DNA from: Aurantiochytrium sp. KH105
Lineage: Eukaryota > Sar > Bigyra > Thraustochytrida > Thraustochytriidae
Direction: 5' to 3'
Assembly (NCBI GenBank): GCA_003116975.1
Contig: BGKB01000041.1
Span: 186,001-250,000, forward strand
Length of the DNA stretch: 64,000 bases
The notes beneath the pieces are model-generated. The model ran no database searches and had not been told where the DNA came from. It saw only the letters and a list, made by a program, of their open reading frames with translations. This document shows, in pieces, positions 1 to 64,000 of this stretch; within the stretch, counting starts at the first letter, position 1; every line of letters starts with the position of its first letter. A program made the translations under genes and the position numbers.

Positions 1-658
1 AGTGGGAAAATCGTGAGTCTGGCAACCTCGGTACGGCAGTTTATACTTCATCATGGATCGCGCCGCCCGGCGAGGTCCATTCGCAGCAGCGTTTCTTTTA
101 CATGGGGCATAAGGGAGAACTCCGCGTCGACCAGGGTAAGTGAAAGCAGGGCGCAGGAACGCAAGTTGACTCTTCCAATTTTGAGATCGATCCAGATTTG
201 AGAAGGAGAACGAGACAAAGAGCAGAGAAAACATGGACCAAAAGAAGAAGGCACTTGATGACCGCAGTTTACTAACGCATCACCCGCTTTTCGTGGTTTT
301 ACAATATACAGCGCACCGTGGTTTTGAAGTTGCCACGGATGCCAAGGGATACGCTTCTTGCAATCCGCTCTTCATGAAATACCAGCCGAATCCGCAAGGC
401 GAGTTTGCGGGTCAGCTTGGCTATGGCTACCGCTCGATCGAAGCCTTTGTGGACCGCGCTACAGCGATGCGGAATGGAGACATTACGCTCGAGGACTGCA
501 ATCGCGAATTGCCTACGGTGGAGACGACAATGCTTACGACTGCTATTCTTGAAGCAGGTCGCCGCTCTCTCGATAGTGCGGGTATGCCCATTCAGATTGA
601 GTATAGTGACGCGAGCAACTGGGGCGAACCTACCGGCCTCAAGTCGCGTTCCGCTTAA
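1..658 (+). CDS. Gfo/Idh/MocA-family oxidoreductase, C-terminal part, two exons
   Basis: The gene enters from outside the window. Exon 1 runs to 135 with codons in phase with position 3 and reads through a segment containing [16 protein letters not shown] and [11 protein letters not shown]. Exon 2 (312-658) continues in phase as [19 protein letters not shown] and ends after a [12 protein letters not shown] segment at a TAA. These conserved blocks are those I associate with the C-terminal substrate-binding half of eukaryotic NAD(P)-dependent Gfo/Idh/MocA oxidoreductases, including the fungal GAR2-type D-galacturonate reductases. The N-terminal Rossmann domain lies upstream of the window, so substrate cannot be assigned. 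Joining the exons restores the expected DQAHRG junction, which supports the splice model. The ATG at 233 lies inside the intron and is not a start. Confidence 0.75.
136..311 (+). other. Spliceosomal intron in the Gfo/Idh/MocA gene
   Basis: 176-nt phase-1 intron. The 5' site is GTAAGT at 136-141, the branch site is a perfect TACTAAC at 270-276, a T-rich stretch follows, and the 3' site is ACAG ending at 311. Removing it joins G135 to CG312-313 and creates an Ala codon in a conserved motif. It is the only intron I can demonstrate in the window. Confidence 0.85.
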
Positions 659-684
659 TTTTTTTTACATTCATAAGAATTTCC

Positions 685-701
685 TTTTTTTTTTTTTTTT
701 T
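685..701. repeat. Poly(T) run, 17 nt
   Basis: Uninterrupted T run between the convergent oxidoreductase and RING genes. It is probably 3' UTR or spacer sequence. Confidence 0.8.
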
Positions 702-805
702 AAATAAGGTTTAGCCATCACTTGCCCGACCACCACCAAATAACGATTGAGCAACCATTTTATTCTTCAGGAAAAAGTAGCTAGAGATGCAAGATTTGAC
801 CTGGG

Positions 806-1777
806 TCAAGACGTCTCCGGAGGCTCGACCTGCGACTTGCAGAGTGGGCAAGTGTCATGTCCCTTGAGCCACTGCTTGATGCATCCTTCATGATACGCGT
901 GAGAGCATGGCAGCACTGTTGCGTTTTCGCCTTGTGCCAGGTTCTCTAAACAAATGCAGCAACCAGTCTCGAGATCTCTTGCAAGCATGTATGAAGAGAG
1001 CAGGGCAAGCTTGGTTGCATCGAGACCCCGCGACACGCTGCGCGAAACAGCGTTATCCGGAGCCATAGCTTCGCGAAGAAACTGCTGCAATCGCTCGCTA
1101 TTTGGGTTTTCGAACCCTCGCGCGAGGTTTGCGTTCCATGCCGAGAGACTCATGAACCGCGGTCGCGAGGCACGCGTGCTCTCTGTATGTCTTGCAAGCA
1201 TTGGCGCGTGCTGCTCAATGAGCGAATCGAGATACTCGTCGGAAAGATCTGCGCGTGTAATTCGCGTTGCAGACGCATTCCCGCGTAATAAATTACCTGC
1301 CGTCACTTGCGCGCGTCGTTGCGCCCTTCGTTGACGTCGTGTTGTATTCTGCTGGGCAGTTGCCGCTGCAGCTGCTGTTGTCGCGTGGGCTTGCGCTTGC
1401 TCTTGTCTGAGTCCGATGCGATCAGAACCAGAGGCGGTTCGTAATGTACGGGTGGATTGCGCACTGCGTGGTCGAGGACGTAGCGTGCGCCCGGTGCCAT
1501 TTCGATTTGCATGGCCGAAATTAGTTTCTTGCAACGGCCGCTGCGGTGGGGTTGGATCCTGAATGTTCGGTGGACCAACTTGGAGTGTTTCTGGAGCGCA
1601 GTTCGCCTTGTCTTCAAGTTTCTGCGCAAGATCTAGCATGCTCTGTGCAAGGTTGAGGAGTGACTCGATGCTCAAGTTGGTTGTCATGTGCTCTTGATAG
1701 CTGCTCTGCGGTCGTTGACGTGCATTCAAGGTCGCGCCTATTGCCCCCGATGACAATTGAGCGGGATGAGCGAGCAT
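806..1777 (-). CDS. RING-H2 finger protein, probable E3 ubiquitin ligase
   Basis: About 323 residues. The C-terminal 50 residues form a canonical RING-H2 finger: CCIC, a 14-residue loop, CSHAYHEGC, then CPLC. All eight zinc ligands (C3H2C3) and the usual Trp (QWL) between ligands 6 and 7 are present. RING-H2 proteins normally recruit an E2 and act as ubiquitin ligases. The rest is low complexity: a Gln/Ala/Thr stretch followed by a basic RRQRRAQRRAQ segment, with no transmembrane helix or other known domain, so substrate and location are unknown. The frame is open to a GTG at 1789, but the first ATG is at 1777. Its 3' end converges on the oxidoreductase gene about 150 bp away. Confidence 0.85.
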   Translation of the reverse strand: MLAHPAQLSSGAIGATLNARQRPQSSYQEHMTTNLSIESLLNLAQSMLDLAQKLEDKANCAPETLQVGPPNIQDPTPPQRPLQETNFGHANRNGTGRTLRPRPRSAQSTRTLRTASGSDRIGLRQEQAQAHATTAAAAATAQQNTTRRQRRAQRRAQVTAGNLLRGNASATRITRADLSDEYLDSLIEQHAPMLARHTESTRASRPRFMSLSAWNANLARGFENPNSERLQQFLREAMAPDNAVSRSVSRGLDATKLALLSSYMLARDLETGCCICLENLAQGENATVLPCSHAYHEGCIKQWLKGHDTCPLCKSQVEPPETS

Positions 1778-2409
1778 CGTCTCGCTCACACTCGTTCACA
1801 CTCGCGTGGTGGCTTGACGTCGTGGTTACTCGTGATCTCATTCTATTGTGATTACAACTCGCAGCACGTGCGTGCATGCTTACCTCATACAAGTCATAGC
1901 CGTTGGTGACGAAACTAAAAAAATTATAATAAAAATTCTGATAAAATCAAGTGGTCTTCCGGCATCCCGGCAGTTTGCATCGTTCTGCTGCAGCTGTCCA
2001 GCGAGGACATCTTCAGCACGACTTTTATAGACCATGTTGCGAAGCGGTTGAGATTCCATTGTTTGCTTTACAACGTCCAATACCTTTTTAGTTCAGGGGA
2101 GGAAGAACAAAGTTGCTCCGAGCAGAACTGGGCTCTGTGAGTGCTTCTTCTTTCTTTTCTTTTTTTCAAGCTGACTGTGGGCTTCTTCATTTCTTACACA
2201 GGCATAACATTGAATCTCTTGCTTCCACTTGAGTGGCATAGGCGTGCCTTTCCCGCAAAGCGCGTGAGTTTAAGAAAAAGTTCTCCAAATCTCTGAAGAT
2301 CAGGATAACATACCACCACCACTTTGCGAATCAATTCAAGGAATTGACTGATCGATCGATTGATCGATTGATCGATTGGCCTGAATGGATAAATTGAGGA
2401 TTCATTGAC

Positions 2410-2454
<45 letters not shown>

Positions 2455-2503
2455 GAAATAAACATGACCTCGATAATGGCTCAGAACGCGTAGCAACGCA
2501 CGC
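1778..2503. other. Spacer between RING and PX genes
   Basis: No coding sequence is supported. The stretch is AT-richer than its surroundings and carries the TGAT-type microsatellite at 2346-2452. It should hold the RING gene's promoter and the PX gene's 3' UTR, but no specific element is recognisable. Confidence 0.6.
2346..2452. repeat. (ATCG ATTG)n and (TGAT)n microsatellite
   Basis: Two tetranucleotide-type tracts, 2346-2377 and 2406-2452, separated by about 28 nt. The minus-strand translation gives a spurious Ser-Ile-Asn-Gln repeat. Confidence 0.9.
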
Positions 2504-3844
2504 TCAAAGAGCTTGTTGAGGGGTAATCTTGAACTCCTTAGTGACATTCACGTGATCAAGGGGAGTTGAGGTGATCAATGCGCCCAGCTCATCAGAGAGT
2601 TTGGTCACGTCAGATCGCAATTGACCATTTACGTGCAAGAGATGGCCAACCAAAAGATCAGTGACCTCCTGAAGCCCCTTGGCGAGGCGCTCGAGCCCGG
2701 TGAGTGGAGGGCCTTCGCCTGGAAAGCGGAATTCCCCGCCAAATTCAATGGCAAGAATGTCGCGGGGCGTGAAAATGTCCGAGGTTCCGAACGCGGAAGC
2801 GCCGTCAGACGCACGAGAGGAGCTTGCAGCAGCAGTCGTCCCAAAGTTTTCGCCTTCACCACTTTCCATACGTCGTCGGCGGCCAGACTTCTTCTTACAC
2901 TTGAGCTCGTAGTCACGCATGGCCTTGTTGCAAGCCTTGAGTAGATTTTCAATGTAGGTTTCGATGGCTTGCGCCCGAAAATCGGCCATTTCTGGTTTGT
3001 TGCGGCCCGACCAGTTTTTGCCAGGAAACTTGCTAAATAAGTGGCCAAACCATTCCTCCAAGCCATACCGCTCGACAATCACCTGCAGGCTATCAACGAG
3101 CAAACGGCGAATCTCCGAGTATCGCCATACGCGCCCAAGCTTCCATGGCAAAACGTGGCCACCTGCAAGGACTTCGCCCTGGACCCGATACGTGCGATAC
3201 TTGGTCACAAGGTTGCCCTGCAAGGGGCCAGGAGATACGGAAATGCGACCCAGCCAATTGGCGTTTTTGTACAAGACTGGAGCCGTAACCATCGAGTCGC
3301 CCGTGAGGGCACGAGCGAGCCCGCGCACGAGCGCATTCAGAATTCCGCTGCATGTCGAGCCGTCACCTTCGCTTCCGGCAGAGCTCTGTTGTGCGCTTAT
3401 TGGGCGGGAGACAGCGGCCCCCGACGAACGAGAGCCAGACACACCTCTAGCGCCGGTCGCGCCAGCGCCTGACCCTGCAGCAGGCCGAGCGCTTGCCCCG
3501 CTCGAGTTGTGCTCGTTGTCGCCTTCTTCGCGAGACTCCTCGCTTCCGCGTCGAGCTTCGAGGGTCGCGAGCGTGACCGAGTCCGGCTCAAAGGTGCGGA
3601 GGACGCTCGTTGGGATCTTGCTGCGGATGAGGTCAACGCTCAGCGCGTGGCGGCCAATGTGCGCCTCGGCGTCGCCGTCGAAGAAATCGTCAAAGTTCGC
3701 GAGCGTGCTGCGCGCCGTCGCGAGGCCGTCCTCCGCGGCGTCGTACTCGTCGAAGTCAATCACCGCGCCGCCGTGCTGCCGCTCCTTGGGCGCGTCGCGC
3801 GCGGCGTCTGCCCTGGCGCCGTGCGCCTGCCTCGCCTCCGCCAT
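2504..3844 (-). CDS. PX (phox homology) domain protein
   Basis: 446 residues from an ATG at 3844. The N-terminal third is Ala/Glu/Asp rich (IDFDEYDAAED, FDDFFDGD), followed by a Ser/Gly/Ala-rich linker. Roughly residues 195-310 form a PX domain: KYRTYRVQGEV, then WRYSEIRRLL (the usual R-R/Y-S-x-F region), then FSKFPGKNW (the FPxK loop), and a final helix IETYIENLLKACN. PX domains bind phosphoinositides, most often PI3P, and place proteins on endosomes. The C-terminal 130 residues contain a basic KCKKKSGRRRRM patch and a helical tail without a recognised BAR or kinase domain. A sorting-nexin-like membrane-trafficking role is plausible but not shown. Confidence 0.8.
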   Translation of the reverse strand: MAEARQAHGARADAARDAPKERQHGGAVIDFDEYDAAEDGLATARSTLANFDDFFDGDAEAHIGRHALSVDLIRSKIPTSVLRTFEPDSVTLATLEARRGSEESREEGDNEHNSSGASARPAAGSGAGATGARGVSGSRSSGAAVSRPISAQQSSAGSEGDGSTCSGILNALVRGLARALTGDSMVTAPVLYKNANWLGRISVSPGPLQGNLVTKYRTYRVQGEVLAGGHVLPWKLGRVWRYSEIRRLLVDSLQVIVERYGLEEWFGHLFSKFPGKNWSGRNKPEMADFRAQAIETYIENLLKACNKAMRDYELKCKKKSGRRRRMESGEGENFGTTAAASSSRASDGASAFGTSDIFTPRDILAIEFGGEFRFPGEGPPLTGLERLAKGLQEVTDLLVGHLLHVNGQLRSDVTKLSDELGALITSTPLDHVNVTKEFKITPQQAL

Positions 3845-4637
3845 GCTGCTGCGCTCCGCCCGCGCGCGCCTCGCGGCGGCGTCCTGGCGCGGCGTTCGGC
3901 CGGGGCCGCTTTCTGATCTATCTCAAATCGATCGCGCCGCTCTCCGGGCCCGCGCCCGAACGAAGCACCGCGCCGGCGCCGGGGGCGGGGCGCGGGGCAG
4001 CGGGCGCCGCGAGGGCGGGGTCTGCGCCCGCGGCCGTCTCGCGCCGCCGGCCGCTGCGTCCGGGTCGCGCGAGGCCGGGCGGAGAACGATGTCCCAGCCG
4101 CGCTCGCGCAGGCTGTTTCTGGTTTGCTCGCTCTCGTTCGCTTGCTCTTCTTTTTTCTTTTTGTTTACTTATTTCGACTTATTTACTACTCTACTACCAG
4201 GCCCGACCAGGCCTCCTTGTTACGCGCCGGCGAGCTCGAGTTCCGGAGGAGCGGCGACAAGAAACAACCCGCACGCAAACGAACGAGTGGCCGTGTGCAC
4301 CAGATTCAATGGGGTTGGTGGGGATTGAACGTGCCCAGACGGGGATCGACCGACTGCGAGCGACCGTCTGACGGAGACATTTGACAGGGGGAAGGAACCG
4401 TTCTCCTGTGACGGCTCCTTGTGAAGCTCCCCTTGCACGGGACGTAAGCCTGGGGCCTTGGCTTGCACACTCTTGTCAAGAGACATTTGTCGTGTTCGAA
4501 GAGCAGGTTCGCAGAACGGGGACAGGAACTCGAAAGACAAACGATTCCCAGCCTGAGAAACAACGAGTAAAATACAACATGCAGAAGTAAGCTCGCTCAC
4601 ATCAAGTCATGTTATTTTCTTGCTACAAAAGGATAAT
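3845..4637. other. Spacer upstream of PX gene and downstream of AK7
   Basis: Very GC-rich immediately upstream of the PX start (3900-4090), then mixed composition. The open frames here are compositional. A possible tRNA arm near 4318 was tested and does not pair. No gene seen. Confidence 0.55.
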
Positions 4638-7238
4638 CTAAGGAAACTGGGACTCGGTCTCACCGCTGTGCTTGAAAAGGTACTCGGCGAGAAAGTCGAC
4701 CGGGTCGTCCGGCTGAGTGCGGCACGTCTCGATGAGGCCCTTGGACAGCGTCGGCATTACAAATTCCATAAGGTAGTTGTGCAGCGGCTCCGCGCGCGCC
4801 CGAAGAAGGGCCGCTTCATGGTCCAGGGCATGCTTGCGATCCGCATCAGTGGCCTTGTGACGATCCTCCTCCTCACGACGACGCTCCTTCTCGGCATCCA
4901 TGCGCTCCCGACGGTCTTCCTCTTCCCGAGCGAGTCGGTCTGCTTTGGCTTGTGCTTCCGCCTGTGCACGCTCTTCCGCAGTGGGACGGTAGTTGTGCGG
5001 CCTGCCGCCGCGCTCCACGTACATTTCCACAGCCTCCATGTTGACCTGCGGAATGCCAGCAGCAGGAGTCATCGCTTCATCCTCGGACTGTTTCTTCTCC
5101 TCGGACTCGTTAGTCTGGACCTTGCTCTCTTCATCGGAGCACTTCTCCTCAGACATGGCAAAGTCGTGCGCCGTAGGAAGGTCGACGCGAAGCAGAAGAG
5201 TCTCAAGTCGGCAATTGCCTTCCAGAAAGCTCAGAGGCGTCTTGGTGAGGTCTTCTGCGCAATGCTCTCGGAAACGAGCCAGGCTCGTCTCAAAGCCGTC
5301 CTCATCAGCATCGACAGAAGCTTTGGCAATCGCGCGCAGCGCCTCGTCATCGGCATCGAGCGCAAGTACCCCCGTTGGCACAATGCGAGGATCAATTACA
5401 ATATCCTCGAGCGATGCGGAGACTCCCGCCTCGGCAGCTTCGTCTCCCTCTCCGTCTCCTGCAGCACCTGCACGAGGGTCATCTTGAGCGTCTTCAAAAT
5501 CCTCGTCCACAACTTCGCCGTCCTCAGCTGCGGGCTCTTCGCCGTCCTCGGGCACCGGCATTGCGGTGGCAGACATCTCGAAAATCGAGCGCAGCATAAA
5601 GTACGTCTGATCAAAGTCGTCGAGCACGTAGCCCTGGTTCTGGCATGCCGAAGACAGGAGCTTAGCTCGAATGGCACGCGCCACAAGCTTGTTGGACACC
5701 TTGCCCTTGCTTGCGAGGCACTTTTCGAACTTTTCGGCGAGGAGTTCCAGTGCCGTCTTGCGGAAGAGAATCTGGCGCTCCGGGTCGTCCTCGGGGCTCA
5801 CCTCGTCGTCCTCCTCGTCGCCTTCGGCAGCCTTGGTCTCGCCGTCGTCGTCGCCTTCGCCTTCCTTGCCCTCTGCACTCTTGGCCTCTGCGGCCAAGGC
5901 TGCTTTGCGGCGTGCCTTTTCGTCGTCATACGCCTGGACCTTGGCGGCGCGAACGTCGCGAAATTCCTTAAGTTTGGAGGACATTTCTTGCACTGCAACC
6001 TCCGCGCTGACGAGTGGCAAGCAATACTTTTGCGCAAGCTTGCTGGCGACCATGGATTTCCCGCTCGCGGGCGGGCCGGAAAGTACCACGCGAAGAGGGC
6101 GCAAATCGCGCGCCGCGCGGAACTCGCGCGCCATACGCAGCATACTTTCGACCTGACCCTCGCGGCAGTGCCATTCAGGCACGAGCTCTTGTACAGTGCT
6201 TTCTGCCGTGTCGAAGCGAAGCGAGCACTGAAGCATTCCCCATGCCGGATTGCCAATGAGGATCTCGTCCGTGTCTTCTGGACCTGCAAAGGATGGCGTT
6301 GTGGGGTACGCCTTCCAACGAGACTCGCGTTCTGCTCTCGCTTCGTCATCCTCGTCCTCTGGTGGCACGCTATCCTCGAGAAGAGCCAATTCCGGGTGCG
6401 GTTGGACAACAGAGAAGATTGCCGACACGATGTCAGCGACGGAATCATGCGAGCCATCGGCCACGACAACGTATTGCTGTGCGGGTGGGGTCGCCAAGGC
6501 GGAACATGCGGCACGAGCAAGATCCTGCACATGCACGGTTGGCACAACGTTCGAGCACGCCGAGTTGATATCAGGGAGCACAAGAGGCCGCCCGAGCCAA
6601 GCATCCCGGAAGAACTCGTGAAAGGGTCCCTGTTCCGCACCATAGAGAAGGCCAGAGGCGAGTACTGTTGTGGAGAGTGTCTCGTGCGAGAGTGCGAGGA
6701 CCTGAGACTCGAGCGTTTTATGCAAAAGGTAGTTTGGCGAGGGCCGGCGCTGCGTGAAACTCGACTCGGCAAACACTGTCGGGGCCGCGGCGCCTTCCCC
6801 GCCTTCTTCGTCTTCAGTCTTGGTTTCCTCAGCACTCAGGGCGACCGATGCTGGGGTGTTGTCCCACGTAAGAAGCGTTGACACAAGGACGACGGACTTG
6901 CTACCTTCGAAAGGATTTTTGAGTGCCTTCACCACGGCAGAGGCCTCGAGCACAGACTCGTGCGTATCGAGCACAATAGAGTCGGCGCTACGTGCGAGAG
7001 CGCACACCGCGTCCAGATCCTTGCGGCTCACGGCTTCCACGACCCCATTAGGAACGAGGTTGTTCTCATTGGCGAGGTCGTAGCTGACGGAGCCGATGAT
7101 CTCGAGGGTTTCTGCGTCTGCGTCGGCTTCTCCGCCTGCTTCTTGCAGCTCAGCACGCTTGGCAGCAAAGTCGGCCTCGAGAATACGCTGGACGGCCCTG
7201 CCTACGAAGCCATCAACGCCCTCGATGAAGACGCGCAT
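4638..7238 (-). CDS. AK7: Adenylate kinase 7-like protein (flagellar)
   Basis: 866 residues from the ATG at 7238; the frame upstream has only a GTG. It combines three parts typical of AK7. First is an N-terminal Rossmann region starting MRVFIEGVDGFVG, with an SDR-like Y-x3-K (NYLLHK, Tyr about 170) and LVSTLLTW. Second is an adenylate kinase core with P-loop GPPASGKS at about 388-395. Third is a C-terminal Dpy-30 motif at about 819-857 (NYLMEFVMPTLSKGL, DPVDFLAEYLF). Adenylate kinase interconverts ATP+AMP and 2 ADP; AK7 proteins work in the axoneme, and Dpy-30 helices dock on anchoring partners. Acidic Glu/Asp inserts and a long charged coiled-coil (about 745-815) lie between. It is head-to-head with the radial spoke gene at 8393. 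Confidence 0.85.
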   Translation of the reverse strand: MRVFIEGVDGFVGRAVQRILEADFAAKRAELQEAGGEADADAETLEIIGSVSYDLANENNLVPNGVVEAVSRKDLDAVCALARSADSIVLDTHESVLEASAVVKALKNPFEGSKSVVLVSTLLTWDNTPASVALSAEETKTEDEEGGEGAAAPTVFAESSFTQRRPSPNYLLHKTLESQVLALSHETLSTTVLASGLLYGAEQGPFHEFFRDAWLGRPLVLPDINSACSNVVPTVHVQDLARAACSALATPPAQQYVVVADGSHDSVADIVSAIFSVVQPHPELALLEDSVPPEDEDDEARAERESRWKAYPTTPSFAGPEDTDEILIGNPAWGMLQCSLRFDTAESTVQELVPEWHCREGQVESMLRMAREFRAARDLRPLRVVLSGPPASGKSMVASKLAQKYCLPLVSAEVAVQEMSSKLKEFRDVRAAKVQAYDDEKARRKAALAAEAKSAEGKEGEGDDDGETKAAEGDEEDDEVSPEDDPERQILFRKTALELLAEKFEKCLASKGKVSNKLVARAIRAKLLSSACQNQGYVLDDFDQTYFMLRSIFEMSATAMPVPEDGEEPAAEDGEVVDEDFEDAQDDPRAGAAGDGEGDEAAEAGVSASLEDIVIDPRIVPTGVLALDADDEALRAIAKASVDADEDGFETSLARFREHCAEDLTKTPLSFLEGNCRLETLLLRVDLPTAHDFAMSEEKCSDEESKVQTNESEEKKQSEDEAMTPAAGIPQVNMEAVEMYVERGGRPHNYRPTAEERAQAEAQAKADRLAREEEDRRERMDAEKERRREEEDRHKATDADRKHALDHEAALLRARAEPLHNYLMEFVMPTLSKGLIETCRTQPDDPVDFLAEYLFKHSGETESQFP

Positions 7239-8392
7239 TTTTTCTTTGGATGAAAAAGCGAGCACGCGTTCGTGCACTCAGAATAATCTCCACAAACTTT
7301 CGCTGCCACCGCGTTTCGATCTGCCAACGAGCAAAGGGAGCAAGCAAGCAAGCAGTCTGCGACAATACGCGAGGAATCGCGCACGAAAGCGCGTGCGTGC
7401 CAGCAAGTGGACGCGCTCTGGCGCGTCTGGCGCAATGCGGTCTGCCAGCACCTTGACTCCTTTATTTCTGGCTCTTCCGAGTAGTTTCCACCCACGCCGC
7501 ACTTGTACCACGCTCTCTGCGGCCTTTGCTTTCGTTCCGGAATCAGCTCTTCTCTTCTTAAACCTAGTCAATTATACAAGGAAAGTCCACGTTGTCCATT
7601 GCTTGCCAAGGAGGAAAAAAGGAAAAACAATCGCTACTTGTGCCCCTTTCAATACATCCGCGCGCCGCGCCGCGCCGCGCTCGCTGCCCGCGCGCTCCCG
7701 CGTACCGTTCCAGTGCACACCCCCTTGGGGGGAAAAAGAGTCCCCGGGGAGCGCAACCCATTTTGATCTATCCGTTGGGAGTGTCCGGCGCCGCCGCGGC
7801 CGGCCTGCTCGTCCACCGTGCGGGGCCTTAAAGAGTGTGCATTAGTAATAAAGCGGTCCATCTGGCGGACCGTTAGACCCCTTCGCGTTGCCCGTATTTC
7901 AATCTCTTGGGAGCGCAGTTGCAAGGACGATACAGAGACGGCCGTGCAGAAGAAGCATTCTGACGTAGGCCTCCCTAGAGAGTTGCATTTTCCGACTTTT
8001 TTGGCAGAGGGAAAAGTAGTAGAGTAGAGCCAGCGTTTCTTTCCAAAGTCCTAGGGGTAAATCAAGGCGAAACTAGGCAAAGGGAGCACGTCACTCTTGA
8101 TTTTACGTAGTAGCCTTTGCTTCCTACAACCAAAAAGCAGCATTCTTGTTGCTGCTTCATTTCTTGCAAGGTCTGTCTAGCAGCTCTTCTGCCACTGCTG
8201 CCCAATAGCGCAGCAGAAACAGACAGACGAGCAAGCGAGCTAGCACGCGCGCCTCGCGTCCGCTGGGTAGAAGAAGAAGAAGAAGAGGAAGAGGACGGCG
8301 ACGACGTTGTCGCGCAGGTGACGGTCCGCGTGAGAGCGAGAACGCAAGGGTGGCCACGCACACGCAAAGGCAAGAGGTGAAGGAAAAGAAAC
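7239..8392. promoter_or_regulatory. Shared 5' region of two axonemal genes
   Basis: A 1154-bp gap between the divergent AK7-like and RSPH4/6 starts, so it must contain both promoters. It holds short AGCAAGCAAGC tracts (around 7330), a 6-bp inverted repeat CGGTCC...GGACCG at 7854-7872 and a GAAGAAGA run just upstream of the radial spoke gene. I could not find a convincing RFX X-box by eye. No additional gene is supported. Confidence 0.55.
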
Positions 8393-9724
8393 ATGACGGA
8401 CTTTGAAGACGCCAAGGCGTTCCTGCTCAAGGACCAGGATGGCTCGAACCTTTTTGACCACGTTGCCGACGTTCTTCTCAAAGTGATTTCCGAGCGTCCG
8501 GAAAACGCGCTCCAGGTCTTCGAGCAACTCTCTGCAAGCGTCAAGGCCGGCAAGCTTTCGGGCGGAGTTGCTAATGAAGCGACGCAGGCGCAGCGCGAGC
8601 TCATCATGGCGCACAGCAAGCAGCTGTCGAAGCTGTACCGTGACCCAGAGGCGCCAGAAGCCGTCGAGGATGATGAGGGTGACGAAGCCAAGGAGGCCCC
8701 CGAACCAGAGGAGCCCCTTCCTGCGCCCCGTGCCGACGTTCTCATCGACATGGACAAGGAATTCGCTGCGTGGCGTGCCGCTGGTGTGCACATGGCTCCG
8801 CAGGACTCCTTCAAGTTGCAAATGTCGCTCGCAAGACTCGCAGGCGCTGACGACTCGATCCAGACTCTTCGGCTCTGGGGCAAACTCCTCGGTCGCGAAG
8901 GAGACTACTTTGTTGCCGAGGGCACAGGTGGTGCTGCCGAGGAAGGTGACGAAGACGAGGAGGGCGTCGAGCCCGCCGAACCGGAGGCCAACAAGCACAC
9001 GTATTGGGTGTGCTCGTACCCTGGCGGCCCCTGGACCCGTCTTGGCAGCTTGCGACCGGAGGCGGTGCTTTGCGCGCGCCAGATCAAGCGTTTTCTCACT
9101 GGTAACCTTGACGCCAGCGTGCTCGGGTATCCGGCCTTTCCTGGTACCGAGCGAGCCTACGTGCGCGCGATTATTGCACTCATCAACGAGGAGTGCGCTA
9201 TCGCGCCCAAGGGCTACTTTGCTGTGAGTGAGGACGGTGACGCCGTAGATGTTGCTGAAGAATTTACCATGCCAGCGGTCGCAGATCTTTTGGACGCCAG
9301 TGCTTGGGAGGCGTATGGACCCGCTTTCAGTAGTCTCGGTCGCGTTCGTCCGGTCGAGACCGAGGACGCTGAAGGTAACACGGTGTCGCAGCCCGAGGGA
9401 TGGGAACTCCAATGGGTTCGTGATGCTCTAGCGGAAAAGTGGACAGCACGTGCCTACCCTCGCACGCTGCCTGACCTCAAGCACGCACATGCTGTTCTGC
9501 GCTCCGAGGCTTGGCCCGGCGCATTCGCTATCGCCTCGGCAGCCTCTGGTGCCTGGTCCAATGTCTACGTTGGCTATGGATTCGCAAGGGCCGACACGCT
9601 TTACACACCGCCTATGCCTCCGGCGCTGCAGAAGGAGTATGGTGGCGCCCAATTCAAGGAGCAGGACGATGTGATCGAGGACCCTACATTGGGTCAAGAC
9701 AACAACGAGGAGGAAGACGCTTAG
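8393..9724 (+). CDS. RSPH4A/RSPH6A-like: Radial spoke head protein 4/6
   Basis: 443 residues, close to Chlamydomonas RSP4 and RSP6 (about 460). Family hallmarks in order are a helical N-terminus (LFDHVADVLLKVISERPENA), LWGKLLGREGDYFVAEG, NKHTYWVCSYPGGPWTRLG (residues about 203-221), ARQIKRFLTGNLDASV, FPGTERAYVRAIIALINEE and NVYVGYGFA near the end. Two acidic loops and an acidic C-terminus interrupt it. RSP4/6 proteins form the head of the radial spoke, which contacts the central pair and regulates dynein-driven beating. Its presence implies a motile 9+2 flagellum in the life cycle. It is divergent from AK7 and convergent with the USP gene. Confidence 0.92.
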   Translation: MTDFEDAKAFLLKDQDGSNLFDHVADVLLKVISERPENALQVFEQLSASVKAGKLSGGVANEATQAQRELIMAHSKQLSKLYRDPEAPEAVEDDEGDEAKEAPEPEEPLPAPRADVLIDMDKEFAAWRAAGVHMAPQDSFKLQMSLARLAGADDSIQTLRLWGKLLGREGDYFVAEGTGGAAEEGDEDEEGVEPAEPEANKHTYWVCSYPGGPWTRLGSLRPEAVLCARQIKRFLTGNLDASVLGYPAFPGTERAYVRAIIALINEECAIAPKGYFAVSEDGDAVDVAEEFTMPAVADLLDASAWEAYGPAFSSLGRVRPVETEDAEGNTVSQPEGWELQWVRDALAEKWTARAYPRTLPDLKHAHAVLRSEAWPGAFAIASAASGAWSNVYVGYGFARADTLYTPPMPPALQKEYGGAQFKEQDDVIEDPTLGQDNNEEEDA

Positions 9725-10100
9725 AGATTTTGATAATTTTCGCTTTCAATCGTCATCATCTCGATGCAATAAAAGGAAAGGATCTCACGAAGTTTGCTAA
9801 GCTTTTTTGTGTGCGTGCACAACGAGGAGAGGGAGAGGAAATTCCTCTCGTCCCGTCCATCTTTTTTTTTTTTTCCCGTCACGAACGAATCGAGCGCGGC
9901 ATAAAACAGTTCTCTTCTCTCTCGCAATATTTCCTTTTCGTCGGATACATTTTAGCAGCAATCAGAACCAAGAATGTTTTTGTGTCATTCCATTTACTCC
10001 CAAGCCAAAAGTTGTTTCTACCGTACTCGTCAATCTTCATTGTGAAAAAGAGCAAGGAAGGAGCAAAAGAGCTCACGGAGTCTTTTCTTCTCTACTTCTC
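9725..10100. other. Convergent 3' spacer (RSPH / USP)
   Basis: 376 bp, AT-rich, with a CAATAAAA element about 40 nt after the RSPH stop and a T-run at about 9863-9874. This is consistent with 3' UTRs and polyadenylation. No gene seen. Confidence 0.6.
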
Positions 10101-11621
10101 TTATATACAGTCGAGATGCTCTGCGACGGAGACCTCGCGACGTGAATAAAAAAGCATGTACGCCTGCGTCTGAAGCACAGAGGCCAGCGACACGCGGACC
10201 ACCCGCGCGTCCGAAACATGCACCCACACCGAACCTGCGAGGCGGCGAAAGGCAGTAAAGTGACCGCCATGAGCACTTCCGTGATGCACAATCACAGCCG
10301 AGAGCTCGTAGACGTGCGAAGGGCCATGCACAAACCAGTCTGGTGAAGTCACACGGGCTCGGGAAGGCACTCCCAGATCCGATCCGAGTGCTGCAAAATT
10401 GGACATGAGACCGCGCTGCAGCTCATTCTGGTGAAAAGCAAAGTGAGAAAAAACGCACGTCTCCGGAAAGCTAACGTGATGCGCAAGCTTCACGATGCGC
10501 CCCATGGCCGGACTGTAGTGGCGTCTCCCCAGGTGGAGGCACAGAATTGGTGGCATGCGACCAAGTGACGATCGACGAAACATATTTCGGCGTTGCTTAT
10601 TGCAGAGGCCGAAACACTCGACGCCCTCAACAGTCTCCTGCGCCACAAAAGCGCGCAAGGCCGCATCGAGCGAGCGCAGAGTCGCCCCCGATGAGGGCTC
10701 GATAAGCGGGAGAGGGACCACGTGCATCGTCGAAGCCCGAAGAGGGGAGATCGATCCGCACGTTGCGCACATCATCTGGCTCATGACAGAACCGTGTAAA
10801 GGGTTCTCCGCCTGCAGTTGGGGAGTTGTTGCGTCCATACCATCCGCCTTTACAATGGAGCAAAGGCCCATCAGCTGACGATGCATCCTTTTTCGAGATA
10901 TGAGGCGTTCTGTGTCCACGGCATCGAGCACAAGATGCAACAGCTCGTCGGCGTCCTGCTGTTGCTCACTGTATCGGAAAGCTGGCGAAAGAAGGAGCAG
11001 TCGATGTCGCAGGTCGCGAATATTCAGTGTACCAGGGCCCGCGCCGGGGCTTCGCCGAGGGGAAAGCTCGCGAAGAACGACAGCAAGGCGAGCCACGAGG
11101 GCTGCACGAGCCGTGGGTGCGTCATCTTTGGCAAGTGCATTTGCTCGAGAGACAGCATCAACATATGCCACCACAGGCGCGCACGAGGCCATGGCTTGCA
11201 ATAAGGCGTTGATAAAGCAGGAATTGCCAAGATTGTGGAGTCCAGGCACGAAGAACCTGCTGCGCGCATCCGCGTCAGGTCGCGTGAAAATGTCTATACT
11301 CTCATCGTGACCTTGTGCCAAGACTTTCCGGTTGGACCCGTGCAGCGCGAAAAGCTCTGGGGTGGCAAGGCCTGCGAGTTCCGCAAGAGTCTTTGCTACC
11401 GCGCGAGTAGGCCTTCCCTCCGAGGCTTTATCGCGTGCGTCCTCTTTGCTCTCGCTCTCGCTCTCGCTCTCGCTTTCGCTTTCGCTGGGGTCCATTGTCA
11501 CAATCGAATCGCTATGATCTCGGCGGTCGTCATTCTCTTTTGCAATTTGGCCTCCTTGTTGTGTGTCATCGTCCTTGTCTGCGTCCCCGGCCTCGAGGTC
11601 TTCGTGCCGCGCCTCAGGCAT
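10101..11621 (-). CDS. Ubiquitin-specific protease (C19), USP30/UBP27-like
   Basis: 506 residues from an ATG at 11621. The catalytic Cys box GLHNLGNSCFINALLQAM places the nucleophile at about Cys135. The QQDADELLHLVLDAV block, the His box HGSAHGGHFTAF (about His454) and an Asp at about 471 (VHVSDARV) complete the triad. A CATCG Cys pair suggests a reduced zinc ribbon. The compact size and box spacing resemble USP30 and plant UBP27, which are mitochondrial outer-membrane deubiquitinases, but no N-terminal transmembrane helix is visible, so location is uncertain. Residues about 46-59 are a Ser-Glu dipeptide run encoded by a hexanucleotide repeat. It is head-to-head with the CHD gene. Confidence 0.85.
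   Translation of the reverse strand: MPEARHEDLEAGDADKDDDTQQGGQIAKENDDRRDHSDSIVTMDPSESESESESESESKEDARDKASEGRPTRAVAKTLAELAGLATPELFALHGSNRKVLAQGHDESIDIFTRPDADARSRFFVPGLHNLGNSCFINALLQAMASCAPVVAYVDAVSRANALAKDDAPTARAALVARLAVVLRELSPRRSPGAGPGTLNIRDLRHRLLLLSPAFRYSEQQQDADELLHLVLDAVDTERLISRKRMHRQLMGLCSIVKADGMDATTPQLQAENPLHGSVMSQMMCATCGSISPLRASTMHVVPLPLIEPSSGATLRSLDAALRAFVAQETVEGVECFGLCNKQRRNMFRRSSLGRMPPILCLHLGRRHYSPAMGRIVKLAHHVSFPETCVFSHFAFHQNELQRGLMSNFAALGSDLGVPSRARVTSPDWFVHGPSHVYELSAVIVHHGSAHGGHFTAFRRLAGSVWVHVSDARVVRVSLASVLQTQAYMLFYSRREVSVAEHLDCI
11448..11486. repeat. (GCTCTC)n hexanucleotide repeat inside USP gene
   Basis: In-frame hexanucleotide tract that encodes the Ser-Glu run of the USP protein. 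Because it is 6 nt periodic, length changes would not shift the frame. Confidence 0.9.
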
Positions 11622-12354
11622 CTGGTTCTTCGCAGCCTTCCCTTTGTCCCCGAGCGGAGGCCTCCGCTCGCGACCTTTATCCCCTCCAACTCTCCACTAT
11701 TTCCCTCTCCTCCTCCTCCTCCTCCTCCCCGTCGCCCCTCTGCTGCAGCTGCTCGCTGTCGCTCACGATGGATAGATGATCTTCTTCTGCGCGGCCTATA
11801 CCACGACGGCACCTCGAGCAGGTCGACTTCGGCTGCGGCCTTCGAGCAATCAGGTTCCCCAATCAAGTTCCCCAATCGAGTGCCCCAATCGGGTGCCCCA
11901 GCCTCCACCCGCCTTAAGACGGTGGTGGTTACCTCTCCAGCCCTCGGTTTCCCGGGCCGGCATTAAGGCGGCGGTCGCGCCCGCCTCGCCTCGGGCTGCC
12001 AGGCAGACACACATTGAGACAGACCCGAAGCCCGAGACCGGCAACGACCTCGACGCCAGGGCGGCGCGGCAGCGCGCAGAGCCCGAGGAGGCGCGCGGGC
12101 GGAGCGCGCGCGGGGAGCGGCGCGGCCGCGGCAGCGCGGTATCGCGCGCAGGGGCGAGCGGGCACTCGGCGGCGGCGGCGCGAGGAGCGGATCTCTCGCG
12201 CAGGCCGGGTTTGAAAACAAGGATAACCAACTAACGCGCGCCGCGCCGCGACGGCGAGGCGCCGCGCTCGCGCTCGCGCTCGCGATCGAGGAGACCCCCG
12301 CCGGCGAGGGCGGGCGAGGCGCGGGGACGCGGGCTTCACGGAGCTTGGGCGAAG
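11622..12354. promoter_or_regulatory. Divergent spacer USP / CHD
   Basis: 733 bp between divergent starts, expected to hold both promoters. Contains the 13-bp minisatellite at 11848-11899, a CT-rich tract at about 11690-11740, and very GC-rich sequence towards the CHD start. No gene supported. Confidence 0.55.
11848..11899. repeat. Four-copy 13-bp minisatellite
   Basis: Four adjacent copies of AATCNNGTKCCCC (AATCAGGTTCCCC, AATCAAGTTCCCC, AATCGAGTGCCCC, AATCGGGTGCCCC). Only the positions between AATC and CCCC vary. Confidence 0.9.
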
Positions 12355-15300
12355 ATGCCGGGCCCCGGTCGGCCGCGGAGAACCGCCAGCAGCGGCGGCG
12401 CGAGCAGCTCCAGCAGCGCCGCCAAGCCCACGACGCCCGCAACGAGCACGGCGAGGCGGACACCGCGACGGGGCGCAGCGGTGGCGGCGGCGGCGCCTGC
12501 GTCGCCGGCGAGCGGCTCTGAGGACAAGGATAAGAGCCCTACGCGACGCCGTAGCACGCGAGACCGCGCGACGAAGAATTACAAAGAACCGTCGCTTGAC
12601 GTTGACGGCGAAAGTGGCGACGAGGATGCTGACACGTCTGGATCCGAGGGCGGAAAGAATGCAAGCATCAAGAAAAAGACGGCAACCAAGCAGGACGCAA
12701 AGTCGCAGCAACGTAGACCCAAGAAGCGTGCGGCCTCTACAGGAACTGCAATGAACGAGCCGTCCTCTCGTCCCAAAAGGCGTCGCGGGTCCACAGGCGA
12801 TGTCGGGATCTCTAAAAAGGCCGGCGACGCAAAGCAAACAAAGACCGCTAGTGCTGTCTCCGGTGCTGCCGCAAGAAAGACACGGGCAAAGCCCGGCCCC
12901 AAGCCTGGCGCTGGCCGCGGCGGACGACCCCGAGGCGCCAAGGCACGTGCTAGCGAAAAGATGGAAGTCGACGACGATGACGACGATGACGATGTCGACG
13001 AGGAGGAGGACTTTGACGACGAGGACGAGGACGAAGACGTCGTTAATGACATCATCGACGGTGCAGAAGATGAAGAGGATGATGACGACGACGAGGAGGA
13101 CGACGACGACGACGACGACGACCTCGACGACCTTGGGGATGATGACCTCGACGAAATGGAAGACGGCAATGTAGAAGGCCACGGCGAGGACGGTGTCGTG
13201 GAACTCAAAGTCGAAAAGCTTCTTGCGCATCATCGCAAAACGAAAGGGGAATGGATCGCCTTTTGCAAGGGACAGACGACTTCACGCGTACTCAACGGCC
13301 GGCGACGAGAAATGCTCGCCTTTGAACTGAGCTCGGGGGACAATGCATCCAAGGCAGATGACGATGACAATGATGGTCGGAGCAGTCTGGGAGGAATTGC
13401 CAAGCGTATGCGACGGCTGCCCAAACTGTCCAAGAAGAAGCTTCGCAAACAAGAAACCCGGTACCTTGTCAAATGGCTCAACAACGCTTTTATCCACGTT
13501 TCATGGGAGACCGCCAAGGGTCTACGCGCGTTTTTCGGGGATAACGCAATGGTGGAACGTCACCTGCGCAAGCTTGAAAACAGTTTTGCCATGATGGACG
13601 CGGAGGAACTCAGTGACCTTCAGCAGGTCGACAGGCTGGTTGACTACAACACTTTTGTCGAGGACGATGAAGACGAGGGTGAAAACGGCAGCGAGGGCAA
13701 GAGCGCAACGCAGGACAAACAAGGCGACGCTGACGAAGGCACGACGGAAAAGGGCCAAAACAAGAAGACCGACTCGAAAAAGGGCTCGGGCGAGAATGGC
13801 GCTCCTTCTTCTGCAAAGAAGCAAAAAGGCAGCGAATCCGCGAAAAAACAAAAGGAGGCTGTTTCTTGGGAGTACCTGGTCAAATGGAAGAGCCAGGGCT
13901 ATGAAGATGCGACCTGGGAATTGTGGAGCGACATCAAGGATCACCCTGACATTGACGCCAAACTCAAACTGCACGATCTCCGCAACAGCGTTGCGTACCG
14001 TCGGAATCGTAACAAGGTTGGCTCACAGGAGCTCGACTACTCTTCGGCACGCACCTTTAAGAATGGCCGCAAGCTGCGCTCGTACCAGGTCGAGGCCGTA
14101 ACCTGGCTTGCAGTCAACTTTTCAAGCGAGCGCAACTCTATTCTTGCTGATGAGATGGGACTCGGAAAGACGTGCCAGACCGTCACCTTTACGCACCGGC
14201 TGCGGCACCAATTCAATCGCAACGGGCCCTTTCTGGTGGTGGCCCCCTTGGCGACGCTGCCGCACTGGCAACGCGAGTTCGAGGCATGGACAGACTTCAA
14301 CTGCCTCACCTACCACGGAAGTGCGGAGGGCCGCGAACTCATTCGTAGCAAGGAATTTTTCTGGGATGACGGCCGGTCAATCATGAAGGGCCCTGGCGGT
14401 CTCCCAAAGTTTGACGCGCTCGTGACCAACTACGAGACCGTTCTCTCGGACGCCTCCATGCTGCGCCGGTTCAAGTGGGACCTGCTGATTGTCGACGAGG
14501 CCCATCGATTAAAGAATCGGGATTCGAAGTTGACCGTCTGTCTGCGCGAGAGCTTCAAGTACCGCGCCTCTTTGCTGCTTACCGGCACGCCCATTCAAAA
14601 TAGCCTTCCCGAGCTGTGGACGCTGCTCAACTTTATCGCACCCGAGGACTTTGCGTCTCTGGACGCCTTTAAGGAAAAATTCGGGAATATGCAGACTGCC
14701 GAGGAAATGGATCGTTTTCACGCCCGTCTTCGACCGTACATGTTGCGCCGCATCAAGTCAGAGGTGGAGCCGCTCCCCGAGCGCGAGGACACAATGATCG
14801 AAGTCGAGCTGACGACGATGCAGAAACGCTTTTACCGAGCCATTTACGAGAAGAACACCGAGTACCTGCTGGCCGGTGTGGTCAAGGGTGCGCGCGTTTC
14901 GCTCAACAACGTTGCCATGGAACTGCGCAAGTGTTGCTGTCATCCGTACTTGATCGATGGCGTAGAGTCCAAGGTGCTCAAGGACGACCCCCCGCCGCGC
15001 ACTGCGACAAGCGAGGAGCGTAGCAGTCATGTCTTTGACAAGCTCATCAACGCCAGTGGCAAACTCATTCTTCTCGACAAGCTCTTGCCCAAGCTTAAGG
15101 CAGAGGGGCACCGTGTCCTCATTTTTAGTCAGATGACACGCATGCTTGATATCCTCGAAGATTACCTCCTGCACCGCAGTTACGCGTACGAGCGGATTGA
15201 CGGCAGCGTACGCGGTGTGGACCGTCAATTTGCGATTGACCGTTTCTCGAGCAAAAACTCGCAAGCCTTTGCGTTCTTGCTCAGTACGCGTGGGTGCGGC

Positions 15301-18300
15301 CAGGGCATCAACCTGACGGCTGCAGACACTGTCATCATGTACGATGGCGATTGGAATCCGCAAAACGACGTTCAGGCGCTGGCACGCTGCCACCGCATTG
15401 GTCAAACCAAACGCGTCAAGGTGTACCGCCTCATCACGCGTAAGACGTACGAGTACACCATGTTTGAGCGCGCGTCCATGAAGTTGGGCCTTGATCACGC
15501 CGTTATGAGTGGCATTACAAAGGAGGACGGCACGGACAAGTCCGGAAAGAGCCCTCGTGCCAAGGCGAAGTCAAAACGTGAACAGGACCTCGAGACCGAG
15601 CGCTTGCTCAAATTTGGCGCGTACGCGCTCACCGCAGATGGGGACGATGACGCGGCCACGCAGCAGTTTATGAATGCCAATATTGACGAGATCTTGAGCA
15701 GTCGGGCCAAGCTGATGGCGACCTCCAAGGAGGACAACCAGCTTTCAAAGGCCACCTTTGTTGCTTCGGACAATGACACCAATCTCGACATCAATGACCC
15801 CGAGTTTTGGACCAAGGTCGTTGGTCTCCAGGCCAAGAATGAAGATGACGAGGATGATGAGGATGATGGCGATCGCCGTTCGCGACGTCGTGGCAAGAAC
15901 AAGGTCAACTATGCTGGCAACGGATTTGCCGCCATGGGTTTTGATGACGACGACGATGACGACGATGTCGATGATGACGACGATGAAGAAGAGGACGTTG
16001 AGGAACCGCGTAAGGACGAGGACGAGAACGGACGCAAGCTTTGGCAGCGCAAGCACTTCCAGGTACTGCTTTCGGCCATTCAAAAGTTTGGCTATGGGCG
16101 CTGGGATCGTCTTTTTGCTGACGTCAATGGCCGTTTCCCGGACCGCTTCACTCGGAGTGACGTTGAGAACGCAGCTCGCGGCTTTCTTATCTTCTGTATT
16201 TTCAAGCGGGAAGAGTCCAAGAAGAAGAAAAACAATGATGACCCTTCGGTGGCCTCTCCAGCGGGCGACGATAGTGACGATAGCGACGATGACGACGACG
16301 ATGACGAGAGTGAGACGCAGGAGGTCTCAGACACCGGCAGGCTTTCTGATTTTCAGCTGGTGAACATGACGCATGCGCAACTCGTCGAAGGCATTCGAAG
16401 CCGCACCTCACACATTGAGTTCAATGACACCCATCGTCGACTCATCGATGAGCTCACCCAGGGGGCAGATTGGATTGTTCCTGATGTTCTCGTGACCCGT
16501 CGACGCATTCTCCCCTCGTCTATGAACGAGCTTCCCAAGGCAACGGTCGTCAAGAAAGAGGAGGAGAAGAAGAAGATGAAGAAGGAGGGAGAAGAAGAGG
16601 AGGAGAAGAAGGCGGGAGAGGGCTCCAATGCAATCAAAGCCGAAGGCGTGGAACTTGCACAGAAAGATGGTGGGACCGTCAAGTCTGAGGACGTCGCCAA
16701 CGCCTCGCAGAACGCAGATGCAAAGGGTGCAGCTGCGATCGACACCAAGAAAGAGGGCGAAGGTAAGGAAGGAAAAGAAGAAGAAGAAGAAAAAGAAGGA
16801 GGGGACGAAGACGAAGAACCTTTTAAGCTCGAAGACTCGGACTCGGATGACTCGGATCTCGAAGGCGAGGCGCGCGAGGAGCACCGGCAGATGCGTCGTG
16901 GATATGCCTACAATGAGCGTGTCGCTACGCGCACAATGGACGCGGCAGCCAAATACTTGCGTATTTTTGAGAAACATGCTTCAATGCAAAGCATTCTTGA
17001 CAAGTACACCGACGGTGATCGTCTTTTGGTCGAGGAGTTTCCGCAAATTCCTGGAATTCCACCCGTGGCCTGGTGGGCTCCCCAAGATGACCTCACTCTG
17101 ATCAAGGGACTTTACGACCACGGTTGGGATCCTCGGCGATCGAACGCTACGTTCTCCGCAATCCGAAAGGACGGTTCGCTACGCTTTTCGAAAAACCCAC
17201 CCATGAAGGATGACGACGACGCAGATGACGACGACGAGGGTGGACCTGAGAAAAACAAGAAAGCAAATGCCAAGACGGAGTCAAAGGAGGACCCGAGTGC
17301 ACCCGCGAAGAATGGAAACGGCAAGGTTGAGGAGGACAAGGCCACGGAAGCAAACGCAGAGGGTGATGCCAAGGCCAAGTCGGAGCCGAAGACCGTCGCT
17401 TTGGAAGACGGCGACGCTAAGATGAAGGATGCTGCTGATGAAGCAGCTGGTGCGCCCGCTGGCAAAAGTGATGCGGACGGTGACGCAGCAATGGGCGAGG
17501 CGAGCGACAAGGCGACTGGTGACGACGAGGCGTCGCGTACGCCTCCGCGTCCCGTCGACACGGACTTGGTGTGGCCGCGGAACCACAAGCTTGGATTGCG
17601 CGCAAAGCGTGTCGTGGACTGGTTTAGTGCTCAAACACGCAAGACGCGGCGCGCTGAGGAGACACAAAAACGGCGCGAGGCTCGAAAGGAAGCGAAGCGA
17701 CTGGCCAAGGCGAAGCCCAAGTCCAAGGGCCCGACCGTGTCGCCCAACTGGATGCGCACGGAACTCAAGGCGCTCTTCAAAACGCTTATTCGCTGGGGAG
17801 TGCCCTCCGAAAAGCCGCTGGATCCCAAATGGCGCATGTCTTATGCGCAGTTGATGCAGCACGCGGGTCTTAAGCGCAAGACGCAGGCCATGGTGGAGAG
17901 CCAAGTCAAGCTCTTGGTCCAGGACGCTGTCCAACTGCGACTGCGGCCAGACATGAACATTGAGCGCTCCAAAGCAATCATGGGTTCCACGGGGTCGGCG
18001 CGGAAGATGATGGAGCGCATCAAGGTCTTGCGCGATCTTCGAGGCATTGTTCTCACCGCAAGCGACGAGACGCTCTTACGCATCATCTCACGGTTCGAAA
18101 AGCAATTGAGGTCGAAAAAGCGTACGCGCATGCCTGAGTGGTGGAAGTCGGAGCATGATCTCGCCATGCTCAAGGGAGCCTCGCGGCATGGGATTGGCAA
18201 CTTTTTGGCCACGGACGCGATTCGGAGCGACCCCGAGTTTCCTTTTCACAAAATCTGCAATGTGACCACAGGCGCCGCGCAATCGCAGGCCAGGGAAAAG

Positions 18301-18879
18301 GCACTGCTTGCTAAAAAAGAAAAGAAGGCGGCCAAGGCGGACCAGGGTGCGGACAAGCCTAACGAGAATGGCAATGACGAAGACGATGACGACGAGGATG
18401 AAGATAACGTCAACGAAGAGGATGACGAGGACGAGGACGCGAAGCCAGTCTCATCCGTCGGCGCAAACAGCGAAAAAGCGAATGGGGTAGAGGATAACGC
18501 CAAGGGCGGCAACGACAAAACAATCACTGATGATGGCAAGACGGATGCCGGTGGTGAAGGAGATGGTAGCGACTCGAACGAGGAAGGCAAGCATGCCTTC
18601 CCTTCTGTGGTCATGTTCTTGAATCGTTTGCGTACGATTGTGGAGCTTGTGGCGCGCTCGCAACGTTCATCGATGTTAAATCACGCATTCACTTCGCAGC
18701 CGCGGACGAATCGCACGCCCGTGCAAAGGAAGATGTCGGATTTTATGAACGGAAACGTTCAAGCAAAATCCGAGACCGTAGACCTTACAGAGACCAAGGC
18801 CCTTGACGCCGCTACATCGGCCCTCACTTCGTCCTCTTCCTCGTCCTCGTCCTCAACTCCTTCTCCAAAGCTTGGCTGA
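12355..18879 (+). CDS. CHD-family chromatin remodelling ATPase, CHD6-9/Kismet-like
   Basis: 2174 residues without an intron. Two chromodomains lie at about 289-415 (with an acidic insert, ending YLVKWLNNAFIHVSWET) and about 501-545 (YLVKWKSQGYEDATWE). The SNF2 motor follows: Walker A DEMGLGKT at about 600, DEAH at about 713, then the C-terminal helicase lobe (VLIFSQMTRMLDILEDYL, ARCHRIGQTKRVKVYRLIT) to about 1042, ending KLGLDHAVM. A SANT-like segment (about 1225-1285) and a block like the CHD7 'WWD..D..L..GVFKHG' region (WWAPQDDLTLIKGLYDHGW, about 1575) follow, with another WWKSEHDLAMLKGASRHG near 1930; these favour subfamily III. Such enzymes slide nucleosomes using ATP. Motif V reads STRGCGQGINL instead of STRAGGLGINL. 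Long Asp/Glu runs punctuate the protein. Confidence 0.93.
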   Translation: MPGPGRPRRTASSGGASSSSSAAKPTTPATSTARRTPRRGAAVAAAAPASPASGSEDKDKSPTRRRSTRDRATKNYKEPSLDVDGESGDEDADTSGSEGGKNASIKKKTATKQDAKSQQRRPKKRAASTGTAMNEPSSRPKRRRGSTGDVGISKKAGDAKQTKTASAVSGAAARKTRAKPGPKPGAGRGGRPRGAKARASEKMEVDDDDDDDDVDEEEDFDDEDEDEDVVNDIIDGAEDEEDDDDDEEDDDDDDDDLDDLGDDDLDEMEDGNVEGHGEDGVVELKVEKLLAHHRKTKGEWIAFCKGQTTSRVLNGRRREMLAFELSSGDNASKADDDDNDGRSSLGGIAKRMRRLPKLSKKKLRKQETRYLVKWLNNAFIHVSWETAKGLRAFFGDNAMVERHLRKLENSFAMMDAEELSDLQQVDRLVDYNTFVEDDEDEGENGSEGKSATQDKQGDADEGTTEKGQNKKTDSKKGSGENGAPSSAKKQKGSESAKKQKEAVSWEYLVKWKSQGYEDATWELWSDIKDHPDIDAKLKLHDLRNSVAYRRNRNKVGSQELDYSSARTFKNGRKLRSYQVEAVTWLAVNFSSERNSILADEMGLGKTCQTVTFTHRLRHQFNRNGPFLVVAPLATLPHWQREFEAWTDFNCLTYHGSAEGRELIRSKEFFWDDGRSIMKGPGGLPKFDALVTNYETVLSDASMLRRFKWDLLIVDEAHRLKNRDSKLTVCLRESFKYRASLLLTGTPIQNSLPELWTLLNFIAPEDFASLDAFKEKFGNMQTAEEMDRFHARLRPYMLRRIKSEVEPLPEREDTMIEVELTTMQKRFYRAIYEKNTEYLLAGVVKGARVSLNNVAMELRKCCCHPYLIDGVESKVLKDDPPPRTATSEERSSHVFDKLINASGKLILLDKLLPKLKAEGHRVLIFSQMTRMLDILEDYLLHRSYAYERIDGSVRGVDRQFAIDRFSSKNSQAFAFLLSTRGCGQGINLTAADTVIMYDGDWNPQNDVQALARCHRIGQTKRVKVYRLITRKTYEYTMFERASMKLGLDHAVMSGITKEDGTDKSGKSPRAKAKSKREQDLETERLLKFGAYALTADGDDDAATQQFMNANIDEILSSRAKLMATSKEDNQLSKATFVASDNDTNLDINDPEFWTKVVGLQAKNEDDEDDEDDGDRRSRRRGKNKVNYAGNGFAAMGFDDDDDDDDVDDDDDEEEDVEEPRKDEDENGRKLWQRKHFQVLLSAIQKFGYGRWDRLFADVNGRFPDRFTRSDVENAARGFLIFCIFKREESKKKKNNDDPSVASPAGDDSDDSDDDDDDDESETQEVSDTGRLSDFQLVNMTHAQLVEGIRSRTSHIEFNDTHRRLIDELTQGADWIVPDVLVTRRRILPSSMNELPKATVVKKEEEKKKMKKEGEEEEEKKAGEGSNAIKAEGVELAQKDGGTVKSEDVANASQNADAKGAAAIDTKKEGEGKEGKEEEEEKEGGDEDEEPFKLEDSDSDDSDLEGEAREEHRQMRRGYAYNERVATRTMDAAAKYLRIFEKHASMQSILDKYTDGDRLLVEEFPQIPGIPPVAWWAPQDDLTLIKGLYDHGWDPRRSNATFSAIRKDGSLRFSKNPPMKDDDDADDDDEGGPEKNKKANAKTESKEDPSAPAKNGNGKVEEDKATEANAEGDAKAKSEPKTVALEDGDAKMKDAADEAAGAPAGKSDADGDAAMGEASDKATGDDEASRTPPRPVDTDLVWPRNHKLGLRAKRVVDWFSAQTRKTRRAEETQKRREARKEAKRLAKAKPKSKGPTVSPNWMRTELKALFKTLIRWGVPSEKPLDPKWRMSYAQLMQHAGLKRKTQAMVESQVKLLVQDAVQLRLRPDMNIERSKAIMGSTGSARKMMERIKVLRDLRGIVLTASDETLLRIISRFEKQLRSKKRTRMPEWWKSEHDLAMLKGASRHGIGNFLATDAIRSDPEFPFHKICNVTTGAAQSQAREKALLAKKEKKAAKADQGADKPNENGNDEDDDDEDEDNVNEEDDEDEDAKPVSSVGANSEKANGVEDNAKGGNDKTITDDGKTDAGGEGDGSDSNEEGKHAFPSVVMFLNRLRTIVELVARSQRSSMLNHAFTSQPRTNRTPVQRKMSDFMNGNVQAKSETVDLTETKALDAATSALTSSSSSSSSSTPSPKLG

Positions 18880-19120
18880 GCGTAAGCATGATGCATTGAA
18901 GTGATATAGCCAATTTTCAATGGATAATCGACGTGTATTGTCAGTGAAGTAGGATGGAGACACATGAAAAATGATTGGTAATAGGAGTCTTGGCATTGAA
19001 AAGCGCGAACAAAGGCGTTGTAAAATCAGTACTTGTACTCCTTGAGAGCGGACGGAATCAGCGTGCTTTGCTGTTGATATTACCTACACCTTGGCAAGAA
19101 ACGAATCAAAAGGCAAAGAA
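18880..19120. other. Convergent 3' spacer
   Basis: 241 bp, AT-richer, between the CHD stop and the stop of the small basic protein. Nothing further seen. Confidence 0.5.
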
Positions 19121-19648
19121 TCAGCTGTCGTTGCTAGAAGATGGGGCATTCTTGGCTTCGAGACGCGCGAGAAAGGCCGCGCGAGCCTCTCGCACGGCAT
19201 CTGGATTGCTGTTGTTCGAGGCAGCGCCTCCGAGGCGATGCACTGTGCCTGTGGATCGCGCGACTGGCGCTCTCGAGCGAGGTTGGCGAGGCGCAATCGC
19301 CTGGAATCCGCTCGCGCCAGGTCGTCCGCTGGTTGCTCGTGCAGCAGCCACCTCAAATCGTCGGCATCCGTGGCCCTCTCGAGCGGCCTGCTCAATCCTG
19401 CGATCTCGCTCTTCCCTTTTACTAAGCTTGTGCTCGACGAGGCCGACAACTTCGTTCAGGTGATCCGCGACGCTCGACGAGGAGCTCCCAAACCCAGGTC
19501 TGTTCTTTTTTGCTTTGCGCAGCTTCTCTTTGCGCGCGCGCTCGGCTGCCGTCATGCTCGCCTTGCCAGAAAGTTGTTTCTGAACCGTGCGCTTCTCGCG
19601 CTGCTGCGCCTTGAACTGCGCGATGCGCCGTTCCGTCTTGACGTCCAT
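19121..19648 (-). CDS. Small basic, helical protein of unknown function
   Basis: 175 residues from the ATG at 19648; upstream only a GTG. I do not recognise a family. The first 50 residues are a strongly charged helix (TERRIAQFKAQQREKR, AERARKEKLRKAKKNRPGFG). A Ser run and an amphipathic segment VADHLNEVVGLVEHKLSKRE follow, then an Ala/Arg/Pro-rich tail that includes GTVHRLGG. The C-terminal REARAAFLARLEAK is helical again. The composition suggests a nuclear or nucleolar protein, but that is a guess. Codon use and GC are like the neighbours, and the gene converges on CHD. It may still be a non-conserved ORF. Confidence 0.55.
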   Translation of the reverse strand: MDVKTERRIAQFKAQQREKRTVQKQLSGKASMTAAERARKEKLRKAKKNRPGFGSSSSSVADHLNEVVGLVEHKLSKREERDRRIEQAAREGHGCRRFEVAAARATSGRPGASGFQAIAPRQPRSRAPVARSTGTVHRLGGAASNNSNPDAVREARAAFLARLEAKNAPSSSNDS

Positions 19649-19808
19649 TCTCGCGAACCCCCGCCCCTTTTCTTCTTCTGACGTTAGTTGCACAACTGCG
19701 TGTCCGTGTCGTCCCTGCGAGCCTCTGCGAGCGCTCGCGTCCCGCTAGGTTTGGGTTCGCTTTTCACGACCCCGCTGGCGGCCGCAAGCGCTCTCAAGGA
19801 CGGTCGAG

Positions 19809-19850
19809 TCTTTCTTTCCTTTCTTTTCTTTTCTTTTCTTCTTCTTCTTT
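19809..19850. repeat. TTTC/TTC polypyrimidine tract
   Basis: About 42 nt of uninterrupted pyrimidine on the plus strand, made of TTTCC, TTTTC and TTC units, upstream of the small basic gene. Confidence 0.85.
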
Positions 19851-20379
19851 GCAGTAACCAGGTAAGTGGATTTATTTACCGTTGGTAGTAGTATCATAGA
19901 GTCCCGGGTCGAGTCGAAGTCAAATGCCAGTGTGTAGTGAGCAGTGTGTAGTGCAATGCAGTGCAGCGCTGCTTGGGATGGGTTAGGAGTTTCGCATCTA
20001 CGCAACATTATGGCAATTTGCGACCGCTCCTATGAAGTTTACAGGATTCGGAGTAAAATGCTTTAGGCTGACAGGTATACAAAAGTTGTAACAAAAGTGA
20101 TGGATAAAGGCAAAAGTTATCGTCGTGGTCGTCGCCATTGTCGTCGTTATCGCCATCTCGTTGTCATCGTGGCGCACGAAGAGCAAATATATAGCGTACA
20201 AAGGCCAAGTACAGAGAGGCAAGAGCGAAATGCGCGAAAGAACGGGCTTACACATTTGCTTGCCGTCAGGTCGACGCAAATCTCTCTTGCATAACTCTCT
20301 GCTCTCACCCTCGATGAGTTGCTTGCCGAAGCGCCGCGTATTGACATAAAGAAGAAGAAGTAAGATGAAGACGCAATAG

Positions 20380-20414
20380 CAGGCAGCAGCAGCAGCTGCA
20401 GCAGCTGCTGCCTG
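20380..20414. repeat. CAG/CTG palindrome
   Basis: Perfect 11-bp arms, CAGGCAGCAGC (20380-20390) and GCTGCTGCCTG (20404-20414), around a 13-nt spacer that itself contains CAGCTG. It can form a hairpin on either strand. Confidence 0.85.
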
Positions 20415-20442
20415 TGAATACAGTGAATGCGCACTTTCTCCC

Positions 20443-20478
20443 ACGCGCGCGCACGCGCACGCGCACACGCACACACAC
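20443..20478. repeat. Alternating purine-pyrimidine tract (CG/CA)n
   Basis: About 36 nt of alternating CG and CA dinucleotides, a composition prone to form Z-DNA. Lies just beyond the 3' end of the pseudoprotease gene. Confidence 0.75.
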
Positions 20479-20557
20479 CATGGAGAGCTCCTAACGACAG
20501 AGCCCTTTCCCCTTTCTCCTTGAAATAAAACAGAGCTGCCATTGTCACAATGACAAA

Positions 20558-22225
20558 TTACACAATCTTGGAGATGTCTGCGGGAATGAAGCGCTTCGAC
20601 AAAATTCGACGCGCTCTGCTCGGAGGCGGAGCAGCCGCGGCAAGTTGGGCAGGGTCCTCAGTGCGGAACATGGGGTTCTCCTGCGTCGCGCTTCCACCAC
20701 TGTGCGCGCCAGAGCTGTCGACACTATCAAGACTCGAAAAGCGCGAGCCATTGTATCGCCTGGCTTCCATCGCGCCACTACCGCTGCCGCTACCGCCGCT
20801 ACCGTCGCCGCCATCATAATACATTGAGCTGGGAGAAAGTTGAAGGACCGCCCTCGGCTCGAACTCTGGACGCGGGTTACGGCGTCTGCGGCGAACCATG
20901 ATCAGGGCTGTAAGCGCGGCGCCAAAGCCCACGATTCCACCTGCGCCGGCAACAATTGGTACAAGGATCGTTGAATCTTCGTCGCTGTCGTCTGGAGGAG
21001 TCGAAGCCGCATCCCCAACCTCTGGAGGCGCCATCGACGGTGCGTAGGTAGGCTCAAGCGAAACGACCGTGGGATACGAGGTCGGTGACATCGTCTCATT
21101 TGTGGGCGCGTGCGTTGGGAAATTGGTGGGCGCCAACGTCGGCCTTGCGGTCGTGGGTGCCAAGGTTGGCGCGGCGGTCGTTGGAAAAGCTGTCGGCTCA
21201 GCAGTTGTTGGCTGAGGCGTGGGCGCCATGGTTGGCGCGTCGGTAGGCGCCCGGGTGGTTGGCTTGGGAGTCGGCTTCGGGGTCGGGGACATTGTAGGTC
21301 TCTGGGTGGGCGCTGGCGTGGGTGGCACCGAGGCGGCAAGGGACCTTCCCACAACGTCCTCCATCCAGCTCATGTGCAGCGTGGCTCGCGTGAGCTTGGC
21401 CATGTAAGATTCTACCGTACAGCCGGTGCGTTCCTGCAACACGCCAATGAGAACGCCGTTGCCGTCGCTGTCGTATTGATAGATGGGCGAGCCGAGATCG
21501 CCAAAGCAGGTTTCCGAGTCGTCAGCGACGCTTTCTTCTGCCGATGCGCAAAAATTCTCTGTCCAATTGAGAGATCCCGAGAACGAGGCGTCGCAGACGC
21601 TGTCCGAGCGCACCGTAAGGTCGAGCGTGGACATTGCAGAGAGACTGGCCAGATCACTTGGCTCGTCGCTGTCCGGCTCGAACCAGCTGGTGACATAGAC
21701 GGACGAGCCGACGTTCTCGTAGTAGCCGCCAACACTCGGACTAACAGTCATGGGGGTAAACCTGTCCTGATTGATTTTGTTCGAGAGGGGCAAGAGTACA
21801 AGGCCATCGCGTTCTTCTCGGTCGGCGGTCGAGAGCAGCACACTCTTGGCCCACTTGCCGTCGGAGGCAAGCCACTTTTGGTTGAGCACGAAGCGCATGT
21901 TGGGAATTGCGCTGTAGAAGTTCATACATTCTGCGCTGGTCAAGACCCACCCTCTGTCGATGAAAGCGCCGGTGCACATGTGCAACCAGTCGCCACTCAC
22001 TTTGGCTTGAACAGACCCGACAAACATTGGGATGCTCGAGACTGCGTAGTCGTCAAAGAGCAGCTCTCTCCGCGCTGCCGCTTCTCCGTCTGCGGCACCG
22101 TCCGCGATCCCCTCGCGGGCTTCCGCTCCGTACGCGCAGGCCACTGCCACGGCCGCGTACAGCGCCGCCGCGAGCCTCGCCATCGTCCATGTCGCGTGCT
22201 TCCTCCTGGCCAGTGGCATCGTCAT
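20558..22225 (-). CDS. Membrane-anchored trypsin-fold pseudoprotease with mucin-like stalk
   Basis: 555 residues from the ATG at 22225; the frame upstream starts only at TTG. A signal peptide is likely (hydrophobic core ARLAAALYAAVAVACAYGA). Residues about 40-300 match the S1 trypsin fold: CTGAFIDRGWVLTSAECMN for the usual GGSLI..WVLTAAHC, RDGLVLLPLS for the Asp102 block, and CFGDLGSPIY for GDSGGP. The catalytic His is Glu and the catalytic Ser is Leu, so proteolysis is not expected. A Pro/Thr repeat stalk (PTPAPTQRPT, PTAFPTTAAPT and similar) covers about 305-390, then one transmembrane helix (about 417-443, LVPIVAGAGGIVGFGAALTA) and a cytosolic RRRRR stop-transfer tail. Oomycete glucanase inhibitor proteins are known inactive S1 homologues; whether this one inhibits or binds anything is unknown. 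Confidence 0.82.
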   Translation of the reverse strand: MTMPLARRKHATWTMARLAAALYAAVAVACAYGAEAREGIADGAADGEAAARRELLFDDYAVSSIPMFVGSVQAKVSGDWLHMCTGAFIDRGWVLTSAECMNFYSAIPNMRFVLNQKWLASDGKWAKSVLLSTADREERDGLVLLPLSNKINQDRFTPMTVSPSVGGYYENVGSSVYVTSWFEPDSDEPSDLASLSAMSTLDLTVRSDSVCDASFSGSLNWTENFCASAEESVADDSETCFGDLGSPIYQYDSDGNGVLIGVLQERTGCTVESYMAKLTRATLHMSWMEDVVGRSLAASVPPTPAPTQRPTMSPTPKPTPKPTTRAPTDAPTMAPTPQPTTAEPTAFPTTAAPTLAPTTARPTLAPTNFPTHAPTNETMSPTSYPTVVSLEPTYAPSMAPPEVGDAASTPPDDSDEDSTILVPIVAGAGGIVGFGAALTALIMVRRRRRNPRPEFEPRAVLQLSPSSMYYDGGDGSGGSGSGSGAMEARRYNGSRFSSLDSVDSSGAHSGGSATQENPMFRTEDPAQLAAAAPPPSRARRILSKRFIPADISKIV

Positions 22226-22290
22226 CGTCCGCCAATCGTCCCGCTCCGAGCCCGCGCCCCAGGCCGCCCGCCCGCGCGCACGCACGCAGG

Positions 22291-22331
22291 CACGAACGGA
22301 CGAACGAGCGTACGAACGAACGGACGGACGG
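22291..22331. repeat. (CGAA/CGGA)n tract
   Basis: Degenerate tetranucleotide array in the presumed 5' leader of the pseudoprotease gene. It produces an Arg/Ser-rich false extension of that frame. Confidence 0.8.
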
Positions 22332-23220
22332 ATGCGCCGAAGCAAGGCCTCGCCTCGCGTCTCCTCGCGTGGACTCGCGCTCGGCGGTGGCGCAGCGCAG
22401 CTCGGCGTTGGGGTTTTGCTGTCTTGCTTCTCCTTTCCTTCTCGCTTTCCAAGTTCTTTCTTTTTCTTTTTTTCTTGCTTTCTCTCCGGTTCTGTGTGCG
22501 CGTGTCTGCCTCGGAGCCGAGTTTCTTTCTTGACAGAGACCGCGGCGTCTCGGACGGAGCCTCGCTTGAGCAGTTTCCCAGCCCGCGCAGCTGCAGCTGC
22601 GGACGGCCGCGGGAAACTTGCCAGTGGCCGCTGCCGGCTGGCTGCAGCGGGATGGCGAGCGCGGCCGCGGGGCCGAGGAGGGGGAGGAGGAGGAGAGCGA
22701 TGCGCTCGACGTTCCAGGCTAGGCTAGAAAAGGAGAATCCTCGTACACGTATACTAAATAAATTGTTGGGGAGTTGGCGAAAGAATGTGCACGCGCTCAA
22801 TCCAGTTTCACGCTACGCCGCCGCCCGTGCTCGGCAGGCGCGAGGGCACGCAGAGGCCTGGGGCCGATGTCTGCGCAGCTACGGAGGGTGGGGGGGGGGG
22901 GGCGGCGGCGGCAGGGCAGCGGGTTGAGGCGGAGGAGGGAGCGCGAGAGGAGCTCGGCAGCTGCAGCTGCAGCTGAAGAAAGAAAGAGGCGGCGCCCGGC
23001 TCTTGCGCGCGGCCCATAAATCGGGTTGCGGAATTATGTGGTATAGTACACAGTTAAAGAATTAGTTTCATGTTCACGGGTTGAAACGTGGCGGCATGAC
23101 CGGGAACTAGTGCGGACTGCAGGAGGCCAATGCGGGGCACAGGCACGCGTCCCGCAGGTGGATAAGTGGGGCCACGCGGGAGGAAGACCGAGCGAAAGCA
23201 AGCAGCAACGCAACTCGAAC

Positions 23221-23246
23221 ACAACGCAACGCAACGCAACGCAACA
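23221..23246. repeat. (GCAAC)n pentanucleotide repeat
   Basis: About five perfect units, with degenerate copies continuing to about 23272. Confidence 0.85.
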
Positions 23247-23760
23247 GAATAAACACAACGCAACATAACAGGCAGGTCGCTGTCGAACGCGAAGCGCGAC
23301 CACTCGCACGCGGAAACACACGCGCACGCGCACGCGCTTGACAGGCGCGCGCTCAGCGAGAGAGCCTGCGGTGCACGCGCGCGTCGATATACCGACCCTG
23401 CCGACGAACGAACGAACGAACGACTGCGAGCGCAGCGCGTACAGCGAGCCGCGCAGCGGCGACTCGTACAGCGGCCAGGCGCGGCGAGTGCAGCGGCGAC
23501 GGCCGAGCGCGTGCGTGCAGCGGTCGCAGGCCCTGCCTTGCAGGGGGGGAGAGAGATGCGGTGGCGGCAGCAAGAGCCGTGCACGCGCTGCGCGCCGAGA
23601 GCGGTTTCTTCTTCTGGCTGGCACGCCTGGCAGAAGATGATCGGGTTCGCAAAGGGCGTCGCTCGCTTCTTGAAGGGGCTGCACGCAACATAGCGCGCGC
23701 AGGCTCCGGCTTCAGCTGCACTGCGGTCGCGGCCGAGGGCGACCGCGGGAAGTTAGCGGG

Positions 23761-23829
23761 GAGCGAGCGAGCGAGCGAGTGACTGATGGGTAGATGAGAT
23801 AGAGGGAGGGAGGGAGGGAGGAGGGAGGG
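23761..23829. repeat. (GAGC)n and (GGGA)n tracts
   Basis: Two purine-rich tetranucleotide arrays, 23761-23779 and 23802-23829, separated by about 22 nt. Confidence 0.85.
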
Positions 23830-23950
23830 CTGAGAAGAGCAGCGTCGACGACGGGGTCGAGGCAAAAGTATAGCGAAGAGGCCGCCGTGCCGAGCACGCC
23901 GCACTTGTGCTCGAGGGAGGCAGTTTTAGACGGCCGACCGAGCGTTTCTT

Positions 23951-23984
23951 CCTTGCCTTCCCTTGCCTTCCCTTGCCTTGCCTT
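23951..23984. repeat. CCTTGCCTTC decanucleotide repeat
   Basis: About three and a half tandem copies of a 10-nt unit, with a partial complementary copy (CAAGGCAAAAGGCAAG) just downstream near 24001-24017. Confidence 0.75.
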
Positions 23985-24104
23985 GATGACTCGTTCGAGT
24001 CAAGGCAAAAGGCAAGAGGACAGAGAGGGCGGAAACTGACAGTGAGCGAGCGATGAGATGATGTGTGTATGTTATGTAATGTATGCATGGCCATCTAGCT
24101 AGAG

Positions 24105-27100
24105 TTACTTGAGCGCGGTGCGCTGCTTGCCGTCCGGGTAGCCGCTCACGGCGTTGAAGTCGGCACCCCGGTCGCCCTTGAAGGCGTCGTAAATTCGCGT
24201 GAAGCGCTCGCGTTCCTCCCGCGAGACCGAAGGACGCGCCTCCTGCAGGGCCTTGCGAACATGGTCCGCACCCACGAGGAGCTCACGCGGGGCGGCAGGA
24301 GCGTCCTGCGCATCCTTTGATTCGTCCTCGCCGTCGTCTGCAGAAGACGACGGAGCATCAAGGTCCGCGTGGATGGCGTCAAGCTGCGCCGAGTACAAGA
24401 TCGCCTGAAGATCTGCGCCCGTGAACAGTTCCGCCTCCGGGGCCCGGGCGACACGAGGCAACTCCTGGCGTGCAGACTCGTCGAGCGGCATCTTGGCGGC
24501 CACGGCGCGCAGAATATCCTCGCGCTCCTCCGCGTCCGGAAAACCACACAAGAGCTGCTTGTCGAGACGACCTGGACGCAGCAATGCAGGATCCACAAGG
24601 TCCGGGCGCGAGGTCGCTGCCATGACGTAGACACCAGAGCGCGTCTCGACACCATCCAAAAAGGTGAGGAGCTGGTTTACAACGCGGTCAGTGACACCTG
24701 ACGAGTCGTTGCCGCGACGCGGCGCAACAGCATCAAACTCGTCGAAAAAGACGACGCAGGGCGCAGCCGCCGCGCCACGCGCAAAGAGATCGCGCACAGC
24801 CTGCTCGCTTGCACCAATGTACTTGTTTAGCACCTCGGGACCCTTGACGCTGATGAAATTGAGCCCGCACTCCTTGGCAACGGCACCCGCCAACATGGTC
24901 TTACCGCACCCCGGGGGGCCGTACAGCAGAATGCCCGAGGCAAGCCGCTGTGGCGACCGCTCGTAGAGCGGGGCAAACTGAATTGGCAGCTCGAGCGTCT
25001 CCTTGAGCGTACGTCGAACCGTATGCAGACCGCCGACATCGTCCCACTTGACATCACTCTTGGCCAGGGCCACGCCTCGGAGGGCTGCTGGCGTGAAGCC
25101 GTCCAGCGCGCGGTCAAAGTGCACCTGGCATAGCGGCACGGGATCGTCTCCGTTGCTAGTCCCTGTTGGCGTCTCTGCCTTGTCGTCGACCTCGTCACCA
25201 ACCTCGTCACTGCTACTCTCCAGCTCGCGCCGCAAGAGATCCTGGAGTGACTCGTGAAGGGCGCGCTCCACCAAAATGTTGAGATCAGCTGGGGCGTAAC
25301 CTTCGGCTTGCGCGGCGACCTCGTCGAGATCGAGGTCAGGCGCCGCGCTGCAACCCCCGAGTTGTAACTGTGCCTCGAGCACCAGGGTGCGATCGTGTGC
25401 CGTAAGAGGCTGGATTTCAACGATGCGGTCGAAGAGGCCGGGGCGCTGGAGAGACTTGCGCAATGAGCCCTTTTCGCGGCCGGTGGCCAGCCACGAGACG
25501 GCGCGATGCGTCAAACTTCTTCCCTCGAGGGACTCCTCCGACTGCATCTCCACGCGCTCAAAGGCTTCCAGCTTACGCTGGTATTGTGTGCAAAGGTCTT
25601 CAATCCATTCCACGAGCCACACGAGCTGCGCGTCTTCGCCGCCGCCGCCGCCCCCATCGCCTCCTGCGGGAGTCGGGAGCAGGAGGTCAAGATCGTCGAA
25701 TACAATGAGCGCTGGTGCCGTTCGCAACGCTTCGTTAAACGCCGACGAGATCGAAGACTCCACCTCGCTTCGCTTGCCGCCACGCAAGTTTGCGCACGAA
25801 ACCCACACGGTGTGCACGAGACCATCAACGTCACAGCGAAGCGCCTTAGCCACGGCCTGCGCCAGCGTCGTCTTGCCAGCCCCACGACCGCCGCAGAGAT
25901 AGACGCCGCCGGGATGAGGTCCACCCAAGGCAAGTCGATTGCGAGCCTCGGCCCGGCGCAAAACAGGGCGCAGACGCTCTAGTGCTGTCTCGCCATACGA
26001 AGCATATCCACCAAGGTCCTGCAGTGAGAGTTGATCAAAGTAGCCGCTTAAATGGCAGCCAACGCCGCCGGCGCGCACGCGCTCGACGATCGCTTTATCA
26101 GCGCCGGAGGCAGACTTGCCGTTGCCGCCGCCGCCGCTGCTGCCGCCACCACTACCGCCGCCGCCGCCGCTAATCACACTACTGCTGCTGGCCCCTGCAG
26201 TCTTGTTTGTCTCGTCGTCACCCGCTTCGTCAGATTGGAGAATTGAACCTCCGACGGAAGCTGTGATTCGCTGGAGGTCAATGTCGACCATGAACTTTTC
26301 GACCTGCCACTCGATCTTCGAGCTTGGCGTCACGAGCCAGTGCACGGTTTCGAGCACGCGCTTCTTTTCTGCGACGGCTCCGTTGCCCTGCGGGTTGGCC
26401 GCGTCGCCGCCACTCCCCGAGCCGCTGCTGCCGTTACTGTTGTCATTCTTGTTGTTGCGCTCGCTCACGCGAACCATAAAGTGAACGACGCGACCGTCGC
26501 TATGACGCCGCGTCATGCCATTGCCACCGCGTACGTGAAGCGCGATAATCGAACCGTCGGCGATAGGGGCGCCTTGCGCTGGTCCCATTCCATGTGATTT
26601 TGCTGACACGCCCCCGCCGGGTCGAATGACCATCATGCGTCGCTGCCAGAGCTGCGCCGCCAGCGAGGCGTCGCGTCCAAAATCGTCGTCGGGACAAGCA
26701 GCCTCGGCTTGCGCCTCGTCCTGGCCCTGAATCGCCGTGAGTCTCACACTGAGAGCGGGAAAAGCCTCTGGGCATGGTCGCGGCTCGAAGCGCGGCATGC
26801 GGACCACGACAGCTTCGAGCGGATTCACCTTGCATCGCACCTGAACTGCGCAGGGAAGCATGACATGGCCCGGCGCAGCGCGATTGGACACACGCAAGCG
26901 AATGTGCTCTTCGTGCAACACAGACATGAGACCTTGTGCAGGTTTGAGAGAAACACGCTTCGACTTGCGCGCGCGCTCTGCGAGGCGCACGCGGCGCTCG
27001 TTCGAAATCATGACAATCAAAGGTCTTGAGGGATCGTCCTTGTACACGAGGTCGCCGTTCTCCAGCTGCTTGAGGGGCGGCCAGCCAGCGCCTCGCTCCA

Positions 27101-27938
27101 AGCGCGCGATAGTGGTCGCGTGGACGGCGGCAATTCCATTCCAATCCTCTTCGCTCTCTTGTGCTGCAGCGCTGCTCGGCTGCTGGAGTTGTCCTTCGTG
27201 CGTTTTGCCGTGCTGCGCTTCCAAGTCAATGGGTTGGACGCGAAGGCGCAGGCCCTGTGCGGCCGCGCTGCCCTCGAGCTCGCGTTGACGCAGGCTCTGC
27301 TGCCTGTGCTGGTCGTCCTTGCTGCGCAGTTTGGGCGCAACGAGGACCTCGGTGTTGCGCGCGAGCCGCACGCAAAGAGCTTGGCCCTGCTCAACAAGGG
27401 CAATGTTGGAGACCTGCATATTGATGCGAATGTGTCCGTGCACCCACATGGGAAAACGTTGCCCTGGCCCAAGCACTGAGATTTGGGAGAGCAGCTCGTC
27501 CTCGACAAAGTGAGCGTGCATTTGCAGAATGTCCCAATCATCCGCTGTCGCGGGGTCCACCTCGACGCGGGCCGCGACCGGGGCGAAAGGCACGACGGCC
27601 ACAGAAATGACCAGCGGGCTATCAGGAGCCATTGCTGTGGCGGCGTCGAGGGCAGTCTTTATGCCCAGCGCCTCGGCCAGGCCCACGGGAAGCTCCAGGT
27701 AGTGTCCGCTGGCCGTGGCATCGGTCCAGCCAACGAATGCTTGGCAGGGCCTTGCGAGTCCGCCGCTTTCTGCAGTGGGTGGGCCTAGCCATCCTAGGCG
27801 CAGCGCGACAACACCCTGCGACTTGGCCGGCACCGCAGAGCGCACCGTTTGTGCAAAAGACGCTGGGAGACGAACAAAGTTCGTGCTCGCCGTCACCAAG
27901 ACCACGGGAAGCTGCACGTGCAGCTGTCGACGCGACAT
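24105..27938 (-). CDS. PEX1: Peroxisome biogenesis AAA+ ATPase PEX1
   Basis: 1277 residues from the ATG at 27938 (MSRRQLHVQLPVVLV). The first 170 residues match the PEX1 N-terminal double-psi-barrel domain (NFVRLPAS, LELPVGLAEALGIK). AAA D1 has Walker A GGRGAGKT (about 680) and the PEX1-type Walker B VFDDLDLL. AAA D2 has GPPGCGKT (about 1010), FFDEFDAVAPRRG (about 1060) and the second-region-of-homology block ATSRPDLVDPALLRPGRLD. PEX1 pairs with PEX6 to extract ubiquitinated PEX5 from the peroxisome membrane, so matrix import can continue. A Gly/Ser-rich linker precedes D1, and the C-terminal tail ends YPDGKQRTALK. No intron interrupts it. The partner PEX6 is not in the window. Confidence 0.93.
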   Translation of the reverse strand: MSRRQLHVQLPVVLVTASTNFVRLPASFAQTVRSAVPAKSQGVVALRLGWLGPPTAESGGLARPCQAFVGWTDATASGHYLELPVGLAEALGIKTALDAATAMAPDSPLVISVAVVPFAPVAARVEVDPATADDWDILQMHAHFVEDELLSQISVLGPGQRFPMWVHGHIRINMQVSNIALVEQGQALCVRLARNTEVLVAPKLRSKDDQHRQQSLRQRELEGSAAAQGLRLRVQPIDLEAQHGKTHEGQLQQPSSAAAQESEEDWNGIAAVHATTIARLERGAGWPPLKQLENGDLVYKDDPSRPLIVMISNERRVRLAERARKSKRVSLKPAQGLMSVLHEEHIRLRVSNRAAPGHVMLPCAVQVRCKVNPLEAVVVRMPRFEPRPCPEAFPALSVRLTAIQGQDEAQAEAACPDDDFGRDASLAAQLWQRRMMVIRPGGGVSAKSHGMGPAQGAPIADGSIIALHVRGGNGMTRRHSDGRVVHFMVRVSERNNKNDNSNGSSGSGSGGDAANPQGNGAVAEKKRVLETVHWLVTPSSKIEWQVEKFMVDIDLQRITASVGGSILQSDEAGDDETNKTAGASSSSVISGGGGGSGGGSSGGGGNGKSASGADKAIVERVRAGGVGCHLSGYFDQLSLQDLGGYASYGETALERLRPVLRRAEARNRLALGGPHPGGVYLCGGRGAGKTTLAQAVAKALRCDVDGLVHTVWVSCANLRGGKRSEVESSISSAFNEALRTAPALIVFDDLDLLLPTPAGGDGGGGGGEDAQLVWLVEWIEDLCTQYQRKLEAFERVEMQSEESLEGRSLTHRAVSWLATGREKGSLRKSLQRPGLFDRIVEIQPLTAHDRTLVLEAQLQLGGCSAAPDLDLDEVAAQAEGYAPADLNILVERALHESLQDLLRRELESSSDEVGDEVDDKAETPTGTSNGDDPVPLCQVHFDRALDGFTPAALRGVALAKSDVKWDDVGGLHTVRRTLKETLELPIQFAPLYERSPQRLASGILLYGPPGCGKTMLAGAVAKECGLNFISVKGPEVLNKYIGASEQAVRDLFARGAAAAPCVVFFDEFDAVAPRRGNDSSGVTDRVVNQLLTFLDGVETRSGVYVMAATSRPDLVDPALLRPGRLDKQLLCGFPDAEEREDILRAVAAKMPLDESARQELPRVARAPEAELFTGADLQAILYSAQLDAIHADLDAPSSSADDGEDESKDAQDAPAAPRELLVGADHVRKALQEARPSVSREERERFTRIYDAFKGDRGADFNAVSGYPDGKQRTALK

Positions 27939-29095
27939 TGTCTTGCTATAAACCGATCTCTTGAGTTTCTGGCGAACACGTGCTGGTTGCTCTTGTAGTG
28001 GGCGAGCAAGGGGTCGCGCGAGGCAGTCCCAACGCAAAGCAAGTCAACCCCCCAACCCAAGCCTACCCAACCCAACCCAACCCAACTCAACCCAACCCTA
28101 GACGACGTTCCGCTTTCGTCTAGTCTCTATCCCAACGCACGTCAACCCCGCCGTCCGGGCCGTCAGTACTCCTTTTGTCGGAGCACGATTGCCGCTTTGC
28201 TCGCAAGTCGTCGCGCTGCCTGCGCCAAGTCTGCGCCGAGCTCGCTGGGAGTCTGGGAAATCGGATTTGCCTTTTCGAATAGAACGGAGAAGAACACTTT
28301 TTTCTATAAAGTACTAGTAAAATAAAAAATACAGACACGAAATTGCGTTCTGCACTCGAGCTTTTGGAGCAATGTGTATACCTTTGAGCTGGACCTTGTC
28401 CTTGATGGGTCAAGCAATCAATGCGAAAACGATGCGGACAGCCTTTCGAGAGAGCAGGACCGAGCTTTCCTCTTTTCGGATCAACTAGATCTCTGTCTCT
28501 TTTGATCACCGCGCCAAAGTTGGCTTTCTCAGAAATGCGCAAGTGTGCTCATGGAGCGCCACAAGCATTCCAGTGCCCGTATACTCTTTGTGCTCTCTTG
28601 CGGGAATCGAAAGTAGGCCTACTTGAGAAACGAACAAATCACGGGCGTCTCATTTCGTCATGGACTTCATTCGGCCTAGGCCTTCATCGCCAGTCATCAA
28701 GTTGTGAACCAAACAAACAACCGGCACGACATAGAAACAAACAAGGTCAACTCTTCTCTAATGGATGGAGACAAGATGGATGGGTGACGGAGAGGGGAGG
28801 AAATGCAAAAGACGGGAATGAATTTTGGGGGGAGGGGGAAGATGTATGTAGTTGGATGTTGTCAAAATACGAATGCAGGTGAGGGCACGAACGCAGAACG
28901 CACACGCGGACAGAAATTAGCTTCCTCCGGTAAGCGCAAAGGCTCGTTCTAGCTTGGGGTAGGGCAACACAGGGCCACTCTGGCCTGATCTGACCCGCGC
29001 CAAATCAGTACGACGGTAAACCCCGTGATCAACCTCGCGCTTGCGTACGCATGAACGAGCCCACGACGCGACCTCGTCCGCCAGCACGACGACGC
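27939..29095. other. Spacer PEX1 / RPL13A
   Basis: 1157 bp. Contains the CCCAA array (28046-28109) directly upstream of PEX1, then moderately AT-rich sequence. A 153-codon plus-strand frame at 28421-28882 has no known domain and is not called. No tRNA found. Confidence 0.55.
28046..28109. repeat. (CCCAA)n telomere-like pentanucleotide array
   Basis: About eight near-perfect CCCAA units with variants (CCTACCCAA, CTCAACCCAA) ending in AACCCTAG. On the minus strand it reads TTGGG repeats. It lies 108 bp upstream of the PEX1 ATG. Confidence 0.85.
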
Positions 29096-29695
29096 TTAGT
29101 AGCCGAACTGCTCGAGAGTCTGCTTGGCATCCTCAGGGATGTCAGCCTCCTCGCGGGCCTGCTTCAAGAGCTTCTGGTCTGCCACCTTGCGCTCATAGTA
29201 GGCAGCGCTCTTAACCTTGCGCTTCTCCTCGAGGGTAGCGACAACCTCCTTGTGCTTCCAGCCGTAGCTTGCGGTGAGCTCGCCAAGGTTGGTGGACTTG
29301 CGGCCGGGGCGCAGGCGAAGGACCTTGAGGGCCTCAGGGATCACCATGCGCTTCATGCGGTCGTAGGGGTGGGGGATGCCCTCGAAGGCCTTGAGGCGGA
29401 TCATGGCGGCCTTGCCGCGGGCGGTCTTGTGGGGGATCATGCCACGGATCATGCGGGTGAGCTGCTGCTTGGGGGATCGCAGCGAGAAGGGGCCGCGCTC
29501 GGGGTTAGAGTTCATCTTCTTGTTGAACTTGTTCTCGAGCTTGATCCGGTTGCGCCATTTGTGGCCGGAGATCTCCAGCTCCTCGCAGCGCACGGCGACC
29601 ACGCGCTGGCCGCACAGGAGCTCCTTGGCGATGATGCTCGCGAGGCGACCCATAAGGTGCCCGCGGCAGTCCACGACGATCACGCGCTCGAACAT
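29096..29695 (-). CDS. RPL13A: Large ribosomal subunit protein uL13 (L13a)
   Basis: 199 residues, the usual eukaryotic L13a length. It begins [20 protein letters not shown] and contains [55 protein letters not shown] and the C-terminal eukaryote-type helical tail. It is a component of the 60S subunit near the exit-tunnel side. The coding strand is strongly biased to C-ending codons (AAG, CTC, GTC) compared with neighbouring genes, as expected for a highly expressed gene. No intron is present, so no intronic snoRNAs are hosted here, unlike in vertebrates. Confidence 0.97.
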
Positions 29696-31099
29696 CTTCT
29701 CCTCTCCAAGCCTGGCTGCTGCTGCGACTCCGCTGCTGCTGCCTGCCTTGCTCTCGGTCTGCTGCGACTCCGCGCCGCCAACCTCTCGACCTCTGGTTTT
29801 GCGCCCTCGCCCCCTTCCTCTCCTTTCCCCCCCTCCCTTCTCCTTCTAGGGCCAAGCGCCCGCGCCTCTGCCACCCACCAATTCGGCCCCGCGCCCACTG
29901 CGCTATCGCCGCGCCGCAACCGCTTATACGGCGCCCCGCACACTCGGCCTCCGCCGCCGCAAGTGCAGCTCCGGCGCCATAGCCCACTTGCGCCGCGCCG
30001 ACCCTTCCACGGGCCACTAGGGGGCCGTAGCCGCCGCCCGTAGCAGGACTTCGGCGCTGCGGCGCGCCGGGGTCTGGAAACCCTGGTTTGTGGGCGGGGC
30101 GAGGGAGAGGCAGCGAGCGCACAGGGCTCGCTCGGATGACAGAGGAGGGGGGAGGAAGGCGGAGGCTCGCTCGCGCGCGAGTGCCGACGGAAAGGAAAAG
30201 GTCGAGCGAGGAGGACTCGGAGGGAGGGAAAGGAAGGAAAGTGCAAACGGAGAGAAGGGGAAGCTGCAGCTGCTGCTGACAGATGAGGAGGGAAGCTAGC
30301 GTGCGAAATCACGTGCTTGGCTTGAAGACAACGATTCGGAATCATGACTGATGTGAACTTCAAGTCGTTTGGCAAGCTTCCAGGGTAATATGGGGGAGGG
30401 ATCTCGACATGCCAAAAAGCAGCGAAGCATTTCCCCCCCTCCCCCGCCCCACATCGGAAAAAAGAAATAGAACAACATCCCAATAGACGAGGCAAGTTTT
30501 CCTCGTAGACCTAGACCAAAACGCTTCTTCTTTCACCTTGCCTCAAAAACCCAAGAGTTCCCGAGAGCTTTCAATTTGCACGGACAGAAATGGAAAGAAG
30601 CTCGACGTTGTTCCCAACGATTGATTGGTTGTCCTTCCTCTTCTTGCATCTGATGTTGCTACATTCCATCCCACCTCACTCCATGCCTCCCTCCACCCCC
30701 CTCCCTCCACCATCCCAATCATTCTGTGTGCACGAATTCCCAGCGTCCGCTGTCCCAGGCCTGGGCTAGTTCTTCTTCTTCTTCTTCTTCTTCTTCTTCT
30801 TCTTCTTCTTCGTTCACTTGTGCCGCTGCCTCGCTCCCTGCAGAACGAGGTCGCGCGAATCCGGCCGACCCGCGCCCGAGACCCCGACGCAGGAGCGCGC
30901 GGCTGCACGCGTCTCGCGCGGCACGGCCCGGCAGCGGAGCGCAGCCTCGCCCGCGGCGGCGGCACGCCTCGGCTCGGCCAGGCTCGGCTCGGCTCGGCCA
31001 GGCGCGGCTGCTGCAGATTCGAGGAAAGCGGCAACCGTCGCGGAGGAGGACGAGCCCTGCCAGCGCGAAGGCCGCGCGCGAGGACCGAGTCTGGCGAGC
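29696..31099. promoter_or_regulatory. Divergent spacer RPL13A / CDC16
   Basis: 1404 bp that should hold both promoters. GC-rich near both genes with an AT-richer centre (about 30290-30640). Includes a (TTC)n tract at 30770-30810 and GGCTC units at about 30966-31003. No gene supported. Confidence 0.55.
30770..30810. repeat. (TTC)n trinucleotide repeat
   Basis: About 13 uninterrupted TTC/CTT units in the presumed 5' leader region of CDC16. Confidence 0.95.
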
Positions 31100-31258
31100 A
31101 TGACGCGGAGGGGCGTCAAGCCGCTGCGGCTCTCGCTCGGGGCCGTCAGCGACGACGATGAGCCCGAGACGCAAGACACGACCGAGGCCAAGGCAGGGCC
31201 CAAAACTGCCGCGTCGAGACCCCGCATTGCCATCTCCACGGGCCTCCCGGGAACGACG

Positions 31259-31291
<33 letters not shown>

Positions 31292-33379
31292 GTGCCAGGA
31301 GCAGCGTCCCTTCGGGCGAGGACACCAGGAGGCGCTCTCGAAGTAGATCTCCAGCAACTTCGTCAAACGGTGCAGGGAAGTCTCACCTCCAATATGCACG
31401 AGAACGCCATCTTCTTTGCGTCAAAGCTGGTCACGCTGTCGGGGGCCCAGCCCCGTGATGTCCTCCTTCTCGCGCAAGCGTACTATCGCGCCAAACAATA
31501 TCGCCGCGCCGTCCATCTTATCCAGACCCACGGATTTCTGCAAACCCAGCAAGAAAATATGCAACCAGCCGGCGTCACGCGCATGGCCGCAGGGGGAGGC
31601 CTCGCGGCGAAATCGAACAGATCCGCGCACAGCAACCCTCTCGCCGCGCTCGCAGCAAAGCTGGCCGCCGACGACAATCGAGGCAATATCGCGGGCGGCC
31701 CCGGTGTCGGCACGCGGCGTCAATCCAACAATTCGCGATCCTCGGCGCCTCGCAAGTCGTCGCAAGATGTCCTCATTGACGCAAACGTAGAGTTCATCGT
31801 CCTTGCCGTGCAGTGTCTTGTCGGAAGCGGCCAGCATGAGGAGGCGCAGAGCGTGCTGGAGCAGGTCTTGGGAGACATGAATCTAGATCGATTGCGAAGT
31901 CGCGCTAAGCGGGTCCTTGAAATGACGGCTGCAGGCGAGACCTCGACGGCTCCGCGCCCCGCGCAATCGACGCAAAAGGACTCGCAGACAGGTCAACGGG
32001 GCACGGGTCAGGTCAATCCCATTGCCATGCTGTGTCTTTTGCGGGGACGCGTCTACGAGACCTTGGATAACCGTCCGCGCGCCTCGAAATGGTTCAAAGC
32101 CGCCCTCGTGTGCGACATTTACTGCTATGAAGCATTTGATGCCCTCGTCGACAGTCAGCTGCGCCCCGTAGAAGAGCGCCAGCTCATGAGCGAGTTGCAT
32201 CGTTATCGCGCCTTTGAGGACGACGCTGCCTGGCTCTTTGCCGTGTACTCGAGTCGACTCAGTAAACACGACTTTAGTCAGCCCGTCGCCGCCCGCTTCA
32301 AACGTCTCGACAAGGTTGTTGCAGCGCCAGATCCCGTCACGCCCCTAGTTGATACGCGACGTCATAACCTTGGAAATGACCTCGACTGCGCCGCAGACAG
32401 GGCCGAGTGCGTCTTCCAACAACACGACGCACTTGGAGCGTACCAGCTCACCTCCAAAATCCGCGCACAAGACCCCTTTCACCTTCGTTGCATCAAGGTG
32501 CACCTGGCCGCGCTGGTTGAGCTCAAGCGCAAGAGCGAGCTCTTTCACACGGCGCATCAACTTGTCGACGCCTACCCGTCGCTTGCCGTTTCATGGTTCG
32601 CGGTGGCTTGCTATTATTACTGCATCGGCAAGTACGAGGCTGCGCGCCGCTTCTTCCACAAGGCGACGGCCATGGATCCATCCATGGCCGAGGCGTGGAT
32701 CGGATTTGGTCACGCCTTTGCCGCGCAGGATGAGTCTGATCAGGCCATGGCGGCTTATCGCACCTCCTCGCGACTTTTCGCAGGCTGTCATTTGCCCGTC
32801 CTCTGCACGGCCATCGAATATCTACGCACCAACAATGTGCCGCTTGCGGAGCAGTTTTGTCGTCAGGCAAAGTCCATGTGTGCGACCGATCCGCTGGTGT
32901 TTAATGAGCTTGGCGTCGTGCATTTTCGCCAGGGCCGTCTCAAAGAAGCCGTCGATTGCTTCAAGCAGGGCTTATCACTCTGCAAGTCGCAACCTGAGCG
33001 TCTCCGTCATGCTTGGGAGCCTGTCATGTTCAATCTCGGCCATGCATACCGTCGGATGCGTCGCTTTGATGATGCGATCCGCTACTATGAGGAAGCGCTC
33101 AGCTACAACCCGAAGGAAGCCTCCATTTACTCTGCGCTTGGCATCACCTACCATCTGCAAAATCGTCTCGACGACGCCATTCAGAGCTACCATAGTGCGC
33201 TCGGCCTCAAGCCTGAGGATACCTTTGCAAGCGAAATGCTTGACAAGGCTCTCACGGAGGTGTACGCCTTGCCCGGCCATGTTCCTGCCATCAGCTACGA
33301 AATCAAGCCGATTGAGGCCCCGCCTTCTTCGGACGTGCGTCCGAGATCGAGACGCATGCCGCGTCCCATGGACATTTAG
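31100..33379 (+). CDS. CDC16: Anaphase-promoting complex subunit CDC16/APC6
   Basis: 759 residues from the ATG at 31100 (MTRRGVKPLRLSLG); the frame is open further upstream but has no ATG. After a low-complexity N-terminus with a 10-Ser run, it matches CDC16: NMHENAIFFASKLVTLSG, VLLLAQAYYRAKQYRRAVHL, then a stack of TPRs to the C-terminus (SWFAVACYYYCIGKYEAARR, NELGVVHFRQGRLKEAVDC, FNLGHAYRRMRRFDDAI, ALGITYHLQNRLDDAIQSYH). CDC16 is a homodimeric TPR scaffold subunit of the APC/C, the E3 ligase that drives mitotic exit. It is longer than human CDC16 (620) because of the N-terminus and a Ser/Asn/Arg-rich insert near residues 155-225. It converges on the WW gene 198 bp away. Confidence 0.9.
31258..31290. 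repeat. (TCG)n in-frame repeat in CDC16
   Basis: Trinucleotide array encoding the poly-Ser run of the CDC16 N-terminus. Confidence 0.9.
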
Positions 33380-33576
33380 AAGAAAGGCTCCAATAACATA
33401 ACTGTAACACCGCCCGCTTTTTTCTCTTGGCTTTTGGCTATGTCTTTTGCTCACTGTCGAATCAATAGGTTGGTCACCACAGTTTCTACCGCACAATTAA
33501 ACCGAGCGGGGAAGGAAATTTGGACAACGCCGCACATCATTTCATGTTTTGGAAAGTTTCTAGTCAACTCGTCAAT

Positions 33577-35295
33577 CTACTTGTGCGGCTGCTCTACGAT
33601 GTTGCCATCGTTCGTACCACAGATGTGGCCGACGCGACTGTGAAAGTTCGATGTTGCGGACCTTGCACGCGACCCAAAAGAACGCGCAATGTATGTGGGG
33701 GAGAGGACTTCTTTGCGTGCCGGTATTTTCGTCTTGGTGTCAACAGGGGCAAGAGAGTCTTTCTCCTGCTTTAGCTGTGTCGCCACCTCGGGAAGCGAGA
33801 GCGAGGCGGGGCGGTCCCAACGAGCCGCCATAGTGTTCTGGTCAAAGTAGTACACTCTACCGAATTCATCGACGGCCTCGACCCAATCGACTTCGCCCTT
33901 GCGCCGTTCCTCCATAGCGAGAAGAACACTCTGGCGATCGAAGTCTGCAGGTTTCTTCCACACACTCTTCTTTGTTGACTCATTGTAGTAATACATGCGG
34001 CCTGTTTTTGAGTCCTTGATTTCGAGCCAGCGTGTATTGCCAGCGCTCTCGTCTTCTTTTAACTCCGCCTCCTTCTCCTTCTCCTCTTCCTTCTCCTCCT
34101 CGTCGTTCGTATCTTTTGCATTTTTTGTGATCATGCTTTCTTTCGATTGCAAACCCTTTATTGCCTCCGTCTTGAAAGTGCACCCATTCTTGTCTTGATG
34201 AGAGGCTGGAGTCGATTCTCGCATTTCGACGACAATAATCTTAGAGGTCTCGTCTTCAGCTTTCTTCACTGACGAGTCAGTGTCATTTGGGGAGCATTCA
34301 GCATCTCGAGAGTTCTCGCTCGCGCTATCGTGCATTCGAAACTCTTCGACTGTATGGTCCAGCATATTTTCGGCCTCTGGAGACGTCTCGCGCTCAACAT
34401 CGTCTGTCGGCGAGTCTGTGGCAGAATCCTTTGCCTTCTCATCTGCTTTTTCAAGCATTTCCAGTCTCTCCGATGCACCGCTTTTTTCCGGATCGGTATC
34501 AGAAGATGACAACTCGCGCTCACGACTCACGTCTTCGCTGGAGGCGCTCGATGGTTCCACAGCAGGTGTTGCCGGCTCGTCAGATTCAATGTTCTTGTTG
34601 CTCTCATCGACAGTCGAATCGTCGTTGACGAAATCATCTGCGTCGTCCATGTCAAGAGAATGTTCATTCGAAACGTGGTCGATAGAGTTCTCGACAATGA
34701 TGTCTTTGCAGGGAGGGGCAGACATCTCCGTCGTATCACAAGATAACTTCTTCTTCACATCGCAAGGCGGCTCCATCGCTTGCTTGGTCTCCGCATCTGG
34801 GACAAGCCCGGGGGTTCCTGGAGAAGAAGGCTCGATTGGGGCGAGGTCATCGTCGTTGGCCCGGGACCTGCGTCGTCTCGGTGAATGCAACAGTTTCCTC
34901 TTGCGCAAGGAAAGCGGTGTGCTCGGACGGCTTGGTACCTCATCAGCATCATTGCTCTTGTCGGAGCTTTCGTCGTCCAGACTGACGTCAACAAACTCGT
35001 CGCTGTCTTGCGCCTGATGCTGTTTGGCTTCGAATTCGACAATTTCATCACTTGTGCTCTGTGATGGCGAACTCGCTGTCGCTGCCGCGGTCGCTGCTGT
35101 TGTGGTTCTTGCTGCTACACGATCAGAGTTCTTTTGCAAAGCTGCAGGGTGCGCACGAGTCTCCGACTTTCCGTTTTCGCCTTGCCTGTGATCCTTTTTG
35201 CCCCAGAACGCAAAGCAGCCGCAGCAAAGCGGCGCGACGTCCGCTTCAGCTTCTTCGCGCGCATCCGCGTTTGCGTTCGCGTCCATCTCCGTCAT
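33577..35295 (-). CDS. Acidic protein with two WW domains
   Basis: 572 residues from the ATG at 35295 (MTEMDANANADAR). The first 400 residues are disordered and very acidic (many Ser, Asp, Glu). Two WW domains sit near the C-terminus: about 420-450 (RWLEIKDSKTGRMYYYN, ending VWKKP) and about 466-496 (DWVEAVDEFGRVYYFD, ending RWDRP). Each has both signature Trp residues, the Tyr block and the final Pro. WW domains bind short proline-rich ligands. A Cys-rich start, APLCCGCFAFWGKK, could be lipid-modified or bind metal, which is speculation. A Lys/Glu coiled-coil precedes WW1. I cannot match the whole protein to a named family. Confidence 0.75.
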   Translation of the reverse strand: MTEMDANANADAREEAEADVAPLCCGCFAFWGKKDHRQGENGKSETRAHPAALQKNSDRVAARTTTAATAAATASSPSQSTSDEIVEFEAKQHQAQDSDEFVDVSLDDESSDKSNDADEVPSRPSTPLSLRKRKLLHSPRRRRSRANDDDLAPIEPSSPGTPGLVPDAETKQAMEPPCDVKKKLSCDTTEMSAPPCKDIIVENSIDHVSNEHSLDMDDADDFVNDDSTVDESNKNIESDEPATPAVEPSSASSEDVSRERELSSSDTDPEKSGASERLEMLEKADEKAKDSATDSPTDDVERETSPEAENMLDHTVEEFRMHDSASENSRDAECSPNDTDSSVKKAEDETSKIIVVEMRESTPASHQDKNGCTFKTEAIKGLQSKESMITKNAKDTNDEEEKEEEKEKEAELKEDESAGNTRWLEIKDSKTGRMYYYNESTKKSVWKKPADFDRQSVLLAMEERRKGEVDWVEAVDEFGRVYYFDQNTMAARWDRPASLSLPEVATQLKQEKDSLAPVDTKTKIPARKEVLSPTYIARSFGSRARSATSNFHSRVGHICGTNDGNIVEQPHK

Positions 35296-35815
35296 TTGCC
35301 TGGCGCGCTCCTTTCCTTCGGCGCGCCGCCGCCAGCTCAACTTTTTGCAAACTCTTCCAGCGCTTCGGCAATACTTTGGATGGAGCCAGGCAAAAATAGA
35401 TTGCTCGCATTCCGACACTTGCTCTTTTCTCGCAGTTGGCCACTTTTTGGAGCCGCGCGTGCCATCGATCGACTGTGAGAGCGCTCTCAACTACTTCATC
35501 CTTTTCCTCATTCAATAACCAATAGCTCTTTTTTAATGTGGGAGGGGTGTGTACTATCGTGGCTACAGAACTCCAGTACGTCAACGGACTAATTACTGCG
35601 TCGCGAGCATCGGGAAGCGGAGTTCTGCACGTGACAGACTGACCGAGGCAAGGAAGGCCCGCCCGCCTGCCTATTCATCTGCCTGCCTGTCTACAAGTGG
35701 GCTGAGGCGTCTCTGAGTCGTATTGGCACGCAAGCGGCGGGCGACCGTTTGTTTGTCTGCCCAGAAACAGGACTTGGCGAACCCGGGCAAAGGGCGCCCG
35801 CCCAGAGCGCGCGCA
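35296..35815. promoter_or_regulatory. Divergent spacer WW / dynein-like
   Basis: 520 bp between two divergent ATGs, so both promoters should lie here. Includes GCCTGCCTGTC-type repeats around 35665-35695. The frame of the dynein-like gene is open from a TTG at 35723, but there is no ATG before 35816. Confidence 0.55.
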
Positions 35816-38800
35816 ATGGACGCCTTTGCGGCGAACAACGCCCAGCGCGCACGAGAAAAGTTGCTGCGAAGCATCCAAAGAACACGCGAGGAGGTGCTCG
35901 ACTGGAAAGAGCAAGCGAGCCAGCAAAGCAGCAATCAAAAACGAGGATGGGCGAGTCAAATGGAAAGTAGAGCTGATGCCAAGGTAAATGCGCCCCCGCA
36001 AGGCGACGCCAGGCCACAGCGACCTCCGCGCCTCCCTGGCTCGCGAAAGCGGGATTCTCCGCGTCATGTGCGCATTAAAGCAGCTTTGCAAAAGATGGAA
36101 CGCCGCGCCACAATACACAGGCCAGGCCAAGGAAACTTGCCAGACATGGACTCGCGCGTCGAAGATGCCACCGTTTTCCAACTCCACCATGCCGTCGCAC
36201 CAGAGGACGATAATCAGGATGAGAATGACACCGAGAACGACAGCTTTCAGATGGTAAAAGCCCATGTTTTGTGGTATACTGGAGGCGGCAAATCACAATG
36301 GCAGCCTTGCATCCTTCGCGACTTCATGGGTGACAAATACTTGGTCTCGAGGCCAGAAAAACCAGACGAATCGAGATGGGTCACTTGGACACGAGTCTGG
36401 CGCAGCGACCAAGAACCGCTCACTGCGCACCAGACGCGCATGGTCAAACTCAGATGTGCCTTCGTGGCCTCTGTGAAACACTTTATTACCGACGTTGGCG
36501 TTCCCAACGCCCCGTCCGCTTGCGAAAACGAGGCGTGTGACCCGCACGGCTCATTTCTGGGCGAAATTGTCGGCCCTATTACGCCACAAATGACAACGCG
36601 ACTTGTGCTCAAGGCAAAGCCTTTGCTCCGACCTTTTCGATCTGGCTTTCCCCGTCGCTATGGCGCAAGTATTAACTCACCCACGTTGTGGCGCGGCCTT
36701 TTGGAAGAGGTGCATGATGCTTTTCTTCAAGCCCAGTACCTGGCCGGCGTTCGTTGGCGCTTGAAAAGCGGCGCTGATGAAACACACCCTGTCTACGACG
36801 AGAAAACGATATTCCAAGACAGGAAACAGAGCAAAGTGAAGCGTCTCGCGCGTATTTTCGAAAACAAGGCTTTTGTTGCTGATCCTGCCGCTCTTGCAGC
36901 CCTTGGTAAAATTCATAGAGCAAACTTAGACTTTGAGGAATCGACCGTCCTCTTTGATTTGAGCTTTGCAAAGGTCACTGCACCACTCTTTGAGTTCTCT
37001 GCAAAACAGGATACCTGGATCGATCGAGTTGGGCCGAAAACGCGCTCAAGCTGGATCGTCGCCATCTATGACGTGATTCTCCAGCACATTGCTCACAAGC
37101 CGAGATTTGCGCAGAACACGGGACCACATGGCGATTTGGCCCGTTTTCTCCGCTTAGTACAGCTCTCGATCCGCGAGACGCTCTCCCGCATCGTGGGCGA
37201 CTCGCTTGAGGCGCTCGAACGAGTCTTTGTGGAGCAAGGCAATGAACTTTTTGCCATCGACATGCGGATGGAAAGATTGACGCGTGCCGCGGCCATGCGC
37301 GCCGATCAGAGTACCAAGGAACGCTCCGTCGCCCGTAGGCGCTTGACGATGCTTTCAGACGACTGGATCACTATGGACTTTGTCAAAGCAGGGTGTTCAT
37401 CTTTCAGCAGTGACAATAGTGCCACGTCAGACGAGAAGCGCGAGACGATGAACGAAATTGACGCCGAGCACCTCAACGAGTCAGATCACTTTCAAGTTGA
37501 TCTCTTTCCTCCGTGCAACGCTTGTATTGAGGCGGTCCAAATGTGCGTTAGACGTGCCGTTGGCGCAGTGCAAACCTTTCCACGAATCGATGCCCTTGTG
37601 CTCGATGACCCATACACACCGGAGAACGAAAAGTTAGACCTCGATTCGCTTTTGGCAGCTGAAAGAACCCCAAAGGAGGTGGCTCAGCGAATTTCGCAGT
37701 CGCTTGCGGTGAATGCCAACGCTTCGGAAAGCCACTGCCAGCGTTTGCAAAAGGTACTGCAACAGCGCGTGGACGACCTTGGGGCGCTTGAAAAGGCAAA
37801 AGCTCTCGAAGATCTCGGCAACGAACTCAAGACGAACCAAGAATTTGGGGCATTCATTTTGCACTTGCGTACTCTCAAGGACAAGCTTAGGAGCGAAGCA
37901 GGCAAGGTTCGCAAGCTCTTTTTTGAGAACGTGCTTGCGAGCGTGCTTGAGCGCTGTGCTGATATTACCCACGACTATGAGGAGGCACGCGCGCGATTGA
38001 CGTTTGTCGCACGATCCTCGAAAGACCTTGAAGGCATCATGAAGGAGCTAACCTGCGTCCCGGATGAGGTGGCCCGTCTTGAGGCCCTGGTAAGCGCCGA
38101 AGTTCGGCCGAGTTATATGCTCTTTGAACGAGAGAGGTTCGTGATGCGGAGCGATGATTGGGCTGCCTATTGGCGGGTGGCAGGCCTGCCTAAGAAGCTC
38201 GCTCTTCGCGCGGACCGTGTACGCGCTGACATCGCATCGCGCAAAAAGGATATTTGTACAGAATTGGAGGATGCCATTGCACGTCATCGCAAGCGTCTCA
38301 CAGAGTATGAACGCTTGGCAGCAATGATGAGCGCATACAACGATTTGCGGCGAACCGAAGAATATGCAATGAATGCAGGACTGCTCGAAGAGAATGTCGT
38401 TGCCGCACACGAAAAGACAAAGGAGCTCGTCTCGCGCTGTGCTGCAGTGGGTCTGGAGGAGGCGGCGTCAGCTTTGCAGCAGTACTCGAGCTCGCTGCTC
38501 GAGCGCGTGGTTCCCGTGGCTGCATTGTGGACCGCTGCTGCAGATGTGAGCGAAATGCATGCAATGTGGCACCGGGGATCACTGCTCAAGCTTGATGTAA
38601 ACGACACAATTGAACGCGTGCGCTGCATCCAAGAGGACATGCTTCCCCAAGTTGAGAACTTTGCCCCGCAAGTCGTGACAGATTTTCTGCAATCCCATAT
38701 GCAAGAGATCCGCGACACTGAACAACTCGTGCGCGCTCTCACTTCCCGTGGCCTCCAGCACTATCATTGGGCTGACTTTGCAGAGAGGCATAAAATGCTC

Positions 38801-41482
38801 TTCTTTCAGCCTACATACGAGACTTCATTGGAAAAGGTCATCCGCAGCCATCCCGGCGTACTCGAGCACCTGGAGGATCTGATCGATATGGCAGAGGTGG
38901 CTTCCACGGAATTTCGCAACGAACAAATGCTCGACGACATGGAAACTCAACTGAAGCGGCTCGTTGACGATACTGATACCGAGGTCTGGCAGCTCGAGGT
39001 TCTCGTTGCAGAGCATCTTCTCAAGATCCGTGAAATGCGGAGCGATGCGCGCATCGAAAGCCTCTGGCCTCGCATGCGCGTTTGGGAAGATCGCGTTACT
39101 GCTAAGCTGGCCTCGGCTTCCGTACACGCTCAAGAGTGCCAACGTGCTCGGATGCAAGTTATTGCGTCTTGGAGACGACACGAGCCACGCTTGTGCTTTC
39201 TCTCCGACGAGGATCTCTTCAAGTTTTTTCCGCCTCCGCGTCTTTGTGACTTGGTCGAGGACATTCTACATGATACGCGCACATCGCCACAACTACAAGA
39301 CCCCTTTCGGGTTCTACATCTTCTCTACGCGTGGTATGCTTTGCCTGCTCTAATGCAAGGCAAACCGCAGCCTCAGAAGAAGCGAAATCTCTTTGCCCAA
39401 ATCAACGCTTCAAAATCGATGGGCCAAGTCAGCAACGATGCAAGCTCGGCCGACGATGCGAGCGCGACAGGATCGGGCCACACCACCCACACCTTTTTCA
39501 ACATCTTTAATGATGCCAACGAGCGGTTCTCGCTCAGTGCTCCGTGCTCTGCACTTTCTCTTGACGGCGTTGACCATTTTGTGGGCGCCATGGTCAAAGA
39601 AACGACGTTTAGTGCTTTACAACAGCTTCGTTCAATTGCTGAAGAGGCGCACGAGCCGAAAGAGGCTTCAAGTTCTCAGTCCTTCCATCTCGAAGAAATT
39701 TCGCCGACGAAAGCTCTCGCGTCGTGGATGTCCGGGTTCCCGAAGCAGATTCTTGTTCTTACACTGCGCATCATGCTCTCTGATCTATCATCTCGCGAAG
39801 TCGGGACGGACCCTTTAATGGCTTGGCTCAAGAAAACGCTTGTGGCGGCGAAACAGGATCTCACTGCAAAGTTGGGTGTCTCCAGCAGCGAAGGGAAAGG
39901 TAACAAAAGAGAGATCATTGTGGCGGCGGAGACACTGGTTGCAATTACGCAAAATCACGAAGACATTTCCAAAAGCGACCCCGAGGCAGTCTTTCAGTTC
40001 GCGTACGATGAGTCGTGCGACAATGTGAAAATCACCTTTGAGGACTTTACACTGCACCATGGGTTCGAAGTTGCACGTGCGAGCTTGCCTCCGCTGCTCT
40101 ACTTTCCTTCCATGCGTTGGCACTTTGCAGTGACGCGAGTCTTCCATCGTGCCAGCGAATCCATCCTTTTGGAAGACCATATGTGTGGACAAGTCGGGAT
40201 TGTGGCATGTGAGCTGGGAAGACATTGCCGGGTTATTCCCTGCGAGTCACTTGAGGATCTCATGCGGGTCCAGCAGGGGGTTCGAAGAACAAAGTGGTGG
40301 ACCATCCTGCAGGATCGCTGTAGCTGGGGCGGGCTCTTGAGCTTTTCGCCAGACCCGCGACATTTGGTGTTTGCCACAAGAAAGTCGCGCCTGCCACCGG
40401 CGCTCTCTGCCAAGCTCCGTCCGTGCGCGATCAATGTTAATGAGACAGTTCTCCAAGCGCAAGGTTTGCTTGCTCCATCGCGGAATGAAAAGTCAAACTT
40501 GGCGAAACAGCTCACGGCGAGCAGCCAAAAGGGAGCCGGAGCGCTGGCGAGCGATGGCAAGAAGATGGACGACCAGCTTGCATTATACATGACAGAGTTC
40601 TCTGACGCCCGAGATTGGGATCGCCAGATCAAGCGGTTTCTGCGGCGCGTCTCCAAGGACACCTGGGCAGGAGCTCCATCCCGGATTGTAATTCATGACG
40701 CACAGCGCGCTAACGGCGAGGTTCGAAACACAGAGTGCATGGATTTGATCTCACGATGGCAAGACAACTCTGTGGCCACGGATGTGGAGTGGGTCTTTGT
40801 GAATCGGCACAGCGCTGCTCCTCCGCACATTGTAAACGCAAGTGACCTGCCGGATAAGGTTGAATGCTTGACCCTCGTTCTGCTTGCTGAAGATGAGACA
40901 TATGCGGACAACGAAACATGTTCTTCGGAAAGGCGAGTACCGTGGATGTGGCAGGATGTGCTGCGGCCGCTCGTGCAAATTCCAAACGACATGGCGCTTC
41001 AAGCAGCAAATGATCGTGGCAAGAGCGAGGCTCTCAAAGTTGTGTGTTTTGAGAACTCGGACGAGCTTGCCAGGATTGAGGAAGCTTTTCCCTGCGTACG
41101 CCGTGTGGCGGCGCGTGTTCGCGTCACCCCGTGGTGGCTTTCGCGTGAGAAAATTACAAAGCGCTCATCTAGTGAGGACACTGGTCTCGTCGACGTTCTT
41201 GTGCAAGTCTTTTTGGAAAAGCTGCTGGGCGCAGGGACCGCGCCAGAGGAGTTCTTTAGGCTCGAAAAGCTTGTGCGAGAGGCTCTTCCGTCGCGACTTC
41301 GCGAAGCGACCGCGCAATGCGACGCGCTCACACAAGAGAAGATGAGCGAAGCCTCGCTCTCCAGCAAAGGCGGTGTCGAAGATGGGGCTTTGGCGCAAGC
41401 CTTGCAGAGGTTGGTAAATTTGCCTCGGCAGGTCGCCTTGGAGGCCTGCGAAACAATTATTAGTGAACGCAAGTCGACCTAA
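35816..41482 (+). CDS. Dynein heavy chain-like protein, stem and linker with degenerate AAA1, no motor ring
   Basis: 1888 residues from the first ATG. An axonemal-type tail block resembles DHC N1 (LVQLSIRETLSRIVGDSLEAL, about 447-467). The linker is recognisable from HYHWADFAERHKMLFF through TSLEKVIRSHPGVLEHLEDL (about 979-1020), RLCFLSDEDLFKFF (about 1125-1138) and FPKQILVLTLRIM (about 1309-1321). A stretch aligning in order with AAA1 follows: ELGRHCRVIPCESLEDL for the post-P-loop helix and strand, and HLVFATRKSRLPPALSAKLR with NVNETVLQAQGLL for the 'NPGYAGRxELPDNLKxLFRP...DYALIAEI' block. Where GPAGTGKT should be there is CGQVGIVACE, and no CFDEFNR Walker B appears. The protein ends after a possible AAA2 remnant. 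No AAA3-6, stalk or microtubule-binding domain can fit, so a structural rather than motor role is inferred. DHC kinship rests on eye alignment. Confidence 0.65.
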   Translation: MDAFAANNAQRAREKLLRSIQRTREEVLDWKEQASQQSSNQKRGWASQMESRADAKVNAPPQGDARPQRPPRLPGSRKRDSPRHVRIKAALQKMERRATIHRPGQGNLPDMDSRVEDATVFQLHHAVAPEDDNQDENDTENDSFQMVKAHVLWYTGGGKSQWQPCILRDFMGDKYLVSRPEKPDESRWVTWTRVWRSDQEPLTAHQTRMVKLRCAFVASVKHFITDVGVPNAPSACENEACDPHGSFLGEIVGPITPQMTTRLVLKAKPLLRPFRSGFPRRYGASINSPTLWRGLLEEVHDAFLQAQYLAGVRWRLKSGADETHPVYDEKTIFQDRKQSKVKRLARIFENKAFVADPAALAALGKIHRANLDFEESTVLFDLSFAKVTAPLFEFSAKQDTWIDRVGPKTRSSWIVAIYDVILQHIAHKPRFAQNTGPHGDLARFLRLVQLSIRETLSRIVGDSLEALERVFVEQGNELFAIDMRMERLTRAAAMRADQSTKERSVARRRLTMLSDDWITMDFVKAGCSSFSSDNSATSDEKRETMNEIDAEHLNESDHFQVDLFPPCNACIEAVQMCVRRAVGAVQTFPRIDALVLDDPYTPENEKLDLDSLLAAERTPKEVAQRISQSLAVNANASESHCQRLQKVLQQRVDDLGALEKAKALEDLGNELKTNQEFGAFILHLRTLKDKLRSEAGKVRKLFFENVLASVLERCADITHDYEEARARLTFVARSSKDLEGIMKELTCVPDEVARLEALVSAEVRPSYMLFERERFVMRSDDWAAYWRVAGLPKKLALRADRVRADIASRKKDICTELEDAIARHRKRLTEYERLAAMMSAYNDLRRTEEYAMNAGLLEENVVAAHEKTKELVSRCAAVGLEEAASALQQYSSSLLERVVPVAALWTAAADVSEMHAMWHRGSLLKLDVNDTIERVRCIQEDMLPQVENFAPQVVTDFLQSHMQEIRDTEQLVRALTSRGLQHYHWADFAERHKMLFFQPTYETSLEKVIRSHPGVLEHLEDLIDMAEVASTEFRNEQMLDDMETQLKRLVDDTDTEVWQLEVLVAEHLLKIREMRSDARIESLWPRMRVWEDRVTAKLASASVHAQECQRARMQVIASWRRHEPRLCFLSDEDLFKFFPPPRLCDLVEDILHDTRTSPQLQDPFRVLHLLYAWYALPALMQGKPQPQKKRNLFAQINASKSMGQVSNDASSADDASATGSGHTTHTFFNIFNDANERFSLSAPCSALSLDGVDHFVGAMVKETTFSALQQLRSIAEEAHEPKEASSSQSFHLEEISPTKALASWMSGFPKQILVLTLRIMLSDLSSREVGTDPLMAWLKKTLVAAKQDLTAKLGVSSSEGKGNKREIIVAAETLVAITQNHEDISKSDPEAVFQFAYDESCDNVKITFEDFTLHHGFEVARASLPPLLYFPSMRWHFAVTRVFHRASESILLEDHMCGQVGIVACELGRHCRVIPCESLEDLMRVQQGVRRTKWWTILQDRCSWGGLLSFSPDPRHLVFATRKSRLPPALSAKLRPCAINVNETVLQAQGLLAPSRNEKSNLAKQLTASSQKGAGALASDGKKMDDQLALYMTEFSDARDWDRQIKRFLRRVSKDTWAGAPSRIVIHDAQRANGEVRNTECMDLISRWQDNSVATDVEWVFVNRHSAAPPHIVNASDLPDKVECLTLVLLAEDETYADNETCSSERRVPWMWQDVLRPLVQIPNDMALQAANDRGKSEALKVVCFENSDELARIEEAFPCVRRVAARVRVTPWWLSREKITKRSSSEDTGLVDVLVQVFLEKLLGAGTAPEEFFRLEKLVREALPSRLREATAQCDALTQEKMSEASLSSKGGVEDGALAQALQRLVNLPRQVALEACETIISERKST

Positions 41483-41700
41483 GTAGACTTGCAGAGACGA
41501 GACAGCACCTTGGCCCCTTGACCCACTCATTATAACGAGGACCTTGGGCCAGAGACTATTTATACATACCTTTGAGGTGTCCTCGCTCAGGCAATTGTAC
41601 AAAATTCTTAGCAAAACAAGTAACTATGCGTATATAATGATTCCTTTGTGTGTGTGTTTCCTTTCGATCTCAGATGCAGCGTTTCACAAGCATTCAATTT
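41483..41700. other. Convergent 3' spacer
   Basis: 218 bp, AT-rich, between two stop codons. Nothing further seen. Confidence 0.5.
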
Positions 41701-43218
41701 TCATGCTTGAGCAGTCGCTTGCGTTCCCTCACGGAGCCAGCCGGCCAGAACGTGGCGCAAGTACGTGCGAGCGTCAACGACGGTCTGTTGATCATCATCG
41801 CGCGTTGGATGCGTCCATGCGTGATGCGAGGCGCCTTTTACAAGAAGCATTCGCTGGCCTGCCCGTACCTGCTCGCGTGTGAGATATTGCACACTCAGCG
41901 CAAGCCATGGGTCGACCGTGCCGCCGATCCATAGAATGCGAGGCGTATCGATGTGATAACCGCCATAGATTGTGTTTGAGCGGTCAATGGCGGCTGCCGT
42001 GCGTTTAATGTCATCAAAGTCGTACACGGCGCAACTTGATGAAAACATGTAATCGAGCGTGACGAGGCCCTGCGTGAACATGCATTCGCTGCCTTTATCG
42101 CACGTCTGGAGAAACCCAAACTCGGTGCAAACCTGCCAAGACCAGAGATCTGTCTCGAGAGCGTCAAGAGACTTTGTTTGACTGATTTTTCCAGAGTGGT
42201 GCAGCATCATTTCTTGCCTCCCCTTTGGCACGGGCTCTGCTGCGCCTAATTTACTCTCTTGCTGCGCAGCACGTACTGCTGCGAGGGCATCAATTGGATC
42301 CGCGTGGGCGTCGGCATCGAGCATTGTCTCACAGATGCGAGCAATGTTGCAGCATGGGGATGTGCACGTCGGGTCATTGGCCTGCGCGGGAAAATCGGCG
42401 ACGCCGACGCCGGCAAAATCGCGCCTGGCGTCGAGAGAATCGAGGGAGTCCGAGGACAAGGAGAACTTCGCTTCGAGCTTTCGGAGCGCGGCAGTCTCGT
42501 TGGCTGCAAAGATGTCTCCGATGCGGGCGTGGCCGAGGGCGATCTTGTCGCGGCAAGCTTTGGAGCCGCCCACGGACTCTTCCATAAAGGCGCGCGACAC
42601 GTAGTTGTAGTAGCCAGGCATCTCGAGCCTCGAAAAGATTGGAGAACTGGAAGAGACTGCCGCAAAGAAGAGGTGCGGGAATTTGGCTCGGGCGAAGCTT
42701 GCGAGAACGCCAGGGTAGGAGCCCCCAAAGGTGATCCAGCGATTCGCGGGCGTAAGTGCGTATGCCTTGGCCATGTGGTCGTGGAAAAGCGCCAGATCCT
42801 GAAGTGCCTGTCGGGAGCTGAGAAAACGCATAGCACGCACGGATTCAATCGGGTATGCGACAGGGCAGGCCGAGCTGTTGCTTTGGCACCCGTAGTAGCG
42901 ATGTTGCAGTGCAAAAAACAGGGCGCCCGTTTCGCTGAGCCATTCAACGGCGTCGTTGCAGTGCACAGAGGCGCTCGTGACGCTCTCGTCCAGAGGCGGA
43001 CCCTCGCCGCCGACGCAAACAAAGATGGGCGCCCCGGACTCTGGTCCTTTCCAAAAGGTATCGTTCACAAAGTACTCTTGCTGCCATCTGGCATCATTGC
43101 TTCCATCGAAATGGTCTTGCATCGTCTCGTGAAAGAGCGCCGCATCCGTCTTTTCGGCGGCGAGAAAAAGAAGAACCAGGCCAAGTGCCACCGTTCTCGC
43201 AAGGTTCGCGCGCGCCAT
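41701..43218 (-). CDS. Secreted or lysosomal serine carboxypeptidase, family S28
   Basis: 505 residues from the ATG at 43218. A clear signal peptide (MARANLARTVALGLVLLFLA) is followed by the S28 start FHETMQDHFDGSNDARWQQ. Hallmarks in order are FVCVGGEGPPL, ALQHRYYGCQS, the nucleophile elbow FGGSYPGVLASF (Ser about 166), the acid in WIGGTVDPW (Asp about 436) and the base in VKGASHHAW (His about 465). The triad is complete, so it should be active. S28 enzymes (PRCP, DPP7, TSSP) cleave after proline at the C-terminus or release dipeptides, usually in lysosomes or secreted. Multiple Cys residues fit a secretory protein. Which of the two activities it has cannot be read from sequence. Confidence 0.92.
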   Translation of the reverse strand: MARANLARTVALGLVLLFLAAEKTDAALFHETMQDHFDGSNDARWQQEYFVNDTFWKGPESGAPIFVCVGGEGPPLDESVTSASVHCNDAVEWLSETGALFFALQHRYYGCQSNSSACPVAYPIESVRAMRFLSSRQALQDLALFHDHMAKAYALTPANRWITFGGSYPGVLASFARAKFPHLFFAAVSSSSPIFSRLEMPGYYNYVSRAFMEESVGGSKACRDKIALGHARIGDIFAANETAALRKLEAKFSLSSDSLDSLDARRDFAGVGVADFPAQANDPTCTSPCCNIARICETMLDADAHADPIDALAAVRAAQQESKLGAAEPVPKGRQEMMLHHSGKISQTKSLDALETDLWSWQVCTEFGFLQTCDKGSECMFTQGLVTLDYMFSSSCAVYDFDDIKRTAAAIDRSNTIYGGYHIDTPRILWIGGTVDPWLALSVQYLTREQVRAGQRMLLVKGASHHAWTHPTRDDDQQTVVDARTYLRHVLAGWLREGTQATAQA

Positions 43219-44316
43219 CTTTCTGGACCCGGGCGCCAACCTCAAGAGTGATGTGTTCTCTTTCGCTTTTTATCCTGCTACTTTTCCCCTGGCCGACGCG
43301 AGAAGTCCGCTCCGTCTGCTGCAGCGACGACGCGAGCTGCGTCGAGACGTTGACTCCTGTTCGTTTGCTGCTTGCTGCTGTCGCGCTAGAGCGAGGCGGA
43401 TCTTTGGCCTCCTGTAGGGACTAGACGGCACTAGTTCTTGCACTATGATCTCTCTTGCGCTTTGTGTGGACGACTTCTTGATGATCAATCGCGCGGGCGG
43501 GCCAGCTTGCCTGGCTGTCGCCTTCACTGACATCCAGCCGGCGACAGCGACCAGCATCAGCCATGGCGATATTTGATTTCAGTTTTGTGTGGATTCTGAC
43601 GTATATTCTCGTATACGCGTTGCTGGAATCGTTCTTGTGCATTGGGGACATCTTTGATATTTTTTTGACCACCAGCCTTGACCTTGGCGCGATCGCCACG
43701 CCAAGTCCATCAAAATCAAGAAAGCCGCCACGTTCTCGTCGCCGCCGTGCTCTCCCGCCTCTTCTCCTCCTCCCCTTCCGGTCCTCCCCCTCGCGAACGG
43801 GTGCTCGGTCTCGTGTGCCTTCGCTCTCCCGCCCTGTGTGTGTATGTATCTGCCCTCGCTGGCCGCTCTTCGCCATCTCATCTTCCTTCGCGCATGCGCT
43901 TCCTGCCCGCTCATCGCTGGCCGCTTCCCGTCGCGACTCTCCTCCCCGCTCGCTCCCTCGCCCGCAGACCAGACCCTCCCGACGTGGCGCCCGCTGCGAG
44001 CGCGGCGGGCCCGATCGAGCCCGGCTCGGGCCGCGCACACCGCGGCCGAGCGTGCAGCGCGTCCCGCCCTTCTCCCGCTCCTGCCTCTGCCTTCCTCACC
44101 TAACTGTATCGCGCGAGCTCGCTAACAGTAACCACGAGAGCCGCGGCAGACCCGCTTCGAGGAGGCGGAGGGAAAATCCAGCGGAGCCCGAGCTTGGCCG
44201 CCGCCCGCCCGCCCGCGCCCGGCCTGCGCTGCGCTGCGCGCCCGGTCTGCGCGGCCGCCGCGCGCCCCGCCTTGCCCGCGCCGCGCTCCGGCCCGCCGCG
44301 GGCGGCGAGGTCGGGG
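43219..44316. promoter_or_regulatory. Divergent spacer S28 peptidase / repeat protein
   Basis: 1098 bp between divergent starts. AT-rich in the middle (about 43560-43680) and CT- then GC-rich toward the repeat-protein gene. An ATG-initiated frame starting at 43563 overlaps the next gene out of frame and was rejected. Confidence 0.5.
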
Positions 44317-44350
44317 ATGGAGATGGAGATGGAGATGGAGATGGAGATGG
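44317..44350. repeat. (ATGGAG)n at the start of the repeat-protein gene
   Basis: Five or six hexanucleotide units that encode Met-Glu repeats and supply several in-frame ATGs, so initiation could be tolerant of repeat length. Confidence 0.9.
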
Positions 44351-47142
44351 GCGCCGGGGCCTCGTCGGCGCTGCAGGGGCCAACGTCGACGGCGGCGCGC
44401 GAGGCCGTCGAGGTCGCGCCCAGCGACGAGGAGACGATATGCAGCAGCAGCAGCGGCAGCGGCGGCGAGTCCGACGAGGAGTTCTTGGATGGAAAGAAGT
44501 CGGCGTCGGAGGTGGAGGGAGACGAAGCGAGAGCCTCGGGCGGGAGCTCCACCGGCAAGGCCAAGGGGCCTCGCCGAGATCGCGCAGAGCTCGGGGACTT
44601 GGCCGGGGAGCATGCCGCGAGAACCTCCTTCTCGTCAAATAGCTCCGCGTCCTCGATTGTAGCTGCAAACGCTGAGAGTAGGGCAGGCCTGGGACTTCCC
44701 GCAGGACAGCAGCTTGACGTGCGCTCCAGCGACGAGGAGGAGAGTAGCTCACCCGAGAGCTTGCCACCGCCTCCGCGGCTCGTACGTCCTCGGAAAGCCA
44801 CGGGGTCTCGTATTGCCGCACGAGTTGCGGTCCCGCGCCGCAGCTCCGTCTCTTCTTCGAATGGGTCGATTGAAATTGATACCCTAGGCCGACCACAGAT
44901 CTCCTTGAGCGGACGCAAAAGGAAACCGGCGCCCGTATACGTTGCAGAGCCGGCCACAGCACACAATAAGAAACTACGGGGCAGCTCGCCCTCTGCCGCA
45001 GCGTCTGGCTCACGGAAGGCCACATCAAAGGTGCTTCGCACGCCAAAGATGGCCCCGGGATCTGGCACTTTGGCGGCGAGCAAGTCCCGACGCAAGCTCG
45101 AAAAGCCTACTATCGATGATCATACGGATCCTCCTGCTGATGCGACGACTGCTGATGCGACGGTTAGTATAGATCAAAGTTCTGTCGGAAAAATGCCCGT
45201 TTCAGAGGCCGAGGTTCCACTCGACGCGGGCAAGGCGGCAAAGGATAAAAAAGACGCAAAGAAGAAAAAGAAGAAGAAAAAGAGAAAGAAGAAGAAGAGG
45301 GAACTGGCTGATTCGGAATCTGATCGACTGAGCGCCAAGGAGGCACGAAAGCTACGGAAAGAAAAGAAGAGAAAACGTCGCGAGAAGAGGTCCGAAATCT
45401 TGAAAGACTCAGAACCAGAACTCCATGACGCAGTGCCCGCACCAAAGCGACCACTTGAGATAATAGGTGGATCAGGCTATTTATCGTCATCGGATTCGTT
45501 GGAAGACATTAACGCTCACATGCAGCCCAACGAAAACCAGCATGATGATAGCACTGCACTTTCTGGTTTGACGCGGAAGCGCAACCCCAAACCCGTCAAG
45601 CATTTCGTGGCAGAGCCCGCCACTGTAGATAACAAGAAAGTCAAGAGTCGTCTGGAAGCAAGTCATCAAGATGAGACGGTTGCACCCGCAAGGAAAGCAC
45701 TGAAAAGGGCTCGCTCGGACTCGGGCACAGCTGTGGAACAGACGACCACTCCAAAACGTCAAAAAAGGCAAGCTCTCACCACACCCAAGAAAATGATCAC
45801 CCCTCTTCGTGTGTCAGGGAGCGGACGCGTCGTCAAACCAGCTGTTCACTACATTGCGGAGCCTGCAACGTCGCACAACAAAAAACTCAAGCACCAAGAC
45901 TCGGACGTCATACCAAGCACCAAGTCAGGTACCAAGTCCTTGTCGAAAAAGACATCCTTGGTCTCGTCTGCTCCTCAAGTCACGGAGAAGCCAGCCCCAG
46001 CCAGCTCGAGAACTTCTCTGCGTGGCCGCCAAGTCAAACCTACTGCGCATTACGTTGCCGAGCCTGCGACGGCTCACAACAAGAAATTACGGAATGAGGA
46101 AATCGTGGAGGGTTCTGTGCGTCCACATTCTAGAGCGTCCCCTCCCACGAGAAAGAGAGTGACGAGTGCACGAAAACCTCCTGTTCGAGGCGAGGAAGGG
46201 TCTACATCGCGTAAGCCTGGCGGTCTCTCAACGCCAAAGTCCCACGAGAAAAAAGCGAAAGTCTCGTCCTCTAGCGCCGAAATGTCTCGATCGAGACACA
46301 TGTCTGCCTCCACTGCCAACAGTAGCACTCTTGTTACCTCGTCCAGTGGACGCATCGTCAAACCTACGAGCGCCTTTGTTGCGGAGCCAGCTACGACGCA
46401 TAACAAGAAGCTGAGGCAGAACCAGCCGCGTGAGGACCTCGAGATCATGTCGAGATCCAAGGCAGAGAATGTACAAGCGGTACCACGTCGGCTTGCTGAC
46501 AACTTGAAAGAGGTTAGCAGGACGCACGGCACGCCGCTGACGCAACCTCCTGGGCGACGCACGTCGGCAAGTGGCCGCATCGTCAAGCCGAGTCCTGTTT
46601 TCATCGCTGAGCCGGCCACCGTGCACAACAAGCGCCTTCGCGAGAAACCCAACGTATCACAGATGCAGCTTAATAATACCTTGCTGGGACTTGAGGATGG
46701 CTCGTCCATGGAAAGAGAGTCGGCAAAATTGTCCGCGGAAGAGCTGACCGCGGTCGACGGGCTGGCCTCTGCGAGCGCCAGCCCCATTTGTGATACCGAC
46801 GTTTTGCCATCTTCTGTCGGCGAGGTTGTTTCTGTACGAGGCAAGGTGGGTCATGATCTTCAGCCTTCAGCCAATAAACAAAGCTTGTCGCGATCGGCAA
46901 GCGAAGAAAAGAGGAAACGCAAGGAAGAGAAACGGGCGAGGCGCAAGGAGAGGCGTGCGCGACGCGCTCGGAAGGAGGAGAAGCGACGTCTCAAGGAGCT
47001 GGAAAAGGCAATGCGAGCCGCATATTCAGGCTCAAGTACGCCGCCTGGCAGCGAGGCCACCTCCTCACCGATGCGGATGGCCGTAGGACATCGCGAGGAT
47101 CACGGCCGGTTGAGTCAGCGCACGGAAGCATTGGGCAATTAG
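44317..47142 (+). CDS. Lysine-rich protein with six copies of an AEPATxHNKKL motif
   Basis: 941 residues from the ATG at 44317 (MEMEMEMEMEMGAGAS); upstream in frame only TTG. I know no named family. Six copies of a roughly 25-residue unit occur with consensus S-G-R-x-V-K-P-x-x-x-(Y/F)-(V/I)-A-E-P-A-T-x-H-N-K-K-L-(R/K), encoded at 44908-44979, 45571-45645, 45814-45891, 46018-46092, 46342-46416 and 46567-46644. They are joined by variable Ser/Lys-rich linkers with no other fold. A Lys-rich block (KKKKKKKKRKKKKRE) follows copy 1, and an Arg/Lys/Glu coiled helix (KRARRKERRARRARKEEKRR) lies near the C-terminus. The first 150 residues are acidic and Ser-rich. Basic tracts suggest a nuclear or nucleolar protein in which each unit could be a short linear docking or nucleic-acid-contacting motif; that is inference. 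Confidence 0.85.
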   Translation: MEMEMEMEMEMGAGASSALQGPTSTAAREAVEVAPSDEETICSSSSGSGGESDEEFLDGKKSASEVEGDEARASGGSSTGKAKGPRRDRAELGDLAGEHAARTSFSSNSSASSIVAANAESRAGLGLPAGQQLDVRSSDEEESSSPESLPPPPRLVRPRKATGSRIAARVAVPRRSSVSSSNGSIEIDTLGRPQISLSGRKRKPAPVYVAEPATAHNKKLRGSSPSAAASGSRKATSKVLRTPKMAPGSGTLAASKSRRKLEKPTIDDHTDPPADATTADATVSIDQSSVGKMPVSEAEVPLDAGKAAKDKKDAKKKKKKKKRKKKKRELADSESDRLSAKEARKLRKEKKRKRREKRSEILKDSEPELHDAVPAPKRPLEIIGGSGYLSSSDSLEDINAHMQPNENQHDDSTALSGLTRKRNPKPVKHFVAEPATVDNKKVKSRLEASHQDETVAPARKALKRARSDSGTAVEQTTTPKRQKRQALTTPKKMITPLRVSGSGRVVKPAVHYIAEPATSHNKKLKHQDSDVIPSTKSGTKSLSKKTSLVSSAPQVTEKPAPASSRTSLRGRQVKPTAHYVAEPATAHNKKLRNEEIVEGSVRPHSRASPPTRKRVTSARKPPVRGEEGSTSRKPGGLSTPKSHEKKAKVSSSSAEMSRSRHMSASTANSSTLVTSSSGRIVKPTSAFVAEPATTHNKKLRQNQPREDLEIMSRSKAENVQAVPRRLADNLKEVSRTHGTPLTQPPGRRTSASGRIVKPSPVFIAEPATVHNKRLREKPNVSQMQLNNTLLGLEDGSSMERESAKLSAEELTAVDGLASASASPICDTDVLPSSVGEVVSVRGKVGHDLQPSANKQSLSRSASEEKRKRKEEKRARRKERRARRARKEEKRRLKELEKAMRAAYSGSSTPPGSEATSSPMRMAVGHREDHGRLSQRTEALGN
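44908..46644 (+). repeat. Six dispersed protein repeats (AEPATxHNKKL)
   Basis: Copies at 44908, 45571, 45814, 46018, 46342 and 46567, each about 72-78 nt. The amino acids AEPAT and NKK are invariant or nearly so (copy 2 has DNKKV, copy 6 HNKRL), while synonymous sites differ freely between copies (for example GCAGAGCCGGCCACA versus GCCGAGCCTGCGACG). This is old duplication held by protein-level constraint, not recent DNA amplification. Confidence 0.9.
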
Positions 47143-47511
47143 CTCTATTCGCAGCCTCAGACCGTCAGCCAAGAGAATGAAAAGCTTGTCGGGATTTTTC
47201 TTGCAAAGAAAAAAGGGGTCCTGAAAGATGCATTATGACAATGAACAAAATAAACCAGCTTTGTAAAGTGATGACTCGCTCTTGATTGATTTTAAAATTC
47301 ATTGATTGCGTGCGTGCGGCAGACGTCTGTACAAAAATGAAAACAGGGTTATTTGGCAATGTGCCAAGAAAAGTAGAGCCTATGTTTGGGACAAGCAAGC
47401 AAGAACTTTCTCCCCGCAAAAGTGAGGAGGTTGTTGTCAGAAAAAGCTATAAAATGACGATTTGTAAATGTTATGATGAAGAGAGTTGATATTTTCGGAA
47501 ATAGAAATTCA
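47143..47511. other. Convergent AT-rich 3' spacer
   Basis: 369 bp, one of the most AT-rich parts of the window, between two stop codons. It includes AAAATAAACC near 47246 and a TTGATTGATTTT stretch at 47283. No gene seen. Confidence 0.6.
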
Positions 47512-49143
47512 TTATTGCCCGCCCTTAAGAAGCTGGCGTTGCCGGCGATTCTGGTACCCCCGCGCGAGTTGATGCGCGATGGCCAAGAGTGCGAAAAGAA
47601 CGGCGCCAATCGATGCGCCAGAAAAGGAAACACGCCGCACATAGGCGACGACGGCGCGACGCGCTCGCGCGCTTGCGCGCAGACGAGCAAGAACCGTCAC
47701 GCCCAAAGCCAAAGAGACCCCTTTGCAGACTTGAGGATTGACACGCTGAAGAATCCACGTCGATGCGCGATCCTGAATCGATCGTGTGAGCAGCTTGCTT
47801 GCAAGCTCGACCTGCTTTTCAAGCTGCGGCGTGCTCAGGTTCGGTTTGCGAGCACCCTGTGGTTGCGCATCAATCGCAGGCCGAAAGGCCGTTGCGCTCG
47901 TTTTAAGCTTGCTCTTCTGTCGAGCATATTCCTCGCCCGAAAGCGTGATGCGCTGCTGCCACTCGGGAAGAAGGTTCACAATGCCGCGCGTTGTCATCAG
48001 CTCGCGCGTCTTTTGCGACATGTTGGCCAGGACCTCGATTCGATCCTCTTCGGTCTTGCAGTAAATAAGAGGATAGATTTCGGTGATGAAATCACGAATA
48101 CGGCGCAAGATCGTGCCTTCAAGAATCACTTCCACAAGGGTCTTGTCCAGTAGAATGCGCTGTAGGATTGAAGGATACATGGCAATGAGGCCATTTGAGT
48201 CGAGAAGGACGGCAAATGAGCCAATGATGCCCATGATCCCGGCGGCAATAAGCACTAGAAAGGTGAGCGCAGTAGGGCTCAAGGTCGAGACCAGAAAACC
48301 GCAGACACCGATGGCGCTCACGCCCAAACTTGCCAGGACCGACATTTGAAAGGTTGACATGGGTGCCTTGGCCGCCGACCGCGGCTTGACCAAGCCCGCA
48401 TCAAAGACGGGCGCGCTAGATGCAGAGGGGACCGATGGCCCAGCGACAGGCTTGGTATCAGCCAAGAGAGTTTCGACGCGCGAGGTCTTCTTGGTACTGG
48501 CGCTGGTGCTAGTCGTGCTGCTCGTGACTTTAGTCTCCGCAGAGACGACCTCGGCGACAAGTTCTGGCTTCGGTGCCGACTGTTGCTGAGTTTTTTGCTG
48601 TTTACTTTCGGAAGACACTTTAGCGCCCGGTACCGAGGCAGACCTGGCCGTGTCATCGGACGTGGTCGCCGCTTTGGAAGTGGCCGCCTTGAGCGCCGTG
48701 GCAGCGAGCTCGATCGCCTCTGCTGCAACTTCAACAGCCTTTTCCGCGTTGGGCTCCATGGGGGTTTCTGTGGCAAGGTCTTCTGTCGGAATCTCGACAG
48801 GTGCAGAGGATTTGGCCTCATCCGCTGGTTCTTCCGCTGGGTTTTCCAGCGTCAGTTCCGCGGCGCATTTGGGCACGGCAAAGGCGGGGTACAGCTCGCT
48901 TACGGTCGCGAGGTACAGCTGCCGAGCTTTTTCCTGCGAGGTTCCCGTGGACTCATTCCACGCTTTCCACTTGGCGTGGGCCACGACACTAAGCACCGAC
49001 GGCGCGGGCGCCTTGCAGTCTCCCTCGAGCGCCTGCTTGTAGAGTCCATAAAGCCTGAGCTTGTCCGCGTCGCCCACCTTGACCGAGGCATGCTGCTTCA
49101 CATGCTCCACCGCGGAGGCGAAGGCCTCCGGCGTCACGGCCAT
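47512..49143 (-). CDS. Membrane-anchored acyl-CoA-binding protein
   Basis: 543 residues. Residues 1-88 are an ACB domain: FASAVEHVKQHASVKV, LRLYGLYKQALEGDC (ligand Tyr and Lys), AKWKAWNESTGTSQEKARQLY and the closing helix with Tyr. ACBPs bind long-chain acyl-CoA and buffer or deliver it to acyltransferases. A 170-residue Ala/Ser/Thr/Glu linker leads to two hydrophobic helices (about 266-313: LASLGVSAIGVCGFLVSTL, ALTFLVLIAAGIMGIIGSF). A conserved-looking soluble segment follows (LDKTLVEVILEGTILRRIRD, MTTRGIVNLLPEWQQR), then a final helix (about 500-518) and a basic tail. The helices suggest anchorage in the ER, peroxisome or chloroplast-type membranes. Known ACBD5-type proteins are tail-anchored, but this central module I do not recognise. 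Confidence 0.82.
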   Translation of the reverse strand: MAVTPEAFASAVEHVKQHASVKVGDADKLRLYGLYKQALEGDCKAPAPSVLSVVAHAKWKAWNESTGTSQEKARQLYLATVSELYPAFAVPKCAAELTLENPAEEPADEAKSSAPVEIPTEDLATETPMEPNAEKAVEVAAEAIELAATALKAATSKAATTSDDTARSASVPGAKVSSESKQQKTQQQSAPKPELVAEVVSAETKVTSSTTSTSASTKKTSRVETLLADTKPVAGPSVPSASSAPVFDAGLVKPRSAAKAPMSTFQMSVLASLGVSAIGVCGFLVSTLSPTALTFLVLIAAGIMGIIGSFAVLLDSNGLIAMYPSILQRILLDKTLVEVILEGTILRRIRDFITEIYPLIYCKTEEDRIEVLANMSQKTRELMTTRGIVNLLPEWQQRITLSGEEYARQKSKLKTSATAFRPAIDAQPQGARKPNLSTPQLEKQVELASKLLTRSIQDRASTWILQRVNPQVCKGVSLALGVTVLARLRASARARRAVVAYVRRVSFSGASIGAVLFALLAIAHQLARGYQNRRQRQLLKGGQ

Positions 49144-49156
49144 CGCGCCTCTTGCT

Positions 49157-49188
<32 letters not shown>

Positions 49189-49275
49189 CGCTCCTGCCGC
49201 TCCCTCCCTCCCTCCTCGCCGCGCCGCCGTCGCGGGGCTGGCAAAAGTTCTTGGTCTGTCGCGACAGACCTCGCG

Positions 49276-49301
49276 TACCTTACCTTACCTTACCTTACCT
49301 T
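49276..49301. repeat. (TACCT)n pentanucleotide repeat
   Basis: Five consecutive units upstream of the ACBP gene. Confidence 0.9.
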
Positions 49302-49449
49302 GCGTGTCTCGCGCTGTTACCACCGTGACCTCCTTCTGCGACTACTTGACAAGTACTACTACTACTGGCCACTTTCCTGAGTCCTACTCGCGCACGTGCT
49401 CGAGCTCCACTCCACTCTGCTGCTGCGCGGAGCGGAGTTTGTTGAGGAG

Positions 49450-49499
49450 CGTGCGTGCTTGCGTGCGTGCGTGCTTGCGTGCGTGCGTGCGTGCGTGCG
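49450..49499. repeat. (GCGT/GCTT)n tract
   Basis: About 12 tetranucleotide units, mostly GCGT with two GCTT variants. Confidence 0.9.
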
Positions 49500-50335
49500 C
49501 ACCAGCTGCCCAGGCGAGTCTTTCGTGCTCTACGGCGCGGTACGGCACGGCAAGGCACGACTCGGTACGTGCCGGCAGGTATAGAGGTGCACCCGTGGTT
49601 TGCGCGAAGATGGTCCTGGCCAAGGTCGACCGAGTCGCGCTGTGACGACGACAAGCGACAAGCGCTGCCACTGCTGAGCTGATGACCTGCGACCTCGTCC
49701 TGAGAGAGCAAGGACGGCCTTTGCCGAGACACTAGCAACGAAGCGGCCAGCGCGAGGGGCGGGCGGTGGTGGTATAATACTATACGGTATAGTAAAGTAG
49801 CAAGCATGGCAAGCGACAGCGACATGGAATGAGACTCTCTCTTCCAAGAGGAGCTTTCGCTGTTCTACACGCGCCGCTACTGTATTATATTAGGTCTTGC
49901 CTCCTGTTCTCTTGCAAGGAAGGGTGAAGTATGGGCCTGACGATGATGATGATGATAATGTTGATAATGCCAATGATCAACTCACATCAATGTCCCATCA
50001 TCGTCCCCTATACCCCCGGCTTTGCCAACTTTGCAGAACCACGCAGTATACTACAGAACGTTGAAAAACAAGGTTTTCTGCGCGCCAAAAAGAATGGAAA
50101 AAGAGATCGCGGCAAGACACATTAGGACAGGACAGGACAGGATGAGACGGAAACGTGAGACCAAGAAGGAGCCACCGATGACGACGATGTGATCCTGGCT
50201 GGCAGTGGCTGGCAGCCGTTGATGAGTGGTAGACTTGTGCACACGAATGTAGATAAAAATGACAACTTGAACATAATATGAAGTTAGAGCAATGGGAGCC
50301 ACGAGAGCACCAAAGACCACGCGTCGGCTTGTTGG

Positions 50336-51598
50336 TTAAAGAGACTTGGCGAGGAGCTCGCCCATGCGGACGACGTCGCCCTCCTTGACGCAAAAGTCAA
50401 AGTTAGCCGGAGTCTCGGCGATGAGTACAACGGTGGAGCCAAGGTTGAAGGCGCCCATGCGCTCACCTCGCTCGTGCTCGTGCGCAGGCTCGTAGTTGCG
50501 CTCCGAGCACGTCTTGCGCGGACACTGGAATGGCCAGCGCGAAGACTGGTTCGTGGCAAGCTCTGGCTCGCAGGCAATATCGATGGAGCCAACGTTAAGC
50601 GCGCCGACGGCAGTGAAACTCAAAAAGCCGTGCTTCCACTGACCATTGAGCACAACACGCTCGTTCGTGCAATACAACTCCGGAATATGGCGCGCGGCCC
50701 AGGGTTTGACCGGCAAGAGGTTACCCGGATAGTGACGCCGCTGCAGGATCTTCCACTCTGTGGGTGAGTGAAAGTGGTGGTAGTCGCCCGGGCCGAGGTA
50801 AATAACAATCGTACGCAGGATCTTGCCGCCGTGCGCGATGGCCTCAACCGTGCTAATATCGCTGGCCATGGACATGGCGTCAAAGTCAGCCAGCGCGCGC
50901 TCCATGGAATCATCCCAAAGCTTGTTGTCGAAACCCGCGGGAACGGGGCCAATAAAGTTCTCAATGTGGTAGCGGATACCCTTGACTTGTTCGAGAACCA
51001 AATCCCCAACGCGGTCGAGACTGACGGCGCCGACATGGAGAACCTTGCCGTCAACAGGGCAGACGAGGCTGTTTGGCGTCTCGTCGACAGGGCGCAAGCC
51101 GGGCTTGAGCGGGCGCAGGAAGAATTCGCGGAGAGAGGCGTACTCTTCGAGCGGGCGGGCCATCTCGTCCAGGTTGCAGTTAAAGGTCTTGGCCCACCCC
51201 ATGTAGACCATCTGTTTGATGCCCGGGGGCAACGACATTTGCGTGAGACGGCCCCAGATCTGCGAGAGCCATCGGTACGGGATGGCGTGCACGAGAAAGG
51301 CAAGCCACCATTCATAAGCGAGCACCCTGACGCGCAGACGTTTCCTGTTGGCGACGCCGGCGGCCATCTTCGCGCCCCTCAACCCGACCTCCAGCGAGTA
51401 CGAGAGCCCAGCGCCCGTAAGAAAGAGAAAGAGCACCAGCAGCAGCAGCATGCCGTCTGCCTTGGGCAGGTCGATGTCCGCCTTGTTCACCATCCCCGCC
51501 GCCTCCGCGTCCGCGTGCTGCAGGATCGACGCCTGCGACGTGAGCGCCGACACGGCCGACCCCAGCGTCTCCGCCTCCGACATGCTCATGAGCGGCAT
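50336..51598 (-). CDS. PSD1-like: Phosphatidylserine decarboxylase
   Basis: 420 residues from the ATG at 51598; upstream frame only has a GTG. A hydrophobic helix lies at about residues 48-70 (MLLLLVLFLFLTGAGLSYSL). The decarboxylase core follows: YASLREFFLRPLKPGLRPVD, VCPVDGKVLHVG, YLGPGDYHHFHSP and the C-terminal AFNLGSTVVLI. Ser of LGST (about residue 386) is the site where the proenzyme cleaves itself, making the pyruvoyl cofactor; the Asp (PVDG) and His (DYHHFHSP) of the maturation triad are present. The enzyme makes phosphatidylethanolamine from phosphatidylserine. One transmembrane helix plus LGST matches the mitochondrial inner-membrane type I enzyme, although the presequence is not obvious. 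It is head-to-head with the App1-like phosphatase gene. Confidence 0.95.
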   Translation of the reverse strand: MPLMSMSEAETLGSAVSALTSQASILQHADAEAAGMVNKADIDLPKADGMLLLLVLFLFLTGAGLSYSLEVGLRGAKMAAGVANRKRLRVRVLAYEWWLAFLVHAIPYRWLSQIWGRLTQMSLPPGIKQMVYMGWAKTFNCNLDEMARPLEEYASLREFFLRPLKPGLRPVDETPNSLVCPVDGKVLHVGAVSLDRVGDLVLEQVKGIRYHIENFIGPVPAGFDNKLWDDSMERALADFDAMSMASDISTVEAIAHGGKILRTIVIYLGPGDYHHFHSPTEWKILQRRHYPGNLLPVKPWAARHIPELYCTNERVVLNGQWKHGFLSFTAVGALNVGSIDIACEPELATNQSSRWPFQCPRKTCSERNYEPAHEHERGERMGAFNLGSTVVLIAETPANFDFCVKEGDVVRMGELLAKSL

Positions 51599-52115
51599 CC
51601 TCGCTCGCTCGCGCGCGCGCTCGCTCTCGCTGCCGCCTCGCGCCTCGCCCGCTCCTCCCTGCGCGCGCCTGCCTCGCGCTGCGCTGCGCCGCGCCGCTCC
51701 TGCCGCCTCCGCTGCGCGTGTAACGGGGCTCTCCTCGTTGCCGGTCTGCTCGTCGCCTTTCGTGGCCGTCACGCGCTCCTTCCTGCCTCCCTTGCCAACC
51801 TTCCCACTCGGCGCCTTTGGATTCCTCCCTTCCTCGCCCCTTTCGCTGCCGCCCCGCCCGGTCCACCTCGCCGCGCACGCGCTCGCGTTAGGGCTGCGCG
51901 CGGCGCGGCGGCACGGGCGTCAGGTACCGGCGGAGGCGCGGTGCGCGCGCGCGTGCGTGCGTGCGTGCGTGGTGCGGTGCGGTGATTAGCGTGGGGCGAG
52001 GTGAGCTGGGCCGGGCTGGCTTGGGTAAGGTATCGAGCGAGCGAGCGGACACGCGCTCGCTCACTGAGGCCGGGGCACCCGATCTTGGCGGATAGGGGCC
52101 CCGCCAGGCTACCCA

Positions 52116-52135
52116 GGGTTAGGTTTGGGTTAGGG
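52116..52135. repeat. Interstitial telomere-like patch
   Basis: GGGTTAGGTTTGGGTTAGGG: two TTAGGG-type units separated by a variant. Confidence 0.7.
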
Positions 52136-52150
52136 TGCAACGCGTGCGTG

Positions 52151-52195
52151 GCGCAACCCTTTTTGGCGCAACGCTTTTTGGCGCAACGCTTTTTG
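52151..52195. repeat. 15-bp tandem triplicate
   Basis: Three adjacent copies of GCGCAACGCTTTTTG; the first differs by one base. Confidence 0.92.
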
Positions 52196-52206
52196 GCGGC
52201 GGCGGT

Positions 52207-52311
52207 CTTTCTTTCTTTCTTTCTTTACTTTCTTGCTTGCTTTCTTTCTTTCTTTCTTTGGCTTTCTTTTCGCTTTCTTTCTTTCTTTCTTTGGCTTTCT
52301 TTCTTTCTTTC
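52207..52311. repeat. (TTTC)n polypyrimidine tract
   Basis: About 105 nt dominated by CTTT units, broken by TTGC and TTTGG interruptions, in a region between divergent genes. Confidence 0.92.
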
Positions 52312-52360
52312 GTCCTCGGGGGGCGGCGATGACACGGTGCACGGCGAGCGCCACGAGCGC

Positions 52361-52399
52361 AAACAAACAAGCAAGCAAGCAAGCAAGCAAGCAAGCCAG
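52361..52399. repeat. (CAAA)/(CAAG)n tract
   Basis: Short AAAC units followed by about seven CAAG units. Confidence 0.88.
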
Positions 52400-52879
52400 C
52401 AAACAACTTGAGTGAAGGCAACAACATTGGCAAACAAGAAAACAAACGGTGGCACGGGACGAGACGAGACGAGACAAGACGAGACGAAGTCTGCTGCCTC
52501 TCTCCACGCGCGTGCCCCGAGACTCGATTGAAGTATAGGTGCAGCACAGAACACCATCGGCGGCTGCGGCCGAGCTCGAGCTTGAGCCCGACCCTGAGGC
52601 CGAGTCGCCTCGAGTGGAGTCGCGTGGGGAGAGGCCAGGGGCAAGGGCGCTGCGCTTCGGCCGGAGTGACCGCACGTGCAAAGGGCGCGAGGGACGACGA
52701 CATTGCGCGAGGTCGGTCACTCGTGCACTCGTGTTGCTGCATTCGCCGAGCAACACTAGTCAAGACCAAAGCCAGGTCTGGTCTTGCCGGGGCCCGCTAC
52801 TGCCGGTGGTACGTACGGACGTAGCCTATACGCGAGTGAATTGAAGAGGAGGAAAAGGCGGCAAGAGACGGGCGCTTGC

Positions 52880-52932
52880 CTGCTCGCTCGCTCGCTCGCT
52901 CGCTTGCTTGCTTGCTTGCTTCCTTGCTTGCT
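52880..52932. repeat. (GCTC)n-(GCTT)n compound microsatellite
   Basis: About six GCTC units then about six GCTT units directly upstream of the App1-like ATG. It creates a false hydrophobic Leu/Ala extension of the frame that is not part of the protein. Confidence 0.9.
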
Positions 52933-53014
52933 CAGGGACACGAAACCAGAAAGCAAAAGCCAAAAGTCCCGCGCAAAGAGGGGAAAGTACGACGTCGATC
53001 GAGACGCCGACAGG

Positions 53015-55453
53015 ATGGAAGGTTTCTACCGCGGGTCGGCCGCCCTGCTGGTGTTAGTCATCTTCTTTGTCATGACAGAGCGCTTCCCATGGCACCGACC
53101 AAGCGTAGAATTCGTCTTTTGGCTCGCCGTCCTCGAGGCAAGCGCCGTGCTGAGCCTCCTGTTCGACGACAGCCCTTTGCGCTTTCTCTTCACTGTGAAT
53201 CGGTCGCCAGCAAGTCTCGGGATAACCTTTGGTCTACTCGTGCCCATTTACTCTGGATTTCTCGTCAGAAGCTTTGTCAACTCAAAGCTGACCTCCTACC
53301 AGGAGTTCCGCGGCGGCAACGACACGCTCCAGCGCAGACTCGAACATGCTCGTGAGCACTTGAACCGGAGAAATGCGCATCGCGGGTCCGAGGTCGCTCG
53401 TAAAGTGCGCCGCAGCAAACGCGCCGACAGCTCTATGTTCGACGCTGCCGTTGTTGATGAACGCGACATGATCGCACGCAGCAAGTTGGTCTATGTTGAC
53501 AGGGTTCTCGACAGGCTGGTTTTTAGCAACCAAATTCGCATGTTCACTGCCTGGATTCGTGGCCAGATTGAGGAAAGCCAGGCCAGCATCAAAACCGTGG
53601 TACAGGAAGCAACGCCCGACGAGCTCAATCGCATCATGGAAACCGTCAACGTGCCACGCCTCCTCGCTCACGGCACCAATGGCAGCGATCTCAACAATCT
53701 CTTGGCGTACATTATGAACGAGCGAAGCACCGAGCTCTCGCCAACCTCGCGCGCCGCCGTGCTGCACGGTCTCATGAGGACAGAAAGTCTCCCATTCATT
53801 CCGCAAGAGATGCGCTGGGCCAGCGACCTTTTTATGGGTGCGCAAGGCACCGAGCTCACTCTGCTAAAGAACATGCTCGACTCCACGGGGGACTTTAACA
53901 ACCTCTACAAACTTGTGTTCAGCGACATCGCCGATCCGAAGTTGCGCAAGCGTCTCCTCAAGCACATGCGTGCCGAGGGTGCCGCCGTGCGCAAGGGTAA
54001 TGATGGCTTTGCTCCCATCAAGCTTCTCAGCGATGTCGATGACACGCTCTATTGCAGCGGTGGCAGCTTTCCTGCAGGTTCGGACACGCGATTTCCTCGT
54101 CATGCCCTCTATCCCGGCGTGCTTTCTTTGTACGAGGAGATTGATCGACATGGGAAGCAAAAGGTTCTCAGCCACTTGCACAGGCAGACGCTCACCAGCG
54201 AGCAGAGCTCCGAGGCTGATTCGACGGGTCTCGACACCGTCAGTGTTGCGGTGCTCACCCCATGGCAAAAGGGTGGAAAAGTTTACGAGCTGGAATTCGA
54301 GACTCGAAAGTCTATCGCACATCTCCAGAGCGTGGTGCAGTCCCAATTTTTCGTGGCGCCCGCGCAACAGGAGTTGGTCCTGAGCGCTGCCCCTCGGAGC
54401 GCCCGCGCTTTCGATGACGACGCGCTCGAGAACGATGAAGACGTTGAACAGTCGACGGGCGAGCGTGCGATCGAGTGGGACGACGGCAACATCGTCTTTG
54501 TTTCGGCACGTCCTCATGTCTGGAAGGACGTTGCAGAGAATAGCTCATATCGTCGTTTTCGTCAGCTTGTCCGTGAAGGCCGCATGCACGCTGTGCCCAC
54601 GATGCTCACTGGCTCGCTGTACACGGGCTCACTCGCAGTCTGGCTCCGCCTCTTTGAGCACATGAGCAACTTTGTCATGGATGCCTTTGATGCTGCCTTT
54701 GCTGGTATCAGCGGTGCAATGCAGGATGGCTGGCAACGCGGCAAAGCAGTATTCACAAAGTCGCAGAAGCGGCGTTCGAAACGCCGATCTATCCTTCAGG
54801 AGGAGGTCCCTGAAGGAGTCATTACCGACGACGTTGACGAAGCTGGCGCCATTGCGGCAGGCACCGATGTGCCACCTCTCCAAAGATCGTGGAGCTCCGG
54901 ATTTGGCGCGTCGGCGGCACGGCGTATCGGCAATCACAATTGGGAAGCCGTCGGCCGCACCAAGGTTGAACGCGTCGAGCAATTTGTCACCCTCTATCCC
55001 GAGTACGACATGGTCTTTTTTGGAGATAATGCCCAGGGAGACTTGCTTGCTGCCGAGCTTCTCGCGCAAAACGCTGCGACCGGTCCCGTTGTGCAGGCAT
55101 GTTTCATTCATCGCGTTCAGTCCAACGATGATGAGGCTTTGCTTTCGACCGTGGCGCCCAAGGAGCGCGAGGCCTTTTGGGCAAAGAACAACATTCTCTT
55201 TTATGATACTTATGTCGGCGCAGCCCTGCTCGCCTACGACGAGGGTCTCATTTCGCATCAGGGCCTTCATCGCGTCGGTCTTGCTGTGCATGATGACCTT
55301 CTCGATTTTTTTATCCGGTTCCCGCATCGGGATTGGTCTCTTGTGTTCTCTCAAACAAAACGGGATATTCGCGCTGCAAACAAAGCCCTTCGCGAACATG
55401 ACGGACTGCAAATCCCGATGCCGATTCTCCCTTCGGCAAAGTTTTCCTCGTAG
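53015..55453 (+). CDS. App1-like phosphatidate phosphatase (DUF2183) with N-terminal membrane domain
   Basis: 812 residues from the ATG at 53015 (MEGFYRGSAALLV); the upstream open frame has only a TTG and is microsatellite-derived. Three hydrophobic segments occupy about 8-25, 33-53 and 63-88. A helical middle follows to about 330. The catalytic block begins with the DxDxT motif in LLSDVDDTLYCSGGSF (about 338-353), followed by FPRHALYPGVLSLYEE, VFVSARPHVWKD (about 490-501), and YDMVFFGDNAQGDLLAAELL. These match the App1 catalytic domain; yeast App1 is a Mg-dependent phosphatidate phosphatase at actin patches. Expected reaction: phosphatidate to diacylglycerol. Yeast App1 has no transmembrane part, so membrane insertion here is a difference. 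A disordered insert (about 395-485, around PWQKGGKVYELE) splits the domain. Confidence 0.85.
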   Translation: MEGFYRGSAALLVLVIFFVMTERFPWHRPSVEFVFWLAVLEASAVLSLLFDDSPLRFLFTVNRSPASLGITFGLLVPIYSGFLVRSFVNSKLTSYQEFRGGNDTLQRRLEHAREHLNRRNAHRGSEVARKVRRSKRADSSMFDAAVVDERDMIARSKLVYVDRVLDRLVFSNQIRMFTAWIRGQIEESQASIKTVVQEATPDELNRIMETVNVPRLLAHGTNGSDLNNLLAYIMNERSTELSPTSRAAVLHGLMRTESLPFIPQEMRWASDLFMGAQGTELTLLKNMLDSTGDFNNLYKLVFSDIADPKLRKRLLKHMRAEGAAVRKGNDGFAPIKLLSDVDDTLYCSGGSFPAGSDTRFPRHALYPGVLSLYEEIDRHGKQKVLSHLHRQTLTSEQSSEADSTGLDTVSVAVLTPWQKGGKVYELEFETRKSIAHLQSVVQSQFFVAPAQQELVLSAAPRSARAFDDDALENDEDVEQSTGERAIEWDDGNIVFVSARPHVWKDVAENSSYRRFRQLVREGRMHAVPTMLTGSLYTGSLAVWLRLFEHMSNFVMDAFDAAFAGISGAMQDGWQRGKAVFTKSQKRRSKRRSILQEEVPEGVITDDVDEAGAIAAGTDVPPLQRSWSSGFGASAARRIGNHNWEAVGRTKVERVEQFVTLYPEYDMVFFGDNAQGDLLAAELLAQNAATGPVVQACFIHRVQSNDDEALLSTVAPKEREAFWAKNNILFYDTYVGAALLAYDEGLISHQGLHRVGLAVHDDLLDFFIRFPHRDWSLVFSQTKRDIRAANKALREHDGLQIPMPILPSAKFSS

Positions 55454-55676
55454 GCCAAAGGTCGCGATCTTCAGTCCCTCTCCTGTAGTCGCAAACGATG
55501 ATTTTGTGTGTGTGTGTTTGTTTCTGTTTGTATTCTTGGTCTTCATCACAGTTCCGAGACAGGTTCTTTTTTTTACTCCTCTATTAGTGTGATGAAGGGG
55601 CTGGCGGAACCAAAAGAAGGAAATGATTCATCTAGGCCTAGCAATACATAAAGCAGTGCAAACTCTCTACGAAACC
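55454..55676. other. Convergent 3' spacer with (TG)n
   Basis: 223 bp between two stops. Includes TGTGTGTGTG at about 55505-55515 and a T-run. Nothing else seen. Confidence 0.5.
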
Positions 55677-58600
55677 TCATGAATCGCGAGCAAGCACAGA
55701 GGTATAAAAGTCTTGAATCGTTGTAGTTGGCGGACGGTAAATGCTGGGCAAAAGTTGTCGCTGCGCTGCATTGAATGAGTATTTGGGACGGCCCACGTTC
55801 TTTTCAGCCACCACGATGCGCCCTCCATACTCGCGCATAAGATTCGCCATGACCTGGTCATCAAGATGCTCAAGACTGCGATTCCCCGGCAGAGGCGTTG
55901 CACGCAAAAGTCGTGTTTGTTCGAGCGTCATGGACATGGCCGTGCGATCCTTGCCTGATTTGCAAAATGTGATGCGTCCGCCATTCAGAGCCCGCACGGC
56001 ATTCTCAGCGGAAATAAGAACCTGTACGTCCTTGGCAGCCCGCTGCTGCGCGTGCACAGCGCGCTGCAGACTTTCTGCTGCAAGCCGCAAGGTTTCCGGC
56101 TCGCCACCACGACCCACGCCGTAGCCGCAGAGACGCAGCCATTCTCGATAGCTTTCCAAGTAACGCTCAACGCGGCGCAAACTTGCGTGGTTCAGGTCTA
56201 GTTGGCGCGTAGAACCAGCCGTGTCTGTAAGAAAGGTTGTCAAGTTCGCGAGCGTTTGTGTCTCGTTGATGCCTTGCGTGAAGAGCACGGGAACCACACG
56301 AATACCACGCATCAATTTCGCCGACGTCACGGGAGCGACAAGCGTCTCGTACTCTTGCCGAGGAACTGCAATGTAGACCTGAATTTCCGAGGCCTGCTGT
56401 CGGTCGTTGGCATCGCCCGATCCTGCTCCGCGGGGCGACCTGCTCGCATCAGCACCGTCAGAGACGTGCACGTAGATTTGGCATTCCTGACGAAGCAACA
56501 AGGCCTCTGAGGCAGATTTGGCAAAGCCACACGAAGGCATGTCTTCGTATGGAATTATATGAAAGCGCGTTGACTTTTCCAGAGCTTCGAGACCCGCAAT
56601 GGCATCCTCGAGCATGCCGAGCTCCTTGCCTTGGGCTGACACCAGGCTTTCCCAGCCTACGAGAAAGCCAATCTCGTACAGCTGACGCACCCAAAGCCCA
56701 CCAATCGCGCCCGATTCGGCCCACTGCGAAACATGGTGTACGGCAATGTCGGATCCGCTAAGCCGCACTGCGAGCTCGGTGACAAAACACGTCACGAGCG
56801 AGGAGAGGGCCTGACTCAGAACGACGCTCTCTCGCAAAAAGTGCTTGCGCCATGCATTGGCCAAATGCTGCCATTGTTCAGTAACCACTTTGGCATCCTC
56901 GTTCGTGACGTTGACAAGAGGAAGGGCCTCAGGGGATCCGGGTGTCCACTCTTGGGGCGAAGCCTTGTGGAGATCCCTCATGCGAGCCCGTTCGTGCAAA
57001 AGTGTATTGGAACTCCCAAAGCCAAAGCAGTGCGCCGCTGGCGCTCCACACGTTGTAATAGGAAAGATCCCAAAGACACCTGGGACCCGTTGGCATCGAT
57101 CTGCCTCTTCGCGATCGGTCGCAGACGCACCAGTATGTGTCTGGCGGGCCGCAAGAACAGAAGGCTCAGCTTCCACAACAGAATGCGATCGTGGTTGCGT
57201 GCCGACGCGAGAGGGCGCACGTCGCTGCGGTGGCGGGGGTCTCCGGCTCGAAAGACTTCGGCTTAGAGGTCGTGGTCCTTGGGGTTGATATGCTGCATCG
57301 GTTTGACCGGCATGAGTTGACGCTTCGTTTGTGGATGCTTGCGGCCTCGTCGCCGAAGGAGGTGCTGGCCTTGCAGGTCTTCGTGGTGGACTTGATGCTG
57401 GTTTTGAAGAACTTCGTGGGCCCGCCGCAGCAGGTCTTGGCGGAGACGGAGGTGGGGAGCGAGGCGGCGGCGGCGGTGGTGGTGGTGATGGACGGGCTTG
57501 AGCGGCTGACGCATGTACGCCAGGAGCAGCTGAGCTCGCACTGGAACTCAAATTGGCACTGGCAGGTGCTGCAGCAGATTGGGAACGCATCGTTGGTGGT
57601 GGAGGTGGTGGTGGAGGTGGAGGCGGCGGTGCTGATGCGGCAGAAGACAGCGAGGACGACGAAGAGGCGTGAACAGGAACTTGCTTGGCGCTTCGAGACT
57701 CGACAACCCAAAAGTTGGCATGCAGATTTGTAGGCATCGCACCGACGTGAAAGTCCTTTTTGCACACGGACTGCTTCATGCACGAGGTAACCAAGGTTCC
57801 GGCGCGAAGCTCATTGGCCACAGCCTCTTCGGAATCCTGACAAGCCTTGAGAAGCTGGTTTAGAGTGACGACGTCTTCGTGCAAGTGCTGGACAAAGGTA
57901 TCCATCCAGCGAACGCCCCATTGAAAGTAAAAGGGGTTCCCTGGAACAAAGGTTGCGTCTCGTGCATGGGCCATTGGGTCCGACTTATCACGCGTAGATT
58001 GTGTGGCAACCTGAAGTGTCCCCAGAACAGGCGTCTGCGTCCCATGCGGGCACAAATTGAGGGCAGCGTGAGCGAGACCTGCCGCAGAGGCCTTGGCTTG
58101 CATCGCCAGCAAAGCCCCGAGCGGATAGCATGCCTCCATCATGGGGACATTTGTCGTGCGCTGTGTGAGCGTTGAATTCCTCTCGTGGAAAACCTCGAAC
58201 ATGACGAGAACGTCGGGGGTCGATGGAACGTAAAAGGACAGCGTGTTTGGTCCTTCGAGTGAAGCAAACTCATTCTCCAAAAGACAGGTTTTGAAGACGG
58301 GGTCCATGGTGCGATGTTCGGCAGTGGTACGTCCCACAACCACTCTGTGACCTGCTGGGTGCTGGTAGGATACGCGAACAAAGGGGTTGCACAATTTTTG
58401 CGAGGAGGAAGAAGACGAGGACGAGGAAGGGCCGGTCTGCAAAGGCTGGCCCATGCCGCTCGCGTCCATTCGCTTCTGCGCGGTCTGCATCATACCCCGC
58501 AAGGCCCCGGAGAAGGCGTTACTCTTGCGCTTGGTTCCATCGCCATTCGCTTGCTGACTGTGCTGTGTTTGCGAAAGATGGCGTGCGCCAAGGATGGTGA

Positions 58601-59543
58601 GTTTGACGCGCTCATAGCCATGTTTTGCTGCAAGATGATCAGAGCTAAAGTGGCAGTTGGCAATGCGCACCGCCGAATAAAGCTTTTCCCAGCGCTGGCA
58701 GTACTCTACGAGTCGTGCGAGGCGGAGACGTAAGAGCTGCGTGGGGACGCTAAAGGTGAGCAGGGTTTCGAATGCAATCTCGCTGGCGATGACCTGGTTT
58801 TCTTCTTCTTCGCGATAGGGCACGGGAATCGAAGAGCTGAGCGCTGAAACGACGAGCGTGCGCGCACTAGGATGCTGAAGAAGGCGACCGGTGTACTTTG
58901 CGAGCGTAGTGCCGCAGAGTTGCTGCCACACAGGCACTTGGAGAACAGATAGCACCAAGCGGCCCATGGTGGTTGGATTTGCGCCAGCGGCAAGATTTTG
59001 CTGTGGATTGACGCGCGCAACAGCCTCAGCGCTCCACCACACTTCGAGGTCAACACGACCGGATTCTGCAAGCGCTCTTGCGTCAACATGCGTAATGCCA
59101 AGGACGCTAGCGGCAGGAGCAATGGATCCCTGTGGACCATAGCCTTGGCATACTTGAAAGACGAGGGCGCGCGAGTCCGGAGCGAGGGCAAAAGAAAGGA
59201 CCACCTCAAAGGTGCGCACCAGGGGGGTGTATGCTGGCTTCACGGAGACCGTATTGCTCAAGTACACCAGATTATATTTCCAATTGCGATTGCGTTGCTC
59301 TCCTACGTACACGCCTCCGCCTCCGCCTCCGCCGCCGCTAAAGCCCTCTTCTTCTTTCACGGCAAATAAATCGTTGTGTTCGCTTGCGACGATATCGTTG
59401 TCATGCTGTCCCGCGTGCCGATGTTGTGAGGCGTGAGCGAGGTGCTGATCGGGGCTTTCTTGCTCGAGGAGCCGAAGGTGCAAGGCATCGCACGGGATCC
59501 AGGGCGCCTCGAGGCGTGCGACCACTTGCACAAGTTGTCGCAT
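55677..59543 (-). CDS. INPP4-like: Inositol polyphosphate 4-phosphatase (INPP4-like)
   Basis: 1288 residues from the ATG at 59543 (MRQLVQVVARLEAPW). The catalytic Cx5R loop is FCKSGKDRTAMSMTLEQ with Cys at about 1194, nearly identical to INPP4A/B (CKSAKDRTSMSVTLEQ). The flanking VVPVLFTQGINETQTLA and the HASLRRVERYLESY block also match. A C2 domain lies at about 305-440 (KLTILGARHL, NPFVRVSY, TMDPVFKT), and a C2-like segment precedes it. The centre (about 640-830) is disordered with two long Pro runs that could bind SH3, WW or profilin proteins. INPP4 removes the 4-phosphate from PI(3,4)P2, giving PI3P and dampening PI3-kinase signalling, including on endosomes. A Gly-rich run occurs near residue 70. 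Confidence 0.92.
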   Translation of the reverse strand: MRQLVQVVARLEAPWIPCDALHLRLLEQESPDQHLAHASQHRHAGQHDNDIVASEHNDLFAVKEEEGFSGGGGGGGGVYVGEQRNRNWKYNLVYLSNTVSVKPAYTPLVRTFEVVLSFALAPDSRALVFQVCQGYGPQGSIAPAASVLGITHVDARALAESGRVDLEVWWSAEAVARVNPQQNLAAGANPTTMGRLVLSVLQVPVWQQLCGTTLAKYTGRLLQHPSARTLVVSALSSSIPVPYREEEENQVIASEIAFETLLTFSVPTQLLRLRLARLVEYCQRWEKLYSAVRIANCHFSSDHLAAKHGYERVKLTILGARHLSQTQHSQQANGDGTKRKSNAFSGALRGMMQTAQKRMDASGMGQPLQTGPSSSSSSSSSQKLCNPFVRVSYQHPAGHRVVVGRTTAEHRTMDPVFKTCLLENEFASLEGPNTLSFYVPSTPDVLVMFEVFHERNSTLTQRTTNVPMMEACYPLGALLAMQAKASAAGLAHAALNLCPHGTQTPVLGTLQVATQSTRDKSDPMAHARDATFVPGNPFYFQWGVRWMDTFVQHLHEDVVTLNQLLKACQDSEEAVANELRAGTLVTSCMKQSVCKKDFHVGAMPTNLHANFWVVESRSAKQVPVHASSSSSLSSAASAPPPPPPPPPPPPTMRSQSAAAPASANLSSSASSAAPGVHASAAQARPSPPPPPPPPRSPPPSPPRPAAAGPRSSSKPASSPPRRPARPAPPSATRPQASTNEASTHAGQTDAAYQPQGPRPLSRSLSSRRPPPPQRRAPSRVGTQPRSHSVVEAEPSVLAARQTHTGASATDREEADRCQRVPGVFGIFPITTCGAPAAHCFGFGSSNTLLHERARMRDLHKASPQEWTPGSPEALPLVNVTNEDAKVVTEQWQHLANAWRKHFLRESVVLSQALSSLVTCFVTELAVRLSGSDIAVHHVSQWAESGAIGGLWVRQLYEIGFLVGWESLVSAQGKELGMLEDAIAGLEALEKSTRFHIIPYEDMPSCGFAKSASEALLLRQECQIYVHVSDGADASRSPRGAGSGDANDRQQASEIQVYIAVPRQEYETLVAPVTSAKLMRGIRVVPVLFTQGINETQTLANLTTFLTDTAGSTRQLDLNHASLRRVERYLESYREWLRLCGYGVGRGGEPETLRLAAESLQRAVHAQQRAAKDVQVLISAENAVRALNGGRITFCKSGKDRTAMSMTLEQTRLLRATPLPGNRSLEHLDDQVMANLMREYGGRIVVAEKNVGRPKYSFNAAQRQLLPSIYRPPTTTIQDFYTSVLARDS

Positions 59544-61011
59544 CGCTGCGAGCGAGCCTTCTCTCCTCGAGCGTTTCCCGCGCAAGACGGCCCACGGTGC
59601 TCGCGTCTGCCTGAGACAAGCGCGTAGGAGTGATGCGCGTTTCAGCGACGCACGCTAAACCTCGATGCTCGATTCAACGAGGCCGCAGCCAGCCGGGGAT
59701 CGCCCGGACCCTCTGGCTCTGCGCGAGGTGCTCACGGCCATCATCGATTGACAATGAGCCTCTGCAAAAATTTCGCTTCGTGTGCGCGCGCGTACCCGGT
59801 GTGCACCAAATGTAAAAGTGAATGCAAATTAGTACGACATGAGCCAGTGAGCAAGGTATTGACTGCGAGCGAGCAAGCAAGCAAGCAAGCAAGCGATCGA
59901 TCCATCGATCGATCAATGTAGTATGTGTTGCTGTGGCTTGCAATAGCTTCGTTCGCCATCCATTTTCTCAATATATGTCCTTCAAAACGTTGCGTCCAGC
60001 GTATCACATCCCCTCGATCCTTTTCCTTCGTATTCTGCGACATCCTTTCCCCTTTCTCTCTCTCTTCGACCCGCACGCGTCGACAGCAAGCCACCAACCA
60101 ATGCAACTAGCCCTCGCAGTCGCAGTCGCTCGCGCGCCCAGGCCCCTTTAGATCACCGCGGTGTGCGCAACGCAACTTCCCTTCTTCCTTTTCTTTCTTC
60201 CCCATCAAATCCGAGTCACTGTCACTGTCAGTGTGAGTTGTGAGAGCGATGCGGGCGAAGAGTATCTTTCTCACCTCGTCCTCGACTCGCGGTCGCAGTT
60301 CCACGACGCCCGCGTCCGCAGGCGGCCCCGACCGAACCCGGGGCGGTCGACAGCGCCGCGCCCGGCGGCCACTCGCTCTTGCGCTGCTTCGCGGCGGCCG
60401 CTTCGCTTCGCGCCCTTCGCGGGCTTCGCGGGGTCGGCGTGGGACTCGCCTGGTCTGTGTCGGCGTTGCCGGTCCCGATGGCGCCTCAGACGGCGGCGCC
60501 GCGCCAGTCCGGCGCCCGCGGGACGCGCCTCGCGCCTCGCGCCGGCGCCGTCTCAGCGCAGCCCGCGCCGCGCCGCGCAGCTGCAAATCGCAGCTCTCGC
60601 GGCGCCGCGACCTCGAGCCGAGGCGCGCGGATACCGCGTCCCGTACACGCACGTACTACTACTACGACCACTCCGCGCTGCACTGCGCCGCGGAGGAGAA
60701 GAAGATCGCCGAGCAGGATCCGCTGCCCGTGCGTGCGGCGGGCTGTCATCGCGACGAGACAAGATAGAGTATCCTACAAGGGGTGAGCGAGGAGATCGAG
60801 ATCCAAGCAAGCAAGCACGCAAGCACCGCGCGCGCTTCCCAGGGGACGGCAAACCCGGAACACGCGAGCGCGAACCAGAAGAAGAGCAAGACGACAGGAG
60901 TGAACCTGCGCGGCTGTGCAGTGCACGAGGAGATAATCTCGGCGAACAGAGGACTTGGACCGAGCGAAGAGAGCAGCAGCAGAGGCAACAGGAGCAGCAG
61001 GAGCAGGAGAA
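59544..61011. promoter_or_regulatory. Divergent spacer INPP4 / SDR
   Basis: 1468 bp. AT-rich near 59810-60060, with a CAAG and CGATC repeat at 59864-59914, then very GC-rich and Arg-coding in every frame (60290-60720). No ORF has a recognisable domain. Both promoters should lie here. Confidence 0.55.
59864..59914. repeat. (GAGC)/(CAAG)n followed by (ATCG)n
   Basis: Compound tract: GAGCGAGCAAG units, about six CAAG units, then CGATCGATCC and CATCGATCGATC. Confidence 0.85.
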
Positions 61012-61962
61012 ATGCGCGGAGACTACTCGAACCATGTGATTGCCATCACCGGCGCGGCCCAAGGCATGGGAAGGGAGATGGCCTTGCTGCTCGCGCGGAG
61101 CGGATGCGCAGGCCTCGCGCTCGCCGACTTCAACGAGAAGGCGCTCGAGCAGACGCGCCAGGACATTGGCGACAAGTGCCCCGTCTCGACACACGTGGTG
61201 GACGTGCGTAGCGTCGAGGACCTTGAGCGCTTCCGCGACGAGACGCTCGAGAAGCACAAACGGTGCTCAGTGCTTGTAAATAATGCCGGTATCGCCGCGC
61301 TGGGCTTCTTCGAGGACCAGACCAAGGAGTACTACGACCGCACCATCAAGATCAACTTTGACGGTGTTGTCGACTGCACGCGCGTGTTTTTGCCGCTGAT
61401 CAAGCGCGAAAAGTCCGCCCACCTCATCAACATCTCGTCCATGTACGGCTACTTTGCCACTGACAACAACTCGAACTACCACGCGTCCAAGTTCGCGGTG
61501 CGCGGCTTTACGGAGGCGCTCGCGACTGAATGCACCATTCGCTGCCCACAAGTCAAGGTGCACTGCGTGCATCCCGGCTACGTTCGTTCGCAACTCATGG
61601 AGAACGCCGACTTGACTCAGATCACCCGCGAGGACGCTCTTGACATGTTCAAGAGAATCGGCCTCACGAACTCTGACCAGGCCGCGAAGATGATCCTCGA
61701 AGGCGCCATGCGGAACCAGTTTCGCATTCGCGTTGGCCCGGACGCATACCTGCTCGACTTTCTCCCGCGCCTGCTGCCGGGAACCTACCTTGTGAACCCC
61801 CGCTTTCGCAAGTTCTGCTTCAGCTACGTCATGCTCAACTCGTACGCTGCTGCGCGGATCCGTGACACCATTGGACTCAGCGACGCTTCTTGTGTCTTTC
61901 TTGTGCTCCTCGCCCAGGCCATCGCTGCTCGCGCCGTTCTCCGTCGTCTTTTGGGCAAGTGA
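61012..61962 (+). CDS. Short-chain dehydrogenase/reductase, membrane-associated type
   Basis: 316 residues from the ATG at 61012. Classical SDR motifs: AITGAAQGMGRE (TGxxxGxG), Asp after strand 2 (LALADFNEKAL), VLVNNAGIA (NNAG), the catalytic Ser in LINISSMYGY, YHASK (Tyr and Lys) and VHPGYVRSQLM. The acidic residue after strand 2 predicts NAD(H) preference. Length and C-terminal hydrophobic stretches (YLLDFLPRLLPGTY, CVFLVLLAQAIAARAVL) resemble DHRS/retinol- or 17-beta-HSD-like and lipid-metabolising SDRs, with the final helix possibly membrane-inserted. Substrate is not predictable. The Gln at GAAQGMG and a strongly basic tail end, RRLLGK, are the only oddities. Confidence 0.9.
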   Translation: MRGDYSNHVIAITGAAQGMGREMALLLARSGCAGLALADFNEKALEQTRQDIGDKCPVSTHVVDVRSVEDLERFRDETLEKHKRCSVLVNNAGIAALGFFEDQTKEYYDRTIKINFDGVVDCTRVFLPLIKREKSAHLINISSMYGYFATDNNSNYHASKFAVRGFTEALATECTIRCPQVKVHCVHPGYVRSQLMENADLTQITREDALDMFKRIGLTNSDQAAKMILEGAMRNQFRIRVGPDAYLLDFLPRLLPGTYLVNPRFRKFCFSYVMLNSYAAARIRDTIGLSDASCVFLVLLAQAIAARAVLRRLLGK

Positions 61963-62742
61963 GCTGACGAATGGATATTTGGTTGGAGAGAGGAGAAAAA
62001 ACGTCGACAGGATCACGGCGTCAGCGTCCATCTCCATCTGCTATGCAGAATCGATTACACATACTATCTAATTTACAAGTCAAACTTCAACACTTCTTCT
62101 TCTTCTTCTTTATCTTCCTCTTGTGAGTTAACAGTAAAGAAGAGTTTTGATCTTCCCAGCCATCGCACATACGCACGAGTTATCCACTGCAGCGTCTCCA
62201 CGAAGTTCGCCCGAACCACGATCGATCGTGCCGTAACAAAATTGCGCGAATCAAACCTCCCGCTTCTTCTTTCCCCGCTTTTCACCGACGCAACCGATCC
62301 TCCCTGCGTCTTCGGTATCTCCCTCGCCAAACCCCCGCAAGCCAGCCCGCCAGACAGCCAGCACTGGCCGCGCACGCGCACACGCGCGCGCCGAGCAGGT
62401 CGGTGGAGGCATGCTCCTGCTCCACCCACCAAATTATCACTCGCTCCCTGCGAAGAAACACGGCGCTTCCAAGCGCACACCGCCTCTGTCTGTCTCCGAG
62501 GCCCCGGCCCCTGACAGCGACACTGCGCGCGGCCGCTGGCTCCTGGCTGCCGCCGCTCCGCTTCCAGCGCCTCCTCCAGGCCTGCCTGCCTGCCTGCCCC
62601 GCGCGCGCCGCGTCGTGGCCTCGACTTGGCGCGCCGCGACGGTCTCATCGCAGGCGCGGCATCGCGTCACGAGCGCGAGGCCCTCGCCCGCGAGGTGGAG
62701 AGCCCAGGCCGAGGCCAGACATCGCGAGCCAGCCAGCCAGCC

Positions 62743-62743
62743 G

Positions 62744-62795
<52 letters not shown>
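62743..62795. repeat. (CAAG)n, about 13 units
   Basis: Perfect or near-perfect CAAG array preceded by CCAG units. It is the longest of several CAAG/CTTG tracts in the window. Confidence 0.95.
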
Positions 62796-63355
62796 AGTGA
62801 GCTGGAGAAGCTAGCTGCAGCCGGCCAGCCACCAGTGGTGAACGCAATCTTGGAATGGAGGAGCTAGCTGAGCCTGGATCCTGGTGCTCGTGTTCCTGCT
62901 CGTGCCGGTGCTCGTGCTTCTGCTCTGCTCTGCTCTGCCTGCGTTGGCTTGCTTTCCTTCTTTCTTTCTTTCTTTCCCGGCCCTGCTTGCGCGCCTACCC
63001 CAGTGGCCGCGGCGATACCCCACTTGCGGGCTATAACCCACTTGCGGCGGCGGCCGCCACAGTGGAGCAAAGCGCGGCAAACCCGGACCTCGCCGGAAAG
63101 AAGGACCCACCGCACGCACGCACGCACGCACGCGAGACCAGACCTCGAACGCCCCGAGCCAGCCCGCGCGCGCGACGGACCTCGAGCCAGCGAGCGAGCG
63201 AGCGAGCGCCTGCCACGCGGCCGCTCTCGCCGGCGCAGACGCAGGCAGACGCGCGCCGGACGGCGAGCGAGCCGCACTCGCGGGCGCGTCCAGGCGCGGA
63301 ATTGAGTTGAAATTCCGCCGCCGCGACGCCAGGCTCGCTCTGCTCCGCCTTGCCT

Positions 63356-63406
63356 TGCGCTGCGCTGCGCTGCGCTGCGCTGCGCTGCGCTGCGCTGCGC
63401 TGCGCT
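63356..63406. repeat. (TGCGC)n, about 10 units
   Basis: Perfect pentanucleotide array between GC-rich flanks. Confidence 0.95.
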
Positions 63407-63724
63407 TGCACCTTGCACCTTGCGCCGTGCTCCTGCGCCCGCACGGACGCGGCGCAGCCTGTCTGGACTCGGACGCGCGCGGATTGACTGCCCTGTCGCC
63501 GCCAGTTGCTGTTGCCGCTGGCTAGCAAAGCGAGCAAAGGCAAAGAGACAGACAAGTAGCGACCCAAGCGTAACAACCTCTTGGACAAAGTACACAAGCT
63601 GGGCAGGGTTAAGGCCGGTGGGTTGGTCGAGCGAGGGAGCTACTCAGTGGCCAGTCCTCTCGCTGACGTCGCAGACGCCACGCGGATTCGCACACGACAT
63701 TCGCACGTACATTCACAGTGCACC

Positions 63725-64000
63725 ATGGGCCAGGACTCGTCGCGAAATGCCACGCAGAGCGACGCGCGCTCCCTGCGATCCCTCGACTCCGCAGCATCCT
63801 TTTCGTCATTGACGAGCAGCGGCGAGCCCATGCTGAGCGGCAAGGAGGCCGAGTTGGAGGTCAACCGCGTTCGCAACCGCATTAGTGAATTCCGCAAAAG
63901 GGCCGGAACCGAAAGCCTGTCAGCAGAGTTGTACGAGAGCTGGGTTCGCGAAAAGGATCGCGTCGTCAAAACCTGGCTCCGGCTCACCGATCCCGGCCGT
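63725..64000 (+). CDS. N-terminus of an unidentified protein with N-myristoylation signal (runs off the window)
   Basis: The frame opens at ATG 63725 and has no stop before the end of the window (92 codons). It begins MGQDSSRNATQSD, which fits the N-myristoylation pattern Gly2 with Ser at position 6. A Ser-rich stretch follows (SLRSLDSAASFSSLTSS). From about residue 37 a charged helix begins (KEAELEVNRVRNRISEFRKR), then a segment with two Trp, YESWVREKDRVVKTWLRL. The composition is coding-like, with no in-frame stop and strong Ser/Arg/Glu bias. I do not recognise the family from this piece. Membrane attachment through a lipid anchor is inferred. Confidence 0.6.
   Translation, partial: MGQDSSRNATQSDARSLRSLDSAASFSSLTSSGEPMLSGKEAELEVNRVRNRISEFRKRAGTESLSAELYESWVREKDRVVKTWLRLTDPGR

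Follow-up and report, generated by a model that had tools for sequence, protein, structure and literature searches.

We describe a short protein motif in the thraustochytrid Aurantiochytrium sp. KH105, present in nine copies in three related genes (A, B and C), with six of the copies arrayed in gene A. On balance, we favour reading gene A as the gene for a largely disordered scaffold of nuclear type, on which the six near-identical units serve as linear docking motifs. The pattern R..[KR]P...[YF].AE[PS]A[ST]..N[KR][KR] fits all nine units, and within this genome the motif is limited to these three genes. The window, that is, the whole stretch of DNA analysed (64,000 nucleotides), covers C41:186001-250000 of a 76-Mb assembly of 367 contigs.

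Gene A and its six units

Gene A consists of one open frame with its ATG at 44317 and its stop at 47140-47142 (Table 1), and its structure (intron-less, start codon) was taken from the open frame alone. An earlier note on this DNA had described six units spread over 580 residues, and both the array and its span were recovered, as units of 26 amino acids that together cover residues 197-776. Its wording of the motif holds in part. The AEPAT core occurs in 6 of 6 units, but the full string AEPATxHNKKL is exact in only four, with VDNKKV in unit 2 and VHNKRL in unit 6. The proposed GRxVKP lead is likewise exact in four, reading GRKRKP in unit 1 and KRNPKP in unit 2. The six units agree fully in 10 of the 28 columns of their alignment. 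When the window was searched in six frames with a nine-unit profile, which itself contains the six units of gene A, these units scored 44-51 bits and the next best stretch -1.3 bits.

Table 1. Features of gene A, with positions in the window.
Feature	Position	Strand	Description
Gene A	44317..47142	+	Six units in one frame of 941 aa; rich in Ser, Ala, Lys and Arg; disorder-prone
N-terminal flank of unit 1 (aa 164-196)	44806..44904	+	RRxxxxxSxGSIxxDxxGRP, conserved in gene B
Unit 1 (aa 197-222)	44905..44982	+	Pairs with gene B unit 1
Lys/Arg run, 14 residues (aa 315-328)	45259..45300	+	Nuclear-localisation-type stretch
Unit 2 (aa 419-444)	45571..45648	+	The most diverged unit; pairs with gene B unit 2
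Unit 3 (aa 501-526)	45817..45894	+	With flank, best match in A to the gene C unit, by a small margin
Unit 4 (aa 568-593)	46018..46095	+	Motif unit
Unit 5 (aa 676-701)	46342..46419	+	Motif unit; query for the genome search
Unit 6 (aa 751-776)	46567..46644	+	Motif unit
C-terminal Lys/Arg/Glu-rich stretch (aa 865-900)	46909..47016	+	From translation; Lys/Arg run at aa 865

Protein A contains ten aromatic residues, six of which occupy the conserved aromatic position of the units, and, like protein C, it has no Trp. Proteins A, B and C all fall on the disordered side of the charge-hydropathy boundary and carry Lys/Arg runs, and a hydropathy scan found no membrane-like segment in any of the three (highest 19-residue hydropathy in protein A, 0.77). 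The earlier note had proposed an array of docking motifs in a nuclear protein, and it is the nuclear part of that proposal which these features fit. The 14-residue Lys/Arg run of gene A may serve nuclear localisation, and the C-terminal Lys/Arg/Glu-rich stretch may be helical.

The second allele of gene A, on contig C16, also encodes 941 amino acids, with seven aligned gaps on each side. Gene A starts with a coding ATGGAG repeat (Met-Glu; 44317-44349), to which the C16 allele adds one Met-Glu pair, which makes the N-terminus a coding microsatellite of variable length. The surrounding window has a GC content of 54-61% and long open frames. The neighbours of gene A are ordinary. One (47515-49281) is an acyl-CoA-binding-domain protein with C-terminal stretches that look hydrophobic, and the other (41704-43266, minus strand) is a peptidase S28. 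Elsewhere in our searches, a PfaA-type polyunsaturated-fatty-acid synthase model gave long partial matches in the genome (best 930 bits against a cut-off of 1010), and the same model also matched 11 of 14 control genomes, none of them above cut-off. Together with the base composition and the long frames, these matches would suit a stramenopile of thraustochytrid type.

A family of three genes

Further copies of the motif were first found by a genome search with gene A unit 5. Gene B, on contigs C27 and C56, encodes 1221 and 1209 amino acids, counted from the first Met, and carries two units. Gene C, on contigs C104 and C113, encodes 221 and 225 amino acids and carries one unit, the end of which lies 6 residues short of the C-terminus. 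A consensus search of the whole 76-Mb genome returned 18 matches, corresponding to nine units in two haplotypes, and nothing beyond these at E ≤ 10. Seven columns, R, K, P, A, E, A and N, are invariant over the nine units of the three genes, with Arg replacing the Lys in one gene C allele. The distance from the Arg to the aromatic is 8 in every unit, Ser or Thr occupies one fixed position throughout, and several Lys/Arg positions are conserved.

Some units can be matched individually between genes. About 33 residues preceding unit 1 are common to genes A and B, giving 51% identity over 59 amino acids including the unit (E 4e-13). The best partner of gene B unit 2 is unit 2 of gene A, both lacking the Gly before the Arg and carrying Asp for His. 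The gene C unit matches unit 3 with its flank at E 5e-8 and unit 6 at E 2e-7; since unit 3 leads only narrowly, this last pairing is weak. Taken together, the flank pairings (A1-B1, A2-B2 and, narrowly, A3-C) mark the units as old and still partly recognisable one by one, with no recent burst. Pairwise alignments of proteins A, B and C yielded nothing better than E 1 apart from those that contain a unit.

Two sets of candidates were set aside. A weak match on C219/C162 (E 0.07) proved to lie in a long frame that lacks the motif and, by eye, has a RING-like cluster. A DNA pattern search marked 18 places, 14 of them in genes A and B; the four others, on C44, C141, C80 and C150, are without the R..KP...[YF] lead.

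In gene C (L037:4060-4719), the model has a helix pair (residues 63-92 and 97-109; block pLDDT 81-92) before the tail that ends in the unit, and residues 77-110 are identical between the alleles. The C-terminus of gene B (L035:7016-7294) holds two tandem Cys clusters that resemble degenerate WRKY19-type fingers. Searched against the genome, this cluster gave 10 weak matches at E ≤ 1, two of them gene B itself in both haplotypes and eight other frames. Of four such Cys-cluster stretches, the two that were scanned (on C34 and C5) both score above the PF24906 (Zf_WRKY19) cut-off, and their frames carry intact finger arrays. Through this match to zinc-finger frames the unit motif is linked, weakly, to zinc-finger proteins. 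Unlike the Zf_WRKY19 frames that its cluster resembles, gene B itself stays below cut-off (no Pfam match above threshold; best CxC6, E 1.2), and gene A shows no Pfam match of any kind.

Divergence and constraint

Each unit-bearing gene was found twice, on contig pairs, with a silent divergence of 8-12% outside the units, which suggests that two haplotypes are present in the assembly. For a single diploid strain, a silent-site difference of about 8-12% appears high, and it may reflect a hybrid or very old heterozygosity.

Between units, identical residues are encoded by codons that have diverged close to saturation. Codons differ in 121 of 226 identical-residue comparisons among the six units of gene A, where saturation would give about 144, and in 302 of 478 among all nine units, where it would give 305.6; these expectations come from codon usage pooled over genes A, B and C. 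Between the haplotypes of gene A, the units (23 codons each, 138 in all) differ by 1 replacement and 4 silent changes, and the linkers (796 codons) by 75 replacement and 50 silent changes. The contrast at replacement sites is pronounced (Fisher p = 1e-4), whereas the replacement-to-silent ratios, 1:4 against 75:50, do not differ significantly by themselves (Fisher p = 0.16). The units have the lower silent divergence as well (0.039 against 0.085 in the linkers), and a regional effect may therefore account for some of the contrast. In gene B, the 46 unit codons show zero change of either kind between haplotypes, which makes the ratio uninformative there, and the 23 codons of the one unit in gene C include 2 replacement changes.

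The earlier claims that the units of gene A have diverged at synonymous sites and are constrained as protein are both upheld, the former by the codon counts and the latter by the haplotype contrast and by the retention of units in paralogues whose linkers cannot be aligned. Protein-level constraint on these units of gene A is well supported.

Searches against known families and motifs

The earlier note knew of no Pfam family with this core, and our scans agree: genes A, B and C and the six units of gene A gave no Pfam match above cut-off. Gene A matched no Pfam model at E ≤ 10, and gene C matched three at E 0.15 to 0.55, all far under their cut-offs. PHROGs contained no relative of the units, and neither there nor among PDB sequences did any family match the units or genes A, B and C above a cut-off. 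Against PDB sequences, the unit profiles gave two weak matches of 10-11 residues each (E 0.21 or worse) and the whole of protein A gave one (E 0.99), all of which we take as chance matches. The nine-unit peptide pattern matched 12 stretches in IMG/VR, and the six-unit pattern matched 12 in the prokaryotic contigs of GTDB; none in either set was confirmed by tblastn at E ≤ 1e-3. Twelve docking-motif or residue patterns were each found in 0 of 9 units, the MELT, BRC, AT-hook, PIP, RVxF, HP1, KEN, D-box, SUMO and HMGN-like patterns included, and a CDK-type [ST]P is present in one of the nine. Searches of the open-access literature found neither the exact unit strings (four) nor anything on the thraustochytrid kinetochore or on motif arrays.

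Predicted structure of a unit

AlphaFold2 models a 34-residue unit with a helix at residues 22-29, just past the conserved Thr (mean pLDDT 75.5, 67 for the block of residues 21-30, pTM 0.22). In gene C, the helix is modelled at residues 206-216 and begins one residue before the Ser (pLDDT 66-68, 60.7 overall, pTM 0.27). The underlying alignments were shallow, with 8 rows for the unit and 2 for gene C; the former took eight of the nine units, the gene C unit being omitted by choice, though it would fit. With modest confidence, we describe the unit as an extended basic-aromatic lead (R..KP...[YF]), a turn (AEPA[ST]) and a short predicted helix (xxNKKLR) by the conserved Ser/Thr. The invariant Ala, Glu and Ala precede the modelled helix, and the model therefore leaves them unexplained. 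We dropped the idea that the two invariant Ala, the Asn and the Leu form one helix face because the modelled helix begins past both Ala.

Alternative explanations

The CENP-C motif is characterised by an aromatic-Trp pair followed by x-Gly-Glu. The earlier note had seen a resemblance to it in the basic lead and the aromatic of the units, from which one could suppose that these are derived centromere motifs of CENP-C type and that gene A encodes a protein of the kinetochore or centromere. The resemblance extends to spacing: in the central domain of human CENP-C, R522 is described as the arginine anchor and W530 as a hydrophobic residue for which contact with the CENP-A tail has been proposed (PMC5472775), and the 8-residue distance between them equals that from the invariant Arg to the aromatic in our units. 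This agreement may be coincidence, and kinship was not borne out. The genome encodes a separate CENP-C on C147/C96, with PF11699 (CENP-C_C) scoring 38.8 and 38.5 bits against a cut-off of 29; among 14 control genomes, 8 were matched weakly in this search, none above cut-off, and the domain is absent from gene A in a Pfam scan at E ≤ 10. The motif of this CENP-C (L069, L070) ends in His-Trp-Lys-Gly-Glu-Arg, canonical by eye. Against it, all nine units score no better than shuffled sequences, 19-81% of 300 shuffles scoring as high. Unlike CENP-C, the units contain no Trp and no aromatic-Trp-x-Gly-Glu block (0 of 9 each), bear the additional AEPATxHNKKL half and are arrayed in gene A. We regard derivation from CENP-C as very improbable.

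If each unit instead bound DNA or RNA directly, the array would be a multivalent nucleic-acid binder, AT-hook-like or nucleolar. The net charge of the units (+2 to +6) and the Lys/Arg-rich linkers around them would suit this, and the G-R-x-x-K-P lead resembles basic minor-groove peptides. Yet the core of the AT-hook is Gly-Arg-Pro, which occurs in 0 of 9 units, and charge-based binding has no need of an invariant Ala, Glu, Ala and Asn, the Glu being acidic; we consider this reading unlikely. The fixed Ser/Thr and the conserved Lys/Arg positions could alternatively mark the units as substrate or regulatory sites, with the Ser/Thr or a Lys as the target of phosphorylation, methylation or cleavage. 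We find this quite doubtful, as about 22 conserved residues in two halves are long for such a site, and the Ser/Thr at the start of the modelled helix could be a helix cap. It is scarcely credible that the units are a recent, functionless repeat expansion. They do sit in low-complexity, disorder-prone sequence, but the near-saturation of codon differences between them speaks strongly against it, as do their persistence in genes B and C and, in gene A, their far fewer replacement changes relative to the linkers.

A proposed docking array and its candidate partner

As in a linear docking array, the short conserved units of gene A lie within poorly conserved, disorder-prone sequence. KNL1/Spc105 carries several MELT docking motifs on a kinetochore scaffold, and gene A shares with it the copies of a short motif, the non-conserved linkers and the largely disordered protein; the units differ in being longer and basic, with a MELT-type core in 0 of 9. 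In BRCA2, each BRC repeat docks one copy of its partner through an FxxA core. Its repeats, like ours, are tens of residues long with variable linkers between them, but the FxxA core occurs in none of the nine units.

We postulate that the six motifs would let one gene A protein hold several copies of a partner or grip one repetitive surface with high avidity, so that the array would serve avidity or copy-number control. The invariant Arg and the aromatic eight residues on would grip one surface, whose side the helix would touch. Genes B and C, with two units and one unit near the C-terminus, may use the same partner in other settings.

Our lead candidate for this partner, put forward tentatively, is the nucleosome, with the Arg, invariant in nine of nine units, anchored in the acidic patch of H2A-H2B. 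An arginine anchor, in which Arg is inserted in the H2A acidic triad, is described as common to many nucleosome binders (PMC9040877). A dedicated protein is the alternative partner. In its fullest form, which we offer as speculation and would not expect to hold, the unit would be a lineage-specific nucleosome-reading peptide, with the Arg in the acidic patch, the aromatic on the histone surface and a short capped helix on the flank. The six-copy gene A protein with its Lys-rich linkers would then organise chromatin by bridging several nucleosomes, having evolved within this lineage of protists separately from CENP-C and spread into a small gene family.

As a whole, these three genes present a sharply defined motif in nine copies, matched by no curated family among those searched, and related species may already have it in proteins yet to be annotated. 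In Spc105, the number of MELT motifs is reported to balance checkpoint strength (PMC7292645), and the 6, 2 and 1 copies in genes A, B and C allow a similar copy-number question to be asked here. Finding the partner would identify a docking system carried by probable nuclear scaffolds in a non-model lineage of protists, and would test whether basic-aromatic holding of nucleosomes had an independent origin, apart from CENP-C.
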